In this document: positions 1 through 64,000 of the stretch, piece after piece
Layout of the letters: the number at the start of each line of letters is the position of its first letter
How positions within the stretch are numbered: the first letter of the stretch is position 1
Source: Chitinophaga sp. SYP-B3965
GTDB taxonomy: Bacteria > Bacteroidota > Bacteroidia > Chitinophagales > Chitinophagaceae
Assembly: GCF_009647655.1 (NCBI RefSeq)
Contig: NZ_WJFD01000001.1
Span: 372,001-436,000 of the forward strand
Length of the DNA stretch: 64,000 nucleotides
Direction: 5' to 3'
Made by a program: the position numbers and the translations under genes
The notes under the pieces: model-generated
Seen by the model: the letters and a program-made list of their open reading frames with translations, nothing else
Told to the model about the DNA's origin: nothing
Databases searched by the model: none

Positions 1-2
1 AG

Positions 3-158
3 AAAGAACTGGTAGATGGTGGTAAGATGACGTACCAGCAATTCCATGATGCCATCATCCGGGAGAATGCCATGCCGGTGGAGATGGTGAGAGCGCTGTT
101 ATTGAAGCAGGCACCAAAGAAGGATTTTATTACGAACTGGAAGTTTTATAAGTTATAA
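3..158 (+). CDS. C-terminal end of a DUF885-like protein (partial)
   Basis: The frame is open from the window edge and ends at TAA 156-158, giving 51 residues. The fragment contains GKMTYQQFHDAIIRENAMP and ends NWKFYKL. An FHDAI-type segment followed by a proline-containing helix near the C-terminus resembles the end of Bacteroidota DUF885 proteins, which are putative secreted hydrolases or peptidases. This is recognition from memory on a short fragment, so the family is tentative. The gene is followed directly by a large terminator-like inverted repeat. Confidence 0.55.
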   Translation, partial: KELVDGGKMTYQQFHDAIIRENAMPVEMVRALLLKQAPKKDFITNWKFYKL

Positions 159-163
159 AAAGC

Positions 164-242
164 GCCTCCTCCCAAAAAAGGGGGCCGGAATTTTGCCGCG
201 CAGCAGAGGGCGGAGTTTTTTTCTTTTTTGGGAGGAGGAGGC
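164..242. terminator. Large inverted repeat, probable bidirectional terminator
   Basis: The left arm 164-180 (GCCTCCTCCCAAAAAAG) is matched by 223-242, which is its reverse complement with one extra GAG triplet. A second GC-rich motif (193-213) and a T-run lie inside. It sits between the plus-strand DUF885-like gene and the minus-strand gene ending at 432, so it can end transcription from both sides. Confidence 0.7.
193..213 (+). repeat. Dispersed 21-bp 3'-region motif, copy 1
   Basis: TTGCCGCGCAGCAGAGGGCG and one further G is the reverse complement, with one mismatch, of the motif found five times at 30856-31181 and three times at 35500-35708. As elsewhere, a T-tract follows the motif in its own reading direction (TTTTTTTCTTTTTT, about 216-229). 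Here it is in sense orientation just after a plus-strand stop codon. Confidence 0.75.
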
Positions 243-300
243 TTATTATATTATTCTAAAATATGTGACTCGTTATTTGCCTGGGCAGGGGTGGTATAAT

Positions 301-420
301 AGGGGATTAAGGCTGATGCAAGGCCATTGAAAGGCTGATAGAGGCTGTCACGAGGCCTTGCAAGGCCAATCCAAGGCCGATCCAAGGCCGCAAAAGGCCA
401 GTAAGGAAATTAAAAAAGGC
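301..420. repeat. Helically phased AGGC array
   Basis: AGGC starts at 310, 321, 332, 342, 353, 363, 374, 385 and 395, with AGG at 404 and AGGC again at 417. Spacings over the first nine copies are 11,11,10,11,10,11,11,10, a mean of 10.6 bp, which is one DNA helical turn. The flanks vary (CAAGGCCAAT, CCAAGGCCGA and similar). The array lies between the stop codon of the minus-strand gene at 432 and the inverted repeat at 164-242, so it is in that gene's presumed 3' untranslated region. Confidence 0.7.
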
Positions 421-431
421 TGGCGGTGATA

Positions 432-1331
432 TTATTTGCAAACACGCACCTCATCATTCGCCGGATAACTGAACTTATTTTCCAGGAACCATCTCGCCTT
501 ATATATCCTCAATCCTTTCTGACTAAACACCGGCTTCCCCTGTGCATCCAATACTTCATTAGACCACCAGGATTCATTAGGCTGCAGTACAATAGTAGGA
601 TAACCCGCAGGCCCCGATGACACGCTCTTTATTGAACGTTGAATTATATCCGCTTGTTTAAGCTGCTTGGTAGCAATATCAAATTTATATACACCACCAT
701 TATTCGTCAGCCACAAAGCATCTTCCCCATAAACAGGAAAAAGATCATGTGCCTCATGCCCTGGTAATTCAATGGAATCTTTCAAAACAAGGTCAGGCTG
801 ATCGCAGTTAAAATTATAAGTAAAGGATTTTAGCTTACTCAGGCCAGCAGACCATAATACCTGCCGTTTTTGATCCCACACCACATTATGCCCAAATTCA
901 ATGAACACTTTTTTGGTATATACATTCTCCGGAAAATGGAGCGTGTCTACCTTAAACAGCATCAGGAAATTACCTGTACTGGAGGCCGTAACAATATTCC
1001 CATCCGGCAGTAATTCAGCGGAGTGGGTATTACCGCCTGCATAAGCGTAGAATACCGTTTTCTTGTCCGCAATACGGATCAATGCCACGCCACCGCCGGA
1101 AGCCACGGTAAGGATATATTTGCCATTGTACACCAGTTTGGCATCACTTACACTGGAAAACCATTTTACATGTTCCGGTTTCACATTGGAAGCCGCAGGT
1201 TTCCAATCCCAAGTGATCTTTTGAGTATTTACATCAGCAATAGCTACGCGGTGTTCAGATTGTTCAGCAAGAATAATGCTGGTATCTGGTTGGGCAATTA
1301 TGCTGCCGATGATCATTAGTGCACTTATCAT
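432..1331 (-). CDS. Secreted beta-propeller-like protein (DUF6528-like)
   Basis: A 299-residue protein. The N-terminus is a short hydrophobic stretch ending in AQ (MISALMIIGSIIAQ), read as a signal peptide; no in-frame ATG lies upstream of 1331, although the open frame continues a little further. The body has recurring strands typical of propeller or PQQ-like folds (ILAEQSEHRVAIADV, HSAELLPDGNIVTASS, ALWLTNNGGVYKFD). It resembles Bacteroidota DUF6528 proteins, often found near carbohydrate genes. No catalytic residues can be named. It is transcribed alone, with a terminator at 1369-1388 separating it from the gene upstream. Confidence 0.6.
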   Translation of the reverse strand: MISALMIIGSIIAQPDTSIILAEQSEHRVAIADVNTQKITWDWKPAASNVKPEHVKWFSSVSDAKLVYNGKYILTVASGGGVALIRIADKKTVFYAYAGGNTHSAELLPDGNIVTASSTGNFLMLFKVDTLHFPENVYTKKVFIEFGHNVVWDQKRQVLWSAGLSKLKSFTYNFNCDQPDLVLKDSIELPGHEAHDLFPVYGEDALWLTNNGGVYKFDIATKQLKQADIIQRSIKSVSSGPAGYPTIVLQPNESWWSNEVLDAQGKPVFSQKGLRIYKARWFLENKFSYPANDEVRVCK

Positions 1332-1368
1332 GACGGCATAGGTACAAACTTTTTCTATGAAATAAAAG

Positions 1369-1388
1369 AACGGGGGAGGGCCCCCGTT
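1369..1388. terminator. Rho-independent terminator
   Basis: Perfect 8-bp arms AACGGGGG (1369-1376) and CCCCCGTT (1381-1388) with a 4-nt loop. The A-rich stretch at 1361-1370 becomes the T-tract on the minus strand. It terminates the minus-strand gene 1526-2083. Confidence 0.8.
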
Positions 1389-1399
1389 TTAAATCTTCG

Positions 1400-1533
1400 T
1401 TAATTCGCTTTTTTCAGATTTCTCCGTTAATTCGATCTCTTATCCCTCTCCAATTCTCCTGTTAGTTCGTTTTTTTTTTAGTTTTCTTCAATTCTGCCGA
1501 CCTTTCATCCCTCTTCAATCCTCCCTTAATTCG
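1400..1533 (-). repeat. Imperfect 62-64 bp tandem repeat overlapping a stop codon
   Basis: Read on the minus strand, CGAATTAA (1533-1526, including the TAA stop of the upstream gene), CGAACTAA (1469-1462) and CGAATTAA (1407-1400) begin successive similar purine-rich units, each with a GGAGRATTGRAGAGGGAT-like segment. A further CGAATTAA lies inside the second unit at 1434-1427. The repeats fill the 3' region between the stop codon and the terminator at 1369-1388. They look like decayed tandem copies of the gene's 3' end. Confidence 0.6.
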
Positions 1534-2083
1534 CTTTCTTAGCCTTCTTCAGTTCCTCAGCCAGTTTTGCATGTTCGCTCTCCAGCTTTTTCTGTTTCTT
1601 CGCATGTTCTTCAGCCGCCTTTTTGGCTTTCTCCAGTTCGGCTTCCTTCTCCTCAATCTCATCGTTGTAACTCGCAACGTCTGTCGCAAATTCATTCAGA
1701 AATTGCTTCATCTTTTCCATGGTAGCAGCGTCAGAACTGCTACTTACAAAGTTATCATACCCCTTTGCAGCAAGCAGTGATACGATAGCGCCTTTCTTTT
1801 TACTCTCTACTTTTACATAAACATCCAGCTTTTCAGATGAAACTTCCGGCCAGCTTACGCCTTTGTATGTTAAGAACCCCTGCTGCTTTCGCTGTTTACC
1901 TAATCCTTCCTTTTCTAATTTAATGGTTAACGCCTTCTCTACGATCTCTTCGGGATAATCATAAGTGGCAATAGCTGCGCTGTTTTCAGCTTTCATAATT
2001 TTGACGGCCCCTTCCGATGCATTTTGTGCTTTCAATAGCAAGGGAGATGCAATGATGGCCATTGCGGTTAGTGCTTTTTTCAT
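1526..2083 (-). CDS. Exported protein with C-terminal coiled coil
   Basis: 185 residues, not assigned to a named family. Residues 1-19 (MKKALTAMAIIASPLLLKA) form a signal peptide. The middle (about 20-130) is a small mixed domain with KIMKAENSAAIATYDYPEE and a YVKVESKKKGAIVSLL strand. From about residue 138 it is almost wholly charged helix (Glu, Lys, Ala heptads) to the terminal KKAKKAN, predicting a coiled coil about 45 residues long. It is probably periplasmic or attached to the outer membrane. It is monocistronic, with its own terminator. Confidence 0.7.
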   Translation of the reverse strand: MKKALTAMAIIASPLLLKAQNASEGAVKIMKAENSAAIATYDYPEEIVEKALTIKLEKEGLGKQRKQQGFLTYKGVSWPEVSSEKLDVYVKVESKKKGAIVSLLAAKGYDNFVSSSSDAATMEKMKQFLNEFATDVASYNDEIEEKEAELEKAKKAAEEHAKKQKKLESEHAKLAEELKKAKKAN

Positions 2084-2240
2084 GGGTTAATGCTTTTATT
2101 GCCCGGTATATTTCAACTTCCATACCAGTATTATAAAAACCATTAACATATACAAGTTTGATATAGTGCGTTATTTTCTATTATGTGTGAAAACAACAGT
2201 AATGACGCGGCATCCCGCTGAAAAAAGCACCTAAAAAAAT

Positions 2241-3929
2241 CTACCAGAATTTTGCATACAAAGCCGTGAGGATCACCAATGTTAACACAATCATTACAAT
2301 GGTAGCGGGCTTCAGTTTGAACATCGTCTTATCCAGTTCAAAAGCCTTCGGATTTACTTTTGGCCCGGCAAGGCTGAGCAGTACCATTACGATCATGGTG
2401 AATAAAAAGGAGAGTCCCATACAGATGAGGAAAGGGATCGTAAAGCCACCTTTCCCATCAGGATACGCGGTATAGAACCAGGTATTTATCCCAAATAACT
2501 TTATAGCAAAACTGTTGAAGAAAACAGAGAGCAGGAATCCCGTAAGTACACCCGCAATGGCAGCCGTCCCTGTTGTCCTCTTCCAGAACATACCCAGGAT
2601 GAACATCGCAAATACCCCCGGACTGATAAACCCGGTATATTTCTGGATAAAAGTAAACCCTCCTTCACCGCCAATACCCAGGAGATCTTCCCAGGTAAAG
2701 ATCACAGAAATGAGCATGGCCACAAAAATGGTAGCCCTGCCTATCCATACCAGTTTCTTTTCATCCGCTTCTTTATTGAAGTATTTTTTATAGATGTCCA
2801 GTGTGAAAATAGTAGAGATGCTATTGGCCTTACCTGCCAGTGAAGCCACAATAGCGGCCGTTAGCGCAGCAATGGATAATCCTTTCAGTCCATTGGGGAG
2901 AAAACCCAGGATGGCAGAATAAGCACCGTCTTTACTACCACCTTCCAGTTGCGGAAGGTGACCATTTTTGTATAACACATACGCTGCAATACCTGGCAGC
3001 ATTACGATAACCGGCATCATCAGTTTGAGGAAACCCGCAAAGAGGATCCCTGTGCGGGCTGTTTCCAGGTTAGCACCCAGTGCCCGTTGTGTGATGTATT
3101 GATTGCAACCCCAGTAGTTGAGGTTCACGATCCACTGGCCGGCAAAATACATGGCAATACCGGGAAGTACTACATACCTGTCAATCTCCAGCTGAGAAGA
3201 TTGCGCCGTAGGTTTCGGCAGGATCATTTTAAAATGTTCCGGTGCATCTTTCATCAGTACTTTAAAACCCGCGAGCGCATCACTGCCCAGGCCGAATTTT
3301 TCAGATACCATGGTGAGGGCAAGATAAGTAGTAGCGAGGCCACCAATGATCAGCACCGCCACCTGGATCACATCCGTATACCCGATCACTTTCATCCCAC
3401 CCAGGGTAATGATCAATGCAAAGATGGCCAGCCCCAGCATGATAACATGCAGGTACTCTCCGCCGGCAAGACCATTAATGGCCACTGCCCCGAGATAGAG
3501 GATAGAAGTAAGATTCACGAACACATAGAGGAACAACCAGAACACCGCCATGATCAGCGCTACCGTTTCATTATACCGCATCTTCAGGAATTGCGGCATC
3601 GTATAGATCTTGTTCTTCAGGTACACCGGAATGAACCACACCGCAATAATGATCAGTGCTATGGCAGCGATCCATTCATAAGCTGCCACTGCAATGCCTA
3701 CAAAGAACCCTTCGCCACTCATGCCAATGAACTGCTCCGCAGAAATATTGGAAGCAATGAGGGATGCGCCGATGGCCCACCAGGTAAGGGAACCCTCAGC
3801 GAGGAAGAAATCTGTTGTACTTGCGGTAGCCTTGCGTTTTCTGCGGTAGATCCAGTAACCAAAAGAAGAAACAAGCAGGAAATAGGCGATAAATACAAGA
3901 TAGTCTGATAATGCCAGGTTGTTGTTCAT
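2241..3929 (-). CDS. Sodium:solute symporter, probable L-arabinose importer
   Basis: A 562-residue integral membrane protein of the SSS (SGLT-like) family with about 14 hydrophobic segments. The early motif WWAIGASLIASNISAEQF and the segment NLNYWGCNQYITQRALGA are typical of sodium/sugar members. It is the last gene of the arabinose operon, 16 bp after araA. In Bacteroides a sodium/sugar symporter occupies the same place in the arabinose cluster and imports arabinose, so the substrate is inferred from context. Start ATG 3929 gives a normal N-terminal first helix (LSDYLVFIAYFLLVSSFGYW). Confidence 0.85.
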   Translation of the reverse strand: MNNNLALSDYLVFIAYFLLVSSFGYWIYRRKRKATASTTDFFLAEGSLTWWAIGASLIASNISAEQFIGMSGEGFFVGIAVAAYEWIAAIALIIIAVWFIPVYLKNKIYTMPQFLKMRYNETVALIMAVFWLFLYVFVNLTSILYLGAVAINGLAGGEYLHVIMLGLAIFALIITLGGMKVIGYTDVIQVAVLIIGGLATTYLALTMVSEKFGLGSDALAGFKVLMKDAPEHFKMILPKPTAQSSQLEIDRYVVLPGIAMYFAGQWIVNLNYWGCNQYITQRALGANLETARTGILFAGFLKLMMPVIVMLPGIAAYVLYKNGHLPQLEGGSKDGAYSAILGFLPNGLKGLSIAALTAAIVASLAGKANSISTIFTLDIYKKYFNKEADEKKLVWIGRATIFVAMLISVIFTWEDLLGIGGEGGFTFIQKYTGFISPGVFAMFILGMFWKRTTGTAAIAGVLTGFLLSVFFNSFAIKLFGINTWFYTAYPDGKGGFTIPFLICMGLSFLFTMIVMVLLSLAGPKVNPKAFELDKTMFKLKPATIVMIVLTLVILTALYAKFW

Positions 3930-3945
3930 AACGTGTAGCTGATTA

Positions 3946-5448
3946 TTATTTTGGGTTGATCATGTAAGACGTTTCATTCCATCGTAATTCATTTTTCAAT
4001 TGCCGGATCTGTGTGTTTTTATCTATCAGCACACATTCTATGTTGGCGATCTCTGCAAAATCTTCTAACTGCGCAGAAGATAAATTCTGACTGTAACAGG
4101 TATGATGCGCACCTCCGGCCAGTATCCATGCAGCGCAGCCTGTTTTCATATCCGGGTAAGGTTTCCAGAGTACCCTGGCCACCGGGAGTTTCGGCAAATT
4201 ATGCATGGGCTTAACGGCCATCACTTCATTAACGATCAGGCGGAAACGGTTGCCCATATCCACGATGGAAGCATTCAGCGCGGGACCTGCTGCTGCATTG
4301 AACACCAGCCGTACAGGATCTGATTTACCACCAATACCTAATGGATGTATCTCGCAGGAAGGCTGTCCGTCTGCAATAGATTCACAGATCTCCAGCATGT
4401 GTGAGCCTAACACCATGGAATTATCAGGATTGAAATGGTAGGTGTAATCTTCCATGAAGGAGTTGCCACCTGGCAGGCCGCTGCCCATTACTTTCATGGC
4501 GCGCACCAGTGCGGCGGTTTTCCAGTCTCCTTCTCCGGCAAAGCCATAACCCTTTGCCATGAGGCGTTGCGCGGCAATGCCCGGCAATTGCTGCATGCCG
4601 TGTAAGTCTTCAAACGTATCTGTAAAACCTTTAAAATTTCCATCTTCCAGGAAGGCCTGTAAGCCTAATTCAATACGAGCCGCTTCACGCAGTGCGGGAT
4701 GTTGTTCATTGCTTTTACGCAAAGAAGCAGCGAGTGCATAACGGTCTTCATATTCTTTTACCAGTACATCAATAGCATGATCACTAACGGTGCCGATCAC
4801 TTTGGTGAGGTCGCCAATGCCATGTGTATTTACGGAGTAGCCGAATTTATATTCTGCTTCTACTTTATCGCCATCTGTTACCGCTACAAAACGCATGTTA
4901 TCTCCGAAACGCACAAAACGTGCGCCCTGCCAATCATGCCAGCCGGCGGCCGTACGCGTCCATCCATTGATATCTGCTATCACTTCAGGATCTTCCCAAT
5001 GCCCTGCCACTACTTTTCTGTTCATGCGGAGGCGGCTCACCATGAAGCCAAATTCCCTGTCGCCATGCGCACTCTGGTTGAGGTTCATGAAGTCCATATC
5101 TATCGTGCTCCATGGGATATCCCTGTTGAATTGTGTGTGCAGGTGCAACAACGGTTTCTGCAATGCTTTCAATCCGCCGATCCACATCTTGGCAGGGGAG
5201 AAGGTATGCATCCACGCAATGAGCCCTATCACCTGCTTAGCCGCATTGGCTTCCATGATGAGGTGGTAGATCTCTTCCGGCGATTTCACGATCGGTTTCC
5301 AGATAATGGATACCGGTATTTGTGGTTGATTGTGCAGGGCTGCGGCAATTACCTTAGCGTGTTCCGCTACCTGCAAAAGTGTTTCTTCTCCATATAGGTG
5401 CTGGCTTCCAGTTACAAACCATACTTCCAGTTTCTTAAGTTCGCTCAT
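3946..5448 (-). CDS. araA: L-arabinose isomerase
   Basis: 500 residues, the same length as the Escherichia coli enzyme. It converts L-arabinose to L-ribulose in the cytoplasm with a divalent metal, normally Mn. The metal and catalytic residues are visible in conserved context: Glu306 (GEGDWK), Glu333 (FMEDYTYHF), His350 (SHMLE) and a histidine at 448/449 (AGGAHHT). It lies 9 bp after araD and 16 bp before the symporter, in one operon. No sign of truncation. Confidence 0.97.
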
Positions 5449-5457
5449 GTTTAAAGT

Positions 5458-6159
5458 TTATTGGCCGTAATAGGAATCCGGACCATGTTTTCGTTCGTAA
5501 TGTTTTTTGATCAGGGCATCTTTCAAACGCGGTGCATCTAAGCGGATCTGTTGCGTGAGGAATGCCATGTGCGCAATGTTTTCCAGTACCGCGCTGTTGT
5601 ATACTGCTTTCTCAGGTGTTTTTCCCCAGGTGAAGGGAGCATGATTCCCAACCAGTATCATTTCCACTTCTTCATAACTCATACCTCTTTCTTCCAATGC
5701 CTGCATGATCTGGAACCCGGTCTGGTATTCATAGTTGCCGGCTATCATGTCATCTGTCATGGGTGGGGCGCAGGGAATATCTACTGTGGTATGATCTGCA
5801 TGTGTGGTGCCATAAATGGGAATATCCTGTAAGGTTTGCGCCCATGCAGTTGCATAGAGTGAATGGGTATGCACAATGCCGCCGATGTTTTTCCAGTGTT
5901 TATATAATACAGCATGCGTGCGGGTATCAGAAGAAGGGCGCAGATCGCCTTCAATGGTGTTGCCGTCAAAGTCCACGATCACCATGCTCTCTACAGAAAG
6001 TTCCGCATAAGGCACACCGCTGGGTTTGATAGCAAACACCCCAAGGTCCTGGTCCGCAGCACTTACATTCCCGAAGGTAAAAAGCACCAGGTCCAATGCG
6101 GGTAATTGCATGTTGGCGGCATAGGCGGCTTCTTTCAGTTGCTGGTATTTACTTTTCAT
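5458..6159 (-). CDS. araD: L-ribulose-5-phosphate 4-epimerase
   Basis: 233 residues, class II aldolase/AraD fold. It turns L-ribulose-5-phosphate into D-xylulose-5-phosphate, which enters the pentose phosphate pathway. Zinc ligands are seen as His97 and His99 (GIVHTHSLYATAWAQ) and His173 (VGNHAPFTWG); Asp122 in TTHADHT matches the catalytic aspartate region. The ATG overlaps the araB stop codon by 4 bp (ATGA), indicating translational coupling. Confidence 0.96.
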   Translation of the reverse strand: MKSKYQQLKEAAYAANMQLPALDLVLFTFGNVSAADQDLGVFAIKPSGVPYAELSVESMVIVDFDGNTIEGDLRPSSDTRTHAVLYKHWKNIGGIVHTHSLYATAWAQTLQDIPIYGTTHADHTTVDIPCAPPMTDDMIAGNYEYQTGFQIMQALEERGMSYEEVEMILVGNHAPFTWGKTPEKAVYNSAVLENIAHMAFLTQQIRLDAPRLKDALIKKHYERKHGPDSYYGQ

Positions 6160-7787
6160 ACGGTTTGTTGTTCGATGAAATTCCCCAATTGTTGATATTG
6201 CCGGTAACGTTTTGCGTAGATAGCTGCATGTGCGGGATTGGGATAATAAGTTTTATCGAAACCCTGTCCCATTGCCTCCATGGCGTCTTCCACCTTATCG
6301 TAGATGCCAGCCACCGTAGCAGCAAACATGGCTGCACCTGCTGCGCAGGTTTGATCAGAACGATGAATGCGAAGCGGCATGTTCATGATGTCTGCCATGA
6401 TCTGCATAATGTGTGGTGATTTCTTTGCCACACCACCCATGCCTATCAGGCCTTTTACAGGAATGCCTTCTTCATTGAACCTGTCTACAATAGCTTTAGC
6501 GCCAAAGCAGGTGGATTCAATAATGGAACGGAATATTTGCGGCGCACTGCTGGCAAGGTCCAAACCAGTGATGGCGCCTTTGAGTAATTGATTGGCATCC
6601 GGTGTGCGCCTGCCATTCAGCCAATCCAATGCTACGCTGTTATGTTCTTCAGGTGGTATTAATGCTGCCTGTTTAGTGAGTTCCGGTATTAACTGATCAA
6701 TGATGTCCGTAGATTGTTTAAAGTGTGCTAATGGCCAGCTCAGCAGATCCCTGAACCATGCATAGGCATCGCCAAAAGAACTCTGACCTGCTTCCATGCC
6801 CATCATGCCGGGGATCACAGAACCTGGTACCTGGCCGCAAATACCTTTTACAAGTTTGCCTGTTACATCCTGCATGGGGGCTACCAGCATATCACAGGTA
6901 GAAGTACCCATCACTTTACTGAGATGATAAGGTTCTATCTGACCACCTACTGCTCCCATGTGTGCATCAAAAGCTCCGGTGCCTACCAACACATCCACAG
7001 AAAGGCCAAGTCTTTCAGCCCATTCAACAGAAAGATTTCCCGCTGCCTTATCCGCAGTATATGTTTCAGAGAACAGGCGGGAGGTATAACAATTCAGCAA
7101 CGGATCCAGTGAAGAAAAGAATTCATTCGGCGGCAGGCCATTATATTCTGCAGCCCACAATGCTTTATGTCCTGCACTGCAGGTACCGCGTTTCATTTGG
7201 GAAATATGTGTGCCGCCTGTGAGCAGGAAAGGTATCCAGTCGCAATGTTCCACCCAGGAATAACAGGCACAACGTACCTGTTCATCAGCGCGTAAAACAT
7301 GCAGGAGTTTTGCCCAGAACCATTCAGAGGAATAAATGCCGCCTACGAACTGCAGGTAGTTAACAGGAAACGTGGCTGCATGTGCATTGATCTGTGCCGC
7401 TTCTTTTGTAGCGGTATGATCTTTCCACAGTACAAACATGGCATTGGGATTCTGTTCAAATCCGGGGAGTAAAGCCAGGGGTGTACCACTTTCATTTACC
7501 GCTACCGGCGTAGATCCCGTAGTGTCTACAGAAATAGCACGCACGGAACCGGCAACAGTTGGCCCGGCTATTTTCAGACAGGCCCGGATGGTATTTTCAA
7601 GCCCTTCCTGGTAATCCAGTGGATGCTGCCGGAAACGGTTCTTCCCGGCATCACAATACAGTCCGTCTTTCCAGCGGGGATAATAAAATACAGCAGCTGC
7701 AACTTCTTCCCCGGTATGAGCATTTACAAGGATGGAGCGGACGGAATCTGTGCCATAATCTACCCCTATTACGTAGGATTCTTTCAT
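6156..7787 (-). CDS. araB: L-ribulokinase
   Basis: 543 residues, FGGY carbohydrate kinase family. It phosphorylates L-ribulose with ATP. The N-terminal phosphate-binding motif GVDYGTDSVRS is at residues 8-18. The mid-region GAFDAHMGAVGG and the late GLIGMGGVAKKSPHIMQIMAD are typical of AraB-type kinases. First gene after the regulator; the 79-bp gap upstream carries a TGTC/GACA inverted repeat that may be an operator. It overlaps araD by 4 bp. Confidence 0.96.
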   Translation of the reverse strand: MKESYVIGVDYGTDSVRSILVNAHTGEEVAAAVFYYPRWKDGLYCDAGKNRFRQHPLDYQEGLENTIRACLKIAGPTVAGSVRAISVDTTGSTPVAVNESGTPLALLPGFEQNPNAMFVLWKDHTATKEAAQINAHAATFPVNYLQFVGGIYSSEWFWAKLLHVLRADEQVRCACYSWVEHCDWIPFLLTGGTHISQMKRGTCSAGHKALWAAEYNGLPPNEFFSSLDPLLNCYTSRLFSETYTADKAAGNLSVEWAERLGLSVDVLVGTGAFDAHMGAVGGQIEPYHLSKVMGTSTCDMLVAPMQDVTGKLVKGICGQVPGSVIPGMMGMEAGQSSFGDAYAWFRDLLSWPLAHFKQSTDIIDQLIPELTKQAALIPPEEHNSVALDWLNGRRTPDANQLLKGAITGLDLASSAPQIFRSIIESTCFGAKAIVDRFNEEGIPVKGLIGMGGVAKKSPHIMQIMADIMNMPLRIHRSDQTCAAGAAMFAATVAGIYDKVEDAMEAMGQGFDKTYYPNPAHAAIYAKRYRQYQQLGNFIEQQTV

Positions 7788-7800
7788 GTGGAATTATTAT

Positions 7801-7813
7801 TGTCAATGCGACA
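7801..7813. promoter_or_regulatory. Inverted repeat upstream of araB, candidate AraR site
   Basis: TGTCAATGCGACA is a perfect 4-bp inverted repeat (TGTC/GACA) around a 5-bp centre, 14 bp upstream of the araB ATG in the gap between araR and araB. It is a candidate operator for an internal promoter. The true AraR consensus was not checked, so this is tentative. Confidence 0.3.
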
Positions 7814-7866
7814 CTTAAGTAAAGTAGCAAAAAAATTCCCATCTTTCCCACTATCTGGAAAAAAAA

Positions 7867-8577
7867 TTAGTTAAGGTTGTTTGGGTTGGGAATAAAATTC
7901 AGGAAGGCATTGAACTTGGTCTGATACTTCCGCTTATCTAGTTTATAGTAAAAGGCGCCTCTTTTGGAACTCAGGCGCTCTTTGTCCTTCTGTTTGATTA
8001 ATAGTCCGGTTGACAATACTTTGCGCGAGAAGTTCCGTTTGTCCATCAGGGAGCCATAGATCCCTTCATATAGGCTTTGTAGTTGGGGGAGGGTGAATTT
8101 CTCCGGCAGCATTTCAAATACGATGGGGTGGAAGGCGGCTTTATACCGCAGTTTTTCTTTGGCCATTTCCACCATATCCCGGTGATCGAAGATCAGGGAA
8201 GGGATCTTTTTCAGTGGGAACCATTCAGAATGGAAATCGTTATTGATCTGCTTTTTATATTCATTGATATCTATCAGGCTGGTATATACAACAGATACCG
8301 TCCTTTCAATAGGGTCCCGGTCTATTTCCCCGAAAGCATGCAGTTGTTCCATGTACACATCCTTCAGGCCGGTGAGCTCATGCAGGATGCGGGCAGCAGC
8401 ATTATCCAATGTTTCCCTCGGCTGCACAAAACCGCCCATCAGGCTCCAGCGGCCCTGTTCCGGTTCAAATCCTCTTTTAATCAGTAACAGTTTCAGTTCT
8501 GTTCCATCAAACCCAAAAATGATGCAATCAACGGCTAACAGCATTCTGTTCTTTCCTGAATAATGCGCTATTTTCAC
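7867..8577 (-). CDS. araR: Nudix-fold arabinose regulator AraR
   Basis: 236 residues. An N-terminal Nudix-like domain (about 10-150) precedes a C-terminal winged helix (about 155-225, with LPQLQSLYEGIYGSLMDKRN). The Nudix box is degenerate: G49-x5-E55-x7-R63 is kept, but the positions normally glutamate in REUxEExGU are Ile64 and Leu68, leaving only Glu67. That fits a sensor that binds rather than hydrolyses its ligand, as in NrtR/AraR-type regulators of Bacteroidota, where L-arabinose is the effector. Its ATG overlaps the GH127 stop codon by 4 bp and araB follows, so it probably regulates its own operon. Confidence 0.88.
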   Translation of the reverse strand: MKIAHYSGKNRMLLAVDCIIFGFDGTELKLLLIKRGFEPEQGRWSLMGGFVQPRETLDNAAARILHELTGLKDVYMEQLHAFGEIDRDPIERTVSVVYTSLIDINEYKKQINNDFHSEWFPLKKIPSLIFDHRDMVEMAKEKLRYKAAFHPIVFEMLPEKFTLPQLQSLYEGIYGSLMDKRNFSRKVLSTGLLIKQKDKERLSSKRGAFYYKLDKRKYQTKFNAFLNFIPNPNNLN

Positions 8578-10919
8578 TGGTGCTCTTTTAATCCTGTGGA
8601 CAATATTGTGTTTTCTTTGATCATCCGTACACCATATAAAGGTCCCGCACTGTTTTGTGGTTTAGGGAGGAATTTAATGGTTACGGTATTTTTCCCTTTG
8701 GTCAGTTCCTCGGGAATTTTGTAGCTAATATCGTAAAACTTGCTGGCTTTATACTTATTTAGATCCTCGGTGGCAATGGTGACCCCATTTACCTGTATGT
8801 CGAAGATCCTTCCCCGGTTATCCATTCCCCAGTAACTGCAAAGCAGGGCATTGCCCCCTTCCGGCTGCACTTTCATATTAAAAGAGAAGAACCCTCCCGG
8901 CTCCGCCAGCCGCCATTTCTTACCATGTTCCTCTTCTGTATGGAGCTTTTCTCCTGTGAAGTCATGATCCCGCTCCGGTTGCATTTCCCCCGGGCGTAGT
9001 ACATCCAGCGTATTTTCTTCCAGCTCCCTTTCCAGTTTTTTGTGTTCTTCATACACTTTTTGTTGTACCGCCCAGGCTGCCGGGCTGAACACATCCCAAT
9101 ACACACTATAATATTGATTCTTAGTGTCGTGGAAGGGCACCATTTTGATACCCGTTTCCTTCGTTTTAAAACTGGCATCCAGCCATTCCACCGGATCCTG
9201 CTGGTCCGTTACAAAAACAGGCACGCCTTTTACCGGATCAGGTTCTTTTTCTCCCAGTAAACCAGCCAGCAATACCGGGCCGTAGAAGATAGCCTTACGG
9301 TTTGGATTGTCCGGCATGGATTCCGTATAAAGGGTTTGCGGATAACTTAGTGTGATCACATCCCCGTTCTTCCATTTTTGCTGCAGTACAAGATAACCGC
9401 TGGCATCAGGCGAGAGCGTTTGTTGTTTATTGTTGATAGAAACGGTGACCGCTCCCTTTGTCCAATGTGGCTTACGGATACGGATAGGGAAGGAGCCTTG
9501 CCCGGAAATGATCAGCCTGATATCCGGCAGGTTAGATTCCTGCCTGATCTTTACGCCCTTCTCTTTCCAGTCCAGCGTAGAAGGAATGAACAGGTTCACA
9601 TACAAACTGCCATCCTCTCCCCGGGCGTAAATACTTTCCCCGTATTTCACATGATTCTCCATCCCTGAACCCACACAGCAGGTAAAGGAATGCCAGGGAT
9701 TACTATATTCCTTTGTACCCCCCATGCGTAAAGACACGAAATAACACACCATCCCGTTCTCATGATCCTGAGAAGCCAGGATATGGTTGTACAGTGCTTT
9801 TTCATAATAATCCATATAAGCAGCTTCCGGCTTCAGCGCAAATAAATGACGCGTAAGCTTGAGCATATTATAAGTGTTACAAGTTTCTGTGGTATTATCC
9901 GTGAGCGTTTCACTCAATTGATCAGCAGGACCAAAATATTCATAATTGCTGTTACCACCCGTCACGTAAGAATGATGTTGTACAACCGTATTCCAGAAAA
10001 AATGGGCAATGGCTGCATCCTTCTTATCAAGGTTCAGTTCAAACCGGCGGATGCCGCCAATAACCTTTGGGATCTGGGTATTGGAGTGTTTGCCCGGGAG
10101 TACATTGATCCCTGCCGCCAGGGAATCCAGCACACGGGTATCGTAGAATTTGTAACTCAGGTCTAAGTACTTTTTGTTACCCGTTAAAGCCCATGTATTC
10201 ACCAGCGTTTCACTCATACCACCATATTCACAGAAGAGCATCCGTTGTAATTTTTCATGGTCCAGGTCCTTAATGATCGTACCTGCCCAGTTGGCAATGC
10301 CTTCATTGATCACAAGGGCTTTGGCGTTATTACAATATAATTTAGCATCCAGCAGTCCTGCCATGATCTTATGTACGGTGTACCAGGGTGCCCATGCACC
10401 ATTCAGATCAAACCCCCGGGTGCGGATATTACCTGCCGCTACTTCTGTCCACATACTATCTTCATTGGGAATGGCGCCCACATATCCTGTTTTGCGGCTG
10501 CGCTGGCATTCTTCCAGTTCATCCACTATGTAATTAACGCGTTGGAGGAATAGGGGATCGCCGGAAGCCGCATATTGCATGGCACAGGCAGAAAGATAAT
10601 GCCCCAGCGAATGTCCTGCCAGCCCTGATGATTCCCATCCGCCATATTTCTTTCCTTTGGGAGTAAGGCCTGCATGTGCACGAAAATCTGAAAGGAGCCG
10701 GTCCGGTTCTATCTGTAAAAGATATTTTGCTTCCGCCTGCATGGCCGTCAGGAAAGGGCCATCCAGTAAACGGATAGCTGCCAGGTTAAAGGCATAGGCC
10801 CTGATATTTGCCTGTAAGGGAACCTGGATACGGGTATCTTTCCATTCCGGTACCAGGGATTGTGCAAAAGCTGCTATACTGTTAAACAACAATAGTACGG
10901 CGATCAACAGTTTATTCAT
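8574..10919 (-). CDS. GH127 beta-L-arabinofuranosidase, exported
   Basis: 781 residues from the ATG at 10919, chosen because it starts a clear signal peptide (MNKLLIAVLLLFNSIAAFAQ); a further in-frame start at 10979 would add 20 non-signal residues. It has the catalytic and zinc-site signature of family GH127: Glu345 and Cys347 in TTETCNTYN, and Cys414-Cys415 in SFTCCVGSG. The family uses a cysteine nucleophile to cleave beta-L-arabinofuranosides. After the alpha/alpha-barrel come beta domains (about 470 onwards). First gene of the arabinose operon, feeding free arabinose to the importer. Confidence 0.92.
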   Translation of the reverse strand: MNKLLIAVLLLFNSIAAFAQSLVPEWKDTRIQVPLQANIRAYAFNLAAIRLLDGPFLTAMQAEAKYLLQIEPDRLLSDFRAHAGLTPKGKKYGGWESSGLAGHSLGHYLSACAMQYAASGDPLFLQRVNYIVDELEECQRSRKTGYVGAIPNEDSMWTEVAAGNIRTRGFDLNGAWAPWYTVHKIMAGLLDAKLYCNNAKALVINEGIANWAGTIIKDLDHEKLQRMLFCEYGGMSETLVNTWALTGNKKYLDLSYKFYDTRVLDSLAAGINVLPGKHSNTQIPKVIGGIRRFELNLDKKDAAIAHFFWNTVVQHHSYVTGGNSNYEYFGPADQLSETLTDNTTETCNTYNMLKLTRHLFALKPEAAYMDYYEKALYNHILASQDHENGMVCYFVSLRMGGTKEYSNPWHSFTCCVGSGMENHVKYGESIYARGEDGSLYVNLFIPSTLDWKEKGVKIRQESNLPDIRLIISGQGSFPIRIRKPHWTKGAVTVSINNKQQTLSPDASGYLVLQQKWKNGDVITLSYPQTLYTESMPDNPNRKAIFYGPVLLAGLLGEKEPDPVKGVPVFVTDQQDPVEWLDASFKTKETGIKMVPFHDTKNQYYSVYWDVFSPAAWAVQQKVYEEHKKLERELEENTLDVLRPGEMQPERDHDFTGEKLHTEEEHGKKWRLAEPGGFFSFNMKVQPEGGNALLCSYWGMDNRGRIFDIQVNGVTIATEDLNKYKASKFYDISYKIPEELTKGKNTVTIKFLPKPQNSAGPLYGVRMIKENTILSTGLKEHQ

Positions 10920-11092
10920 ATGAATAAAGCTAACATGCAATTCAAAGATCCACTTTTCAATATTTCGCAGATTATACACAGATATTGATAATTAAATGTG
11001 GAACAGACAATTTAAAATAAATGTCTCTGATTTTTAGAATTTAATCCGGATATTTAAGGATTAACCACGCTAACACTTAAACAAGGATTATC
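10920..11092. promoter_or_regulatory. Divergent promoter region of the arabinose locus
   Basis: This 173-bp AT-rich region separates the minus-strand GH127-ara operon from the plus-strand epimerase gene. It contains AGACA (11005-11009) and its complement TGTCT (11022-11026), 12 bp apart. No perfect TAnnTTTG -7 box was found on either strand. Control of both sides by AraR is likely from context but the site is not proven. Confidence 0.4.
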
Positions 11093-12238
11093 ATGTTTAA
11101 AAAACTCACAACAGTTATGACGATCATTACCGGAAGTCTGATTGTTACTTCAGCCTGTAACAACCCATCTTCAGAAAAGAAAGCCAGCGCAGATTCTACC
11201 GTAACTCCCGCACCGCAACATTATGGCGACTTCGGCGGGCAGGAAGTTTTACAATATACCCTCACCAACGACAGTGGCATGGTAGTGAAAGTATTGAACT
11301 ACGGAGGCGTTATCACTGATATCATCGTTAAGGATAAAGCAGGCCAGGAAGGCAATGTAGTGTTATCGTACGATTCTCTTGCGGGGTATTTACAACAGGG
11401 CAACCCGTATTTCGGTACCCTGGTAGGCCGTTATGCTAACCGTATTGCGAAGGCCACCTTTAAACTGGATACGGCCACTTATAAACTGGCCGCGAATAAT
11501 AACGGCAACACCCTGCACGGCGGATTGAAAGGTTTTGATAAAGTGATCTGGAAGGTGACCCAATTGCCCGGAGACAGCAGCCTGTTACTGGAATATACCA
11601 GCGCAGACGGGGAAGAAGGATACCCCGGTACCCTGGATGCCAAAGTGATCTACACCCTCACGGCAGACAATGCCCTGAAACTGGAATATGTTGCCACCAC
11701 GAGTAAGCCCACACCGGTGAACCTGACGCAACACACTTATTTCAACCTGTCTGCCGGCAAGGATTCCACTATCCTTGGTCATGTACTGCAACTGGATGCA
11801 TCCAACTTTACACCAGTAAATGATGTGCTGATCCCAACCGGTAAGATCGAACCTGTAAAAGGCACACCAATGGATTTCACCACAGCTACCCGCATTGGTG
11901 AACATATTGCAGAAGTGAAAGGAGGATACGACCATAACTGGGTGTTTGATAAAACAGGCACAGGCGCTACAGTGGTAGGTACATTGTATGATCCTGCCAG
12001 CGGAAGACTGATGACCATCTCTACTTCAGAGCCCGGCATCCAGTTCTACACCGGTAACTTCCTGGACGGTACATTACAGCATACACGTAATGGTGCTAAA
12101 TATGGCAAAAACGCAGGACTTTGCCTGGAAGCACAACACTTCCCTGATTCACCTAACCAGCCTTCTTTCCCTAACGTGATCCTGAAACCGGGTGAGCGTT
12201 ACACGCAAACTACGGTTTACCAGTTCGGGACGAAGTAA
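11093..12238 (+). CDS. galM: Aldose 1-epimerase lipoprotein (GalM family)
   Basis: 381 residues. The N-terminus has a lipoprotein signal with lipobox TSAC, so it is anchored outside the cytoplasm. Family signatures are the substrate-binding [20 protein letters not shown], and the late [12 protein letters not shown] with the catalytic-region glutamate. It interconverts alpha and beta anomers of sugars, here probably arabinose before uptake. Divergent from the ara operon. Its last 29 bp overlap the convergent permease gene on the other strand. Confidence 0.92.
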
Positions 12239-13598
12239 CAAAATAATAAACAGGTATCCCTGCCAGTGCAATGATCAATCCCGGCCAGGTAAATCCGGGT
12301 TTGTAAATGATCAGCAGGATACAGAAAGTTAAGCCCATCATGATATAAATAATGGGTAATACCGGGTAGCCGAATGCTTTATACGGGCGTTCGGCATCCG
12401 GTCTTTTTTTGCGCAGGATAAAGATGCCCGCAATCGTGAGCATATAGAATCCCACCACCACAAAAGAGATCATATCCAGCAGCTGGCCATACTTGCCGCT
12501 GATGCTCCAGGCACAGGCAACAATACATTGTATCCACAACGCAAATTCAGGTACCGCCGCCTGGTTCAGTTTCCCGGCCTTGCGGAAGAACAAACCATCA
12601 TTGGCCATCGTATAATAAACCCTTGCGCCTGCCAGGATCAAACCATTATTACAACCAAAAGTAGATACCATGATCATGGCAGCGATCAATACAGTGCCCG
12701 CTTTTCCAAACATCACATGAGAAGCCGCTACCGCCACCCTGTCTTTTTCCGCAAAGGCAATATCCTGCAAAGGCAGCACAGCGATGTAAGTGATATTTGC
12801 GAGTATATAAAGGAAGGTAACGATCAGTGTACCCAGGAATAAACTCAGGCCGATATTGCGTTTGGGGTTCTTTACCTCTCCTGCAATGAAAGCGATGTTG
12901 TTCCAGGAATCACTGCTGAAGATAGAACCTACCATAGCCGCAGCAATGGCTCCCAGGGCTGCGATCAAAGTATAAGAACCGGTAGTGGCAATAGGATGGA
13001 GGTTCCAGGGATCCTGCCAGTTGGCTGCCCATACATCCGGTTTCAGGAATACCAGTCCGCAAATAATAAGGGCGGAAAGGCTGATGAGTTTAATGAGTGT
13101 TAAAGTGGTTTGCACCAGTTTGCCGCTTTTGATCCCCCGGGTATTAATGAAGGTTAAAAGGAGGATCACAGCAATAGATAACAGTTGCGCCCGGGAGATG
13201 TTCTTCCAGACCATAATATCCTCACTGAAGTAAGGCACAATATAAGCAGTGAATTTAGCAAAGGCTACCCCTACTGCCGCAATGGTAGCGGTTTGTACAA
13301 CGGTGAAGAAACTCCAGCCATACACAAAGCCTGTTAAAGGATTATACGCTTCTTTCAGGTAAACATACTGCCCGCCTGCTTTTGGGAACATAGCACTCAG
13401 TTCTCCATAACTTAAGGCCGCCGTGAGGGTCATAAAACCGGTAATAAGCCATACCAGTAAAAGCCAGCCCGCACTTCCCGTAAGCCGGGTAATATCTGCA
13501 CTGACAATAAAAATACCGGAGCCGATCATACTGCCTGCCACTACCATGGTAGCATCCAACAGGCTAAGGGAGGGTTTAAAGGAGGACGCATTATTCAT
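12210..13598 (-). CDS. APC-family amino-acid permease (LAT-like)
   Basis: 462 residues with about 12 hydrophobic segments. The first helix motif [15 protein letters not shown] and the segment [27 protein letters not shown] are typical of L-type amino-acid transporters in the APC superfamily. Probable uptake or exchange of amino acids; the substrate cannot be told. The C-terminal codons (VTSSRTGKP) overlap the end of galM on the opposite strand, with no room for a separate intergenic terminator. Confidence 0.87.
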
Positions 13599-13753
13599 AT
13601 ACCCTAAAGCTAACCAGGCGAAAGGGAGAAAGCTTTGTAATTATTAACCGGTTGTGCTCAAAATTGAAAGGGTAAAATAAGTACAGTTATGGTTAAAATG
13701 CGTAAATCAATTCCTGTAAAATGTACCCACATTACAGTAGATTAAAACAATTG

Positions 13754-13767
13754 TATGCTTAAGCATA
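13754..13767. promoter_or_regulatory. 14-bp palindrome over a start codon
   Basis: TATGCTTAAGCATA is a perfect palindrome that covers the ATG (13755-13757) of the S9 peptidase gene. As DNA it could be a regulator site; a single RNA hairpin would have too small a loop. Chance occurrence is possible. Confidence 0.3.
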
Positions 13768-15992
13768 AGATATTCGTAATCATGCTGCTGATGTGCACCG
13801 GTTCCCTCAGCGCACAACAGCTCCCTTACCATCCGGATGAGGAAGAAATGACAGGGCGGTATAAACATGCCCGCCTGCTGGACAGCATCAGCCGGAACAC
13901 CGTGTACAAAAGTACCGTGAGGGCCAACTGGTCTGCAGACGGCCGTACTTTCTGGTATGTGAACACACTGAAGGATTCCGTAAAGGAATACATACTGGTG
14001 CAGGCAGCCACCGGTAAAAAAAGCCCTGCATTTGATCACGCCAAATTGGGCGCGGCTTTAGAGCAGGATCCGCTAAGATTGAATATCACCCGCATGGATC
14101 TAAACGGGAAAACCGCACTACTGGAAACAAAAGGAAAATACTGGGAATGCGATCTGAACACTTATCAGCTCACAAAAAAAGATAGTTTCCCCCGCCGTAC
14201 ATATCCTGACAGGGTATTCCGCCGCAGCCGCTGGCAAAGTTTTTCCACCCGGGGAGAATCGCCGGATAAGAAATGGCATGCCTTCATAAAAGACGGGAAT
14301 GTATTTATACGCAACAATGAAAAAGGAGATACGATACAACATACTACAGGCGGAACCAAAGATAAACCATATGGAGATCTGGCCTGGTCTCCTGATAGTA
14401 AATATGTGGTAGGGTACCTCACTGATCCTGCTCTGGATACATTGGTGTATTACGTATTAACCAGTGTGGCTGGCACTAAACGCGGGCAATTACGTTCACA
14501 GAATTATAAACAACCCGGCGATCCTTTTACTACTTACAACATGCACCTGTTTCCTGTAGATCGGAATAGCGCTATAAAAGTAAACACAGAGATGCTGGAC
14601 TTTTTTGAAGCCCCCGTATTGCATTGGCGGAAGGATAACCCGCGGTATTTTACCTATGAAAAGGTAGATCGGGGCCATCAGCGTTTCCGGATCATTGAAG
14701 TGGATGCTCAAACAGGTACTACCCGTAGCCTGCTCGATGAAAAAACAGAAACCTTTATATACGAATCCCGCATCTTTACAGAATATCTGCCTGAAACAAA
14801 CGAGATCGTCTGGTCCTCTGAAAAGGACGGCTCGCGCCATTTGTATTTAGTAGATGGCCTCACCGGCAGTATAAAGAACCCCATCACACAAGGCGAATGG
14901 GTAGTGCGGAACATTGATAGCGTAGATGCGAAAAAAAGAGAAATATGGTTCCGCGCCAGTGGTATGCACGCCGATGAAGATCCTTATCTCATTCATTATT
15001 ACCGCATTGGTTTTGATGGAAAGAACCTGGTGCAAATGACACCGGAAAAAGGACAACACGTGATAGTACTTTCTAACGATAAAAAATATTATCTCGATAC
15101 TTACTCACAGGTGAACATTCCGCCAGTAACGGAATTGCGGCTTACATCCAATGGAAAGAAAATAGCAGAGATAGAAAAGGCAGATGCAACAGAATTCTTC
15201 AAAACAGGCATACCACCTGTTGAAAGTTTTGTAGCAAAAGGAAGAGATGGCATAACGGATATCTGGGGTATTGTTTGCAGACCATCTAAATTTGATCCCA
15301 CAAAGAAATACCCCATCATTGAAAACATTTACGCAGGCCCGCACGATGCATTTGTGCCCAAGAATTTCATGGGAACTTTCGGAGAAATGCAAAGCATGGC
15401 AGAGCTGGGTTTTATCGTAGTGCAGATAGATGGCATGGGAACGGCTAATCGTTCAAAAGCATTTCACGATGTTTGCTGGAAGAACATTGCAGACGCCGGT
15501 TTCCCGGACAGGATCCTTTGGATGAAAGCCCTCGGTACCAAATACAGTTACGTTGATACCAGTCGTGTTGGCCTATATGGAACATCCGCCGGCGGGCAAA
15601 ACGCCCTGGCGGCCATGCTCTTCCATCCTGAGTTTTACAAAGCGGCGGTCTCCGCCTGCGGCTGTCATGATAACCGCGTAGATAAACAGTGGTGGAATGA
15701 ACAATGGATGGGTTACCCTGTAGGCAAACATTACGATGAGCAGAGTAACATCACCAACGTAGACAAATTACAGGGGAAACTCCTGCTGATAGTAGGAGAA
15801 GCAGATACCAACGTACCCCCTGAATCCACTTACCGGGTAGCAGATGCACTGATCAAATGTAACAAGGAGTTTGAGTTTTTACCCATTCCCGGAATGGGCC
15901 ATAGTGATGGCGGGCCTTATGGCAGGTTACGGAAGCGCAACTTCTTTGTAAGGCATTTACTGGGCGTGGAAACACCTTTAGTGATAAAGTAA
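13755..15992 (+). CDS. Prolyl oligopeptidase family S9 (DPP IV-like), secreted
   Basis: 745 residues. The signal peptide runs to about residue 21 (MLKHKIFVIMLLMCTGSLSAQ). Residues about 60-500 form the DPP IV N-terminal beta-propeller and about 510-745 the alpha/beta hydrolase domain. The triad is visible: Ser in GLYGTSAGGQN, Asp in GEADTNVPP and His in GMGHSDGG. Family members cut X-Pro or X-Ala dipeptides from peptide N-termini. The nucleophile elbow GTSAGG differs from the usual GWSYGG of DPP IV. The start codon lies inside a 14-bp perfect palindrome. Confidence 0.92.
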   Translation: MLKHKIFVIMLLMCTGSLSAQQLPYHPDEEEMTGRYKHARLLDSISRNTVYKSTVRANWSADGRTFWYVNTLKDSVKEYILVQAATGKKSPAFDHAKLGAALEQDPLRLNITRMDLNGKTALLETKGKYWECDLNTYQLTKKDSFPRRTYPDRVFRRSRWQSFSTRGESPDKKWHAFIKDGNVFIRNNEKGDTIQHTTGGTKDKPYGDLAWSPDSKYVVGYLTDPALDTLVYYVLTSVAGTKRGQLRSQNYKQPGDPFTTYNMHLFPVDRNSAIKVNTEMLDFFEAPVLHWRKDNPRYFTYEKVDRGHQRFRIIEVDAQTGTTRSLLDEKTETFIYESRIFTEYLPETNEIVWSSEKDGSRHLYLVDGLTGSIKNPITQGEWVVRNIDSVDAKKREIWFRASGMHADEDPYLIHYYRIGFDGKNLVQMTPEKGQHVIVLSNDKKYYLDTYSQVNIPPVTELRLTSNGKKIAEIEKADATEFFKTGIPPVESFVAKGRDGITDIWGIVCRPSKFDPTKKYPIIENIYAGPHDAFVPKNFMGTFGEMQSMAELGFIVVQIDGMGTANRSKAFHDVCWKNIADAGFPDRILWMKALGTKYSYVDTSRVGLYGTSAGGQNALAAMLFHPEFYKAAVSACGCHDNRVDKQWWNEQWMGYPVGKHYDEQSNITNVDKLQGKLLLIVGEADTNVPPESTYRVADALIKCNKEFEFLPIPGMGHSDGGPYGRLRKRNFFVRHLLGVETPLVIK

Positions 15993-16003
15993 ACAGGAGT
16001 TTT

Positions 16004-16019
16004 GTTAATGAGTGTTAAA
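16004..16019 (+). promoter_or_regulatory. Direct-repeat operator candidate upstream of the histidine kinase
   Basis: GTTAATGAGTGTTAAA carries two GTTAA half-sites starting 10 bp apart. The exact 16-bp sequence occurs in inverted orientation at 18094-18109, upstream of the barrel-protein gene. OmpR-family regulators bind such helix-phased direct repeats, so this is a candidate site for the regulator encoded at 17406-18089. Confidence 0.6.
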
Positions 16020-16047
16020 GCAATGCTGTACGATCCTTATCAGAACG

Positions 16048-16055
16048 TACATTTG
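16048..16055 (+). promoter_or_regulatory. -7 promoter box TACATTTG
   Basis: This matches the Bacteroidota -7 consensus TAnnTTTG exactly and ends 4 nt before the ATG at 16060. Transcription would start at about the start codon, suggesting a leaderless or nearly leaderless message. Confidence 0.6.
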
Positions 16056-16059
16056 CAAC

Positions 16060-17409
16060 ATGCATAAACGTATCTGGTGGATCGTATTGCCTACAGTGCT
16101 TACCGTATTGGCATTCCAGTTTTACTGGCTGGTGGCCACTTACCGTGATCAGCGGAAGACTTTTCTCAGCCAGGCAAAAGATGCCCTGCAGTTTACGTAT
16201 GACCAGTCTTTTATGGAAAGTATGGTTGTACTGCAGATGATGAAAACGAACAGTTCGCAGAAGGCTATAGACAGTGCTGTCACTGATGTATTGGAGGACG
16301 ATGAGATCACCTTCAGCAGTACCATTATGGGCGCTGATTCCATAAAGGATTCCCGTACTACCGTAGCATCCCGGGAGAGCATGCAGCCATTCCTTTCCAG
16401 TATCTTGTCTGCATCTCCTGAATTAAGGCCGGATACCCAAAAACTCACAAACGCTTACAAAAAGCAATTGGCGGCGCGGGGAATAGATGTAGGGTTTAAA
16501 TTGTCCTACGTAAATAAGCCTGCCCATATAGATTCCACGGGATTTTATGTCAGCATGCCTTTGTCCCTCGCTATGAAGGACAATCAGCTCTATGTCCGTT
16601 TTTCCGGTACAGAAAATTACCTGCTGAAGAAAATGAGCGGCCCCATGATCATCTCCCTTGTTCTGTTATTGATCGTAGCGGGTTGTATCTGGGTACTATG
16701 GCGCATCATCATCCGGCAGAAAGCATTGGAAACCATGCGCAGCGATTTCATCAGCAATATCACGCATGAGTTAAAAACACCCGTTGCCATCCTGAGCACC
16801 ATCAATGAATCCCTGCTTACCTATAACGGGATGGATGATAAAGTCAAAACAGAAAGATACCTGCGCCTGTCTAAAGATGAGTTGAATAAATTACAGGCAC
16901 ATATAGAGGAGATCCTGACCCTGTCTAAAATGGAGAACGGCATGCCTTTAGCTGAAAGCAACAAAGTGCTGTTGCCGGAGCTGCTCAACATAGTACAGCA
17001 ACGTTTTAACCACTTGCCCGGTGTTACTATCACCACACGGCTGGATGCAGAAGAGGTCACCATCCATACGCATCAGGAATCCTTACTCACTGTTCTGAAT
17101 AGCCTGGTAGATAATGCCATCAAGTATGCAGATAAAACAGAAAAACGGGTAGCGTTGCGTGTGAAGCAGCAGGAGGGTAATTACCTTTTCAGTGTGGAAG
17201 ATAATGGCATCGGTATAAACAAAGAACATCTCCCTTTCATCTTCGATAAATTTTACCGCGTACCACAAGGTAACCTGCATGATGTAAAAGGTTACGGCCT
17301 TGGCCTCAGCCATGTAAAGGAACTTGTGAGCAAGCTGGGTGGCAGTATTAAAGTCTCCAGCACACCGGGTAGTGGCAGTTTGTTCACCTTTTCAATCCCG
17401 GGAGCATGA
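16060..17409 (+). CDS. Sensor histidine kinase (HisKA type)
   Basis: 449 residues from ATG 16060; an upstream in-frame start at 16012 would put the -7 box inside the gene. The first membrane helix is at about residues 5-25, a periplasmic region of about 170 residues has no recognisable sensor fold, and a second helix follows (PMIISLVLLLIVAGCIWVLW). The phospho-accepting histidine is His236 (SNITHELKTP). ATPase boxes follow: LVDNAIKYA, VEDNGIGI and GYGLGLSHV. It overlaps the response regulator gene by 4 bp and forms a pair with it. Confidence 0.92.
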   Translation: MHKRIWWIVLPTVLTVLAFQFYWLVATYRDQRKTFLSQAKDALQFTYDQSFMESMVVLQMMKTNSSQKAIDSAVTDVLEDDEITFSSTIMGADSIKDSRTTVASRESMQPFLSSILSASPELRPDTQKLTNAYKKQLAARGIDVGFKLSYVNKPAHIDSTGFYVSMPLSLAMKDNQLYVRFSGTENYLLKKMSGPMIISLVLLLIVAGCIWVLWRIIIRQKALETMRSDFISNITHELKTPVAILSTINESLLTYNGMDDKVKTERYLRLSKDELNKLQAHIEEILTLSKMENGMPLAESNKVLLPELLNIVQQRFNHLPGVTITTRLDAEEVTIHTHQESLLTVLNSLVDNAIKYADKTEKRVALRVKQQEGNYLFSVEDNGIGINKEHLPFIFDKFYRVPQGNLHDVKGYGLGLSHVKELVSKLGGSIKVSSTPGSGSLFTFSIPGA

Positions 17410-18089
17410 CGCGATTATTACTGGTAGAAGATGAACTGGTACTGGCCAGTGTGATCAGGGAAACACTGGAATTGAATGGTTTTAAAGTAGCCTGTGCTGC
17501 CAACGGTAAAGAGGGTTGGGAGTTGTTCCGCTCTTTCAGTCCGGAAGTATGCGTAGTAGATATAATGATGCCTAAAAAGGATGGTATTACATTGGTAGAA
17601 GAGATCAGGATGACAGATGAAGAAATACCCATTATCTTCCTGACCGCCAAAACCACCACGGCAGATGTGATCCGCGGACTCAGTGTTGGGGCAGACGATT
17701 ATATTAAGAAGCCATTTAGCATCGAGGAATTGATGCTGCGCATACAGGGTTTGTTACGTCGCTCCAGAATAAAACAAAAGAAAGTAACCGGTAATGGCAT
17801 CTACCAGATAGGAGGATATGTATTTGACAGCCAGCGGCAGGAATTAAGTTTTGCTGGTGAAGCACAACGCCTTTCTCAAAGAGAAACCGATATCTTAAAA
17901 ATGCTGGCAGATCACCTGAATGCCATAACTCCCCGTAAAGCCATGCTGCTCAATATCTGGGGGGATGATGGTTTTTTCAATGCCCGTAATATGGATGTGT
18001 ATATCACCCGCATCCGTAAATACCTGCAGCTGGATACTTCCGTTCAGATCATTAATGTACGCAGTGTAGGATATAAATTGATCGTATAA
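17406..18089 (+). CDS. OmpR-family response regulator
   Basis: 227 residues. The receiver domain (1-120) has acidic pocket residues Glu8-Asp9, the phosphorylated Asp52 (VVDIMMPKKDG), Thr80 and Lys102 (IKKPF). The C-terminal winged helix (about 130-227) includes LSQRETDILKMLADH and ends NVRSVGYKLIV. It is co-transcribed with the kinase through an ATGA overlap. Probable targets are its own operon and the barrel/GLPGLI operon, both preceded by the same 16-bp repeat. Confidence 0.94.
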   Translation: MTRLLLVEDELVLASVIRETLELNGFKVACAANGKEGWELFRSFSPEVCVVDIMMPKKDGITLVEEIRMTDEEIPIIFLTAKTTTADVIRGLSVGADDYIKKPFSIEELMLRIQGLLRRSRIKQKKVTGNGIYQIGGYVFDSQRQELSFAGEAQRLSQRETDILKMLADHLNAITPRKAMLLNIWGDDGFFNARNMDVYITRIRKYLQLDTSVQIINVRSVGYKLIV

Positions 18090-18093
18090 AAGT

Positions 18094-18130
18094 TTTAACA
18101 CTCATTAACTATACATACACACCCGTTAAC
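18094..18130 (-). promoter_or_regulatory. Three phased TTAAC half-sites upstream of the barrel gene
   Basis: TTTAACACTCATTAAC (18094-18109) is the exact inverse of 16004-16019. TTAAC starts at 18095, 18105 and 18126, that is 10 and 21 bp apart, one and two helical turns. It sits between the response regulator stop codon and the -7 box at 18153. Confidence 0.6.
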
Positions 18131-18152
18131 CCATTTAGGCGCTCCGCTGAAA

Positions 18153-18160
18153 TAGTTTTG
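18153..18160 (+). promoter_or_regulatory. -7 promoter box TAGTTTTG
   Basis: An exact TAnnTTTG box ending 5 nt before the ATG at 18166, the same layout as the promoter of the kinase gene, so again a leaderless message is suggested. Confidence 0.6.
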
Positions 18161-18165
18161 CTTAC

Positions 18166-20832
18166 ATGCGAAACGCTTTATTACTTCTCCTTTTCTCTTT
18201 ACCATTACAAGCACAGGTTGTAGCAGACAGCACTTCCCATAAACCCTTATCAGGCACTTCCGTTCTGATCACCGGTTTAAAAGACACAGCTATCATCACC
18301 GGCAATGACGGCCGTTTTTCAGTAAAACATTTCCCCAAAGGAGATTACAACATAACGTTATCCTATCTCGGTTATCCAACCCATCGCACCCGCTTCAGCA
18401 TCCCGGAAGGAAATTTCCAATCCCTGCCGGATACGCTCTTCCTTTCCACTAAAGGAAGGGATTTGAAAGAAGTGGTAGTGATCAGCGATGCCCCCGCCAT
18501 CAGTATAAAAGGAGACACCATTGAATACAACACAGCGAAGTTTAAAACAAAAGAAAACGCCGTAGTAGAAGACCTGCTGCAAAAGCTCCCCGGTATCCGC
18601 GTAGACCGCAACGGCACTATCAAAGCCCAGGGAGAAATCGTACAACAGGTATTGGTAGACGGAAAAGAATTCTTCGGAAGCGATCCTGCCATCGCCACCA
18701 AAAATCTCCCCGCAGATATGATCGCAAAAGTGCAGGTGCTGGATAAGCAAAGCGATATGGAAGAATTCACCGGCATAGCAGATGGCAAAAAAAGGAAAGT
18801 GATCAATCTCGTTACAAAGAAAGACCGTAAAAAAGGGCTCTTCGGCAATGTAAGCGGAAGCCTGGGTAATAACGATCGTTATGAAGGCGGCGCCAATATC
18901 AACAGCTTCAGCGGAGAACGCCAGCTTTCCCTGCTGGCCAAGGCAAACAACATCAACAGATCCGGTTTTACAGGAGGAGAACTGTTACAGATGATGATGA
19001 AGAATCCCGGTATGATGGAGAACCTGCCTCCCTTTGTATATGGAGAACTGGCAAAGTTAAAAGGCGCCAAAGTAGAGGGCGATATATCAGCCATCTTACG
19101 CCCCGCCGGTTATACAGATATCCACTACGGCGGCATCAATTTCAATATGGATAAATGGCAGAGCAGTTATTTCTATAATGGATCAGACACCAGGAACACT
19201 TTTACCCGCGACCGCCAGAACTTCCTGGCAGACACTTCTTACGTTTACCAGCAGGAAGGAACAACCCGCAATAAAAACAACGAACACCGGGTGGAGATCA
19301 CTACAGAGATAAAACCGGATGATAAGAACACTATTAAGATAAGCCCAAAACTAAACCGGGCAACCTATTCTAACAGCCAAAGTGAAAATTATCAGTCCCG
19401 CACAATAGACAGAAAAACCCTGCTAAACGAAGGCACACAAAACACCAGTTCTGAAAACACCAACAACCATGTTGGCACAAATATCCTTTTCATGCACAAG
19501 TTTGATAAGAAGCGCCGCACACTGGCCCTAAGCTTAACACCCGATTATTATAAAAATAACTACACATCCCTCAACCATACCCGCAGCCGGTATTACAATG
19601 TACCGCGCACAGAGGAAACAGATCAGCAAACAAAAGGTTCCTCCACTACCGGCACATTTTCAGGAAGTATAAACTACACAGAACCGCTCACCAAAACACT
19701 CAGTATGCAGTTTTCAGAGGAAGCGTATTACAATAGCTCCACAACAGATAAGATCGTAAAGGATCTGAAGGAAGATAAAATTGATGAAAGGTTCAGTGAT
19801 AATTACAATACCGGAACATTTTCAAACAGAGCAGACATCCTTTTATCTGTAAAGGCTAAAAAACTGGAACTATCAGCAGGCACAGCGTTTGAACAAAACA
19901 AACTGAACGGCCATTCTACAAGAAAAGGATATAAAGTAGAAAAGAGTTTTACAGCCCTGCTGCCTCACCTGTACATAAAATACAAAAAACTGGAACTGAA
20001 TTACAGCGCCTCCGCCAACATGCCTGGTATGGAACAGTTGCAGCCGCTGGAAGATAATTCGGAAGCCATGGTAACCCGTAAAGGTAATCCTGCCCTGCAA
20101 CAGGAAATGGATCATCGCCTGTCGTTTTCCTTTACCAATAGCAGTAAAGATCAGCAACGTTCCCAATACCTCCGTATGCAGTATAACCTGGGGCGGCAAA
20201 AGATCACAGACCAGGTTACACTGGATAAAGCTACCGGCAGGCAACTGATATCTCCGGTAAATGTAAACGGAAATTATAATGCCGGTGCAGATGCGGGCTT
20301 TTCTTTCCCCGCAGGACAGGAGGGTTCCTACATCAACTTTGGTATGGGACTTTCTTATACAAACAATGAAAAACCCAATCCCACAACAGTCTGGGCATTC
20401 AAACCGGAAGTTGGATATTCCGCTTACTTCGGCAGAAGGATCAGCCTGCAGGTAAAAGGCAGTGCGGGTTATAACAACCGCCATTTCGATCTCCAACAGC
20501 AACGATCCTGGTCTTTTAATTATTACATCAGCCCCATGTTCACCCTGCCTGCCCGCATGGTACTGGAAGTGGAATGGGATGGTTATACGAATACCGGCCT
20601 TTCCGCAGGTTACAACACCAGCGTGTATTTACTGCATTTCTCCCTAACCAAAGAACTGGGCAAACATTTCTCCCTGAAACTGGAAGGCCGTGATCTGTTG
20701 AACCAGAATAAGAGCATCCAGCGGCTCTCCGGCAACGGTTACCTGGAAGACGTGCAGGATAATATGCTGGGCCGGTATGGTATGCTCGGCATTGTTTATA
20801 AACTGAAATTCTTTCCTAAACAAAAATCATAA
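18166..20832 (+). CDS. Outer-membrane beta-barrel protein with CarboxypepD-like and plug domains
   Basis: 888 residues. A signal peptide (residues 1-16, LLLLLFSLPLQAQ) is followed by a carboxypeptidase-regulatory-like domain (about 17-85, with GRFSVKHFPKGDYNITLSYLGY), a plug-like region (about 100-220, KLPGIRVDRNGTIKAQGE) and a large barrel (OMP_b-brl_3 type). It has no STN domain and no evident TonB box, unlike SusC. It probably makes an outer-membrane channel or receptor of unknown ligand. It is followed after 1 bp by the GLPGLI gene and preceded by the two-component system, which likely controls it. Confidence 0.85.
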   Translation: MRNALLLLLFSLPLQAQVVADSTSHKPLSGTSVLITGLKDTAIITGNDGRFSVKHFPKGDYNITLSYLGYPTHRTRFSIPEGNFQSLPDTLFLSTKGRDLKEVVVISDAPAISIKGDTIEYNTAKFKTKENAVVEDLLQKLPGIRVDRNGTIKAQGEIVQQVLVDGKEFFGSDPAIATKNLPADMIAKVQVLDKQSDMEEFTGIADGKKRKVINLVTKKDRKKGLFGNVSGSLGNNDRYEGGANINSFSGERQLSLLAKANNINRSGFTGGELLQMMMKNPGMMENLPPFVYGELAKLKGAKVEGDISAILRPAGYTDIHYGGINFNMDKWQSSYFYNGSDTRNTFTRDRQNFLADTSYVYQQEGTTRNKNNEHRVEITTEIKPDDKNTIKISPKLNRATYSNSQSENYQSRTIDRKTLLNEGTQNTSSENTNNHVGTNILFMHKFDKKRRTLALSLTPDYYKNNYTSLNHTRSRYYNVPRTEETDQQTKGSSTTGTFSGSINYTEPLTKTLSMQFSEEAYYNSSTTDKIVKDLKEDKIDERFSDNYNTGTFSNRADILLSVKAKKLELSAGTAFEQNKLNGHSTRKGYKVEKSFTALLPHLYIKYKKLELNYSASANMPGMEQLQPLEDNSEAMVTRKGNPALQQEMDHRLSFSFTNSSKDQQRSQYLRMQYNLGRQKITDQVTLDKATGRQLISPVNVNGNYNAGADAGFSFPAGQEGSYINFGMGLSYTNNEKPNPTTVWAFKPEVGYSAYFGRRISLQVKGSAGYNNRHFDLQQQRSWSFNYYISPMFTLPARMVLEVEWDGYTNTGLSAGYNTSVYLLHFSLTKELGKHFSLKLEGRDLLNQNKSIQRLSGNGYLEDVQDNMLGRYGMLGIVYKLKFFPKQKS

Positions 20833-20833
20833 A

Positions 20834-21478
20834 ATGAAACACTTTAAAACGCTGTTAGCAGCATTCGTAATTTTCACAACACCTTTGATGGCACAGGACA
20901 GCACACAGGGCAAGGTCAATTACATAGTCACCATGAACCTGCATGCCAACCTCAAACCAGATCAGTTGCAATACAAAGATGCACTGCCGGAATTCATAGA
21001 CCGGGAGATTGTTTTCCTTTTCAAAGGGAAACATGGTTTAATAAAAAGTATTGAAACGGCATCCGAAGGGAGCGAAGTAGAAGTCAAAGTAAAGATAGGT
21101 AATGAAGATGGGGTGACCTATGTTGATATGGATGCAAAGAAGAACCTGCAATTGATCAATGTAGATGGGAAGCAGTTTTTACACAAAGGTGATACAAAGA
21201 AAGTAGAAGATGTAAAAGAAGTAGAAACAGGAGAAACCAAAAACATCCTGGGTTACGCCTGTAAAAAAGTGATATCAAAAAATGGAAAAGATAAAACCAC
21301 TTACTGGTATACCACAACACTCCCCATCCTGGGTGGAGCATTTGGCATCATGAGCGGAAAAGGCCTGATCCTGGAATTGGAGAGCCCTCTCTTTTCATTC
21401 AAAGCCAAATCCCTGCAATTTGAAAAGATAGCCGATGCGGATGTGTTACCGCCAAAGGGTGTAAAAGAAGCAGAATAA
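20834..21478 (+). CDS. GLPGLI family exported protein
   Basis: 214 residues. Signal peptide MKHFKTLLAAFVIFTTPLMAQ. The body has the pattern of GLPGLI proteins: GKVNYIVTMN near the start, NILGYACKKVISKNGKDKTTYWYT in the middle, then a glycine-rich GGAFGIMSGKGLILELE segment. The family's function is unknown; members often lie beside an OMP_b-brl barrel gene, as here. It starts 1 bp after the barrel gene stop codon, so the two are one operon. Confidence 0.85.
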   Translation: MKHFKTLLAAFVIFTTPLMAQDSTQGKVNYIVTMNLHANLKPDQLQYKDALPEFIDREIVFLFKGKHGLIKSIETASEGSEVEVKVKIGNEDGVTYVDMDAKKNLQLINVDGKQFLHKGDTKKVEDVKEVETGETKNILGYACKKVISKNGKDKTTYWYTTTLPILGGAFGIMSGKGLILELESPLFSFKAKSLQFEKIADADVLPPKGVKEAE

Positions 21479-21480
21479 AT

Positions 21481-21526
21481 AAAAAGGGCGGTCTCTTTCT
21501 TTTGGGAATTTGAGACCGCCCTTTTT
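21481..21526. terminator. Strong bidirectional terminator
   Basis: Perfect 15-bp arms AAAAAGGGCGGTCTC (21481-21495) and GAGACCGCCCTTTTT (21512-21526) around a 16-nt loop. It lies between convergent genes (GLPGLI and the oxidoreductase) and serves both. Confidence 0.92.
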
Positions 21527-21530
21527 AAAA

Positions 21531-22526
21531 CTAAATGACTTTCACGATCATCTTGCCCGTATTCTTTCCGGAAAACAATCCCAGTAAAGCCTCCGGTATC
21601 TTATCAAATCCTTCCACAATAGTTTCAGTATACTTCAGCTTACCTGCCGCCACCAGTGGCGTCAGGTATTGAAGCCCTTCCGCAAACCGCGCCACGTAAT
21701 TACGCACAATGAATCCCTGCATGAGCACACTGCGCGTGAGGAGATACGGCGTTATCCGTGGCCCCATTTGTATCGCTGTATCATTATAAGAAGCGATCTG
21801 GCCGCATAAAGGAACGCGGGCAAAGAAATTGAGGTGTTGCACCACCGCATCACTTACTTCACCACCCACATTATCAAAATAAACATCCACACCATCCGGA
21901 CAAGCCTTCTCAATAGCCGCAGAAAGATCATCCGTTTTATAATTCACCGCTTCATCAAATCCATATTCTTCTTTCAGCATTGTAATCTTATCCGCAGAAC
22001 CTGCAATCCCTACTACCCGGCATCCCTGCAGCTTAGCCAGTTGTCCTGCTACAAGTCCAACTGCGCCAGCCGCACCGGACACAACAACCGTTTCTCCTGC
22101 CTTTGGTTTACCAATATCCATCAGGCCGAAATAAGCCGTTAAACCCGGCATGCCCAGTACACCTAAATAATAACTGGGAGGAACCAGTTTGGCATCTACT
22201 TTCCTGATAGTATCCGCTGCTACCACCATCTCCTCAGCCCATGGCAGATAACTGCCCAGTACCACATCGCCCGGAGCAAAACGTTCATCTTTACTGGTGG
22301 TCACTTCTGCCACAACACCACCCACGATCGGTTTATCCAGTTCAAAAGGAGGGGAGTAGGATTTTTTATCATTCATCCGGCCACGCATATAAGGGTCTAC
22401 GGAATAATATAGCCCTTTTAGCTGCACTTCTCCTGCTGAAACAGCAGGCAGCGTTACTTCTTCAAAACGGAAGATAGATGCATCCGGCATGCCATTTGGC
22501 CTGGCGGCTAATGTGATCTGTTTCAT
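21531..22526 (-). CDS. NADP-dependent oxidoreductase (MDR superfamily)
   Basis: 331 residues, the usual length for the zinc-free medium-chain reductases related to leukotriene B4 dehydrogenase and curcumin reductase. The N-terminal GroES-like part has YYSVDPYMRGRMNDKKSY. The NADPH-binding motif is VVSGAAGAVGLVAGQLAKLQGCRVVG in the middle. It probably reduces alpha,beta-unsaturated carbonyls. It stands alone and shares the terminator at 21481-21526. Confidence 0.92.
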   Translation of the reverse strand: MKQITLAARPNGMPDASIFRFEEVTLPAVSAGEVQLKGLYYSVDPYMRGRMNDKKSYSPPFELDKPIVGGVVAEVTTSKDERFAPGDVVLGSYLPWAEEMVVAADTIRKVDAKLVPPSYYLGVLGMPGLTAYFGLMDIGKPKAGETVVVSGAAGAVGLVAGQLAKLQGCRVVGIAGSADKITMLKEEYGFDEAVNYKTDDLSAAIEKACPDGVDVYFDNVGGEVSDAVVQHLNFFARVPLCGQIASYNDTAIQMGPRITPYLLTRSVLMQGFIVRNYVARFAEGLQYLTPLVAAGKLKYTETIVEGFDKIPEALLGLFSGKNTGKMIVKVI

Positions 22527-22623
22527 GATACAAATGCTTTAACCAGCTAAAGGTCCGTAATCTACAGTTAAAGATTTCAGAAAATTATCCCTACCTTACT
22601 TTTCAGAAAGCTGCTATTCAGGA

Positions 22624-23214
22624 ATGCCGCAAAATGTTATACCAACCCCAGCTGACCACACAGTATGGGAAGAGTTTAAAAAAGGAGATCGGGAGGCATT
22701 TGCACAATTGTACCGCACCCATATTCATCTGCTGATTGGCTATGGAATGCGGATCACCGGTGAACAAAATGTGGTGAAAGATGCTATCCAGGATCTGTTC
22801 ATGGAATTATGGCGCTCGAAAGAGCAGCTCCAACCCCCGCGTTCTATACAGGGATATTTACTCAAAGCACTCCGTTATAAGCTCATGCGTAACGCCAAAG
22901 TACGCCAGCGTTACGAAGCAGAGGTGCCTGACCTGCCGGACACCGTTAATATAGAGTCCAGTATTTTCCTGAAAGAATCAGAAAACTTACAAAAAGCCCA
23001 GATACAAAAAGCCATTTCCCAATTACCCCTGCGGCAGCAGGAAGTGATCAACCTCCGGTTTTTCCAGGGCTGCAGCACAGAAGATGTGGCCGGCATCATG
23101 GGCGTAAATTACCAATCCGCCACCAATCTGTTGCACAGGGCCGTTTTGCACCTCCGGAAATTCCTGGAATCAGGCTTACTTCTTCTTTTTTTAAAAATAA
23201 TAGGATCCAACTGA
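22624..23214 (+). CDS. ECF RNA polymerase sigma factor (set 1)
   Basis: 196 residues. Region 2 is at about 20-85 (AFAQLYRTHIHLLIGYGMR, then DAIQDLFMELW) and region 4 at about 125-180 (LPLRQQEVINLRFFQGCSTEDVAG). It ends in a short hydrophobic tail, LLLLFLKII. It is followed by a FecR anti-sigma factor and a SusC/SusD pair, the usual Bacteroidota transport-signalling layout, and probably drives the SusCD genes when released. Confidence 0.93.
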   Translation: MPQNVIPTPADHTVWEEFKKGDREAFAQLYRTHIHLLIGYGMRITGEQNVVKDAIQDLFMELWRSKEQLQPPRSIQGYLLKALRYKLMRNAKVRQRYEAEVPDLPDTVNIESSIFLKESENLQKAQIQKAISQLPLRQQEVINLRFFQGCSTEDVAGIMGVNYQSATNLLHRAVLHLRKFLESGLLLLFLKIIGSN

Positions 23215-23266
23215 GTATCCGGAGCAACCGGCGTACACTATTCATTAAAGCGCTTAATCTTTTCGT

Positions 23267-24274
23267 ATGTCGTATTCGCAACAAGAACTGGAAGCATTGC
23301 TGGAGAATGATGAATTTGTTAGCTGGGTATTAAGCCCCCGGCCGGAGGAAAATGCCTACTGGCAGGGCTGGATGTTACAACATCCGGATAGGAAAGCGAT
23401 GGTGGAAATGATCCGTGGTATAAGAGATGCTGAAACAGTAAACAGCCATGAACTGGCAGATCAGATCTGGCAGGACCTGCAAAGCCAGATCGAAACACCG
23501 GTACGGAAGATAAAATGGCCCCGTTATGCAGCAGCAGCCGTTATAATATTGGCAGGAAGCCTGTGGTTTGGCTTGCAAAGAACAGAAAAGAAAAATCTCA
23601 TCGTACAAAAAACAGCCAAACACGAACTAACAGCCAGCAATAGCAGTTCCACCTTGCAAACTATTTATTTGTTAGATGGCACCCGCATCACCCTAAGTCC
23701 TAAAAGCACCATTCACTATTCCCGCCTTATGGCAGGAGATAAAAGAGAAGTTTTCCTGCAGGGAGATGCCTTTTTTGAAGTGGCACAGGATGCAAACCGC
23801 CCGTTCATCGTATATAGTGGAGGGATCATCACCAAAGTACTGGGTACCAGCTTCCGGGTAAAAGGGAACGAACAGATCGTTGTAGCCGTGAAATCAGGAA
23901 AAGTAGCCGTTTCCCGCAAAGAAAGCACCGAACAATACATCCTGTTACCAAATGAACAGGCTGTTTTTAATAGCAAACAGAACACTTTGCAGAAAGTGAA
24001 TGTTACAGATGTAGCCATTTTAGCCAACCCGGTACCAACCCCTGCCGTATTAAACTACGACGAAGTCCCTGTAGGTGATGTACTTGATGAGTTGGCAAAG
24101 ATGTATGCGATAGATATACAGTACAACCACACCTTGTTTGCCAAATGCCGCGTAACAGTGATGCTGGACCAGGAGTCTTTTTACGACAAACTAACGGTAT
24201 TGTGTAAAGTAGTTGGAGCTAACTATGATATTACAGATGAAACGATCAATATAACAGGACAGGGATGTAACTGA
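23267..24274 (+). CDS. FecR-type anti-sigma factor (set 1)
   Basis: 335 residues. The cytoplasmic N-terminal part (1-80) binds sigma, a membrane helix lies at about 85-101 (YAAAAVIILAGSLWFGL), and the periplasmic FecR domain includes VFLQGDAFFEVAQDANRPF. A DUF4974/STN-like C-terminus follows (LNYDEVPVGDVLDELAKMY). It relays the state of the cognate SusC to the sigma factor upstream. Start ATG 23267 fits the 52-bp gap after the sigma gene. Confidence 0.93.
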   Translation: MSYSQQELEALLENDEFVSWVLSPRPEENAYWQGWMLQHPDRKAMVEMIRGIRDAETVNSHELADQIWQDLQSQIETPVRKIKWPRYAAAAVIILAGSLWFGLQRTEKKNLIVQKTAKHELTASNSSSTLQTIYLLDGTRITLSPKSTIHYSRLMAGDKREVFLQGDAFFEVAQDANRPFIVYSGGIITKVLGTSFRVKGNEQIVVAVKSGKVAVSRKESTEQYILLPNEQAVFNSKQNTLQKVNVTDVAILANPVPTPAVLNYDEVPVGDVLDELAKMYAIDIQYNHTLFAKCRVTVMLDQESFYDKLTVLCKVVGANYDITDETINITGQGCN

Positions 24275-24291
24275 TCCCTGGTTGAAAACAA

Positions 24292-27200
24292 GTGAACAAT
24301 TTTAATGTCAACCAAAATGATATGCGTATGAATACCTTCTCATTCACTATGCGGGTAGCGCTATTGAAGTGTTTTTTATTCGTATTCCTTGCCAGTACAG
24401 CTTTCGCTGCACCCGGGATACTGGATAAGAAGATCACCCTCAATATCTCCAACAGGGGCCTGAAAAATGTGCTCTCTAAGATTGAGGAAGCTGCTGCCGT
24501 TAAGTTTGCCTACGCTTCCCAGACCATTCCGTTAAACACCAAAGTAAGTATTGATGCACAGAACGAAAGGTTAGGTGATGTGCTGACAGAATTGTTATCC
24601 CCCTACAAAGTAACGTACGAAGTGGTGGGCAACCAGATCATCATTTCAAGGAACGGTGTAAAGATGGTGCTCAACAGCGATGCATTTGCCGCTGCCGCCT
24701 TTAAAAGGGTTACAGGGGTGATCAAATCTGTTGATGGTGCTACAGTACCCGGTGTAAGCGTTTCTGTAAAAGGTTTGGCAAGAGGTGCTATCTCTGATGC
24801 CAATGGTGCTTTTGCCATTGAAGCCAATGAAGGCGCTGTATTAGTATTTACGGCTATCGGTTTTGAAACACAGGAATTAATAGTAGGCGCTGCTGCCACT
24901 TATGATATTGTACTACAGGAATCTAAAAAGGAACTGGCAGAAGTAGTGGTAACAGCATTGGGTGTGAGAAAAGAAAAACGCTCTCTTGGTTTTTCCGTAA
25001 CAGAAGTAAAAGGAGCAGAACTCGCAGCTACCAATGAAGTAAATCCTATCAACGCATTGCAGGGTAAAGCAGCAGGGATCAATATAGACCAGGGTTCCGG
25101 TGGCTTGTTCGGTAACTCACGCATCCTCATCCGTGGTAACTCTACGATGAGTACTAACAACCAGCCCATCTTTGTAATAGATGGCGTGATCATTGATAAC
25201 GATGCCTTTAACGGCCAGGGCAGGGATTTCGGGAACGACCTGAAGAACCTGAACATGGAAGATTTTGAAAGCGTATCCATCCTGAAAGGTTCTGCCGCTG
25301 CCGCACTGTATGGCTCCCGGGCTATCAACGGCGTAGTGCTCATCACCTCCAAAAAAGGAAGGGTGAAGAAAGGCTGGGGTGTAACCGTTTCCCAATCCGT
25401 AAATGTACAAGACCCTTATCGTGGCCCGGACTTTCAAAATGAATTTGGCGGCGGTTCCGTAGGTAACTTCTTCACAGATACCCGCGATCCCGGTTATAAA
25501 GCCAATGAAGCATGGCAAACAAAAGTATTCCCCACCAACTCTAACGGGCAACCCTATATTGATCCGCAAAAGAACAGGGAACTGGAAAACTGGGGCCCTC
25601 GTTTTGCCGGCCAGCAGGTATTGAATTACGATGGCACCATGACGGAGTATAAAGCCGTTCCCAATAACTACCTGGATGCCTTCCAAACAGGACTGGGCTT
25701 TTTAACCAGCGTAGCAGTAGACGGTGCTACAGATAAATCTTCTTTCCGTTTATCTTATTCCCGCAACCAGGCAGAAGGCATCAACTTCCGCAATAAACTC
25801 AACAAGAACTCCTTCTCCATGAGAGCTACACATAACGTTACCAGCTTTCTTACATTGGATGCAGGAGCAGATTATACCAGCACAAAAGGAGAAAATCCGC
25901 CACAACTGGGCCTGAATAATTTCATCTGGATCTTCCCACGTAACTATGATACAAAGTATTGGAAACAACGGGGTAAATATACCAGCGCACTGGGTGGTGT
26001 GCCTAAAGTAACGGATCCCGCAGAAACGAATGTTGTGCCCGGTGCCGACTACTGGTTCCGGATCTATGAGAATAATTATTTGCAGGACGAACAAATGTTC
26101 CGCGGCCGCCTTACCGTTACCGCTACTATTACTGACTGGCTCAAGTTGCAGGCGGAAGGTAATTTCAACACCCTGGCAGTAAAGAACGAAGCAAAGGAAC
26201 TGGGGCAGGGTTACAACTTCACCGGTTCAGATAATACTTCAGGAGGATTTTACAGCCTGGAACTTTCTAACAAAAAGAGCTATTTCCTGAAATGGATGGC
26301 CATTGTAAATAAACAGATCACAAAAGACCTTTCCTTTAATGGATATGTAGGAGGTGAAACACAACGTTACACCCAGACTTTCAGCAAATCGCAAACAGAC
26401 GGCGGGTTGCAGTTTCCCGGAAACTACTTCGTGGGAAATTCCCAGAAAGCCACCATCGCTACCGGCGGTTTCAGAACAAGGAAAACACTGAATTCCATTT
26501 ATGCCAGTGCAGACCTTTCTTATAAAGAACAATTATACCTGCAAACCACCTGGCGTGGAGACTGGTCTTCCGCACTCACTTATTCCAATGGTTCCGGCAA
26601 CAGCTTCTTTAATTATCCTGCAGCCAGTTTGTCCTGGATCTTTACAGAAACTTTCAAGCTGCCTAAGTTCATTTCTTTTGGTAAGCTGAGAACAAATATT
26701 GCCGCATTGGGTGGAGACCTTGATCCCTTCATCATCAATACCGGCTTCAAACTGAGAGGTACTACCACAGCAGGATCTGGAGGATCAACTCCAAGCAGTC
26801 TTCCTTTGCTCACGTTTATGCTGGATGAAAAAGGACAATCCTTTGTGGTGGATCCGAACATCAAACCGCTCCGCAAGATCGCGAAGGAAGTAGGTCTTGA
26901 TCTGCGTTTCCTGAACGACCGTATCGGTATTGACGTAACCGTATACAGAGATAATACTTTTAACCAGGCCATCAAGATCCCCGCTGCACCTGAAACAGGG
27001 GTGAACAACCTGCTGATCAATGCAGGTAATATCCAGAACCAGGGTATTGAAATAGCGCTGAATGGTACACCAGTAAAATCTAAGAACTTTGAATGGAATT
27101 CAACACTTACTTACTCCCGGAACAGCAATAAAATAGTAGAGCTCTATGGCGATCGTGAATACTATGCTTTGGATGATGAAGGACTCGGCTCCAATGACCA

Positions 27201-28062
27201 GATCCCTTATGCCAAAGTAGGCGGCGCATATGGTGTGATCAGAACACGCATCCACTCCAAAGCCTTCCAGGCTGTAGATGGTACGGGTAAACCGATCGAT
27301 CATCCTAATAATGGTAAAGTAGTGCTGGACTGGCGTTCCGATGCAAGAGCTGCTTTCCCTAAAAGAAGTAATGAGCTGATGGATGTAGGAGATATCAATC
27401 CTGATTTCCGCGGCAGCTTTGATAATACTTTCCGCTTTAAGAACTTCTCCGTAAATGTTTTGCTGGATGCAAAGATCGGCGGGGATATGGTGATGCATTC
27501 CATGCGTTATGGTACACATACCGGTATCTTTAAAAGTTCCCTGTTTGGAAGAGATAAAGATCACGGCGGTATTTCCTGGAGCAGCAAGTATTCAGATGAT
27601 CTGAATATTGCTTATGATGATGGCATTATCCCGGATGGTGTGTTTGATAATGGCCAAACCATTACACAGCCGGATGGTAGTTCCGTAAATGTAGGGGGGA
27701 TGACCTTCAAGGAAGCATATGATAAAGGATTTGTACCACCCACACACTTGCCGCAGTATAACTATCGTTATGGTTCATTCTCCACAGCCGTGGGTGATTA
27801 CTGGGTAGTGGAAAATTCCTGGATCTCCTTACGTCAGCTGGCCCTGAACTACACCATGCCGCAAAGCCTTGCCGCTAAACTGCATCTGAATAGCCTGGGA
27901 GTAAGCATCATCGGTCGTGACCTGTTTTATCTCTACAACACATTGCCGAATAATTTTAATCCTGCTTCCAATAATTCAAACAGAACAAGTGTGAATAAGG
28001 AAGAAGGCTTCGTGCCGCCAATGACACGTTCATTCGCATTCACGATCCGTGCAGGATTCTAA
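24292..28062 (+). CDS. SusC/RagA TonB-dependent transporter with STN domain (set 1)
   Basis: 1256 residues from GTG 24292; ATG 24322 or 24328 are alternative starts that place the signal peptide (LLKCFLFVFLASTAFAA) nearer the N-terminus. In order: STN signalling domain (about 50-120, LKNVLSKIEEAAAVKFAYAS), CarboxypepD-like domain (about 138-205), plug (PINALQGKAAGINID, then SILKGSAAAALYGSRAINGVV) and the barrel to the end. It imports an unknown glycan or peptide across the outer membrane and, through STN, signals to the FecR protein upstream. Confidence 0.95.
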   Translation: MNNFNVNQNDMRMNTFSFTMRVALLKCFLFVFLASTAFAAPGILDKKITLNISNRGLKNVLSKIEEAAAVKFAYASQTIPLNTKVSIDAQNERLGDVLTELLSPYKVTYEVVGNQIIISRNGVKMVLNSDAFAAAAFKRVTGVIKSVDGATVPGVSVSVKGLARGAISDANGAFAIEANEGAVLVFTAIGFETQELIVGAAATYDIVLQESKKELAEVVVTALGVRKEKRSLGFSVTEVKGAELAATNEVNPINALQGKAAGINIDQGSGGLFGNSRILIRGNSTMSTNNQPIFVIDGVIIDNDAFNGQGRDFGNDLKNLNMEDFESVSILKGSAAAALYGSRAINGVVLITSKKGRVKKGWGVTVSQSVNVQDPYRGPDFQNEFGGGSVGNFFTDTRDPGYKANEAWQTKVFPTNSNGQPYIDPQKNRELENWGPRFAGQQVLNYDGTMTEYKAVPNNYLDAFQTGLGFLTSVAVDGATDKSSFRLSYSRNQAEGINFRNKLNKNSFSMRATHNVTSFLTLDAGADYTSTKGENPPQLGLNNFIWIFPRNYDTKYWKQRGKYTSALGGVPKVTDPAETNVVPGADYWFRIYENNYLQDEQMFRGRLTVTATITDWLKLQAEGNFNTLAVKNEAKELGQGYNFTGSDNTSGGFYSLELSNKKSYFLKWMAIVNKQITKDLSFNGYVGGETQRYTQTFSKSQTDGGLQFPGNYFVGNSQKATIATGGFRTRKTLNSIYASADLSYKEQLYLQTTWRGDWSSALTYSNGSGNSFFNYPAASLSWIFTETFKLPKFISFGKLRTNIAALGGDLDPFIINTGFKLRGTTTAGSGGSTPSSLPLLTFMLDEKGQSFVVDPNIKPLRKIAKEVGLDLRFLNDRIGIDVTVYRDNTFNQAIKIPAAPETGVNNLLINAGNIQNQGIEIALNGTPVKSKNFEWNSTLTYSRNSNKIVELYGDREYYALDDEGLGSNDQIPYAKVGGAYGVIRTRIHSKAFQAVDGTGKPIDHPNNGKVVLDWRSDARAAFPKRSNELMDVGDINPDFRGSFDNTFRFKNFSVNVLLDAKIGGDMVMHSMRYGTHTGIFKSSLFGRDKDHGGISWSSKYSDDLNIAYDDGIIPDGVFDNGQTITQPDGSSVNVGGMTFKEAYDKGFVPPTHLPQYNYRYGSFSTAVGDYWVVENSWISLRQLALNYTMPQSLAAKLHLNSLGVSIIGRDLFYLYNTLPNNFNPASNNSNRTSVNKEEGFVPPMTRSFAFTIRAGF

Positions 28063-28085
28063 ATTCATCATGAAAAAGTAGCAAC

Positions 28086-29762
28086 ATGAAAAAATTAAGT
28101 ATATACATTTTCATCAGCGTAACGGTTCTGTTTGCACATTCCTGCACGAAGGATTTTGCAGAGATCAATTCAGATCCCAGCCTCGTACCAAATCCGGATG
28201 TGAATACCTTATTCGCCTACTCGCTGGATAACCTGGAAACCTACCAGGGTACAGAATGGGTCTGGGAAAACCTGGAGCAGTTACTCCGTTTCTCCCAGCA
28301 CATGACTACAGACCCTTACGAACTGTCTACCAATATCAACAGCCGGTATGGTGTGTACTATAATAATATCCTTCCCAACTTGTTTGAGATCAGGCGGCTG
28401 ATAGAATTAAGGGCAGATAAGGGTCGTTACCGCAACATTCGTGCAGCTACCCACATCGTACAGGTATTGCATGGTTTGAAGGTCACAGATATGAATGGTT
28501 CCATCCCTTATACGCAAGCGATAAAAGGCAGAACGGAACAATCTTTCACACCTGTATATGATGATCAGAAAACACTCTACGATACCTGGTTAAAGGAGTT
28601 GACCGATGCAGTGGATTCCTTATCCGGCACTGCAGCTGACCAGGTTAATTTTGGCAGTTCTGATTTCTTCTATAAAAATAACTGGAGCAGCTGGGCCAAA
28701 CTGGCCAATACGCTTAAGTTGCGTATTGCCGTAAGGTATGAAAGGCAAGATGTAAATATAGCCAAACAGGCATTCAAAGAAGTGATGCAAAACACTATCG
28801 GACCAATTGATGATGCTTCCCAGTTTGTATATAACAGACCGGAACATAATCCTATAGGGAATGATATTGATTATCGCAGCCCCCGTTTTGCCACATCTTC
28901 CATTATGACCTTCCTGAAGGCTACAAACGATCCGCGTCTGCCTATTTATTTCACTCCCAATGATCTTACCGGTTCATTCAGGGATACGCTCACGAAGTAC
29001 AACAAAACACTACCGGCTTTCATCAATTTAAATGATCCCCTGGTTATGTTCCAGGGCGGCCCTGCAGACTGGACCACAGATCCTGTAAATGCTGCTTTTT
29101 ACAAAACAGCATTTGAGGCAAGCCAGTGGAGCAAATACCGTTTGTACAGTAACATCAACAAGAAGTTCTTTGCACCGCGTTACAATAATTTTAAGGATGG
29201 CCAGATGCTGGATTACATGGTAACCCGTGCAGAAACCTGCTTCTATATTGCAGAGTTTATTCAGAAAGGATATGGCGTAGGTTTTGATACAAAGGGTACA
29301 GCAGAAGAATGGTATAACAGAGGGATTGAATCCTCTATCAGGACTATGGACGCTATTGCCATAGCAGCAGTATCTACTCCCGGCCTTACAGGAAATGGTA
29401 ATGCAGATATTGCAGCCTATCAAAACAACGTAAATGTAAAGTTCAACGGTGTAAACAACCTCGAACGCATCTACATCCAGCAATACCTGAACTTCTACAG
29501 ATTGGGTAATGAAGCCTTTACCTTCTGCAGAAGAACAGGGTATCCTAAAAATACTTCCACCTATTACAGGCGTAATACCTGGAATGAACCCATTCCACGC
29601 AGGTATTCCGTGAATGAACCACCACTCGGCACCAACACCGCTAACTGGACTAAAAGTCAGCAGGACCAGGGTTTCACGCCAGGTGACAGAAGTATCCCTT
29701 CCCTCAGTACACAACGTTTATGGTTTGATAAAACCAGTCCGAATTTCGGAGAAGGTAATTAA
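28086..29762 (+). CDS. SusD/RagB surface lipoprotein (set 1)
   Basis: 558 residues. Lipoprotein signal with lipobox AHSC (Cys20). SusD-like helical repeats and the pattern FAEINSDPSLVPNP, NIRAATHIVQVLHGLKVTDMNGSIPYTQ mark the SusD/RagB family (SusD-2/SusD-like group). It caps the SusC channel and binds the substrate. 23 bp after SusC. No hydrolase gene is adjacent, so the substrate cannot be inferred. Confidence 0.94.
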   Translation: MKKLSIYIFISVTVLFAHSCTKDFAEINSDPSLVPNPDVNTLFAYSLDNLETYQGTEWVWENLEQLLRFSQHMTTDPYELSTNINSRYGVYYNNILPNLFEIRRLIELRADKGRYRNIRAATHIVQVLHGLKVTDMNGSIPYTQAIKGRTEQSFTPVYDDQKTLYDTWLKELTDAVDSLSGTAADQVNFGSSDFFYKNNWSSWAKLANTLKLRIAVRYERQDVNIAKQAFKEVMQNTIGPIDDASQFVYNRPEHNPIGNDIDYRSPRFATSSIMTFLKATNDPRLPIYFTPNDLTGSFRDTLTKYNKTLPAFINLNDPLVMFQGGPADWTTDPVNAAFYKTAFEASQWSKYRLYSNINKKFFAPRYNNFKDGQMLDYMVTRAETCFYIAEFIQKGYGVGFDTKGTAEEWYNRGIESSIRTMDAIAIAAVSTPGLTGNGNADIAAYQNNVNVKFNGVNNLERIYIQQYLNFYRLGNEAFTFCRRTGYPKNTSTYYRRNTWNEPIPRRYSVNEPPLGTNTANWTKSQQDQGFTPGDRSIPSLSTQRLWFDKTSPNFGEGN

Positions 29763-29798
29763 ACCACGTCTATATCAAGGTCGAAATACAGTGAATGA

Positions 29799-29828
29799 TT
29801 CCCCGTCTCCTGGCGGGGAATTTTTTTT
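29799..29828 (+). terminator. Rho-independent terminator after SusD
   Basis: Perfect 7-bp arms TTCCCCG (29799-29805) and CGGGGAA (29814-29820) with an 8-nt loop, then eight T. It ends the set 1 operon just before the YihY/BrkB gene. Confidence 0.9.
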
Positions 29829-29854
29829 AGCAGGGTTTTTGTACTTACAGCAGT

Positions 29855-30817
29855 ATGAATAGATCTTCATCCATAAAACGTTGGTGGGAAATGTTCAAAT
29901 GTGCAGGATCTGATTTCATAGATGATAAGATCCTGAAGTTAAGCGCTTCCCTGGCTTATTCCACCGTATTCTCCATTGCGCCGATGATCATTATAGCGCT
30001 GTATTGCGGTGATATCTTCCTGGGGAGGGAAGCCATAGAAGGAAAGCTCTATGGTGAACTTAGTGGATTGTTAGGCCCTTCAGCAGCAGGGCAGGTGCAG
30101 GAGATCATTAAGAACACTACTTTGTCCTCAGACCTGGGATGGTCTGCCGTTATAGGGTTCATTACCCTGATCATTGGTGCTACGGGTGTATTTACAGAGA
30201 TCCAGGATTCTATCAATTTGATCTGGCGTTTAAAAACAAAACCCAAAAAAGGGAAGGGGCTTTTGAAGATAGTCCTCACCAGGTTATTATCCTTTTCGTT
30301 AGTGATCAGTTTAGGTTTCGTAATGGTCGTATCGCTGGTGATACATGGTGTGATTGAAGTACTGATGACCAGGCTGAGCAGCATTTTCCCCTTTACAACT
30401 ACAGTTGTTTATATCATCAATCTCATCGTAACTTTTATTACCATCACTGCTTTATTTGCCGTGGTCTTTAAAGTGCTACCCGATGCAAAAATAAAGTGGC
30501 GCCATGTATGGGTAGGAGCTATGACCACTACTGTCTTATTTATGCTGGGAAAATTCGCCATAGGTTTTTATCTTGGTAGCAGCAGTATTGGCAGCACTTA
30601 CGGAGCAGCAGGTTCATTGGTGATCTTACTGGTATGGGTATACTATTCCGCAGCCATCCTTTATTTCGGTGCAGCCTTCACCCGCCAGTATGTACAACAA
30701 AAAGGAGAAAGGATCTATCCGAATAATTATGCCGTGTGGGTAGAACAAGTAGAAGTGGAAACGAAAGGGGTTATTCCTGAAAAGACCGCCACCACTACAA
30801 CAACTGCAATACAGTAA
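29855..30817 (+). CDS. YihY/virulence factor BrkB family membrane protein
   Basis: 320 residues with about six membrane helices. The family pattern is seen in LSASLAYSTVFSIAPMIIIAL near the N-terminus, GATGVFTEIQDSINLIWRL in the middle and YGAAGSLVILLVWVYYSAAILYFGAAFTRQY towards the end. The cellular role of this family is not settled. The tail ends in a threonine-rich stretch (TATTTTTAIQ). It is monocistronic and followed by the repeat array at 30836. Confidence 0.9.
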   Translation: MNRSSSIKRWWEMFKCAGSDFIDDKILKLSASLAYSTVFSIAPMIIIALYCGDIFLGREAIEGKLYGELSGLLGPSAAGQVQEIIKNTTLSSDLGWSAVIGFITLIIGATGVFTEIQDSINLIWRLKTKPKKGKGLLKIVLTRLLSFSLVISLGFVMVVSLVIHGVIEVLMTRLSSIFPFTTTVVYIINLIVTFITITALFAVVFKVLPDAKIKWRHVWVGAMTTTVLFMLGKFAIGFYLGSSSIGSTYGAAGSLVILLVWVYYSAAILYFGAAFTRQYVQQKGERIYPNNYAVWVEQVEVETKGVIPEKTATTTTTAIQ

Positions 30818-30835
30818 TAAAAAAATCAATCAATC

Positions 30836-31196
30836 CCCTTAAAAGAAAAAAAACACCGCCCTTTGCTGCGCGGCAAGCTCACAATTCCTTAAAGCAAAAA
30901 ACACAATCCCCTTAAAGAAAAAAAAACACCGCCCTTTGCTGCGCGGCAAACTCCCGGCAAAAATCACAACCCATTAAAGCAAAAAACACAATCCCCTTAA
31001 AACAAAAAAAACACCGCCCTTTGCTGCGCGGCAAACTCCCGGCAAAAAACACAATCCCCTTAAAGAAAAAAAAACACCGCCCTTTGCAGCGCGGCAAACT
31101 TCCGGCAAAAATCACAACCCCTTAAGGCAAAAAACACAATCCCTTAAAAGAAAAAAAATACCGCCCTTTGCTGCGCGGCAAACTCCCTGCAGAAAA
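30836..31196 (-). repeat. Five-copy repeat array containing the 21-bp 3'-region motif
   Basis: The motif core CTTTGCTGCGCGGCAA, preceded by CCGCC, begins at 30856, 30929, 31014, 31077 (one mismatch) and 31161: intervals of 73, 85, 63 and 84 bp. Between copies are related segments such as AATCCCCTTAAAG, an A/G tract and CTCCCGGCAAAAA. Read on the minus strand each motif is followed by a T-tract. The array fills the gap between the convergent genes ending at 30817 and 31197, right up to the stop codon of the latter. Intervals are not all multiples of three, so it is not coding. Confidence 0.85.
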
Positions 31197-31943
31197 CTAC
31201 AACACCTGCAACCCCAGCTTAGTATAAGGCTCAAACAACTCCAACCCCGGATCGTCCGTAACAATCACATCAATATCCGTAATCTCACAAACCTTATAAG
31301 TCTCCCCAGTCCCCATTTTATCACTAGTAGCCAATGCTACTACTTTATTAGCCGCTTTCACCATAGCAGATTTCACTTCCGCTTCTTCCATATCCAAACC
31401 CGTCACCCCCACCTCAGAATGTAAACTGCAAACACCCAGAAAACAAAGGTCTGCACGCAAATGCTGAATTGTACGGATCGTATTTAGCCCAACAGATGTT
31501 TGAGAATCTTTATTCACCCTGCCCCCCGTAAAGATCACCTGCACCCCGGGATGTTCTATCAGCTGTGCCACAATAGGTACACTATTCGTAACAACCGTAA
31601 GCTGTAAATTAGGCGGAAAGAGTTTCACCAACGTAAGGGTAGAAGTCCCCCCATCCAGGATCACCGTCTGCCCATTATGCAATAATCCCAATGCCTTCCG
31701 GGCAATGTTCTTCTTATCATTTTCATGATACTGCAACCTTTCTTTAAAAGGATAAGGATTAGGAGAATGCGGAATAGCCCCGCCCCGAACTTTGATCAAC
31801 AGTCCATTTTGCGCCAGGGAATCAAGATCCCTGCGCACCGTATCCTCAGAAACCTGCAGATCGTTACTCAATTCCGCCTGCAGCACTTTCTGGTCCGTCT
31901 GTAACTTCCTGAGAATGAAATCAAGTCGCTCTTCTCTTAACAT
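31197..31943 (-). CDS. DeoR/GlpR-family transcriptional regulator
   Basis: 248 residues from ATG 31943 (MLREERLDFILRKLQTDQ), the classic start of DeoR proteins; the open frame extends to 32201 but the extra 86 residues overlap the divergent gene and its promoter. The N-terminal helix-turn-helix (about 20-45, LSNDLQVSEDTVRRDLDSLAQNG) is followed by the sugar-phosphate-binding DeoR C-terminal domain (ILDGGTSTLTLVKLF). Two palindromes in the divergent promoter region are its likely operators. The nature of the effector is unknown. Confidence 0.93.
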   Translation of the reverse strand: MLREERLDFILRKLQTDQKVLQAELSNDLQVSEDTVRRDLDSLAQNGLLIKVRGGAIPHSPNPYPFKERLQYHENDKKNIARKALGLLHNGQTVILDGGTSTLTLVKLFPPNLQLTVVTNSVPIVAQLIEHPGVQVIFTGGRVNKDSQTSVGLNTIRTIQHLRADLCFLGVCSLHSEVGVTGLDMEEAEVKSAMVKAANKVVALATSDKMGTGETYKVCEITDIDVIVTDDPGLELFEPYTKLGLQVL

Positions 31944-31956
31944 CTTTGCTGTTTTA

Positions 31957-31980
31957 TGCAATATTATGTAAAATATTGCA
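31957..31980. promoter_or_regulatory. Palindromic operator candidate, site 1
   Basis: Perfect 9-bp arms TGCAATATT (31957-31965) and AATATTGCA (31972-31980) around 6 bp, 13 bp upstream of the DeoR-family start codon. Probable autoregulatory site. Confidence 0.7.
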
Positions 31981-32003
31981 GTATTCCTATTGGTTGGTTC
32001 ACG

Positions 32004-32024
32004 AATATTGCATAACTTTGCAAT
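32004..32024 (+). promoter_or_regulatory. Promoter with overlapping operator, site 2
   Basis: AATATTGCA (32004-32012) repeats the arm of site 1, and ATTGCA/TGCAAT (32007-32012 and 32019-32024) form an inverted repeat with the same 6-bp spacing. The spacer and right arm contain the exact -7 box TAACTTTG (32013-32020) for the nucleotidase gene. A bound repressor would cover the promoter. Confidence 0.7.
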
Positions 32025-32036
32025 AAATAGCAGAAT

Positions 32037-32585
32037 ATGGCAAGAAAAAGAATAGCGATAGATATGGACGGTGTAATGGCAGATATTACTTCTCATTACA
32101 TAGACTGGTATGCAAAACACACAGGGGAATTGATCCCGGTGGAACAACTGAACGGTATGCCAGAACCCACCGGTTTCCCAAATGGTGAACTGATCCTCCA
32201 ATTCTTACATACACCAGGTTTCTTCAGAACAGCCCCCGTAATGCCCGGCAGCCAGGAAGTGATCAAAGCCCTCATGGAAGAATATGAAGTATTCATAGTA
32301 TCCGCTGCGGTAGAATTTCCACAGTCGCTCACAGAAAAAGTAGAATGGCTGAACGAGCACTTCCCCTTCATCAGCTGGAAGAACATGGTGTTCTGCGGCT
32401 TGAAGACCATTGTGCAGGCAGATTACATGATCGACGATTACGACAAGAACCTCCGGTATTTTAAAGGCGAAAGATTACTCTTCTCCCAGCCCCACAATGC
32501 CAACTACGAAGATTATAACAGGTTTGATAACTGGGAACAGATCGCACAATTCTTTGCAAAACAGGCAGTGCCCGTAGCATCATAA
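32037..32585 (+). CDS. 5'(3')-deoxyribonucleotidase-like HAD protein (NT5C type)
   Basis: 182 residues, HAD superfamily, NT5C family. Motif I is IAIDMDGVMAD with Asp9 as nucleophile and Asp11 as acid/base; motif II is the serine in VFIVSAAVEF; the acidic motif IV is MIDDYDKN. It would remove phosphate from nucleoside monophosphates, or from another small phosphoester, in the cytoplasm. It is divergent from the DeoR-family regulator and shares its operators, so it is the likely regulated target. Confidence 0.88.
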   Translation: MARKRIAIDMDGVMADITSHYIDWYAKHTGELIPVEQLNGMPEPTGFPNGELILQFLHTPGFFRTAPVMPGSQEVIKALMEEYEVFIVSAAVEFPQSLTEKVEWLNEHFPFISWKNMVFCGLKTIVQADYMIDDYDKNLRYFKGERLLFSQPHNANYEDYNRFDNWEQIAQFFAKQAVPVAS

Positions 32586-32606
32586 ATAAAAAAGCTTTAT
32601 GTTTGG

Positions 32607-32625
32607 ATGGGTTGAAGAAACCCAT
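32607..32625 (+). terminator. Hairpin between nucleotidase and EreA/ChaN-like gene
   Basis: Perfect 7-bp arms ATGGGTT (32607-32613) and AACCCAT (32619-32625), 5-nt loop, with only a short T/A-rich tail (TCTATTTG). It may be a weak terminator; TCTATTTG (32626-32633) is also one mismatch from a -7 box for the next gene. Confidence 0.45.
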
Positions 32626-32640
32626 TCTATTTGACTAAGC

Positions 32641-33777
32641 ATGAATCCCTTTATTAACCTGATTATCTGTCTGTTGCTCTCCGGCAGCCTTTCTGCACAA
32701 TGTGCAGCCTCGTATATAGGCACATCCAACCGGATGGTCTACAACGAGTCTGTGATGGACAGCCTGATCTCTCCACAGCACTACAAAGCCATCTTTTATG
32801 GCGAAACACATAACGTACATTTTGAACCGGAATGGAAACTGCATCTGATCAAACATCTGCATGCCCGTCATGGCATCAAACATGTGTTCATGGAAGTAGG
32901 GATTGCAGCAGCGTATCTTTTTAATCAGTATTTAAACACAGGAGATACATCATTGATCCATGGCCTCGTATATACAGATCATCATTATAAGGATTTCTGG
33001 AAAGACCTGCACACTTACAACATCTCTGTTCCTGCAGATCAACGCCTGGTGATACATGGTGTTGATTTCGAAAGAACAGAAGTCTTAAAAGTACTGGCCG
33101 TTACAACCCCCGTTCCTCCCAGTTTACAGGAAGTATTTAAACGCATGGATGCAGCGCATACACTCAATGCATTTGATCCTGAATTTGAGCAGTTATTGTG
33201 TTTGATCCAGTCTGAATTCAGAGCAAAGGAAAATGATGTGAAGGTATTATATGGAGAAAGGTATCCCCTCATCAGCCGCATTATCCGTAACGATTGCCCC
33301 ATCACACAAAGGGCCATCCCCCGAAATAAAGTAATGTACCGTCATCTGAAAGAAGCGTTGAAAGACAGCAGCATCCATACTTTCATTGGTTTCTTCGGCC
33401 AGGCACATACTACTTACAACACATCTTCTTCTTTACCTAACAGTTTAAAAAAGGAAAACGATTACAAAGGCAAAGTATTCACTTTTATGTCTGTGTACAA
33501 AGATGTATACAGCCCTAATGGTATAATCCCTTATGCCGGACTGTTCCGCACAGAAGTATTGGAATCGCTCTATAATAAATACATGAATCCAGCTTGCAGA
33601 GCCACCGTAATACCTGCACGACAAATAGCCAACAAGAAACTGCGTAAAAGCGCAGACCTTATTTTGTTCGCAAAAGACTATCTGAATTCAGGCCAGCTTT
33701 CATCACAAATAGCAAATTTCTCTATCAACTCCACTGCTTTAGAAATGCCACCAAAACTTTTTAAGTTCTTCCCATGA
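32641..33777 (+). CDS. Secreted EreA/ChaN-like (TIKI superfamily) protein
   Basis: 378 residues with a signal peptide (MNPFINLIICLLLSGSLSA). GETHN near residue 57, a downstream FMEVG and a late GFFGQAHTTY follow the glutamate/histidine pattern of the erythromycin esterase, ChaN and TIKI superfamily. Members include esterases, haem-binding proteins and proteases, so no reaction is assigned. Its last 100 bp overlap the 3' end of the convergent glycosyltransferase gene; the C-terminal 32 residues after about GQL are thus encoded opposite that gene. Confidence 0.6.
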   Translation: MNPFINLIICLLLSGSLSAQCAASYIGTSNRMVYNESVMDSLISPQHYKAIFYGETHNVHFEPEWKLHLIKHLHARHGIKHVFMEVGIAAAYLFNQYLNTGDTSLIHGLVYTDHHYKDFWKDLHTYNISVPADQRLVIHGVDFERTEVLKVLAVTTPVPPSLQEVFKRMDAAHTLNAFDPEFEQLLCLIQSEFRAKENDVKVLYGERYPLISRIIRNDCPITQRAIPRNKVMYRHLKEALKDSSIHTFIGFFGQAHTTYNTSSSLPNSLKKENDYKGKVFTFMSVYKDVYSPNGIIPYAGLFRTEVLESLYNKYMNPACRATVIPARQIANKKLRKSADLILFAKDYLNSGQLSSQIANFSINSTALEMPPKLFKFFP

Positions 33778-34970
33778 GTAGTGGCCGCCACGTTATAGGA
33801 GGGCGAATGAATGACCTGCTTCACCTTAGCCCTGATGTTGGCCGCATCATATTCTTCCGGCAAAACAAACTCCGCTGCACCCAATGCTTTCATCCTGCGC
33901 GCATTACTTTCCCGTTCTGAAAAAGTAGGGAAGATGAGTGAAGGTGTGCCAGAATAAAGACTCGTCTGGCAGGAACCATAACCCCCATGATGGATCAGCA
34001 GATCACTTCTTTCCGCCATGAGTAGTCCTGGTACATAAGGCAATTGCATAAAGTTGGAAGGCACCGAAACAGATTTCGGCAAAGCATGATGCCCCGTTGT
34101 CACCACTACATAATAATCTTCATTAGCCAGTGCATCAAAACAAGGCTGCAACATTTTATCAGAATCAAATATCTTACTTCTCCCACTATAAGAAGGATTG
34201 CTCGTATACAACCAGATAAGCGGTTTGTCATCCGGCATATTTTCTAGCCAGGCAGGTTTGGATACCCGCACATCCTGCCACAATAAAGGACCTATATAAT
34301 GATGATGACTACCCGGCAAAGGATCCGTTTCCGGCATACCCGTTACAAGAGACAGATCCCCCGAAGTGATTTCTTCCACCCGTTCTATTTCCTCCATCCC
34401 ATAAGACCGTAATACTTTATTGATAGCAGGAACAACAGAAGGCACGCCGTTAGGTTTTTCCTTCCACCAGATAAACCCCTTAGAACCAGGCAAAGCATCT
34501 CCCTGGTTAATGGTAATGAGCGGAATTCCTAATCTCCGTGCAGCAATACAGGCAAAAGGATTCCAAAAATCCACCACCACATCAGGAGCTGCAGCACGCA
34601 TCACCTTCATATACACCTCACACTGCGCCTTAATAAAATTAGCATTCAACAATCCCGTAATGGCAAACGCATGGTCCATATCCCATATCTCCGAACTGGC
34701 AGGCGCCACCCGGTAAGGAATAGACTTAATAAGTTTCCACGAAAGAACATCCTTCCAATGCAAACCATTAAAACCGATCTCATAAAGAGGATGAACAGGC
34801 AGGATATTCCCGAACCCCGCATCCGTAATAAGTTTCCGTGGCGCCTTGGCCGGATGCGAAAAAACAACTGCATGCCCCTGTTGCTGTAAGGCCTTAGCCA
34901 CCGGCAATGAACGTGTCAGCAATCCAAGATCATTAGTGGGTAGTACTGTGAAGAGATAACGTTTTTTCAT
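33678..34970 (-). CDS. UDP-glycosyltransferase-like protein (GT1/MGT type)
   Basis: 430 residues, GT-B fold. The N-terminal acceptor domain starts MKKRYLFTVLPTNDLGLLTRSLPVAKALQQQGH. The C-terminal donor site has PYVPGLLMAERSDLLIHHGGYGSC, then GTPSLIFPTFSERESNARR, matching the nucleotide-sugar motif of this family. It glycosylates a small lipophilic acceptor of unknown identity. Conserved sequence ends near AVELIEKFA, and the last residues lie in the overlap with the convergent gene. The gene overlaps the small membrane protein upstream by 4 bp. Confidence 0.85.
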   Translation of the reverse strand: MKKRYLFTVLPTNDLGLLTRSLPVAKALQQQGHAVVFSHPAKAPRKLITDAGFGNILPVHPLYEIGFNGLHWKDVLSWKLIKSIPYRVAPASSEIWDMDHAFAITGLLNANFIKAQCEVYMKVMRAAAPDVVVDFWNPFACIAARRLGIPLITINQGDALPGSKGFIWWKEKPNGVPSVVPAINKVLRSYGMEEIERVEEITSGDLSLVTGMPETDPLPGSHHHYIGPLLWQDVRVSKPAWLENMPDDKPLIWLYTSNPSYSGRSKIFDSDKMLQPCFDALANEDYYVVVTTGHHALPKSVSVPSNFMQLPYVPGLLMAERSDLLIHHGGYGSCQTSLYSGTPSLIFPTFSERESNARRMKALGAAEFVLPEEYDAANIRAKVKQVIHSPSYNVAATTHGKNLKSFGGISKAVELIEKFAICDESWPEFR

Positions 34971-35377
34971 AAAAAAAGTGGTAAAGAGAAAAGCATGGTT
35001 CCCAGTATAAAAATTGCGGTCAGCACATAATAAGCTCTTAAGAAAATAAACTGCTCCACCGTTCTGCCCGCCCAGAATAAAGCAATGCCAATTAGCATGA
35101 CCTGCCCCAGTCGGGTAGCCAACAATTCATCAGCAAAAAAGAAACATAAGAAGGCGCAGAGCAACAGAAAGTAAATGATCCGTGTATTCAGGATCTGTAT
35201 GATAGCCCTATTGACAGATCTAAGGTGCTGCAAGTCTTCCTTCCACCGGAATGCTTTCCAGAATAACATGTGAAAGATGGCGAAACCCAATGAGTAAATA
35301 CCTGCTATGTAAAGAATAAGCGTTGCCATGAGGCAAAGTTGGGAAAGCCCGATGATCTTTCCTTTGATCCAGATCAA
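34967..35377 (-). CDS. Small membrane protein with about four helices
   Basis: 136 residues, no family recognised. Hydrophobic segments fall at about 10-40, 65-85, 90-110 and 115-135. It overlaps the glycosyltransferase ATG by 4 bp (ATGA), so the two are translationally coupled and may share a role in lipid glycosylation or export. A later start, ATG 35329 (MATLILYIAG), has CAACTTTG, one mismatch from a -7 box, just upstream and is a serious alternative. Confidence 0.65.
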   Translation of the reverse strand: MIWIKGKIIGLSQLCLMATLILYIAGIYSLGFAIFHMLFWKAFRWKEDLQHLRSVNRAIIQILNTRIIYFLLLCAFLCFFFADELLATRLGQVMLIGIALFWAGRTVEQFIFLRAYYVLTAIFILGTMLFSLPLFL

Positions 35378-35399
35378 AAAATGATGATCAGCTCATCTA

Positions 35400-35424
35400 A
35401 AAAAAAACCGGCCCAAAGGGCCGG
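35400..35424 (-). terminator. Terminator of the Crp/Fnr gene
   Basis: Perfect 7-bp arms CCGGCCC (35408-35414) and GGGCCGG (35418-35424) with an AAA loop; the A-run 35400-35407 reads as a T-tract on the minus strand. It lies beyond the repeat array that follows the Crp/Fnr gene. Confidence 0.88.
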
Positions 35425-35454
35425 CTTTGTTGGATTTTTTTTATAAGAGAAGAG

Positions 35455-35720
35455 GTGTTTAAAAAAAAAGAATCCCCCCACAAAAAAGAAAAAAATCCTC
35501 CGCCCTTTGCTGCGCGGCAAACCCCCAGCCCCTTGGACTGGGTTTGTTTTTTGGGTAGAAGAAAACTCCATCTCCTCAAAGAAAAAAAAATCCTCCGCCC
35601 TTTGCTGCGCGGCAAACCCCCAGCCCCTTGGACTGAGTTTGCTTTTTTGGTAGAAGAAAACTCCATCTCCTCAAAGAAAAAAATCCTCCGCCCTTTGCTG
35701 CGCGGCAAGCCCCCAGCCCC
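35455..35720 (-). repeat. Three-copy repeat array containing the 21-bp motif
   Basis: Motif copies begin at 35500, 35595 and 35688, 95 and 93 bp apart. Each is followed by CCCCCAGCCCCTTGGACTG-type sequence with its own small inverted repeat (CCCAG/CTGGG), then TTTGGTAGAAGAAAACTCCA and an A-tract. The array runs from the stop codon of the Crp/Fnr gene (35721) towards its terminator (35400-35424), so it is in that gene's 3' region, with the motif in sense orientation followed by T-tracts. Confidence 0.85.
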
Positions 35721-36302
35721 TCACTTATGAGAAGCCCGTATCCTGCTCAAAGTCTCCTGCGTAATACCGAGAAAAGAAGCAATATGCCCAAGCGGCGCCC
35801 GTTGTGTAATATCAGGTAACACTTTCAGCAAATTAACATACCGCTGCGCCGCAGTCTCAAACTGTATACTCACAATCCTGCGCTGAAGATGCAACATGAT
35901 CCGCGTAATCGCCATCCGGCTAAGCGTCTCAAACTCATGAAACTCCGCACAAAGCTGCGCCAACGCCTTCCTTTTCACGAGGATCAATTCGCAGGGCTGT
36001 AATGTTTCTACATAATGTTCACTGGGAACTTTAAGAAAGTAACTATTGATGGCGCATGTGAATTCATGCTCAATGGCAAACCAGTCCGTAATATCTTTCC
36101 CGTCTTTCACATAATACTCACGTATCGTACCGGAAAGCAGAAAGTACATATGGTTGGAGTACTGTCCCTCCGTTACCAGCAAAGTACCTTTAGGAACAGA
36201 CATCGGCTCAGCAACTTCCCGGAAAGCAACTGCACAGGTAGGGGAGAGGGTTACATAACGTTCCGCGAAAGAGTGTAAAGCCTGATCTATTAGAGAGTCC
36301 AT
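35721..36302 (-). CDS. Crp/Fnr-family transcriptional regulator
   Basis: 193 residues. The cyclic-nucleotide-binding-like domain covers about 20-135 (VPKGTLLVTEGQYSNHMYFLLSGTIREYY). A short C-terminal helix-turn-helix ends the protein (LGHIASFLGITQETLSRIRASHK). The residues normally contacting cAMP are not clearly present, as in many Bacteroidota members, so the ligand is unknown. It is monocistronic. Confidence 0.9.
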   Translation of the reverse strand: MDSLIDQALHSFAERYVTLSPTCAVAFREVAEPMSVPKGTLLVTEGQYSNHMYFLLSGTIREYYVKDGKDITDWFAIEHEFTCAINSYFLKVPSEHYVETLQPCELILVKRKALAQLCAEFHEFETLSRMAITRIMLHLQRRIVSIQFETAAQRYVNLLKVLPDITQRAPLGHIASFLGITQETLSRIRASHK

Positions 36303-36324
36303 AACCTTCGCAATGTAAAAAAAT

Positions 36325-36350
36325 ATCCCCGGCCGAAGACAGCCGGGGAT
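36325..36350 (-). terminator. Terminator of the epoxide hydrolase-like gene
   Basis: Perfect 9-bp arms ATCCCCGGC (36325-36333) and GCCGGGGAT (36342-36350), 8-nt loop; on the minus strand it is followed by a T-rich stretch (TATTTTTTTAC). Confidence 0.9.
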
Positions 36351-36369
36351 CAGAAAAACTCAAAAATAT

Positions 36370-37572
36370 TTACTTCGAAGCATCATCACTCCAAAAGAAA
36401 TCACTCACTTCCTTTGCCCATATCTCCGGTTTCTCCAATGCTGCAAAGTGCCCTCCATCAGCAAACACCTTATACCGCTTCACATTCACCATCCTTTCCG
36501 CCCACTCTTTCGGCAAAGGCCCATCTCCCGGAAAATGCGCCACAGCCGTAGGCACCGATACATATTGAGCAGATTTCAATCCCCCGGAATAAGTAGCCCT
36601 GGCGGTTTCAAGATAGGTACGCATAGAACTATTGATAGTTTGCGTCACCCAATAGATGGTAATATTCGTCAGCAGTTCGTCTTTAGTAAAGCTGGATTCA
36701 ATATCATGTTTGGCAGGATCAAACCGCCAGGTGTAAAACTTCTCCAATATCCATGAAGCCAGTCCAACCGGAGAATCATTCAACCCATTAGCCAGGGTTT
36801 GCGGTTTAGTAGAATGCATCATATTATAAGCCCCCTCAGAATACCACCACTGCTGAATAAATTGCCCAAACTCCTGTAACGCCGGAGACATCTTAGACCA
36901 ATCCTCCGTGCCATCCGGATATCCCACATCTGTGAGGAAAATAGCCTTCACCGCCTGCGGATACATATTCGCGAGGCCTTTAGTGATCCCCGTCCCCATA
37001 TCTCCGCCAGCCGCTACAAATGTTTTATACCCCAGCACATCCGTCATCAGCTTATAAAAGATCTCCGCAGTGCCATCCAGATTTTTAGATACATGGTCAG
37101 AGAACCCAAAACCGGGAATAGAAGGAATGATCACATCAAAATTCTGTTCTGTGAGAAGGGGGATAGCTTTGTAAAAACGATAAAAGCAATCCGGCCAGCC
37201 ATGACTCAGCAACAAAGGTTTAGGATTTGGTCCCTTTCCTTTGATGTGCAGGAAGTGAATCTTCACCCCATCAATTTCTACCATAAATTGAGGGAATTCA
37301 TTGAGTTTGGCCTCATGTTTGCGCCAATCATACTGGTTGATCCAGTAATCCGTTAACTTCCGGAGATAATCTGTATTGGTACCATAATTCCAACCGGCAT
37401 TTTCCGGTGAATCTGTCCATCTTGTTTGTTGGAGCCGGGTTTTCAGGTCATCAAGTACACTTTGTGGTACTTCGATCTTAAAGGGTTGTACTGTGTGCAT
37501 GTTAGGTTTGTTTTGTGCAAATGAAGAGGAGAATAAAATGATGATCAATAAGGTGTTAAGTAACTTTTTCAT
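36370..37572 (-). CDS. Epoxide hydrolase-like alpha/beta hydrolase, exported
   Basis: 400 residues from ATG 37572 (MKKLLNTLLIIILFSSSFAQ, a signal peptide); ATG 37581 would add three residues. The N-terminal epoxide-hydrolase segment (EHN) is at about 30-135. HGWPDCFYRF is the oxyanion region. The nucleophile appears as Asp in VAAGGDMGTGI, and the late His is in ADGGHFAALEKPE. It would open epoxides by an aspartyl-ester mechanism; the substrate is unknown. An exact -7 box lies 20 bp upstream and a terminator follows. Confidence 0.88.
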   Translation of the reverse strand: MKKLLNTLLIIILFSSSFAQNKPNMHTVQPFKIEVPQSVLDDLKTRLQQTRWTDSPENAGWNYGTNTDYLRKLTDYWINQYDWRKHEAKLNEFPQFMVEIDGVKIHFLHIKGKGPNPKPLLLSHGWPDCFYRFYKAIPLLTEQNFDVIIPSIPGFGFSDHVSKNLDGTAEIFYKLMTDVLGYKTFVAAGGDMGTGITKGLANMYPQAVKAIFLTDVGYPDGTEDWSKMSPALQEFGQFIQQWWYSEGAYNMMHSTKPQTLANGLNDSPVGLASWILEKFYTWRFDPAKHDIESSFTKDELLTNITIYWVTQTINSSMRTYLETARATYSGGLKSAQYVSVPTAVAHFPGDGPLPKEWAERMVNVKRYKVFADGGHFAALEKPEIWAKEVSDFFWSDDASK

Positions 37573-37592
37573 GAGCGTCAATGATTATACCA

Positions 37593-37600
37593 CAAATCTA
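37593..37600 (-). promoter_or_regulatory. -7 promoter box of the epoxide hydrolase-like gene
   Basis: CAAATCTA on the plus strand is TAGATTTG on the minus strand, an exact TAnnTTTG box, 20 nt before the ATG at 37572. No clear -33 box was seen. Confidence 0.55.
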
Positions 37601-37640
37601 GAAGCGCTATGTGACAGCAGTATGTCAGTTGAAATAAAAA

Positions 37641-37666
37641 AAGCCTCTGCTTATTACAGCAAAGGC
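37641..37666 (-). terminator. Terminator of the DUF1080 gene
   Basis: Arms AGCCTCTGC (37642-37650) and GCAAAGGCT (37659-37667 approximately) pair with one mismatch; on the minus strand a T-rich run (TTTTTTATTTC) follows. It lies 100 bp after the DUF1080 stop codon, with the phased array in between. Confidence 0.65.
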
Positions 37667-37685
37667 TCCAAATAGTTCATTAAAA

Positions 37686-37768
37686 AGGTCCACATAGGGT
37701 TAAGATAGGCTTGACATAGGCTCAAGATAGGGAGATCCTATAGCGATCCTATACCCAGGGTATACCTA
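37686..37768. repeat. Helically phased TAGG array
   Basis: AGG starts at 37686, 37696, 37707, 37718 and 37729 (10, 11, 11, 11 bp apart), most within ATAGG. The motif then inverts: CCTAT at 37737, 37748 and 37765. It lies between the stop codon of the minus-strand DUF1080 gene and its terminator hairpin, the same position as the AGGC array at 301-420. Confidence 0.7.
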
Positions 37769-38578
37769 TCGCTTAGGAATAGGCCCACTAAGGTCCATGA
37801 TCTGAATATTCCTGAAATCAATCGGCTGCCCCTCACTCTGCAAGGCTATAAACCCAGCCTTCAGCGCCTTCCCGTCCAGTTTCTGCTTAGGATCAAAGTT
37901 ATTCACCACCGGCCCGCCGATCTGCGGTTTAGAGTACTGCATCACCGTATCCCCGTTAATAATATGTGTAATGAGGGAATCCCCCAGCACAATGATCTCT
38001 GCTTTTACCCATTGCTCCCCTTCGTAGGTTTTAGAGGAAGAATTGATACAATGGCGCGTATCCAGCTTGCCGTTGTAGAAGATATGCGTACCCGGAGAGC
38101 ACATATTGCCGGTAGGGCGGGGTTTTCCATCCCCAAGGCCGGCCAGGAACTGCATTTCAATAGAAATAGGCCAGTCCTGCTCCTTAGGCATGGTCCGCGG
38201 ATCCTGGGAATGATACATCAACCCGCTGTTGAGGATCGTGTACTCAGGCGCCGTTTTACACCATTCCCCTACGAACCGGTATTCCAGCTTCAGGTGGTAG
38301 TAAGAATAAGGTATTTTGTAATAAAGGTGGCCGTACTGGTTGTTAAAGTCGCCATATTGGTCATAGCGTACTTTAATAAGCCCATCCTCCACCCGGAAGG
38401 TATTGCCAAAGTTCTCACCCACTTCATGGTGGTGGACCTTTACAAACCAGTCATTAATGTCTTTACCGTTAAACAGGGAAACCCATTTCCATTGACCGGA
38501 GGCGGGGGGAGTCTGTTGTGTGTAACCCGTGGAACCAGATAGCAAGAGTAAGGCTATCAGAATAGTGTATCTCATCAT
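37766..38578 (-). CDS. DUF1080 (3-keto-disaccharide hydrolase-like) exported protein
   Basis: 270 residues from ATG 38578; the ATG at 38575 (MRYTILIALLLLSGSTGYTQ) is equally possible and gives the signal peptide. The DUF1080 concanavalin-like fold is shown by WVSLFNGKDINDWFVK, LYYKIPYSYYHLKLEYRFVG and FIALQSEGQPIDFRNIQI at the C-terminus. Family members hydrolyse 3-ketoglycosides or bind glycans. It stands alone. Its 3' region carries a phased short-repeat array. Confidence 0.9.
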   Translation of the reverse strand: MMRYTILIALLLLSGSTGYTQQTPPASGQWKWVSLFNGKDINDWFVKVHHHEVGENFGNTFRVEDGLIKVRYDQYGDFNNQYGHLYYKIPYSYYHLKLEYRFVGEWCKTAPEYTILNSGLMYHSQDPRTMPKEQDWPISIEMQFLAGLGDGKPRPTGNMCSPGTHIFYNGKLDTRHCINSSSKTYEGEQWVKAEIIVLGDSLITHIINGDTVMQYSKPQIGGPVVNNFDPKQKLDGKALKAGFIALQSEGQPIDFRNIQIMDLSGPIPKR

Positions 38579-38615
38579 ATTTTGATTGTGTCTGTATGAC
38601 ACTCAAAATAAGAGA

Positions 38616-39857
38616 TTATTTCTTTTTCTTTTTTCGTTTTATGTCTTTTGTGGCTTTTTCGTGGTCCTCGATCAATTTCTTCCAGTTATCATTGGGTGTT
38701 TCCTCAGAAAAACTGATGGTTTCCCGGTAGTCATCCTTTTTAATGGTCATCACCGTGATCGGTTTGCCCAGGTAAGACTGTATCTCGTCCAGGATCGGTT
38801 TTTCCTCTTCACTGCAGAAGGAAACAGCCTGTCCCTTCTTTACGCCCCGGCCTGTACGGCCAACGCGGTGTACATAATTCTCCGATTCGTCCGGCAGATC
38901 GTAGTTTACCACGTATTCCACATCCGGGATGTCAATGCCCCGGGCGTTTACATCTGTGGTAATGAGCACTTTAACTTCCCCTTTTTTGAATTCATCCATC
39001 ACGGAGAGGCGGTCTCCCTGTTCTTTACCACCATGCATGGTAAGGGTTTTGATGCCAATCCGCTCCATGGCGCTGGCTACCCTTTCTGCTCTTACCTTGG
39101 TCCTTACGAACACCAGGATCTTATTCTCCGGGAATTCCTTCACCAGCCTTTCCAGGAAAAAGCGTTTGTCATCCATTTCCACAAAAGCCACGGAATGGCT
39201 CACGTTTTTGGAAACCGGGTCTTCCGGAGATATCTGTATCCGGATAGGGTTTCGCACAACGGAATAAGCTATATCCTTAATGTCTTCATCAATAGTAGCA
39301 GAAAAGAAGAGGGTCTGGTGGTTGCGGGGGAGATGTTTCATCACATCGCGGATATCCCGGATAAAACCAAGGTCCAGCATATGATCCGCTTCGTCCAATA
39401 CCAGGGTTTGCACATGGCTGAGGTCCAGATGCCCCTGGCTCACCAGGTCAAACATCCGGCCGGGGGTGGCAATAAGCACATCTACCCCTTTATCCAGTTT
39501 AGCGATCTGGGCTTCCTGTTCCACTCCGCCAAAAAGGCCCATAATATCCACACGGGTATATTTGGCGAGTTTTTTAAATACATCCCCTATTTGTACCGCC
39601 AGTTCCCGGGTGGGCACCATGATCAGGCATTTCACTTCCCCCTTGGTACGGGAGCGGCTTTGTTGTTGCAGTAACTGGATGATGGGAATGGCAAAAGCGG
39701 CCGTTTTCCCTGTGCCCGTTTGGGCTATGGCTAACACGTCATCCCCTTTCAGGATAGACGGAATGGCTTTATATTGTATATCCGTAGGGCGTTTAAAACC
39801 CAGTTCTTCCAAACTTCTCTTTAACTCCTCTGATATGCGGTATTGTTCAAATTTCAT
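38616..39857 (-). CDS. DEAD-box RNA helicase (RhlE-like)
   Basis: 413 residues from ATG 39857 (MKFEQYRISEEL). An upstream GTG at 39863 is rejected because it falls inside the -7 box. Motifs in order: AQTGTGKTAAFAIP (Walker A), VLDEADHMLD (DEAD), FFSATI (SAT), VFVRTKVRAERVA and HRVGRTGRG (motif VI). A basic tail of RKKKKK ends the protein. It unwinds RNA, probably in ribosome assembly or mRNA turnover. Confidence 0.95.
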   Translation of the reverse strand: MKFEQYRISEELKRSLEELGFKRPTDIQYKAIPSILKGDDVLAIAQTGTGKTAAFAIPIIQLLQQQSRSRTKGEVKCLIMVPTRELAVQIGDVFKKLAKYTRVDIMGLFGGVEQEAQIAKLDKGVDVLIATPGRMFDLVSQGHLDLSHVQTLVLDEADHMLDLGFIRDIRDVMKHLPRNHQTLFFSATIDEDIKDIAYSVVRNPIRIQISPEDPVSKNVSHSVAFVEMDDKRFFLERLVKEFPENKILVFVRTKVRAERVASAMERIGIKTLTMHGGKEQGDRLSVMDEFKKGEVKVLITTDVNARGIDIPDVEYVVNYDLPDESENYVHRVGRTGRGVKKGQAVSFCSEEEKPILDEIQSYLGKPITVMTIKKDDYRETISFSEETPNDNWKKLIEDHEKATKDIKRKKKKK

Positions 39858-39862
39858 GGGCA

Positions 39863-39870
39863 CAAAGGTA
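39863..39870 (-). promoter_or_regulatory. -7 promoter box of the helicase gene
   Basis: CAAAGGTA on the plus strand is TACCTTTG on the minus strand, an exact TAnnTTTG box ending 5 nt before ATG 39857. It is the third promoter in this window with a 4-5 nt distance to the start codon. Confidence 0.6.
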
Positions 39871-39973
39871 AGCTTTAATGCCGTATAGGGAAATGGGCTT
39901 GCTTGCTAACAAAGCGGATCATATCTTTAGCTGCATTTGACAATAGTAACAAAATCATAAAATCCGGGACGAA

Positions 39974-40558
39974 TTGTACGGCCACCTGCACGATAAAGCA
40001 CTTTGGAGTAAGGTAATTGAAGGAGATAAGGATGCTTTGGCGTTCATCTATAAAACATATTTCAATTCCCTTTACCAATATGGCATGAAACTACACCCTG
40101 ACGAGGGGATGGTGAAAGATTGTATTCATGATCTTTTCGTTAGCATCTGGTTAAGCAGGGAACGTTTGTCAGTAACAGATTCCATCAGGTATTACCTCCT
40201 CGCCAGCCTGAAAAGGAAAATAGCCAGCCAGCAGCAGAAAAGCCGCTTATTCGACAATCCTGCAGAAATGCAATTTACCAGCTCACCGGAAGAAGTACTG
40301 ATTGGAGAACAATCCAACAGGGAACTGCGCGCTAAGCTCACAAAGGTAATGGACAAACTCCCCCGCCGCCAGAAAGAAATATTATATCTCCGTTATTACG
40401 AAGGGCTGGATACCAAAGAAACCGCCGCCATTATGGAACTAAGCGTGAATTCCACCTACGTACTCCTGTCCAAAGCCATCAACTACCTGAAAAAACACAG
40501 CGATAAATTAATAAGTGCCTCATTATTAATCATTTCGATCTATTTTAAAAATAAGTGA
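39974..40558 (+). CDS. ECF RNA polymerase sigma factor (set 2)
   Basis: 194 residues if it starts at TTG 39974 (read as MYGHLHDKALWSKVIEGDKDAL); no in-frame ATG lies between there and the region 2 sequence, so a TTG start is likely. Region 2 shows FIYKTYFNSLYQYGMKL and CIHDLFVSIW; region 4 shows LPRRQKEILYLRYYEGLDTKET. It ends in a hydrophobic tail (LISASLLIISIYF). It heads the second sigma/FecR/SusCD set. Confidence 0.9.
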   Translation: MYGHLHDKALWSKVIEGDKDALAFIYKTYFNSLYQYGMKLHPDEGMVKDCIHDLFVSIWLSRERLSVTDSIRYYLLASLKRKIASQQQKSRLFDNPAEMQFTSSPEEVLIGEQSNRELRAKLTKVMDKLPRRQKEILYLRYYEGLDTKETAAIMELSVNSTYVLLSKAINYLKKHSDKLISASLLIISIYFKNK

Positions 40559-40611
40559 AAAATAACGCTAAGATTTTGTTCACTTCCTGCTTTATCTGTT
40601 AAGTAACTATA

Positions 40612-41628
40612 ATGACATTCAGAGATTTCACCACGCAAGATTATTTAGAGCATCCCACCTTTCGTAAATGGGTGCTGGATCAGGACGAAGCGGCTGCTGC
40701 CTTTTGGAACAACTGGCTGCAGAGTAATCCTGATAAGGAAAGTGATGTGGTGAAAGCAAAGGAAATATTGCTGCTGATAGCTGCGCCAACATATAAGCCG
40801 GCAGCAAATGATGAAAAGGAAACCTGGGAAAAAGTGTTGTGGAGTATGGATCGCTTCGGTACGAAAGTCGTAGATTTGCCACATGGCCCCCGACGCCGTT
40901 GGCTCCCTTACGCCGCTGCAATATTCATTGGTCTTTTAATAGCCACATCCGCAGCATTTTTGTTTTATCCCAAAGCCGAGGTGCATCACCAAACCGCAAT
41001 GGGAGAACTGAGAACAATAGAATTACCGGATCATTCAATCGTAAAACTGAATGTGAACTCAAAGATCCATTATAAGGACAACTGGGACAAAACACATCCC
41101 CGCGAAGTATGGGTAGATGGTGAGGCTTTCTTTTCTGTTACGCATCAAAGCAATAATCGAACCTTTGTAGTACATACAAAAGATGTGGATATACAGGTAG
41201 TAGGTACGGAATTCAACGTAAATACCCGCCGCATTAAAACACAGGTGGTGTTAACCACCGGAATGGTGAAGCTCACATTGAATAAGAAACGCAATCAGCC
41301 CGTTATTACCATGAAACCAGGAGATATGGTCGTGTATTCTGCCGCCACAACAGAACTGGTGAATAAAAAAGTAGACCCGGAAGTGTATTCTTCCTGGAAG
41401 CAAAAAGTACTAAGCTTTAATGAAACGCCTATTGCCGAAGTGATCAAATCACTGCAGGACAACATGGGCATTACGATACAGCTGGAAGATTCCAGTTTCA
41501 GCGGACAAACATTTACAGGAAGTATACCAATGGATAACATCGATGTGTTCTTTAAAACACTATCGCGATCGTTTGAGGTGCATATAGATAAGACAGGAAC
41601 TAACACATATAAGATCAGTAATAATTAA
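40612..41628 (+). CDS. FecR-type anti-sigma factor (set 2)
   Basis: 338 residues. Membrane helix at about 100-118 (LPYAAAIFIGLLIATSAAFLF). The periplasmic FecR domain includes VWVDGEAFFSVTHQ and TFVVHTKDVDIQVVGTEFNVNT. The C-terminal DUF4974 part begins LSFNETPIAEVIKSLQDNMG. It receives the signal from the STN domain of the SusC gene that follows and controls the sigma factor before it. Confidence 0.93.
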   Translation: MTFRDFTTQDYLEHPTFRKWVLDQDEAAAAFWNNWLQSNPDKESDVVKAKEILLLIAAPTYKPAANDEKETWEKVLWSMDRFGTKVVDLPHGPRRRWLPYAAAIFIGLLIATSAAFLFYPKAEVHHQTAMGELRTIELPDHSIVKLNVNSKIHYKDNWDKTHPREVWVDGEAFFSVTHQSNNRTFVVHTKDVDIQVVGTEFNVNTRRIKTQVVLTTGMVKLTLNKKRNQPVITMKPGDMVVYSAATTELVNKKVDPEVYSSWKQKVLSFNETPIAEVIKSLQDNMGITIQLEDSSFSGQTFTGSIPMDNIDVFFKTLSRSFEVHIDKTGTNTYKISNN

Positions 41629-41713
41629 TTAAGCAAGCGTTTTGTCACAATTTGGTATTCCTGGAAAACGGGAAGTGATATTACTATGCCTTAACCAACC
41701 AAAATCGATAGCT

Positions 41714-44700
41714 ATGGTAGAATTTTACGCCGGAACCCGAAGGGTATTGGGTAGCCTGGCACTGGCATTGCTGATACAAGGAGGTACAGCCAAAGCGGCC
41801 ACAGGCAGCACACAGGGAACAGAAGTTCAGGATGGCCAACAGGTGCCGTTGAAGAATGTATTGGCAGAATTGGAACAACTGTACAAAGTTCGTATCAATT
41901 ATACCGGTAACACTATTAATGGTATCATCACAAAACGACCCATTGGAAAGGTTACATCTGAACCGCTGATAGATTATCTCAGCAACTACCTGCGGCCCCT
42001 GGGACTCGAAGTAGAGCAGGCCGCACAGGACCACTTCATCATTTACAAAAAGGAAAAACGTTCCGAAAAAAAAACCGCAGAAACCCAATCCGCGACAGAG
42101 CCGCAGCAGCCGTTACAACTGGAAAGTATAACACAGCAGCAGCAACCGACCGTAACAGGTCAGGTAACGGAAGAATCTGGTATTCCTTTACCCGGAGTAA
42201 CAGTAGTAGTGAAAGGTACTTTTAATGGCGCCAAAACAAATGAAAGCGGCCGTTATACTTTACCTAACGTTCCCCCGAACGGTACACTGGTATTCAGTTA
42301 CATTGGTTACAAACCACAGGAGATAAAAGTAAATACCCGCACTTCCATTGATGTAAAGCTGTTAACAGATGTACAGTCGATGAAAGACTTTGTGGTGAAT
42401 GGTTACCAGAAATTAAAGAAAGAAAGTTATACAGGATCGGCTATCATTATTACCGGAGATGAGATCAAACGTTTCAATCCGCAAAACATCCTCGCCAGTA
42501 TCCAGGCATATGATCCATCCTTCAGGATCGTGGAGAATAACCTCACAGGTTCCAATCCAAATGCTTTACCTAATATCAATATAAGAGGCGCCACCGCCAT
42601 GCCTACAGGAGATGCACAACTGCTCTCCCGCAATCAGCTGGCTACTATCACCAACCTTCCCATGTTCATGATGGATGGTTACCAGGTAGGTATTCAAACT
42701 ATCTACGATCTGGATGTGAACAGGATAGAAATGATCACCCTGCTGAAAGATGCTGCTGCCACTTCTATCTATGGCTCCCGCGCTTCCAATGGTGTAGTGA
42801 TCATTCAAACAAAAACGCCGAAGGAAGGTTCACTGGAAGTGTATTACAATTACGAACTGAATGTAACCACACCAGACCTTACCGCTTACAAAGTATTGAA
42901 CGCTTCCGAAAAGCTGGAATACGAAAAGCTGGCCGGATTATATACCAGCAATGCAGTAGATAATCCCACCGATCTGGAAATGAGATATTACGACAAAAGG
43001 AAGAACGTTCTCAGTGGCGTAAATACCTATTGGTTATCTCAGCCGCTGGCAACAGATTTCGGACATAAACATTCTGTTTCCCTGCAAGGTGGTTCACCTA
43101 CTTTAAGATATGGCGTGGATGCCCGTTATCAAACCAATAACGGAGTAATGAAAGGTTCAGGCCGTGATCGTTACAGCCTGGCCACGAGCCTTGCTTACAA
43201 CCTGAAGGATAACAAACTCATGTTTCGCAACAGCTTCACCATTTCACAGGTGAAGGGAAATGAATCCCCATACGGCCAGTTCTCCAGTTATGTGCGCATG
43301 AATCCCTACTATCCTAAAACAGATTCACTGGGCAGGATATTGAAGGAAGTAGACAAATGGAATTACCTGGATAATCCGGACCGTGTGAGCGGAAACCGCG
43401 TTGCCCTCCCGGTGTTCAATCCCCTGTATGAAGCTACCACCGGTAACTTCGCCAAATCAGAATACCTTGAGTTCATTGATGCCTTCTCCGTGGAATATAA
43501 TCCAAGTCCTTCCTGGAGGATCAACGGTACCATCAGTTTAACCAAGCGTAAAAGCACGGCGGATAAATTTACCTCTCCCTATAGCAACGAGTTTTACTAT
43601 AAAACAGGAGATGAACTGAAAGATCGTGGCAGATATGAGTATGCCAACATAGATGAATCTCAGGTAGATGGAAGTTTTACCGCTAACTATAACAAAGTAT
43701 TGAACGGCGTACACTTCCTCAATTTCTCCCTGGGTACCAATATCCAGGCACAGAAATATACCGGTAAAACTATCACGGCACAAGGTTTCACTAATGACCG
43801 TTTTACAGATATCACCTTTGCCCGCCGTTACGAGATAGATGGAGCACCCAAAGGTGGTGTTACAGAACAACGCCTTATCGGTGCTTTCCTTTCCTTTAAC
43901 TATTCTTACCAGAACCGTTTCATAATGGACGGAACCGTAAGAACAGATGGTTCTTCTAAATTCGGAAAGGATTCGAGGATGGCTACTTTCTGGTCCTATG
44001 GTGTGGGCTGGAACCTTCACAACGAAGCTTTCATGAAGAACAGCATCTTCAGTCAGTTAAGGATCAAAGCCACTACAGGTTTAACAGGAGATGTGAATTT
44101 CCCTGCTTACTTATCCAACACAACCTATAGTTATTACAGCCAGGATTGGTATTCTACAGGCGTGGGTGCTGTGTTTGCCGGATATGGTAACAACAGCCTG
44201 AGATGGCAGCGTACACAGAACTATGACCTGAGCATGGAGATGTCCCTCTTCAAAGACAGGCTGTATATCTCTCCCCGTTATTATCATAAACTCACCAAAG
44301 ACCTGCTCACAGATGTGAACGTGCCTACTTCTACCGGTTTCGCACTCTACAAAGAGAACCTGGGTGAAATGGTGAACAAAGGGTTTGAATTTTACCTGCG
44401 TGCTAACGTATTGCGCGGCCGCGACTGGTCTGTGAACGTGAATGCGAACCTTGGGCATAATACCAACGTGATCACAAAGATCTCTAATGCGCTGAAGCAA
44501 TATAATTCGCTGGTAGATGATAAGCAAAATGAAGATTCGGCATCGAGAACAAGACCGATGCTGCGTTACAAAGAAGGTCAGTCATTGAACACCATTTACG
44601 CTGTTCGTTCACTGGGCATTGATCCGGAGAATGGTAAAGAGATCTACCTCCGCGCAGATGGCTCCACTACTTATGAATATGATGTACGCAACACCGTAGC

Positions 44701-45166
44701 AGTAGGAGATCAAACACCGGATGTAGATGGTTATTTTGGTGGTAATATCGTGTATAAGAACTTCTCTGTTGAATTCAGTTTCTATACCCGCTTAGGTGGC
44801 GATATCTACAACCAGACATTAATAGACCGTGTGGAAAATGCAGATCCAAAATACAATGTGGATAGCAGGGTACTGGCACTAAGATGGAAAAAACCAGGTG
44901 ATCATACTTTCTATAAGAACATTGCAGACCTCACCACCACCCGTACCACTTCCCGTTTTGTACAGGAAGAGAACAGGCTGGAATTTAAGTCTGTATATAT
45001 GTCCTACGACGCACCGGCACAATGGTATAAACGCCTGAAGATGAAAAGCCTCCGTTTTGCATTGAACCTGAACGACCTGGCCTATTGGTCCAGCCTGCAG
45101 GTAGAAAGAGGGATCGATTATCCGTTCGCAAGGAGTTTCACCTTCTCATTATCCACCCGGTTCTAA
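41714..45166 (+). CDS. SusC/RagA TonB-dependent transporter with STN domain (set 2)
   Basis: 1150 residues from ATG 41714, chosen because the signal peptide begins there (MVEFYAGTRRVLGSLALALL); an in-frame TTG at 41642 would add 24 residues. STN domain at about 30-105 (VPLKNVLAELEQLYKVRINYT), a Gln-rich linker, CarboxypepD-like domain (VTGQVTEESGIPLPGV), plug (ITLLKDAAATSIYGSRASNGV) and barrel. The substrate is unknown. Confidence 0.94.
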   Translation: MVEFYAGTRRVLGSLALALLIQGGTAKAATGSTQGTEVQDGQQVPLKNVLAELEQLYKVRINYTGNTINGIITKRPIGKVTSEPLIDYLSNYLRPLGLEVEQAAQDHFIIYKKEKRSEKKTAETQSATEPQQPLQLESITQQQQPTVTGQVTEESGIPLPGVTVVVKGTFNGAKTNESGRYTLPNVPPNGTLVFSYIGYKPQEIKVNTRTSIDVKLLTDVQSMKDFVVNGYQKLKKESYTGSAIIITGDEIKRFNPQNILASIQAYDPSFRIVENNLTGSNPNALPNINIRGATAMPTGDAQLLSRNQLATITNLPMFMMDGYQVGIQTIYDLDVNRIEMITLLKDAAATSIYGSRASNGVVIIQTKTPKEGSLEVYYNYELNVTTPDLTAYKVLNASEKLEYEKLAGLYTSNAVDNPTDLEMRYYDKRKNVLSGVNTYWLSQPLATDFGHKHSVSLQGGSPTLRYGVDARYQTNNGVMKGSGRDRYSLATSLAYNLKDNKLMFRNSFTISQVKGNESPYGQFSSYVRMNPYYPKTDSLGRILKEVDKWNYLDNPDRVSGNRVALPVFNPLYEATTGNFAKSEYLEFIDAFSVEYNPSPSWRINGTISLTKRKSTADKFTSPYSNEFYYKTGDELKDRGRYEYANIDESQVDGSFTANYNKVLNGVHFLNFSLGTNIQAQKYTGKTITAQGFTNDRFTDITFARRYEIDGAPKGGVTEQRLIGAFLSFNYSYQNRFIMDGTVRTDGSSKFGKDSRMATFWSYGVGWNLHNEAFMKNSIFSQLRIKATTGLTGDVNFPAYLSNTTYSYYSQDWYSTGVGAVFAGYGNNSLRWQRTQNYDLSMEMSLFKDRLYISPRYYHKLTKDLLTDVNVPTSTGFALYKENLGEMVNKGFEFYLRANVLRGRDWSVNVNANLGHNTNVITKISNALKQYNSLVDDKQNEDSASRTRPMLRYKEGQSLNTIYAVRSLGIDPENGKEIYLRADGSTTYEYDVRNTVAVGDQTPDVDGYFGGNIVYKNFSVEFSFYTRLGGDIYNQTLIDRVENADPKYNVDSRVLALRWKKPGDHTFYKNIADLTTTRTTSRFVQEENRLEFKSVYMSYDAPAQWYKRLKMKSLRFALNLNDLAYWSSLQVERGIDYPFARSFTFSLSTRF

Positions 45167-45178
45167 AAGATTATTACG

Positions 45179-46636
45179 ATGAAGAAATATATAGTATCCA
45201 TCATCATCATAGGCACGTTGGCATCCTGCAGCAAATGGCTGGATGTAACACCACAGTCTGAAGTATCACAGGATGCACTTTTCAGCACAGAAGATGGTTT
45301 CAAAGAAGCAATCAATGGACTCTACAGCAAGTCTGTGAAAGAACAGGTGTACGGCAGGGAATTAACCTCCGGCACGGTGGAAGCCTTTGTACAGAATTAT
45401 GCAACAGATGTAGATGATCCCTGGGGATACAGGCAGGCCATGCGCTTCAGTTTCAAGGAACAGACCTTTATGAAGAGAAGGGATGATATATGGCTGGGCT
45501 TATACGGTGTAGTAGCCAACGCCAACCTGATCCTGGAAAATGTGGATGTTAAAAAGAACCTGTTCACGGGCATTAATTATAACATCATCAAAGGAGAAGC
45601 CCTCGCCATGCGCGCTTACTGCCACTTTGATGTGTTGCGCCTGTTTGCAGATTCATATGTTACAGACCCCAATGGCAAAGGCATTCCTTACGTAACCAAA
45701 TTCAGTAAGGACATACCGCCTATGTTCAAAGTAGGAGAGGCTATTGAACTGGTGATCAAAGACCTGCTGGAAGCAAAGGAATTACTGAAAGCAGATCCTA
45801 TCATTGCAGCCGCTTATAAGATAGGTTATCCTAAAACAGACTCCGCTACAGAAACAAAAGGAGAATTATTCCTGCAGGTACGCCGCCACCGCCTGAATTA
45901 TTATGCAGTATGCGGAGAACTGGCACGGGTGTACCTCTACAAAGGAGATCAGGCAAACGCATTAAGTAATGCGCTGGAAGTGATCAACACCAATAAATTC
46001 CCCTGGACCAAACAAGCGGATTTCTTAAATCCGGATGAAGAAAAGAAAGACAGGATCCTGTATAAAGAATTGATCTTTGGCCTGTACGCACCTAATATGA
46101 ACGACAGGATCAGGGAAGTATTAGCCAACGGGCAAGTCGCTTTATTTGTACCCCTCACAGAAGGCCGTAATATTTATGAGACCGGTGGAGTAGGAGGAGA
46201 TGATTTCCGTTACAAACAGTGGTTGCAGGAGCAATCCAGCGGCACAGGAAACTACCTGCGGGTGGTGAAGTATAGCAGGGATGGAGATGCTAACCTGCAT
46301 GATCTGATGTTGCCTGCTATGCGTTTGAGCGAGATGTATTACATCGCAGCAGAATGTACATTTGATACAGATGCAACCAAAGCATGGGATTATTTCAATA
46401 CCGTACGCCTGAACAGAGGTATCGGTACTAAACGGAATGATGCATCCAAAACAGTATTTATAGGGGAACTGCTGAAAGAAGCTCGTAAAGAGTTCTTCTC
46501 TGAAGGGCAGATGTTCTATATGTACAAACGCCTCAATTTGCCTATCACAGGCCAGTCAGGCAGCAGCATTGCTCCAAGTAAAGCAATATTCGTATTGCCA
46601 TTCCCTGATGATGAAATTGCTTACGGTAACAGATAA
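45179..46636 (+). CDS. SusD/RagB surface lipoprotein (set 2)
   Basis: 485 residues. Lipobox LASC (Cys17) and WLDVTPQSEVSQDALFSTEDGFKEAINGLYS are typical of the SusD family start. AMRAYCHFDVLRLFADSYV is the conserved second SusD motif. It starts 12 bp after SusC and precedes a DUF4843 gene. It binds substrate at the cell surface with the set 2 SusC. Confidence 0.95.
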   Translation: MKKYIVSIIIIGTLASCSKWLDVTPQSEVSQDALFSTEDGFKEAINGLYSKSVKEQVYGRELTSGTVEAFVQNYATDVDDPWGYRQAMRFSFKEQTFMKRRDDIWLGLYGVVANANLILENVDVKKNLFTGINYNIIKGEALAMRAYCHFDVLRLFADSYVTDPNGKGIPYVTKFSKDIPPMFKVGEAIELVIKDLLEAKELLKADPIIAAAYKIGYPKTDSATETKGELFLQVRRHRLNYYAVCGELARVYLYKGDQANALSNALEVINTNKFPWTKQADFLNPDEEKKDRILYKELIFGLYAPNMNDRIREVLANGQVALFVPLTEGRNIYETGGVGGDDFRYKQWLQEQSSGTGNYLRVVKYSRDGDANLHDLMLPAMRLSEMYYIAAECTFDTDATKAWDYFNTVRLNRGIGTKRNDASKTVFIGELLKEARKEFFSEGQMFYMYKRLNLPITGQSGSSIAPSKAIFVLPFPDDEIAYGNR

Positions 46637-46646
46637 AAAAACAGCG

Positions 46647-47480
46647 ATGAAAAAATTATTCATATTCGGTTTATTCGGCGCAGTTTGTTTGAGTGCTTGC
46701 AAAAAAGCAATTGAATTAACGTATCAGTCGCCAGACAATGTATATTTCGATTTCACCGATCCAAAGGATGAGAAAGAGAGACCAGACAGTATCTCTTATT
46801 CCTTCGCCCTTTTCCCGGATAAATCTTCCGATACCATTTTACTGCCCGTACGTATTGCAGGAATGCGAAAGTCTGTAGCCAGGAAGTTCAAACTGACCGT
46901 TATAGATAGTGCCACCACAGCAGTAGCAGGAACACATTACAAAGCACTGGAAGCAGAATACACCATCCCGGCAGATTCAGGCGCTGTTAAAGTACCTATC
47001 ATTATTTACAGTACAGACGCGGCCCTCACCACTAAGTCCGTAAGGATGAAGTTCCGCCTGGTAGCTTCTGCTGATTTCGCAGTAACCACCATAGGATTTG
47101 ATACCGCCAAGGTGATCTTCTCCAACCGGCTGGAACAACCCACCTGGTGGAATACCTGGGCTGGTGAACTGGGTGCTTATTCCCGCGTAAAACATGAGCT
47201 GTTCATCAGAACAGCCGGTACGATAGATCTGCCTCTTACCCAAAATGGAGAAGTTATTCCGAAAGTATTGTACCACACCCGCCGGTTCAGAAGTTTCCTG
47301 AATGATCCTATTGCATGGGTAGCTGCCAATCCGCAGGAAGGATACACGGTGGAAGCTGCAGGAGGAGGAAACTACAATTTCTATAGCATCGCTAATCCTG
47401 CAAAGAAATACCTGCTGGAACTTAATCCTGCTGATAACAGGTATTACTTCAAAGATGAGAATGGTAACCGCATTGTGTAA
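46647..47480 (+). CDS. DUF4843 lipoprotein
   Basis: 277 residues from ATG 46647 (MKKLFIFGLFGAVCLSACKK, lipobox LSAC); the open frame starts earlier at 46569 but that part overlaps SusD. The pattern PDNVYFDF near the N-terminus and a Calx-beta-like middle (GTHYKALEAEYTIPADSGAVKVPI) match DUF4843 proteins, which follow SusD in many Bacteroidota loci. Surface lipoprotein, probably substrate binding; function not established. Confidence 0.85.
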   Translation: MKKLFIFGLFGAVCLSACKKAIELTYQSPDNVYFDFTDPKDEKERPDSISYSFALFPDKSSDTILLPVRIAGMRKSVARKFKLTVIDSATTAVAGTHYKALEAEYTIPADSGAVKVPIIIYSTDAALTTKSVRMKFRLVASADFAVTTIGFDTAKVIFSNRLEQPTWWNTWAGELGAYSRVKHELFIRTAGTIDLPLTQNGEVIPKVLYHTRRFRSFLNDPIAWVAANPQEGYTVEAAGGGNYNFYSIANPAKKYLLELNPADNRYYFKDENGNRIV

Positions 47481-47497
47481 TTATTTAATGATCGTAC

Positions 47498-48916
47498 ATG
47501 AAAAATTATCTGTTATATATAGTTGGTTGCGCATTGCTCATAGCAGCTTGTTCTAAAGACAAAGGCAACTACGACTACATCAATATCCCGGACCCTTCCC
47601 TGAAAGGACTGGACACCGCTTATTTTGCCACAGTAGGGGATAGCCTCATCATCACACCTGAAGTACAATTGAAATCAGGCAAGAATGATTATTCCTGCTT
47701 CTGGAAAATAGAAGTACCGGAAAAGGCCATGTCCCTGGACTATGAAGGGCAATCCTTAAGGATCGTATTCGGCCTGGGCGCCAACCATTACAATGCCTTG
47801 CTGAAATTGCAGGATAATAATACCGGCCAGGCATACTTCTTTAAATTTGTGATCAAAGGACAGACGCAATTTACAAGAGGTGCACTGGTGCTCAGCAATG
47901 ATGGGAATAAAACGATACTCACCTTCATTAAACCAGATGGCACTGTTCAACCTGATATCTACAATGCCATTAATAAGGAAGTATTACCCGGTGGCGGTAT
48001 GCAACTTGTACCTATCAGGAACCAGTTCTACACCAACCAGCTGAACAATTACTGGATCACTTACAGTGGCGGAACTACCGGAGCAGTACAACTGGATGCG
48101 AATACTTTACAACGTACTAAATACCTTGCAGATAACTTTTATACAGCACCTTCTGTATTAAAAGTGAACAGCTTCCTCAATATGATCAATGGTGTTACTA
48201 CCGGTATCATCAATGGAAAGATGTATATAGGTGCCACAGAAACTGCACCGTTCTGGCCTTACTATGCTTTTTGGGGCGTGCCTGTAGATGGTAGTTATAA
48301 CCTGCACCCGAATGTGCTGCACAACCTTTATGAAAGACCAAACGATGGATATTTCTTTGGTTTTGAAAATACGAAGAAGCAATTCATTCGCTTCAGCACC
48401 AATACCTTCTTTGATACCACTTACACGGTTTTGGGCAATACATCTTTCGATCCCAAGAACCTGAAGATGGACCTGGTGTACATGAACCGTTTCACCGATA
48501 ATGAGTTCTACGCTATGTTTGACAGTGTGGGTAAAAAGATAGAGCTGAAATTTGGCCTGGATTTTAGTGCAGGTAAAAGTACATTCACGCCTTCTTACAA
48601 AAGAGTATTCCCCGGCGCTAACCTGCTGATGGCAGATACTAAATGGGCCATTTCACCCATCGGTGTATTCTTCTTTACTTCTAACGATAAGATCTACCGG
48701 TACAACCCGGTAAATGACGAAGTGAAGGCACTCGATGCCACCTTTGGCGGTAAGAAAGTGACCATGATCAAAGTGATCAATAGTAATCAGTTAGTAGCAG
48801 GTGTGGAAGGAAGTATCTATTACCTGGATATCAGCGTGGGTCATAATGGCGAGAATCCGCAACAAGTAAGCAACATCCCTGGTTTACCGGTGGATGTGCT
48901 GATCAGAGAGAATTAA
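47498..48916 (+). CDS. PKD-like family lipoprotein
   Basis: 472 residues. Lipobox IAAC (Cys18), then SKDKGNYDYINIPDP, the usual start of the PKD-like family (PF16407 type) found downstream of DUF4843 in SusCD loci. An immunoglobulin-like part (about 35-120) is followed by a long beta-rich region, perhaps a propeller (LVLSNDGNKTILTFIKPDG, YRYNPVNDEVKALDATF). It ends the set 2 operon; probable surface glycan- or peptide-binding protein. Confidence 0.8.
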   Translation: MKNYLLYIVGCALLIAACSKDKGNYDYINIPDPSLKGLDTAYFATVGDSLIITPEVQLKSGKNDYSCFWKIEVPEKAMSLDYEGQSLRIVFGLGANHYNALLKLQDNNTGQAYFFKFVIKGQTQFTRGALVLSNDGNKTILTFIKPDGTVQPDIYNAINKEVLPGGGMQLVPIRNQFYTNQLNNYWITYSGGTTGAVQLDANTLQRTKYLADNFYTAPSVLKVNSFLNMINGVTTGIINGKMYIGATETAPFWPYYAFWGVPVDGSYNLHPNVLHNLYERPNDGYFFGFENTKKQFIRFSTNTFFDTTYTVLGNTSFDPKNLKMDLVYMNRFTDNEFYAMFDSVGKKIELKFGLDFSAGKSTFTPSYKRVFPGANLLMADTKWAISPIGVFFFTSNDKIYRYNPVNDEVKALDATFGGKKVTMIKVINSNQLVAGVEGSIYYLDISVGHNGENPQQVSNIPGLPVDVLIREN

Positions 48917-48922
48917 TCATAG

Positions 48923-48958
48923 CGGCCGTTTCAGTATAAATACCGGGACGGCCGTTTT
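48923..48958. terminator. Terminator after the set 2 operon
   Basis: Perfect 7-bp arms CGGCCGT (48923-48929) and ACGGCCG (48948-48954), 18-nt loop, followed by TTTTTC. It lies between convergent genes. Confidence 0.8.
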
Positions 48959-48963
48959 TCTTA

Positions 48964-49149
48964 TTATGCCTCATCCTTGGTGTTCTTCACCAGTCCAATC
49001 CCTGAAAAGAAAAAGATCAGCCCGATAACCCCCACTACAATTAACTCACGGGTGTTGATACTATGTTTCACAAAACCATAACCGGAATAGATAAGTCCTA
49101 TGATTCCCAAAACAGTTAAGACGGCGCCGAAGATGCGTTTTACATTCAT
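48964..49149 (-). CDS. Small two-helix membrane protein
   Basis: 61 residues from ATG 49149 (MNVKRIFGAVLTVLGIIGLIYSGYGF); the upstream start at 49179 is less likely. Two membrane helices (about 6-24 and 34-53) and a charged tail (KNTKDEA). It resembles short uncharacterised Bacteroidota membrane proteins. Function unknown. Confidence 0.65.
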   Translation of the reverse strand: MNVKRIFGAVLTVLGIIGLIYSGYGFVKHSINTRELIVVGVIGLIFFFSGIGLVKNTKDEA

Positions 49150-49191
49150 ATGGGGTGTTTTTAAGAGGGTGGGGTACAATATCTGTGCCGT

Positions 49192-50205
49192 TTAGGCGCC
49201 AAAGGCCAGATACCGTTCTACAGCCTTCTTTACGGCTGTTGACTGGGTTTTGTTCAAAGGCGTGAATATGTCCATATCCAACCCGTCATTGTCCTTCTTT
49301 TTCCACGTACCGGCAATTTTTCCGTCTACGATCAGCATGTGCGTATAGAAAGTGCGGGCACCTTCATTGAAGATATCTGTACGGTTTTTGTAACTCATGC
49401 CGTATTCATCATAGTCCGGCATAATGAAGGTATGCTGTATCTTTTCCTTCTTGTCCAATTCTGCAGGCAGGTAGATCAGTTCTTTATCTTTTATGAAGGA
49501 AGACGGTAATGCTTCTGCACCTTCCTTCGCATCTTTCAGCGTTAACCCGGACCAATAAGCAAAATCCTGCAAAGTAGCAGGCCCTCTCGTTGTAAAATAC
49601 CGCTGCACGAATTGCGCTAACGCATCTTTTCGATCTAACGCCTTAACAGCGGGTACCCTTTCTTCCAGCAATGCATACGTGAATTGTTTGCCTTCCCTGG
49701 GGCCACTGCAAATAAGTCCCTCCAGTTCCGCAAACATCATAATATAGCTAAGCCTGTGCCCCGAAGCAATGATCTTTGCATTCTTCAATGCTTGCTGCAG
49801 CACCGTACGTTGTAAATGTTTACCACCCTGTAATGTTTTTTCCAGCACCTTGTTACAACGGGAAAAAACTTTTGCATCCAGTTCTAATTGTTTGTAATAA
49901 TAAGCATTCGCTGCATGTACACGAGGCGCCGTGAGTTGCAGTAGCCACCGGATATCCTGCTGATGTACAAAATGCCAGGTAGGCCGCATGAGATGAGTTC
50001 GGAGATAAATACCCTCGTTGAATGATTGTTCTATAGCTTTTTCCGTGAGTGATTTAGACCGAAGATGAATAGCAAATTTAGCATGTGCATATTCCTGCGC
50101 CTGCATGGCAATGAGCCAGGAAACAACGGCTCCTGCAGCTTCGTAAGCAGGTTTGGCCAGTTGCTGCGTATGCAGCCGGTGAAGGATAATGTCTTCGGTT
50201 TTCAT
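49192..50205 (-). CDS. Winged-helix protein, AlkZ/HTH_42 family
   Basis: 337 residues from ATG 50205 (MKTEDIILHRLHTQQLAKPAYEAAGAV); the frame extends to 50325 but overlaps the gene upstream. It matches the HTH_42 family related to the DNA glycosylase AlkZ: an early HTQQL segment, THLMRPTWHFVHQQDIRWLL and LVDGKIAGTWKKK near the end. AlkZ unhooks DNA crosslinks, but its QxQ catalytic motif is not clearly present here, so enzymatic activity is uncertain. It follows the glutamate synthase-like gene by 13 bp. Confidence 0.82.
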   Translation of the reverse strand: MKTEDIILHRLHTQQLAKPAYEAAGAVVSWLIAMQAQEYAHAKFAIHLRSKSLTEKAIEQSFNEGIYLRTHLMRPTWHFVHQQDIRWLLQLTAPRVHAANAYYYKQLELDAKVFSRCNKVLEKTLQGGKHLQRTVLQQALKNAKIIASGHRLSYIMMFAELEGLICSGPREGKQFTYALLEERVPAVKALDRKDALAQFVQRYFTTRGPATLQDFAYWSGLTLKDAKEGAEALPSSFIKDKELIYLPAELDKKEKIQHTFIMPDYDEYGMSYKNRTDIFNEGARTFYTHMLIVDGKIAGTWKKKDNDGLDMDIFTPLNKTQSTAVKKAVERYLAFGA

Positions 50206-50218
50206 TTCGATAAAAAGC

Positions 50219-51805
50219 TTAATACCATCTGTCCGAAAAAGCCATCTCAACATCCTGTTTATACTTCTCCGGAATTTTATTATTAATGATCGCACTAGGT
50301 TCCAGCGATGGGAAGATATCTTCAAAAGTCCTCACCTCATTCATGAATACCCTGCGGTAGATATGTGAGCGCGTCAGCTTTTTATAATCATCAATACCTG
50401 CAGCTCCCATCAGTTCCACAAACGTTTTTACCGTTTCATCATGATAGTTGGCTACCCGTTGTTTCTTATCAGAAACTACAAGGCCGATAGATAAGTTAGG
50501 GTCCTGCGTAGCCACACCTGTAGGACATTTATTAGAGTTGCATTGTAAAGCCTGTATGCAACCAATGGCCATCATCATAGCCCTTGCACTGTTGCAGGCA
50601 TCTGCGCCCAAAGCAATAGCCCGCAGTATATGGAACCCGGAAAGGATCTTACCGGAAGCGATCAGTTTAATATGTTTGCGGATATCATAACCCACCAGGA
50701 TATTATGTACGAAGGCCAGTCCATCCAGTAATGGTGCTCCCACGTGATTGGAGAATTCCTGCGGAGCAGCCCCTGTTCCCCCTTCACCACCGTCTACCGT
50801 AATGAAATCAGGATAGAGGTTCAGTTCTATCATCGCTTTACAGATGCCAATGAACTCACTCTTCCGGCCAATACACAATTTAAAACCTACCGGTTTACCG
50901 CCGGAAAGTTCACGCATCTGCTGGATCAATAATACCAGCTCCTTCGGATTATTGAAAGCACTGTGATAAGGAGGAGAGTAAATAGTAGTACCCGCCTTTA
51001 CGTGACGGATAGCCGCAATTTCCGGTGTGTTCTTTTTAGCCGGTAAAATTCCCCCATGTCCGGGTTTAGCACCCTGGGATAATTTCAGTTCTATCATCCT
51101 GATCTGCGGGGCAGCAGCTGTTTGGGCATATATTTCCGGTGAAAAGTTCCCGTCTTCATCGCGGCAACCAAAATACCCCGTACCCACCTGCCAGATGATA
51201 TCTCCGTTATGTTTAAGGTGATAGGGGCTGATGCCGCCTTCTCCTGTATTATGGGCAAAGTTGCCAATTTTAGCACCCGCATTCAGGGCCTCAATGGCAT
51301 TACTGCTCAAAGAGCCAAAGCTCATGGCGCTTACGTTGAAGATGCTGGCGGAATAAGGCAGTTTGCAATCTTTATTACCGATCTGTACCCGGGGATTATG
51401 ATCCAGGTTACGGAAATCTTTAGGGGAGATGGAATGGCTCATCCATTCGTAACCTTCCTCATACACATCCAGTTGCGTACCAAAAGGCATGGTATCCATT
51501 TCCTTTTTTGCGCGTTGGTATATGGTGGAGCGGTCTATGCGGTTAATGGGACGCCCGTCAATGTCAGACTCCACAAAGTACTGGTACATTTTAGGTCTGA
51601 GGGCTTCCATCCAGTAACGCATCCGGCCAAAAACCGGGTAAGTGCGCATGATGGAGTGTTTGGTCTGCCGCATATCATTGATCCCCATAATGAACAGCGC
51701 CACGATGATAGCCAGGATCACGTACCACCAGGGGCTTGCGAAGTAGCCGAGTAAAGCAGTACCTATGATCCCTATGATTGCACTAACGATAAATCCTTTA
51801 CGCAT
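50219..51805 (-). CDS. FMN-binding glutamate synthase-like protein
   Basis: 528 residues. Two N-terminal membrane helices (about 4-40) precede the flavin domain of the large glutamate synthase subunit. Visible are SFGSLSSNAIEALNAGA, GEGGISPYHLKHNGDIIWQVGTGYFG, ITVDGGEGGTGAAPQEF and the cysteine-rich iron-sulfur-like segment CNSARAMMMAIGCIQALQ, then CNSNKCPTGVATQDP. It lacks the amidotransferase domain of full GltB. It probably oxidises or reduces a substrate at FMN near the membrane; the actual reaction is not certain. Confidence 0.9.
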   Translation of the reverse strand: MRKGFIVSAIIGIIGTALLGYFASPWWYVILAIIVALFIMGINDMRQTKHSIMRTYPVFGRMRYWMEALRPKMYQYFVESDIDGRPINRIDRSTIYQRAKKEMDTMPFGTQLDVYEEGYEWMSHSISPKDFRNLDHNPRVQIGNKDCKLPYSASIFNVSAMSFGSLSSNAIEALNAGAKIGNFAHNTGEGGISPYHLKHNGDIIWQVGTGYFGCRDEDGNFSPEIYAQTAAAPQIRMIELKLSQGAKPGHGGILPAKKNTPEIAAIRHVKAGTTIYSPPYHSAFNNPKELVLLIQQMRELSGGKPVGFKLCIGRKSEFIGICKAMIELNLYPDFITVDGGEGGTGAAPQEFSNHVGAPLLDGLAFVHNILVGYDIRKHIKLIASGKILSGFHILRAIALGADACNSARAMMMAIGCIQALQCNSNKCPTGVATQDPNLSIGLVVSDKKQRVANYHDETVKTFVELMGAAGIDDYKKLTRSHIYRRVFMNEVRTFEDIFPSLEPSAIINNKIPEKYKQDVEMAFSDRWY

Positions 51806-51827
51806 ATTGGTCTCTTTTAATCAATGG

Positions 51828-51835
51828 CAAATGTA
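51828..51835 (-). promoter_or_regulatory. -7 promoter box of the glutamate synthase-like gene
   Basis: CAAATGTA on the plus strand is TACATTTG on the minus strand, exact TAnnTTTG, 22 nt before ATG 51805. CAAA at 51851-51854 or 51857-51860 could be the -33 TTTG box. Confidence 0.6.
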
Positions 51836-51928
51836 GGTAATTACCGAATTCAAACCCAAAGCCGCCATCTTCAAAAACGGCGTTTTACTCTTAACAGATA
51901 TCTCCAATATTTGTTATAAAAAAGCGAA

Positions 51929-52957
51929 ATGTCCATCTATCTGTCTGCTTTACTACTTTATTTTTCTGTACAGGGCACCATAGACCCAGTACACAATGGG
52001 AAATATATCTACCTGTATGGGATAGACTATTCCAGGGTAAACCCTAAGATCACTGATTCCTGCCTGATCACCGATGGCCGGTTCCATTTTGAAGGTCAGC
52101 TGGTTACGCCGGGTGTGCTGGTGTCCCTTTACATGAAATCGCCCCGGGACATTTTTTCCCAGTTTATTCTGGAAAACAGGAATATCACGGTCTCCATTAA
52201 ACCCGGAGATTGTATAGTGGAGAATAGCCCGCTTACGGAACAATGGAAGGCCCGGAAAAAGATAACAGACCCTATTTCAACAGAGAGCTATTTTACCCAA
52301 ATGGCCATGGACTCTTTGAAAAAACGTTATGACACCCTCCGGCAAAAAACCATGAACGTTGATAAAGACCACATCCGCAGCCACCCCGGTGATTATCTTT
52401 CACTCTACCTGTTGCGCTATTGGGTCTTCAACGATCTTACAAAACAAAAAGATACTCTTTTGCAACTGTACAATGGATTAACACCGGCATTGAAGCAACT
52501 GGAAGAAGCAAAGTTGCTGAAAACACAGATTGATGTACTTTATGCACTGCAGCCTGGGATGTTGGCCCCCGCTTTCAGTGCACCAGACCCCAAAGGAGCA
52601 GCTATCCATTTATCCGATTTTAAAGGGAAATATGTATTGATAGATTTTTGGGCATCCTGGTGTGGCCCCTGCCTGGAATCCATTCCGGAAATGAAAAAGA
52701 CATATGCACAGTATAAGGATAAACAACTGGAAGTTCTTGGTGTATCTTTAGACGATAAGCAAAAAGCATGGAAGGATGCTCTTGCGAAATACGATCTGCC
52801 CTGGGTAAATATTTCGGAACTCAAAGGTTGGGATGGAGAGATCGGTAAACAGTATAACATCCGCTCTATTCCACAGAATGTGCTGATAGGAAAGGATGGC
52901 AGGATACTCGGAGTAGACATTAACCTGGCCAAAGACCTTCCAAATTTAATTAAATGA
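51929..52957 (+). CDS. TlpA-like thioredoxin-fold protein with DUF4369 domain
   Basis: 342 residues. N-terminal signal (MSIYLSALLLYFSVQG), a DUF4369-like beta domain (about 15-100, FHFEGQLVTPGVLVSLY), a helical linker, then an AhpC/TlpA thioredoxin domain from about 210 with the active site WASWCGPC (Cys245 and Cys248). It is a periplasmic thiol-disulfide reductase. Its stop codon overlaps the start of a LytS-type kinase by 4 bp, so redox or envelope state may be tied to that signalling pair. Confidence 0.88.
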   Translation: MSIYLSALLLYFSVQGTIDPVHNGKYIYLYGIDYSRVNPKITDSCLITDGRFHFEGQLVTPGVLVSLYMKSPRDIFSQFILENRNITVSIKPGDCIVENSPLTEQWKARKKITDPISTESYFTQMAMDSLKKRYDTLRQKTMNVDKDHIRSHPGDYLSLYLLRYWVFNDLTKQKDTLLQLYNGLTPALKQLEEAKLLKTQIDVLYALQPGMLAPAFSAPDPKGAAIHLSDFKGKYVLIDFWASWCGPCLESIPEMKKTYAQYKDKQLEVLGVSLDDKQKAWKDALAKYDLPWVNISELKGWDGEIGKQYNIRSIPQNVLIGKDGRILGVDINLAKDLPNLIK

Positions 52958-54594
52958 GAAAGACGTTATATCTGCTGAATATCTTGCTGTTACTCTGCCT
53001 GGTTGCAAAACCCCAGATTAATCAGAAGAATAAGTTCATCACCTTTTTTGTATTGGATAAGACCTATATCACCTTTTCTAATAATTACATGAGGGGGAAT
53101 GATGGGCATAAGTATAATCCGTATTTTCCCTCTTCTCCGGACGAAACCTCCCATTACATGGTAACAGGAGAAGAAGTGCTCATCTCCGCAGTGGAAATTG
53201 ACACCCTGGCAAAGGTGAAAAGCATGAGCGGAAATTTTCATCTGGATACTGTTCCTGCACACCGGCAATTCTATCCGCTCAGATCATTACAGGTCAGGAT
53301 CACAAAGAACGGCGCTCCTGCCGGTAAGTGGCTGGATATTATAAAAATGCCCACCTTTAAGGATACTGCTATTGTCAGCGAAACATCTTATTGGTTATTG
53401 AAGGATAGCCTGAAAGTGAACGATAGCCTTTTTATTGAATTCAGGCGAAATGACGGCGTGGCGTTAATGAAGCTGCACATAAGAAGGAAAGCGATAGAAA
53501 AAAGACCTTTCCTGATGGGGAGCGCACATGATACCAGCACTTCCCGGGATGAATCAGCTTTTATGCAAGCCCAATTGCTGAAAACTTATCCCTCCTTCAA
53601 ACAGGGCGCTGCGTTCTATACAGACTGGCCTGCAAGGATCGATAAACTGGATCATGCATATATGCCCAATTCAAGGGTGGCTTTTTATTTCCGCGAACCA
53701 CCGGATGTAACAGATTTTACTTTTCAATACCGTTTACTGGGAGGGCGTTATAAAGATACCAGCTGGAAGAACACACGAGGATATGTACTGGTGCCTTCTC
53801 TGCAGGCAGGTGCAAAATACAGGTTGGATGTACGTTATAAAGATGCGCCTGCGCTTTGGTCCACCCACTTATTTCACGTACCACCTTACTGGTACCAAAC
53901 CCTATGGTTTAAAACAGGAATAGGTGCCTGCGTGATCATTGTTGGCTTATTCCTTTTCCTGTTATGGGCTTACTTAAAGAACAAACGCCAGGAAGAGAAA
54001 AGAAAACTGAAGATCCAATCCCTCTATGCCCAGTTAAATCCGCATTTTGTTTTCAACGCACTCGGCTCCATACAAGGCCTGATGAACGACCAGCAGCTGA
54101 ACAAAGCAAACCAGTATTTATCCGGTTTCGCTCAGCTGTTAAGAAACTCCATGCTGTCCACCACAAAAGAAACCATCCCTTTACAAACAGAATTAAAGAA
54201 CCTGGATAATTACATCCAACTGGAAATATTGCGTTTCAATTTTCAATATGAACTATATGTAGATCCGGAGCTACAGACAGCTATAATAGAAGTACCGCCT
54301 TTATTAGCCCAGCCCCTGATAGAGAACGCCGTAAAACATGGTGTTTCTGCCAAAGGGGCAGCAGGACAAATTAAATTCCAAATTCTAAAAGATAAGCAGG
54401 ATATACTATTTTCGATCAGTGATAACGGCTCAGGGTTTGATCCATCCAAAGCAGTAGACCGGCATGGTATTAAGCTAACAAAGGATAGGATCGAGCTGTA
54501 TAACAAACATCGCCGCATCACATTAGATATTCAAAGTAACACAACAGGCACCACCGTACTCCTGAGATATAAAAACTGGCTGGAACATGATTAA
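52954..54594 (+). CDS. LytS-type sensor histidine kinase
   Basis: 546 residues. Signal-like N-terminus (LYLLNILLLLCLVAKPQ), a large extracytoplasmic region of about 300 residues with no recognised fold, one membrane helix (about 323-345, IGACVIIVGLFLFLLWAYL), then the His_kinase domain with the phospho-accepting His in LNPHFVFNALGSIQGLM. The ATPase part has PLIENAVKHGV and SDNGSGFDPS. It pairs with the LytTR regulator that overlaps its 3' end by 8 bp. Confidence 0.92.
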   Translation: MRKTLYLLNILLLLCLVAKPQINQKNKFITFFVLDKTYITFSNNYMRGNDGHKYNPYFPSSPDETSHYMVTGEEVLISAVEIDTLAKVKSMSGNFHLDTVPAHRQFYPLRSLQVRITKNGAPAGKWLDIIKMPTFKDTAIVSETSYWLLKDSLKVNDSLFIEFRRNDGVALMKLHIRRKAIEKRPFLMGSAHDTSTSRDESAFMQAQLLKTYPSFKQGAAFYTDWPARIDKLDHAYMPNSRVAFYFREPPDVTDFTFQYRLLGGRYKDTSWKNTRGYVLVPSLQAGAKYRLDVRYKDAPALWSTHLFHVPPYWYQTLWFKTGIGACVIIVGLFLFLLWAYLKNKRQEEKRKLKIQSLYAQLNPHFVFNALGSIQGLMNDQQLNKANQYLSGFAQLLRNSMLSTTKETIPLQTELKNLDNYIQLEILRFNFQYELYVDPELQTAIIEVPPLLAQPLIENAVKHGVSAKGAAGQIKFQILKDKQDILFSISDNGSGFDPSKAVDRHGIKLTKDRIELYNKHRRITLDIQSNTTGTTVLLRYKNWLEHD

Positions 54595-55321
54595 TGCCAT
54601 CATCATTGATGACGAACAACACAATGTGATCAACCTGCAACGTTTGCTGGAACAGCATTGCAAAGAAGTGACCGTAGTAGCTACAGCAACCAATGCAGAC
54701 GATGGCATCGCCATGATCCGCCAACACCAACCGAACCTTGTTTTCCTGGACATTCAAATGCCCGGGAAAACAGGGTTTGATCTCTTGCTCGCATTACCAA
54801 AGATAGATTTCGAAATAGTATTCGTCACCGCCTTTGATCAATACGGTATCCCCGCCGTAAAGTTCTCCGCCATGGATTACCTGATGAAACCGGTAAATGT
54901 GGAAGAATTAAAAGGCGCCGTACAAAAAGCTATTTCCCGCAAAAGCAACAGCATGGAACACCTGGTGGCCATTTTAAAACAGGGCACACAACGCCATGAA
55001 CACCGCATCGCTTTACCATCCGCTAAAGAAACAAGATTTGTATACGTAAAGGATATTGTACGTTGCGAAAGCAGCAATAGCTATACTTCCTTCTTTATGC
55101 AGGATGGAGAGAAGATAGTGGTATCCGTATCTATTTATGAGTATGCAGAAATGCTGGGAGAATATGGTTTCCTGCGCTGCCATCAATCCCATATCATTAA
55201 TAAATTGTTTGTACGGAGCATCGTAAAAGAAGGCGGCTTTTATCTGCAGATGAAGGGTGGTGAAAAGATCCCCGTTTCCCGGGATAAGAAAGATTGGGTG
55301 AAAAAAGAAATGGGGGCGTAA
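54587..55321 (+). CDS. LytTR-family response regulator
   Basis: 244 residues. The receiver domain (1-120) has Asp8/Asp9 and the phosphorylated Asp55 (VFLDIQMPGKTG), with Lys in YLMKPVN. The LytTR DNA-binding domain occupies about 140-240 (FVYVKDIVRCESSNSYTSFFM, LRCHQSHIINKLFV, IPVSRDKK). It acts with the kinase encoded just before it. Confidence 0.95.
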   Translation: MINAIIIDDEQHNVINLQRLLEQHCKEVTVVATATNADDGIAMIRQHQPNLVFLDIQMPGKTGFDLLLALPKIDFEIVFVTAFDQYGIPAVKFSAMDYLMKPVNVEELKGAVQKAISRKSNSMEHLVAILKQGTQRHEHRIALPSAKETRFVYVKDIVRCESSNSYTSFFMQDGEKIVVSVSIYEYAEMLGEYGFLRCHQSHIINKLFVRSIVKEGGFYLQMKGGEKIPVSRDKKDWVKKEMGA

Positions 55322-55385
55322 AGCCTTACTTATTATGTGCGATGAACAAAGGCAATCTTTTTCATGCGTTTAAGATTTAAGAAAA

Positions 55386-55410
55386 GTGCCCTTGCAGAAA
55401 GCAAAGGCAC
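55386..55410. terminator. Weak hairpin between convergent genes
   Basis: GTGCCCTTGC (55386-55395) and GCAAAGGCAC (55401-55410) pair with one mismatch around AGAAA. No long T-tract on the plus strand; the minus-strand side is T-rich. It lies between the LytTR gene and the minus-strand small gene at 55467. Confidence 0.45.
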
Positions 55411-55466
55411 CTTATGTTGCAATTCCTTATGTGGCAGGAATTGCCATTCTCAATCCACAACTGCGC

Positions 55467-55637
55467 CTAATCTTCCGAATCGTCCGGTGTGGGATCCTCT
55501 TCCATATGAATAGCATCATCTACGAATTCGCCTCCATCACTGGTATCCCCTTCAGGGAAAGGCCTTTTAATATGTTCGATGTCTTTTGATGGAGGCACGT
55601 ATTTCCTTGGATCGTCCGTATGAAAAAAGATGCTCAT
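55467..55637 (-). CDS. Small acidic hypothetical protein
   Basis: 56 residues from ATG 55637 (MSIFFHTDDPRKYVPPSKD); an in-frame TTG at 55667 overlaps the preceding gene and is less likely. The C-terminal half is strongly acidic (DDAIHMEEDPTPDDSED). No family recognised. It starts 26 bp after the alpha/beta hydrolase and probably shares its transcript. Confidence 0.5.
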   Translation of the reverse strand: MSIFFHTDDPRKYVPPSKDIEHIKRPFPEGDTSDGGEFVDDAIHMEEDPTPDDSED

Positions 55638-55663
55638 CTTGATATAATTAAAGGGTGAAGAAA

Positions 55664-56686
55664 TCAATCCTGCAGCGCTTTCCGGATAGCCGCCGCTGCC
55701 TGAAAGAGTGCTATCTTAACTGCCGGTATACCGGCCAGGGGATTGAGTAAACCATAATCGTGGATCAGTCCGTTATGCCTGTTCACAGTTACCGGCACAC
55801 CGGCTTCATCCAGCTTCCGGCCATAAGCTTCTCCTTCATCGCGCAGTACGTCATTCTCCGCTGTCTGGATGAGGGTAAGCGGTAATCCTTTCAGTTGCGC
55901 AGCAGTAGCCTGCAGGGGAGAAGCATATATCTCTTTGCGCTTTTTTAGATCTGGCAGGTAATTATCCCAGAACCAGATCATCATGTTCCTGGTAAGGAAC
56001 CGTCCTTCGCCTAACGTTTTGTAGGAATCCGTTTCGAAATTTGCGTCTGTCACCGGCCATAACAATATCTGTAGTTTAAACGCAGGGCCGCCTTTGTCTT
56101 TGGCCATCAATGCAACAGCCGCAGTCATATTCCCACCTACACTATTGCCGGCAATCGCGAGGTTTTTCCCGTTAACGCCTATTTCATCACCATGAGCAGC
56201 TACCCATTTGGCCGTAGCATAGATCTGGTTGATGGCAACAGGATACCTGGCTTCCGGCGATGGCGTATAATCCGGAAAAACAGCCACCATTCCGCTGGTC
56301 ACCACCAGGTCCCGTACTAACCTTCTATGGGTGGGATAATCTCCCAATACCCATCCACCGCCATGGACGTAAATAAACGCCCCGCTTCCTGCTTTAGCGG
56401 ATAAAGGTTTCACGATGTGGATGGTAACCGTTTGGCCATCCTGTGTAATGGTTTTTTCTGTTTCTATTATATCAGCATAATCAAAAGGAACAGATTGCTG
56501 CGCGTTTACCAATACCGCGCGGGCATCTGCAGGACTCAGTTGTTCTATTGGTTTTCCATCACCTGCATTAAGGACTTTAAGGAAGTCCCTTACCTGCAGA
56601 AAGATGTGCGGATCATTTTCCGGTTTGCTGGATTGTGCCATAGCTACAGTGTTTATAAGTGTGAAAAGGAGAAGTAGTTTTTTCAT
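55664..56686 (-). CDS. Exported alpha/beta hydrolase (HSL-like esterase)
   Basis: 340 residues with signal peptide MKKLLLLFTLINTVAMAQ. The oxyanion-hole motif is FIYVHGGGWVLGDY, the nucleophile Ser is in GNSVGGNMTA, the Asp in TAENDVLRDEGE and the His in GLIHDYG. This is the hormone-sensitive-lipase (family IV) esterase pattern. Its ATG overlaps the stop codon of the AhpD-like gene by 4 bp, so the two are one operon. Confidence 0.9.
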   Translation of the reverse strand: MKKLLLLFTLINTVAMAQSSKPENDPHIFLQVRDFLKVLNAGDGKPIEQLSPADARAVLVNAQQSVPFDYADIIETEKTITQDGQTVTIHIVKPLSAKAGSGAFIYVHGGGWVLGDYPTHRRLVRDLVVTSGMVAVFPDYTPSPEARYPVAINQIYATAKWVAAHGDEIGVNGKNLAIAGNSVGGNMTAAVALMAKDKGGPAFKLQILLWPVTDANFETDSYKTLGEGRFLTRNMMIWFWDNYLPDLKKRKEIYASPLQATAAQLKGLPLTLIQTAENDVLRDEGEAYGRKLDEAGVPVTVNRHNGLIHDYGLLNPLAGIPAVKIALFQAAAAIRKALQD

Positions 56687-57114
56687 TGGGGGAAAGTGCT
56701 AAAAGTATTATTGAAACGATTCCAGGTATTAATGGTGGTAATAGCCAACGTGAGGTCAACCAGTTCTTTCTCGGAAAAATGTTGCTTAGCCTGGTTAAAG
56801 ATCTCATCCGTTACATCACAAATGGTAACAGCTTCTGCAAGGGCCAAAGCAGCTCTTTCCTGATCAGTGTACCAGGGCACTTGCCGCCATGCGATCACAC
56901 CATACAAGCGTTTCTCTGTTTCACCTTTGGCCTTCGCGTCATTATAATGCATGTCGATACAAAAGGCGCAGCTATTCATTTGTGATACCCTTAAGTTTAC
57001 CAGTTCCCGGAGTGTTCCTTCCAGGGTGGATTTGCTTAAATATGCTCCAATGCCATAAAGCGTCTTTAAAGCATCACGCCCTTTTTCCATAGCGTTTAAT
57101 CTTGTTTCCATCAT
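56683..57114 (-). CDS. Carboxymuconolactone decarboxylase/AhpD-like protein
   Basis: 143 residues, AhpD-like all-helical fold. The redox motif is MNSCAFCIDMHYNDA (CxxC followed by H), typical of alkylhydroperoxidase-type members. Further family residues are RLYGVIAWRQVPWYTDQERAAL. It would reduce peroxides or have a related role. In operon with the esterase; an ATG three bases further in is an alternative start. Confidence 0.9.
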   Translation of the reverse strand: MMETRLNAMEKGRDALKTLYGIGAYLSKSTLEGTLRELVNLRVSQMNSCAFCIDMHYNDAKAKGETEKRLYGVIAWRQVPWYTDQERAALALAEAVTICDVTDEIFNQAKQHFSEKELVDLTLAITTINTWNRFNNTFSTFPQ

Positions 57115-57121
57115 GTGAGTT

Positions 57122-57427
57122 TTAGTAAGGGTGATTGCTTATTTTTTGTGCCATGTCAAGATTCATGTTCTCAGCATACATGCCGTAGCTGTCTACTACT
57201 GTTCCTTTAACACCGGATGAGGAAGAAATGGCATACAACACAGCACTGTCCTCAGGGTTGGAATCTCCTTCAAAGCGGTAGAACTCATCTACATGAAATT
57301 CCTCAGGAGTGAGGCGGAGATCCAGGTCGCCGCAATAAAGGCAGGAGGATTCAATAGAGAAATCCTCCGTATAGCCCCTGGCTTTAACGTCAGCCAGTGC
57401 ATCAATCAGGGATTGGAAAGTTTTCAT
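57122..57427 (-). CDS. Small conserved Bacteroidota protein
   Basis: 101 residues: MKTFQSLIDALADVKARGYTED, then LRLTPEEFHVDEFYRFEGDSNPEDSAVLYAISSSSGVKG. It resembles a family of about 100-residue Bacteroidota proteins sometimes labelled phosphoribosylpyrophosphate synthetase without good reason; no such active site is visible. A CLYCGD pair of cysteines lies near residue 30. 7 bp before the AhpD-like gene, probably first in that operon. Confidence 0.7.
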   Translation of the reverse strand: MKTFQSLIDALADVKARGYTEDFSIESSCLYCGDLDLRLTPEEFHVDEFYRFEGDSNPEDSAVLYAISSSSGVKGTVVDSYGMYAENMNLDMAQKISNHPY

Positions 57428-57641
57428 TGTTCATTTTTTTTGTTGTGGAATTACAGCAAGACTAAACTTGTGCCAATATTTTAGAAGGCTGATTTGCAAT
57501 ATTTTAATTTTTATAGCCGGGAGAAAATTATTGGTATATCAATAAATATTGAAATTGCAGATAGGGTAGGGCGTTGAAAAAGAATACTTTGTGATTTTGA
57601 AGAGGAAGTGTTGTAAATTTAGGCTAACAAAATGTTGCCCA

Positions 57642-59024
57642 TTGAAAGCTAAAATTCTAATTGTAGAAGATCAGTTCATTGAAGCCAAAGGTTTGAATGT
57701 GATCCTCACCAATGCAGGATATTCTACGTGTACTATTGCAAGGTCTGTTGCTGTGGCATTGACTGTAATTGAAAAGGAAAAGCCGGATCTGGTATTAGTC
57801 GATATATTTTTGCAGGGAGAAGAAACCGGTATTGATCTTGGTAAAATATTGAACGAAAAAGGCATGGCCTTTGTGTATCTCTCTGCCAATTCCAACAGGC
57901 AGATACTCGATGCTGCAAAGTCAACAAAGCCCTATGGTTTTATGGTTAAGCCATTCCGTGCAAAGGATGTATTGATCATGCTGGACGTGGCCCTGTACCT
58001 GCATAAGAACAGGATGCCTGAAAATGTGTTGGTGCCAAAATCCATCCCCGCATCACTGCCTCCGGAGTTCAGTCACCTGGTAGGCAAAAGCCGGAAGTTT
58101 ATGGAGTCTTTGGAACAGGCCAGGCTGGTAGGTCCTATGGATACCTCTGTACTGATAACAGGAGAAAGTGGTACAGGCAAAGAAGTGATCGCACATTCCA
58201 TTCACAAATTTTCCGCACGTAAGAACAAACCATTCATCGTGGTGAATTGCGGCACACTACCCGTTAACCTCATCGAATCAGAATTATTCGGTCATGAAAA
58301 AGGTTCCTTTACCGGCGCCATTACCAGGCGGGCAGGCAAGTTTGAATTGGCAGACGGCGGAACTATTTTCCTGGATGAAATAGGAGAGCTGCCGCTTGAA
58401 TTGCAGGTTAAATTTCTAAGGGTGCTGCAGGAAAGAGAGATTGAACCAATAGGAGGTAAACCTCAAAAGATCAATGTAAGACTATTAGCAGCTACCAACA
58501 AAGATCTGGAAGACGAAGTAGCCTCAGGGCGTTTCAGGATCGATCTCTTTTACCGCCTGAATGTATTCCCCTTACTATTGCCATCGCTCCGCGAAAGGAA
58601 AGAAGACATCCCCTTTCTGGCAGATTACTTTCTGAAGAAGTATGGCGCTGAAAACGGAAAATCCATTCCCTCCCTTTCAAAGGAAGCCATCGAAAAACTG
58701 ATGGCCTATCATTGGCCCGGCAATATCAGGGAACTGGAAAATACCATCCAGCGGAATGTAGTACTGGCTAATGGCGGTGTGATCAATTCCCTGGAAATAC
58801 CCGTTTCCAGGCTGGCTCCCGCCCAGGCACTTAATGATAAGAACAGGTTTAAAACCATGATAGAGAACGAAAGGGATCATATCCTGGCCGTACTCGAAAG
58901 CTGCAACTGGAAAATATCAGGAAAAGGCGGCGCTGCCGAAGTCCTGGACATCAACGTGAATACTTTAAATTCAAGGATAAAAAAACTGGGCATTGAAAAG
59001 GAGATCATTGCCCGGAAAAGTTAA
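57642..59024 (+). CDS. NtrC-type sigma-54-dependent response regulator
   Basis: 461 residues if started at TTG 57642 ([11 protein letters not shown]); the frame is also open from GTG 57591. Receiver domain (about 1-125, [11 protein letters not shown] with the phosphorylated Asp), AAA+ domain (about 150-385) with Walker A GESGTGKE, sigma-54 contact loop GSFTGA in place of GAFTGA, Walker [14 protein letters not shown], and a Fis-type helix-turn-helix at the end ([22 protein letters not shown]). It activates sigma-54 promoters, probably under control of the kinase that follows. Confidence 0.9.
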
Positions 59025-59052
59025 CCGATTTTACCATTCTAGCTTTTTTCTT

Positions 59053-59826
59053 ATGGCGGATGTCACTAACGCTTATGGTATCCTGATGATGGTAATAATT
59101 GCCGCAGTGGCATACCTGTTATATAGAAGCAAAGAGAAAAACAGGAAAGAGAGCAATGAGAAGAACAAGAGACTGGAACAATTAGAAAAAGACAAGGAAT
59201 GGCTGATGAAAGAGATCCATCACCGGGTAAAGAATAACTTCCACATAGTAGCCAGCCTGCTGGAAATACAATCCAGTTACCTGAAGAATAAGGAAGCCCT
59301 GTCTGCCATAAAAGACAGCCAGCACCGGATACATTCTATGTCCATCATTCATCAAAAGCTTTACCAGTCGGAATCACTTTCCACCATCCACATGCCCGAG
59401 TATATCTATGAACTGGTGGAATACCTGAAGGAAAGTTACGCCATCCGCGAGAACATCCGCTTCGACCTGCATATCGAAAAGATCGAATTGAACCACGCCT
59501 CTGCCATCACCTTAGGCCTGATCCTGAATGAAGCCATCACCAATGCCATTAAATATGCCTTTGCCAATACAGCAGAAGGCAAGATCTCCATTTCCCTCAC
59601 CCATATTTCCGAGACACAGATCCTGCTGAGCGTTTCAGATAACGGCAGAGGCCTGCCGGCAGACTTTAACAACCAGATAGGTGCTTCCATGGGCATGGAA
59701 CTGTTGCAGGGGCTCACAGATGATATCGGTGGTACCTTTAATATTCAGACACATGAGGGCACGCATATCAATATCATTTTTAGCGATGTGGCTAAGAAGG
59801 GGGAGGATGTGGAGTTTAAGAGCTGA
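59053..59826 (+). CDS. Sensor histidine kinase of the HisKA_2 type
   Basis: 257 residues from ATG 59053 (MADVTNAYGILMMVIIAAVAYLLY), chosen because the earlier in-frame start at 58993 overlaps the preceding gene. One membrane helix, a short coiled segment, then the HisKA_2 box EIHHRVKNNFHIVASLLEIQ with the phospho-accepting His, and ATPase boxes NEAITNAIKYAF and SDNGRGLPADF. It has no periplasmic sensor, so any input is within the membrane or cytoplasm. Likely partner is the NtrC-type regulator upstream. Confidence 0.88.
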   Translation: MADVTNAYGILMMVIIAAVAYLLYRSKEKNRKESNEKNKRLEQLEKDKEWLMKEIHHRVKNNFHIVASLLEIQSSYLKNKEALSAIKDSQHRIHSMSIIHQKLYQSESLSTIHMPEYIYELVEYLKESYAIRENIRFDLHIEKIELNHASAITLGLILNEAITNAIKYAFANTAEGKISISLTHISETQILLSVSDNGRGLPADFNNQIGASMGMELLQGLTDDIGGTFNIQTHEGTHINIIFSDVAKKGEDVEFKS

Positions 59827-59877
59827 TCCAAGCGCCTGTCAAACAATCTCCCAAATTCTGCTATCTTTAACCCCCAA

Positions 59878-60450
59878 ATGAATGAACAGGCCCTAGTCCA
59901 GCAACTCCGCTCCGGCGATCCGATGGCCTTCCGCTTCCTCTACGAACGGTACGCTCCCCGCCTTGCCGCTTTCGCCACCCGCTTCAAAGCCAGCAGGGAA
60001 GAATCCGACGAGATCGTACAGGAAACCTTCATCCGCATCTGGAAACACCGGGACCGGATAGACGCCAATGCTCCCTTCGAAGCATACATCATCACTATCG
60101 CCAAAAATCTCATTTACAACCAGATAAGAAAGATCGGTCATCAGCAAACCTACATACGGGAAATCACCAACCAGTTCAGCCAGCAGGAGCCTAACACCAA
60201 CGCCAGGGAGTTACAGCAGCTTATCGGCAAAACCATGCAGGAGCTACCGGATAAATGCCGTGCCATCTTCCGAAAAAGCAGGCTGGAAGGCTATTCCAAC
60301 GCTCAGATAGCAGAAGAAATGGCCATTTCAAAGAGTACCGTAGAGAACCAACTGAACAAAGCCCTGAAGATCATGCGCAAACGCCTTGAGGATCATGGGT
60401 ATAGCACTTCACTAATGGCCATTCTCTTTATTTTCAATAAATTTTTATAA
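59878..60450 (+). CDS. ECF RNA polymerase sigma factor (set 3)
   Basis: 190 residues. Region 2: AFRFLYERYAPRLAAFATRF, then DEIVQETFIRIWKHRD; region 4: LPDKCRAIFRKSRLEGYSNAQIAEEMAISKSTVE. It ends in SLMAILFIFNKFL, a hydrophobic tail like those of the other two sigma factors here. TATCTTTA (59862-59869), one mismatch from a -7 box, lies 8 nt before the ATG. Confidence 0.93.
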   Translation: MNEQALVQQLRSGDPMAFRFLYERYAPRLAAFATRFKASREESDEIVQETFIRIWKHRDRIDANAPFEAYIITIAKNLIYNQIRKIGHQQTYIREITNQFSQQEPNTNARELQQLIGKTMQELPDKCRAIFRKSRLEGYSNAQIAEEMAISKSTVENQLNKALKIMRKRLEDHGYSTSLMAILFIFNKFL

Positions 60451-60521
60451 ACCCCATAGGTGCAAACGCATACTCAGGTGTATGCTTATATGTACCGGCA
60501 GGAAAACTTAAAACAGCGATT

Positions 60522-61577
60522 GTGGAAAAGGAAATCTTAAAGCGGTACCTGGAAGGTACAGCTTCGTCAGAAGAAGAAAGTTTAGTGTTTGGTTGGCTGA
60601 CGGACCCCTCAAAACGTTATGAGATACTCAGTTGGATCGAATCATACTGGACAGAGTACCGGATGGAAACCGGCCCTGTGCCAACTTTTGAAGAGGTCTT
60701 TGGAGAAGCGCTCAAAGCGGAAAAGAAGGAAGGCAAAGTAGTAGCCCTCCATCGCAACAGGAGGATATGGATGTATGCAGCTGCAGCCTGCGTGGTATTC
60801 TTTGCCACAGGGCTCTGGATAGGAAACTTCCTGAAAGCGAAACCGGCAGACAATAAATGGCTGTTGAGCAAAGCACAGACAGGAAAAGGGGAGAGGACGC
60901 AGCTGATGTTAAGCGATGGCTCTGAAGTATTCCTGAGCCCTGAAACAGAACTCATGATCCACCAGGAAGTAGCGGCTAATCCCGTAGTGTACCTGGAAGG
61001 AGAGGCATATTTCAAAATGAAGGATACCACCAGGTCTCTGGTTATCAAAACCAAGGAACTGGTAACAACAGCAAAAGGCTCGCGGATCAATATCTCCGCG
61101 TTTACGAAAGACAGCACCGTAACGGTATCAGTAGAAGAGGGGAACGCAAAAGTAGTGGAGAATAATGAAACCACTTTCCCGCTGATCAAATTACGCAAGC
61201 CTAAAAAAGATACTACCGCGCCTCAAACCTTGCCGCTCGCAAAGATCAGGCCCGCAAAGGTTTCAGTAATGGTAAATGACCAGGAACTCATGACCTTCAA
61301 TAAGAATAACGGTAATGCAGAGTTGAGTGTTAAAAAAGAAGAAAGCGATGACGTTCTCGTTTTCGATAATGCCGGAGAAAAGGAAATTGTTGCGAAGTTG
61401 AAAAAGTGGTTTGGTGTACAAACCTTCTTTACAGAACCATTGGAAGACAATGAAACCTTTTCCGGCGATTATAATAAGAACGCCACTTTACAGGAAGTGT
61501 TATCAGGCATTTCCATCGCCTTAAAGCAGGACATCCGTATCCACGGAACAACTGTTTACCTGATAAAGAAGAAGTAA
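60522..61577 (+). CDS. FecR-type anti-sigma factor (set 3)
   Basis: 351 residues from GTG 60522 (read as MEKEILKRYLEGTASSEEE). Membrane helix at about 82-104 (IWMYAAAACVVFFATGLWIGNF), FecR domain with VYLEGEAYFKMKDTTRSLVIKTKE, and a DUF4974-like C-terminus (VAKLKKWFGVQTFFTEPLED). An extra stretch of about 60 residues rich in Lys and Pro separates the two periplasmic parts. The partner SusC downstream lacks an STN domain, so the input to this anti-sigma factor is unclear. Confidence 0.9.
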   Translation: MEKEILKRYLEGTASSEEESLVFGWLTDPSKRYEILSWIESYWTEYRMETGPVPTFEEVFGEALKAEKKEGKVVALHRNRRIWMYAAAACVVFFATGLWIGNFLKAKPADNKWLLSKAQTGKGERTQLMLSDGSEVFLSPETELMIHQEVAANPVVYLEGEAYFKMKDTTRSLVIKTKELVTTAKGSRINISAFTKDSTVTVSVEEGNAKVVENNETTFPLIKLRKPKKDTTAPQTLPLAKIRPAKVSVMVNDQELMTFNKNNGNAELSVKKEESDDVLVFDNAGEKEIVAKLKKWFGVQTFFTEPLEDNETFSGDYNKNATLQEVLSGISIALKQDIRIHGTTVYLIKKK

Positions 61578-61697
61578 CTATTCCTTGCACACGTAATGAT
61601 TATTGTAATGCAAAAAAATAACAGCAGCCGCTGAAGGGGATACTATTGCCCAATAGCGACAGGGAATATTAACTATTAAACACAACATACCTTGAAC

Positions 61698-63053
61698 ATG
61701 TCAAAAGTCAACCATTATCTCTTTATCCTGCTGATGGCAGGTCTGTTTATTGCTTGTAAGAAAGAAGATAAACGCGGCAAACTCGCGGGGATCACTGAAT
61801 TCAGTATTCCTTCCGTGACAGCCCCTTTTACAGTAGACCATTCTCTGCTGAAAGTATGGAATGTGGATAGCCTCCCATTCCAGACGAATGTCTCTGCCCT
61901 CGTGGCCACATTCGTAAAAGTACCCGGCGCTATCGTGAAAGTAGGCACCGTTGTACAGGAATCAGGTGTTACGCTAAATAATTTTACCAGCCCTGTAGTA
62001 TACACAGTAACGTCTGAAGACGGCGCTACCGTTCGTAACTACACCGTACAGGTAAATGTAGCCAAACTGGATCCTAAAGCCGTAGCATGGCAGAAGCATG
62101 GCGATGCAACATTTGGTTCATTTCATGATGTGCAGGCCGGTTTCTTTAATGGAAAATTTTACGCCTTCGGCGCCACTTTAAACCCAGTCACTTTTGGCGC
62201 GTTCCAATCGGACAACGCCACAACCTGGACGCGTTTATTAGCCGCCGATAATAATGGCGATTCTATCCCCAAAGGAGAACATGGAAAGCTGGTCACCGGT
62301 TTCAAGAACAAGATCTGGTTACTCGGTGGCTTGCTTCCAGGCTCTGGTTTTACTTTCAGTGCTGTAACAAATAAAGTATGGAGCTCTTCAGACGGACTTA
62401 CCTGGACGGCTTCCTCACCTGCCGTAGCTACAGACCGCTGGAGCGCCCGCGAACGCATCAATGCGGTGGTGTTCAAAGAAAAATTATGGGTGATAGGTGG
62501 AAACGGTTATCCCAGCTTTGGCAATGCCAACAGCTACGGTACTGCTTTTAACGATGTTTGGAATACAGAAGACGGTAACGCCTGGACGCAGATCACTGCT
62601 GCAGCTCAATTCCCTCCACGTCGTAATCCCGCTGTATTTGTCTACAAAGAAAAGATCTGGGTAGTAGGTGGTTTGGATAACGGCAACGTTTACAAAAACG
62701 ATATCTGGAATTCCGCAGACGGCATCACCTGGACACAGGTAACACAAGTAAACGCAGCCCCGCTCCGCCAGGGTCATCAGATAGTGGTACACAGAAATCA
62801 ATTGTTACTCATCAGCGGTGAAAACGCCGGTGTTGGCCAAAGTGATCTCTGGGTATCTGAAGATGATGGTGTGAACTGGACGAAAGTAGCAGAAGTAGAT
62901 CCTCGTGCATTGCCTGCACAGTTCCCTGCCCGCATCGCTTTTTCCGCATTCGTAAATAACAATATCATCTGGATCATAGGCGGCACCGGCAGAACAAGCA
63001 ACCCGGCCACATACCCTAACGTAATTGAAATCTGGAAAGGCGGACTCAACTAA
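61698..63053 (+). CDS. Kelch-like beta-propeller lipoprotein (DUF6242-like)
   Basis: 451 residues from ATG 61698 (MSKVNHYLFILLMAGLFIAC, lipobox FIAC); an in-frame TTG at 61692 is not needed. A small beta domain (about 25-125, ending RNYTVQVNVAKLDP) precedes about five kelch-like repeats, each with a W-x-S/T-x-D-G-x-x-W pattern (WSSSDGLTWTAS, WNTEDGNAWTQ, WNSADGITWTQ, WVSEDDGVNWTK). Surface lipoprotein of unknown ligand. It lies between FecR and SusC, where SusC normally follows directly. Confidence 0.82.
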   Translation: MSKVNHYLFILLMAGLFIACKKEDKRGKLAGITEFSIPSVTAPFTVDHSLLKVWNVDSLPFQTNVSALVATFVKVPGAIVKVGTVVQESGVTLNNFTSPVVYTVTSEDGATVRNYTVQVNVAKLDPKAVAWQKHGDATFGSFHDVQAGFFNGKFYAFGATLNPVTFGAFQSDNATTWTRLLAADNNGDSIPKGEHGKLVTGFKNKIWLLGGLLPGSGFTFSAVTNKVWSSSDGLTWTASSPAVATDRWSARERINAVVFKEKLWVIGGNGYPSFGNANSYGTAFNDVWNTEDGNAWTQITAAAQFPPRRNPAVFVYKEKIWVVGGLDNGNVYKNDIWNSADGITWTQVTQVNAAPLRQGHQIVVHRNQLLLISGENAGVGQSDLWVSEDDGVNWTKVAEVDPRALPAQFPARIAFSAFVNNNIIWIIGGTGRTSNPATYPNVIEIWKGGLN

Positions 63054-63058
63054 TAAAC

Positions 63059-64000
63059 ATGCGTAAACTAATCACCATCGTTTTATTGCTGGGAAGCCAT
63101 GCATTGCATGCGCAGAGCGATACCACTGCCCGTTCCGTGGGAGGTACCGTAAAGTCCGGAAAGGACGGCGCCCTGCTTCCGTTCGTGACCGTGAAAGTAA
63201 AAGGTTCCAACCGTGGCACCATTACAGATGCCAATGGTAATTTCAAACTGCTCGTAAAACCAACGGATACGCTCATCTTAACAGCTATCGGTTTTCGTAA
63301 GCTGGAATCGCCAGCAGGTAAACTCGCTTTGCTCAGTCTTACCTTACCCGAAGATGCCCGCACCTTTAATGAGGTGATGGTAGTAGGATATGGTAATGAA
63401 CGCAAGCGGAATATCACCGGCGCTATTTCCACGATAAGCGGAAAAGAGATCACAAAATCCTCCGCCCTGTCTTTCGACAATGCCATTATCGGCAAGGCGG
63501 CAGGTGTAAATATCATTTCCAGTTCCGGTATCCCCGGTTCTGCCACAGCTATTACCATCCGGGGTTTGAGTACGCTCAACCCGGATGGAAGCCAACCATT
63601 GATCGTAATAGATGGTATTCCTGTATACGGTTCCGGCAGAGAACTGAATAGCCGTAACTTCAATGCCTCTACTTCCGCTCCCGGCACTATCGGTGGGGCT
63701 TCCGTGAGTGATAGCTATACACCACCCCAGGCTTTCGAGAGTAATCCTTTAGCAGCCCTCAACCCGGCAGACATTGAATCCATCGAGATATTAAAGGATG
63801 CATACGCTACCGCTATCTATGGTTCCCGTGCCGCCGCCGGCGTTATACTCGTTACCACTAAGAAAGGGAAGAAAGGTTCACAGGCTTTTAACGTACGGTC
63901 TGTTACCGGCGCTATTCAACCCATCGGCAAATACAAATTGCTGAACGGCGCAGAATACAATGATATCTACACCAGGTATTACAGGCAACTTGGCACCAAT
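63059..64000 (+). CDS. SusC-like TonB-dependent transporter without STN (partial, set 3)
   Basis: The first 314 residues run off the window. Signal peptide MRKLITIVLLLGSHALHAQ, then directly a CarboxypepD-like domain (GTVKSGKDGALLPFVTVKVK, ANGNFKLLVKPTDTLILTAI) and plug domain (NEVMVVGYGNERKRNITG, ILKDAYATAIYGSRAAAGV). No STN domain is present, unlike sets 1 and 2. It is 5 bp after the kelch-like gene. Substrate unknown; a SusD would be expected beyond the window. Confidence 0.92.
   Translation, partial: MRKLITIVLLLGSHALHAQSDTTARSVGGTVKSGKDGALLPFVTVKVKGSNRGTITDANGNFKLLVKPTDTLILTAIGFRKLESPAGKLALLSLTLPEDARTFNEVMVVGYGNERKRNITGAISTISGKEITKSSALSFDNAIIGKAAGVNIISSSGIPGSATAITIRGLSTLNPDGSQPLIVIDGIPVYGSGRELNSRNFNASTSAPGTIGGASVSDSYTPPQAFESNPLAALNPADIESIEILKDAYATAIYGSRAAAGVILVTTKKGKKGSQAFNVRSVTGAIQPIGKYKLLNGAEYNDIYTRYYRQLGTN

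Follow-up and report, generated by a model that had tools for sequence, protein, structure and literature searches.

Seven copies of a helically phased AGGC element in the intergenic regions of Chitinophaga sp. SYP-B3965

The AGGC array that lies near the left end of the window (the whole stretch of 64,000 nt of DNA of the soil bacterium Chitinophaga sp. SYP-B3965 that was analyzed) is one of seven copies of a single element, here called F1, in which AGGC words recur once per helical turn and are more strongly conserved than the spacers that separate them. F1 is a dispersed extragenic repeat of an unusual, helically phased build. As to its role, the reading that we hold tentatively, and at somewhat below an even chance, is that the AGGC words, aligned along one helix face, form a docking strip for a putative cooperative DNA-binding protein.

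The array, its copies and their setting

The nine AGGC starts given in the preliminary description (310, 321, 332, 342, 353, 363, 374, 385, and 395) are all exact, and a tenth AGGC, at 417, is in phase with them, 22 bp or two turns beyond the one at 395. The features in question are these, in window coordinates:

310..398, plus strand: core array, nine AGGC words at spacings of 11, 11, 10, 11, 10, 11, 11, and 10 bp
299..402 (C1:372299-372402 of this genome, G000), plus strand: window copy of F1, by its match to R1, a profile of all seven copies (94.1 bits, E 2.6e-26)
294..421, plus strand: outer limits of F1 similarity, 84% identity with the copy on contig 10
432..1331, minus strand: neighboring gene, DUF6528 (PF20138; E 5.4e-74), with its stop about 34 nt from the array
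155..250, no strand assigned: long hairpin (z -5.5 and -5.8 for the two strands) between the array and a plus-strand gene ending at 158

The outer limits take in a left unit, TATAATAGGGGATTA, and a tail bearing the AGGC at 417-420. The described stepping by 10 or 11 bp with the phase kept stands well apart from background: when 4-mers of every kind are chained at such steps, the window yields at most nine in a row, and each of 20 order-3 Markov copies of it yields at most three. The contrast once drawn with ordinary tandem repeats holds as a matter of degree. The element is not a simple tandem repeat of fixed period and evenly decaying unit, since its steps mix 10 and 11 bp and its core and spacers differ in conservation, but Tandem Repeats Finder (TRF) does call part of the array (361-390, 2.7 copies of an 11-bp unit). 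A coding array is ruled out, as steps of 10 and 11 bp are not multiples of three. No Rfam family reached its gathering score in positions 1-2500 of the window, and phage and plasmid records gave no match at E<=0.01.

The entire genome (7.14 Mb, 15 contigs) was searched for AGGC-N6/7-AGGC-N6/7-AGGC, with the reversed pattern as a control, resulting in 54 matches versus 6. At other spacings the word is at background level (2 matches versus 4 in the control at 12/13 bp, 1 versus 4 at 8/9 bp). All but one of the 54 matches sit in seven loci, the remaining one, on C8, being a shorter array with a different unit. The seven loci are the following:

C1: 372310 (the window copy), 1606287, 1868738, and 2854894
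C9: 322923 and 511987
C10: 457253

As these loci align end to end, with an identical order of units over about 105-125 bp, they are copies of one element and not independent expansions. Profile R1, built from all seven on sequence only, recovers the same seven at 74.8-95 bits and, beyond them, up to E=10, just a 12-bit fragment from the left end of one copy. No decayed copies were seen, either among the 150 of 508 first-look candidates that were scored with R1 genome-wide or in a direct search of 1.26 Mb, in which the window copy alone was found. A left motif, TATAATAGGRGATT, is not a common part of F1, as it adjoins two copies and one array of a relative (G010) and is elsewhere scattered.

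The window copy lies, as originally described, at the 3' end of the minus-strand gene at 432-1331. A terminator had been placed beside it as well; the strong hairpin at 155-250 agrees with this, but a simple terminator scan lists none at 100-460. The array does not go with the DUF6528 gene as such, since none of 24 homologue 3' regions carries one (longest chain three in one of them, two or fewer in the rest; the count covers 24 loci, with L023-L025, L029, and L030 of the family left out). The closest named records to this gene are four from Chitinophaga, at 60-65% identity, a list from which records of the genome itself may be omitted. By ORF calls, five of the seven copies are between convergent genes, one is in a tandem region (L121) and one in a divergent region (L122), while in a survey of 1.256 Mb convergent regions account for 14% of the intergenic sequence (p=9e-4); for one copy (L126), the opposite neighbor is a tRNA-Glu. 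A role in transcription termination, also suggested early, is a candidate: read in the GCCT sense, six copies lie 4-84 nt beyond the end of a gene or tRNA, and one is in the divergent region.

The window also holds nine REP-like hairpin cores, CCGCCCTTTGCTGCGCGGCAAA, including those at 192-213 (within the hairpin at 155-250), 30856-31182, and 35500-35709, with none in 100 shuffles. A shorter form has 28 matches in 1.256 Mb of this genome; some are clustered, and 20 fall where genes converge. It has no match in 600 kb of G010 or in 200 kb of another relative, G009.

Core conservation and what might read it

Over nine unit starts in the seven copies, 33 of 36 AGGC core columns are invariant, versus 10 of 53 spacer columns, and departures from the majority base number 4 in 252 core cells versus 87 in 371 spacer cells. 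When column labels were permuted 100,000 times, this contrast was never reached; the test takes columns as independent, while the copies share ancestry and are a small sample of seven. AGGC served both to define the core columns and to find the copies in the first place, a bias that R1, itself built from those copies, removes only in part. All 59 units have C or T directly after AGGC, and the position after that holds G 41 times, A 15 times, and T 3 times, so that the unit may be written as AGGCYR plus a spacer. Steps below 13 bp are 11 bp (43 cases) or 10 bp (17 cases), with a mean of 10.72 and no 9 or 12, and the larger gaps, of 21 or 22 bp, are whole turns again. To judge from the aligned copies, the AGGC core is apparently under selection, and the original proposal of a mark along one helix face is consistent with a conserved core set against freer spacers.

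We suggest, with reservation, that the working part of F1 would be these 9-11 or so AGGC half-sites, all on one helix face, which a sequence-specific DNA-binding protein would occupy in head-to-tail order, with a subunit at every turn. The bound subunits may assemble cooperatively into a filament, for the most part where genes converge, and such a filament could serve chromosome organization or the insulation of converging transcription at gene boundaries. Counting for docking are the permutation contrast, the specificity of R1, the steps confined to 10 and 11 bp, the spectral peaks of five copies, the spacing controls, the convergent placement, the contiguity of variable columns in 12 other arrays, and the precedent of BldC, the last two described below. 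Counting against it are the copy between divergent genes (L122), the lack of arrays at the DUF6528 homologues, the total of only seven copies, and the narrow range of R1, which matches 3 of 36 Chitinophaga genomes and 1 of 23 others (strict filters, best candidates scored). The cores of other array families, described below, are not obviously readable by one protein, which also weakens docking, as does the C or T that always follows AGGC, by which self-pairing of GGCY in RNA would explain the conservation as well. On these grounds docking is a plausible reading, to be held as somewhat less than probable.

The early suggestion of a bent-DNA element is not supported. A wedge model predicts a bend of 17-26 degrees per 60 bp for five F1 copies versus 33-35 degrees in shuffles, so that the predicted bends do not add up in them as in intrinsically curved DNA; both tested arrays of another family, F5, are predicted to be bent. 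What the five F1 copies do possess is a wave in GC content, with spectral peaks at 10.55-10.80 bp that 0-4 of 300 shuffles reach, the finer grid used for the observed peaks giving these a small advantage. In Escherichia coli, the gyrase motif is described as spanning 130 bp with a 10.75-bp wave of GC% in both arms, and BIME-2 elements as gyrase sites (PMC6379681). By analogy, phased GC-rich and AT-rich blocks in F1 would let about 125 bp wrap on the C-terminal domains of GyrA between convergent genes, which we consider unlikely. The period of the wave, present in all five copies tested, the length, and the mostly convergent placement all agree with wrapping, but the E. coli motif is degenerate, so that a fixed and nearly invariant AGGC is unexpected, and F1 is not a sequence specified only as strong or weak pairs: 49 of the 87 spacer changes are transitions, and the strong/weak pattern is not preserved. 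Moreover, the GC wave is absent from two arrays of a further family, F3, and from two G010 arrays tested, and the predicted static bend of F1 is low.

A folded transcript element, another early suggestion, is a weak candidate: a ladder of GGCY pairs can be drawn, but the folds of four copies and the covariation do not bear it out. RNAalifold gives F1 four nested 4-bp GGCY/GGCY stems (energy -26.5, covariation term -0.87), in which 99.1% of the cells (all but one) are paired, and nearly all pair because GGCY is self-complementary, the C and the T after AGGC both being able to pair with G. Self-pairing is thus a real alternative reason for the conservation of GGCY, and not for that of the preceding A, which is invariant and falls outside the stems; that the kept GGCY can pair led us to weigh an RNA reading higher and docking lower. 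Covariation is no better than in shuffles (221 of 500 reach the observed value), with a double change in 1 of 16 pairs. Single folds of four copies, both strands counted, span z values of -3.4 to +2.2, and the AGGC strand of the window copy, at -3.4, is followed by -2.0, -0.7, and +0.4 in the others.

The opposite strand offers a second RNA reading. A rut site is C-rich, G-poor RNA with regular YC, and the GCCT strand of F1 has a YC at each step, about every 11 nt, so that it might load Rho past the gene ends noted above. This strand is only mildly C-rich in F1 (C/G 1.32), and a rut-like function would better suit three F3 arrays (C/G 4.1-5.4) and an array at 1117558 (14.3), which are strongly C-rich and G-poor. 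The F3 arrays run in the direction of the left gene at 10 of the 11 loci that have it within 250 nt, but it is opposite in the four loci beyond 250 nt (10 of 15 co-directional overall). Divergent genes flank L122 and three F5 copies, which counts against a rut-like reading. Genome-wide, no clear 11-nt wave of YC, GG, or TA was found in tandem 3' or 5' regions, while convergent 3' regions, the arrays themselves included, give weak peaks at 22 in this genome and at 11 in G010, and a 456-kb count of convergent regions gives GG peaks at 11, 22, and 32-33. Taking ladder and rut together, an element acting at the RNA level is distinctly unlikely.

A wider class of arrays with an 11-bp phase

The expectation that phased arrays would occur in related genomes is borne out for some of them, in the form of further arrays, but the AGGC pattern itself shows no clear enrichment in most of 35 relatives. 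It exceeds the control in G010 (32 versus 0) and G012 (11 versus 1) and, by less, in G009 (8 versus 2), and it is below the control in G003 (11 versus 34) and G015 (3 versus 20). In 58 other genomes, R1 at E<=0.05 with strict filters gives weak places, at least 11 in G003, at least 2 in G012, and at least 1 in G048; two of the weak places (L278, L266) are not array-like on reading.

Intergenic TRF rows from 1.256 Mb of this genome number 68, of which 21 have a period of 11, the next periods having 5, and in G010 (600 kb) 26 of 49 have it, compared with 7 of 111 rows in the coding sequence of this genome; the counts are of rows and not of loci, as one array may yield several. In G009 (200 kb) none of 16 rows has this period, despite two phased arrays found there by another scan. 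F1 belongs to a wider class of intergenic arrays phased at about 11 bp, present in its own genome and in some relatives. One example is the F5 family, with the core TACGGGAT, represented by 11 loci in this genome, 2 matches in G020, and none in 34 other genomes, a constant left flank being common to 8 of the 11 copies. Another is the TCCAC core, with six loci and 22 matches versus 2 in the control in this genome, 9 matches in G004 and 3 in G010 (controls 0), and 1-2 each in G003, G006, G012, and G015, where the control has 1-3 in three of the four. A third is the ATACANT core, with about 9.6 units at 1117558, and further families are present. The arrays of G003 and G010 are mosaics, in which one type of 11-mer turns into another, in phase.

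A second phased array is found in the window itself:

37686..37731, plus strand: array of a family other than F1, with ATAGGCTTGAC units of 11 bp, 34 nt beyond a minus-strand gene

After it come CCTATA words in the opposite orientation, and units similar to its own occur in L127 of this genome and in G009. In G010, long palindromes have arms built of 11-bp repeats, ACCGCTTAGAT and CTTACGTTCAT (C1:271101-271190, C1:366857-366963, and C1:584441-584561), and a similar arrangement is seen at C1:105080-105161 of this genome. Arrays of two families share one intergenic region in L121 (C1:1606109 and 1606287), in L128 and L129 of G003, and in L137 and L138 of G010. At C1:1117492-1117663 of this genome, arrays of ATACTTCYCG and ATACAYTCCCC units follow a gene end, the second (C/G 14.3) being the most rut-like among the stretches measured.

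The sharp peak at period 11, seen in all intergenic kinds, could also speak for a neutral origin, in which an ancestral 11-bp tandem repeat was copied to seven intergenic sites and has no function, the wider class reflecting a mutational taste for 11-bp duplication. Such an origin would accord with the lineage specificity of the array families and with the constant left flank of F5, and it is rather unlikely in view of cores that are conserved while spacers diverge, of the failure of the R1 searches to find decayed copies of F1, and of AGGC steps that mix 10 and 11 bp with no 9 or 12 among 60. In 12 other arrays with 11-bp units, variable columns tend to be contiguous (combined p=0.002, 5 of 12 below 0.05 alone), several of these arrays being of one family and so not independent. 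Other families of the genus repeat this design, a kept core and less constrained spacers, around cores of their own, which suggests several related binders, or one that is multi-specific. By extension of docking, the families with AGGC, TACGGGAT, AAGTCCAC, ATACANT, and other cores might together make up an undescribed class of chromosome-organizing arrays in some Chitinophaga, at which protein filaments would nucleate between genes. AGGC- and TCCAC-type arrays do exceed their controls in some relatives, and we regard a class of this nature as doubtful.

Comparison with known systems

Descriptions of helical phasing in bacterial DNA usually concern a weak statistical tendency. In F1 it takes the form of a separate element that can be counted, with one fixed word at each turn, apparent selection, and a position at gene boundaries. 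If a protein reads F1, the element would provide a direct handle on how such bacteria organize or insulate converging genes; if F1 is neutral, it would reveal a mutational process with an 11-bp step.

Among the titles and abstract openings listed from the open-licence literature on phased, intergenic, and 11-bp repeats, Chitinophaga, REP, gyrase, BldC, and Rho sites in Bacteroides, no description of F1 was found, and the systems that come closest each share part of its build. The approximately 11-bp periodicity of bacterial genomes, intergenic regions included, is near the helical repeat, but it is reported as a diffuse dinucleotide bias (PMC516772, PMC4132750), whereas F1 is a discrete element with a GC-rich word. 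The TAACTGA heptamers of Beggiatoaceae and some Bacteroidetes are, like F1, dispersed intergenic direct repeats of unproven function, but they have a 7-base unit and, in the genome studied, are mostly found directly before start codons (PMC4679880). REP elements are also small dispersed extragenic repeats, but are described as palindromes of 20-40 bp (PMC3733652), while F1 is a row of direct repeats, without the palindromic unit and stable hairpin expected of a REP or BIME. Strong gyrase sites and BIME-2, of E. coli and Mu, resemble F1 in their approximately 130 bp and 10.75-bp GC wave, BIME-2 being intergenic as well (PMC6379681); F1 differs in having a fixed AGGC core per turn, no degenerate motif, and no REP units. 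A precedent for the docking proposed here is given by BldC-type operators, in which, as in F1, direct repeats follow one another at one-turn steps and vary in number; on the smeA-sffA site, BldC is described as building filaments head to tail, its subunits one DNA turn apart (PMC5859096, PMC11963761). F1 shares the direct repeats at one-turn steps (10 or 11 bp, mean 10.72) and not the consensus: BldC reads AATTnnnnC at the promoters described in those papers, whereas F1 carries 9-11 repeats of AGGC, in units of AGGCYR plus a spacer, mostly at the 3' ends of genes.
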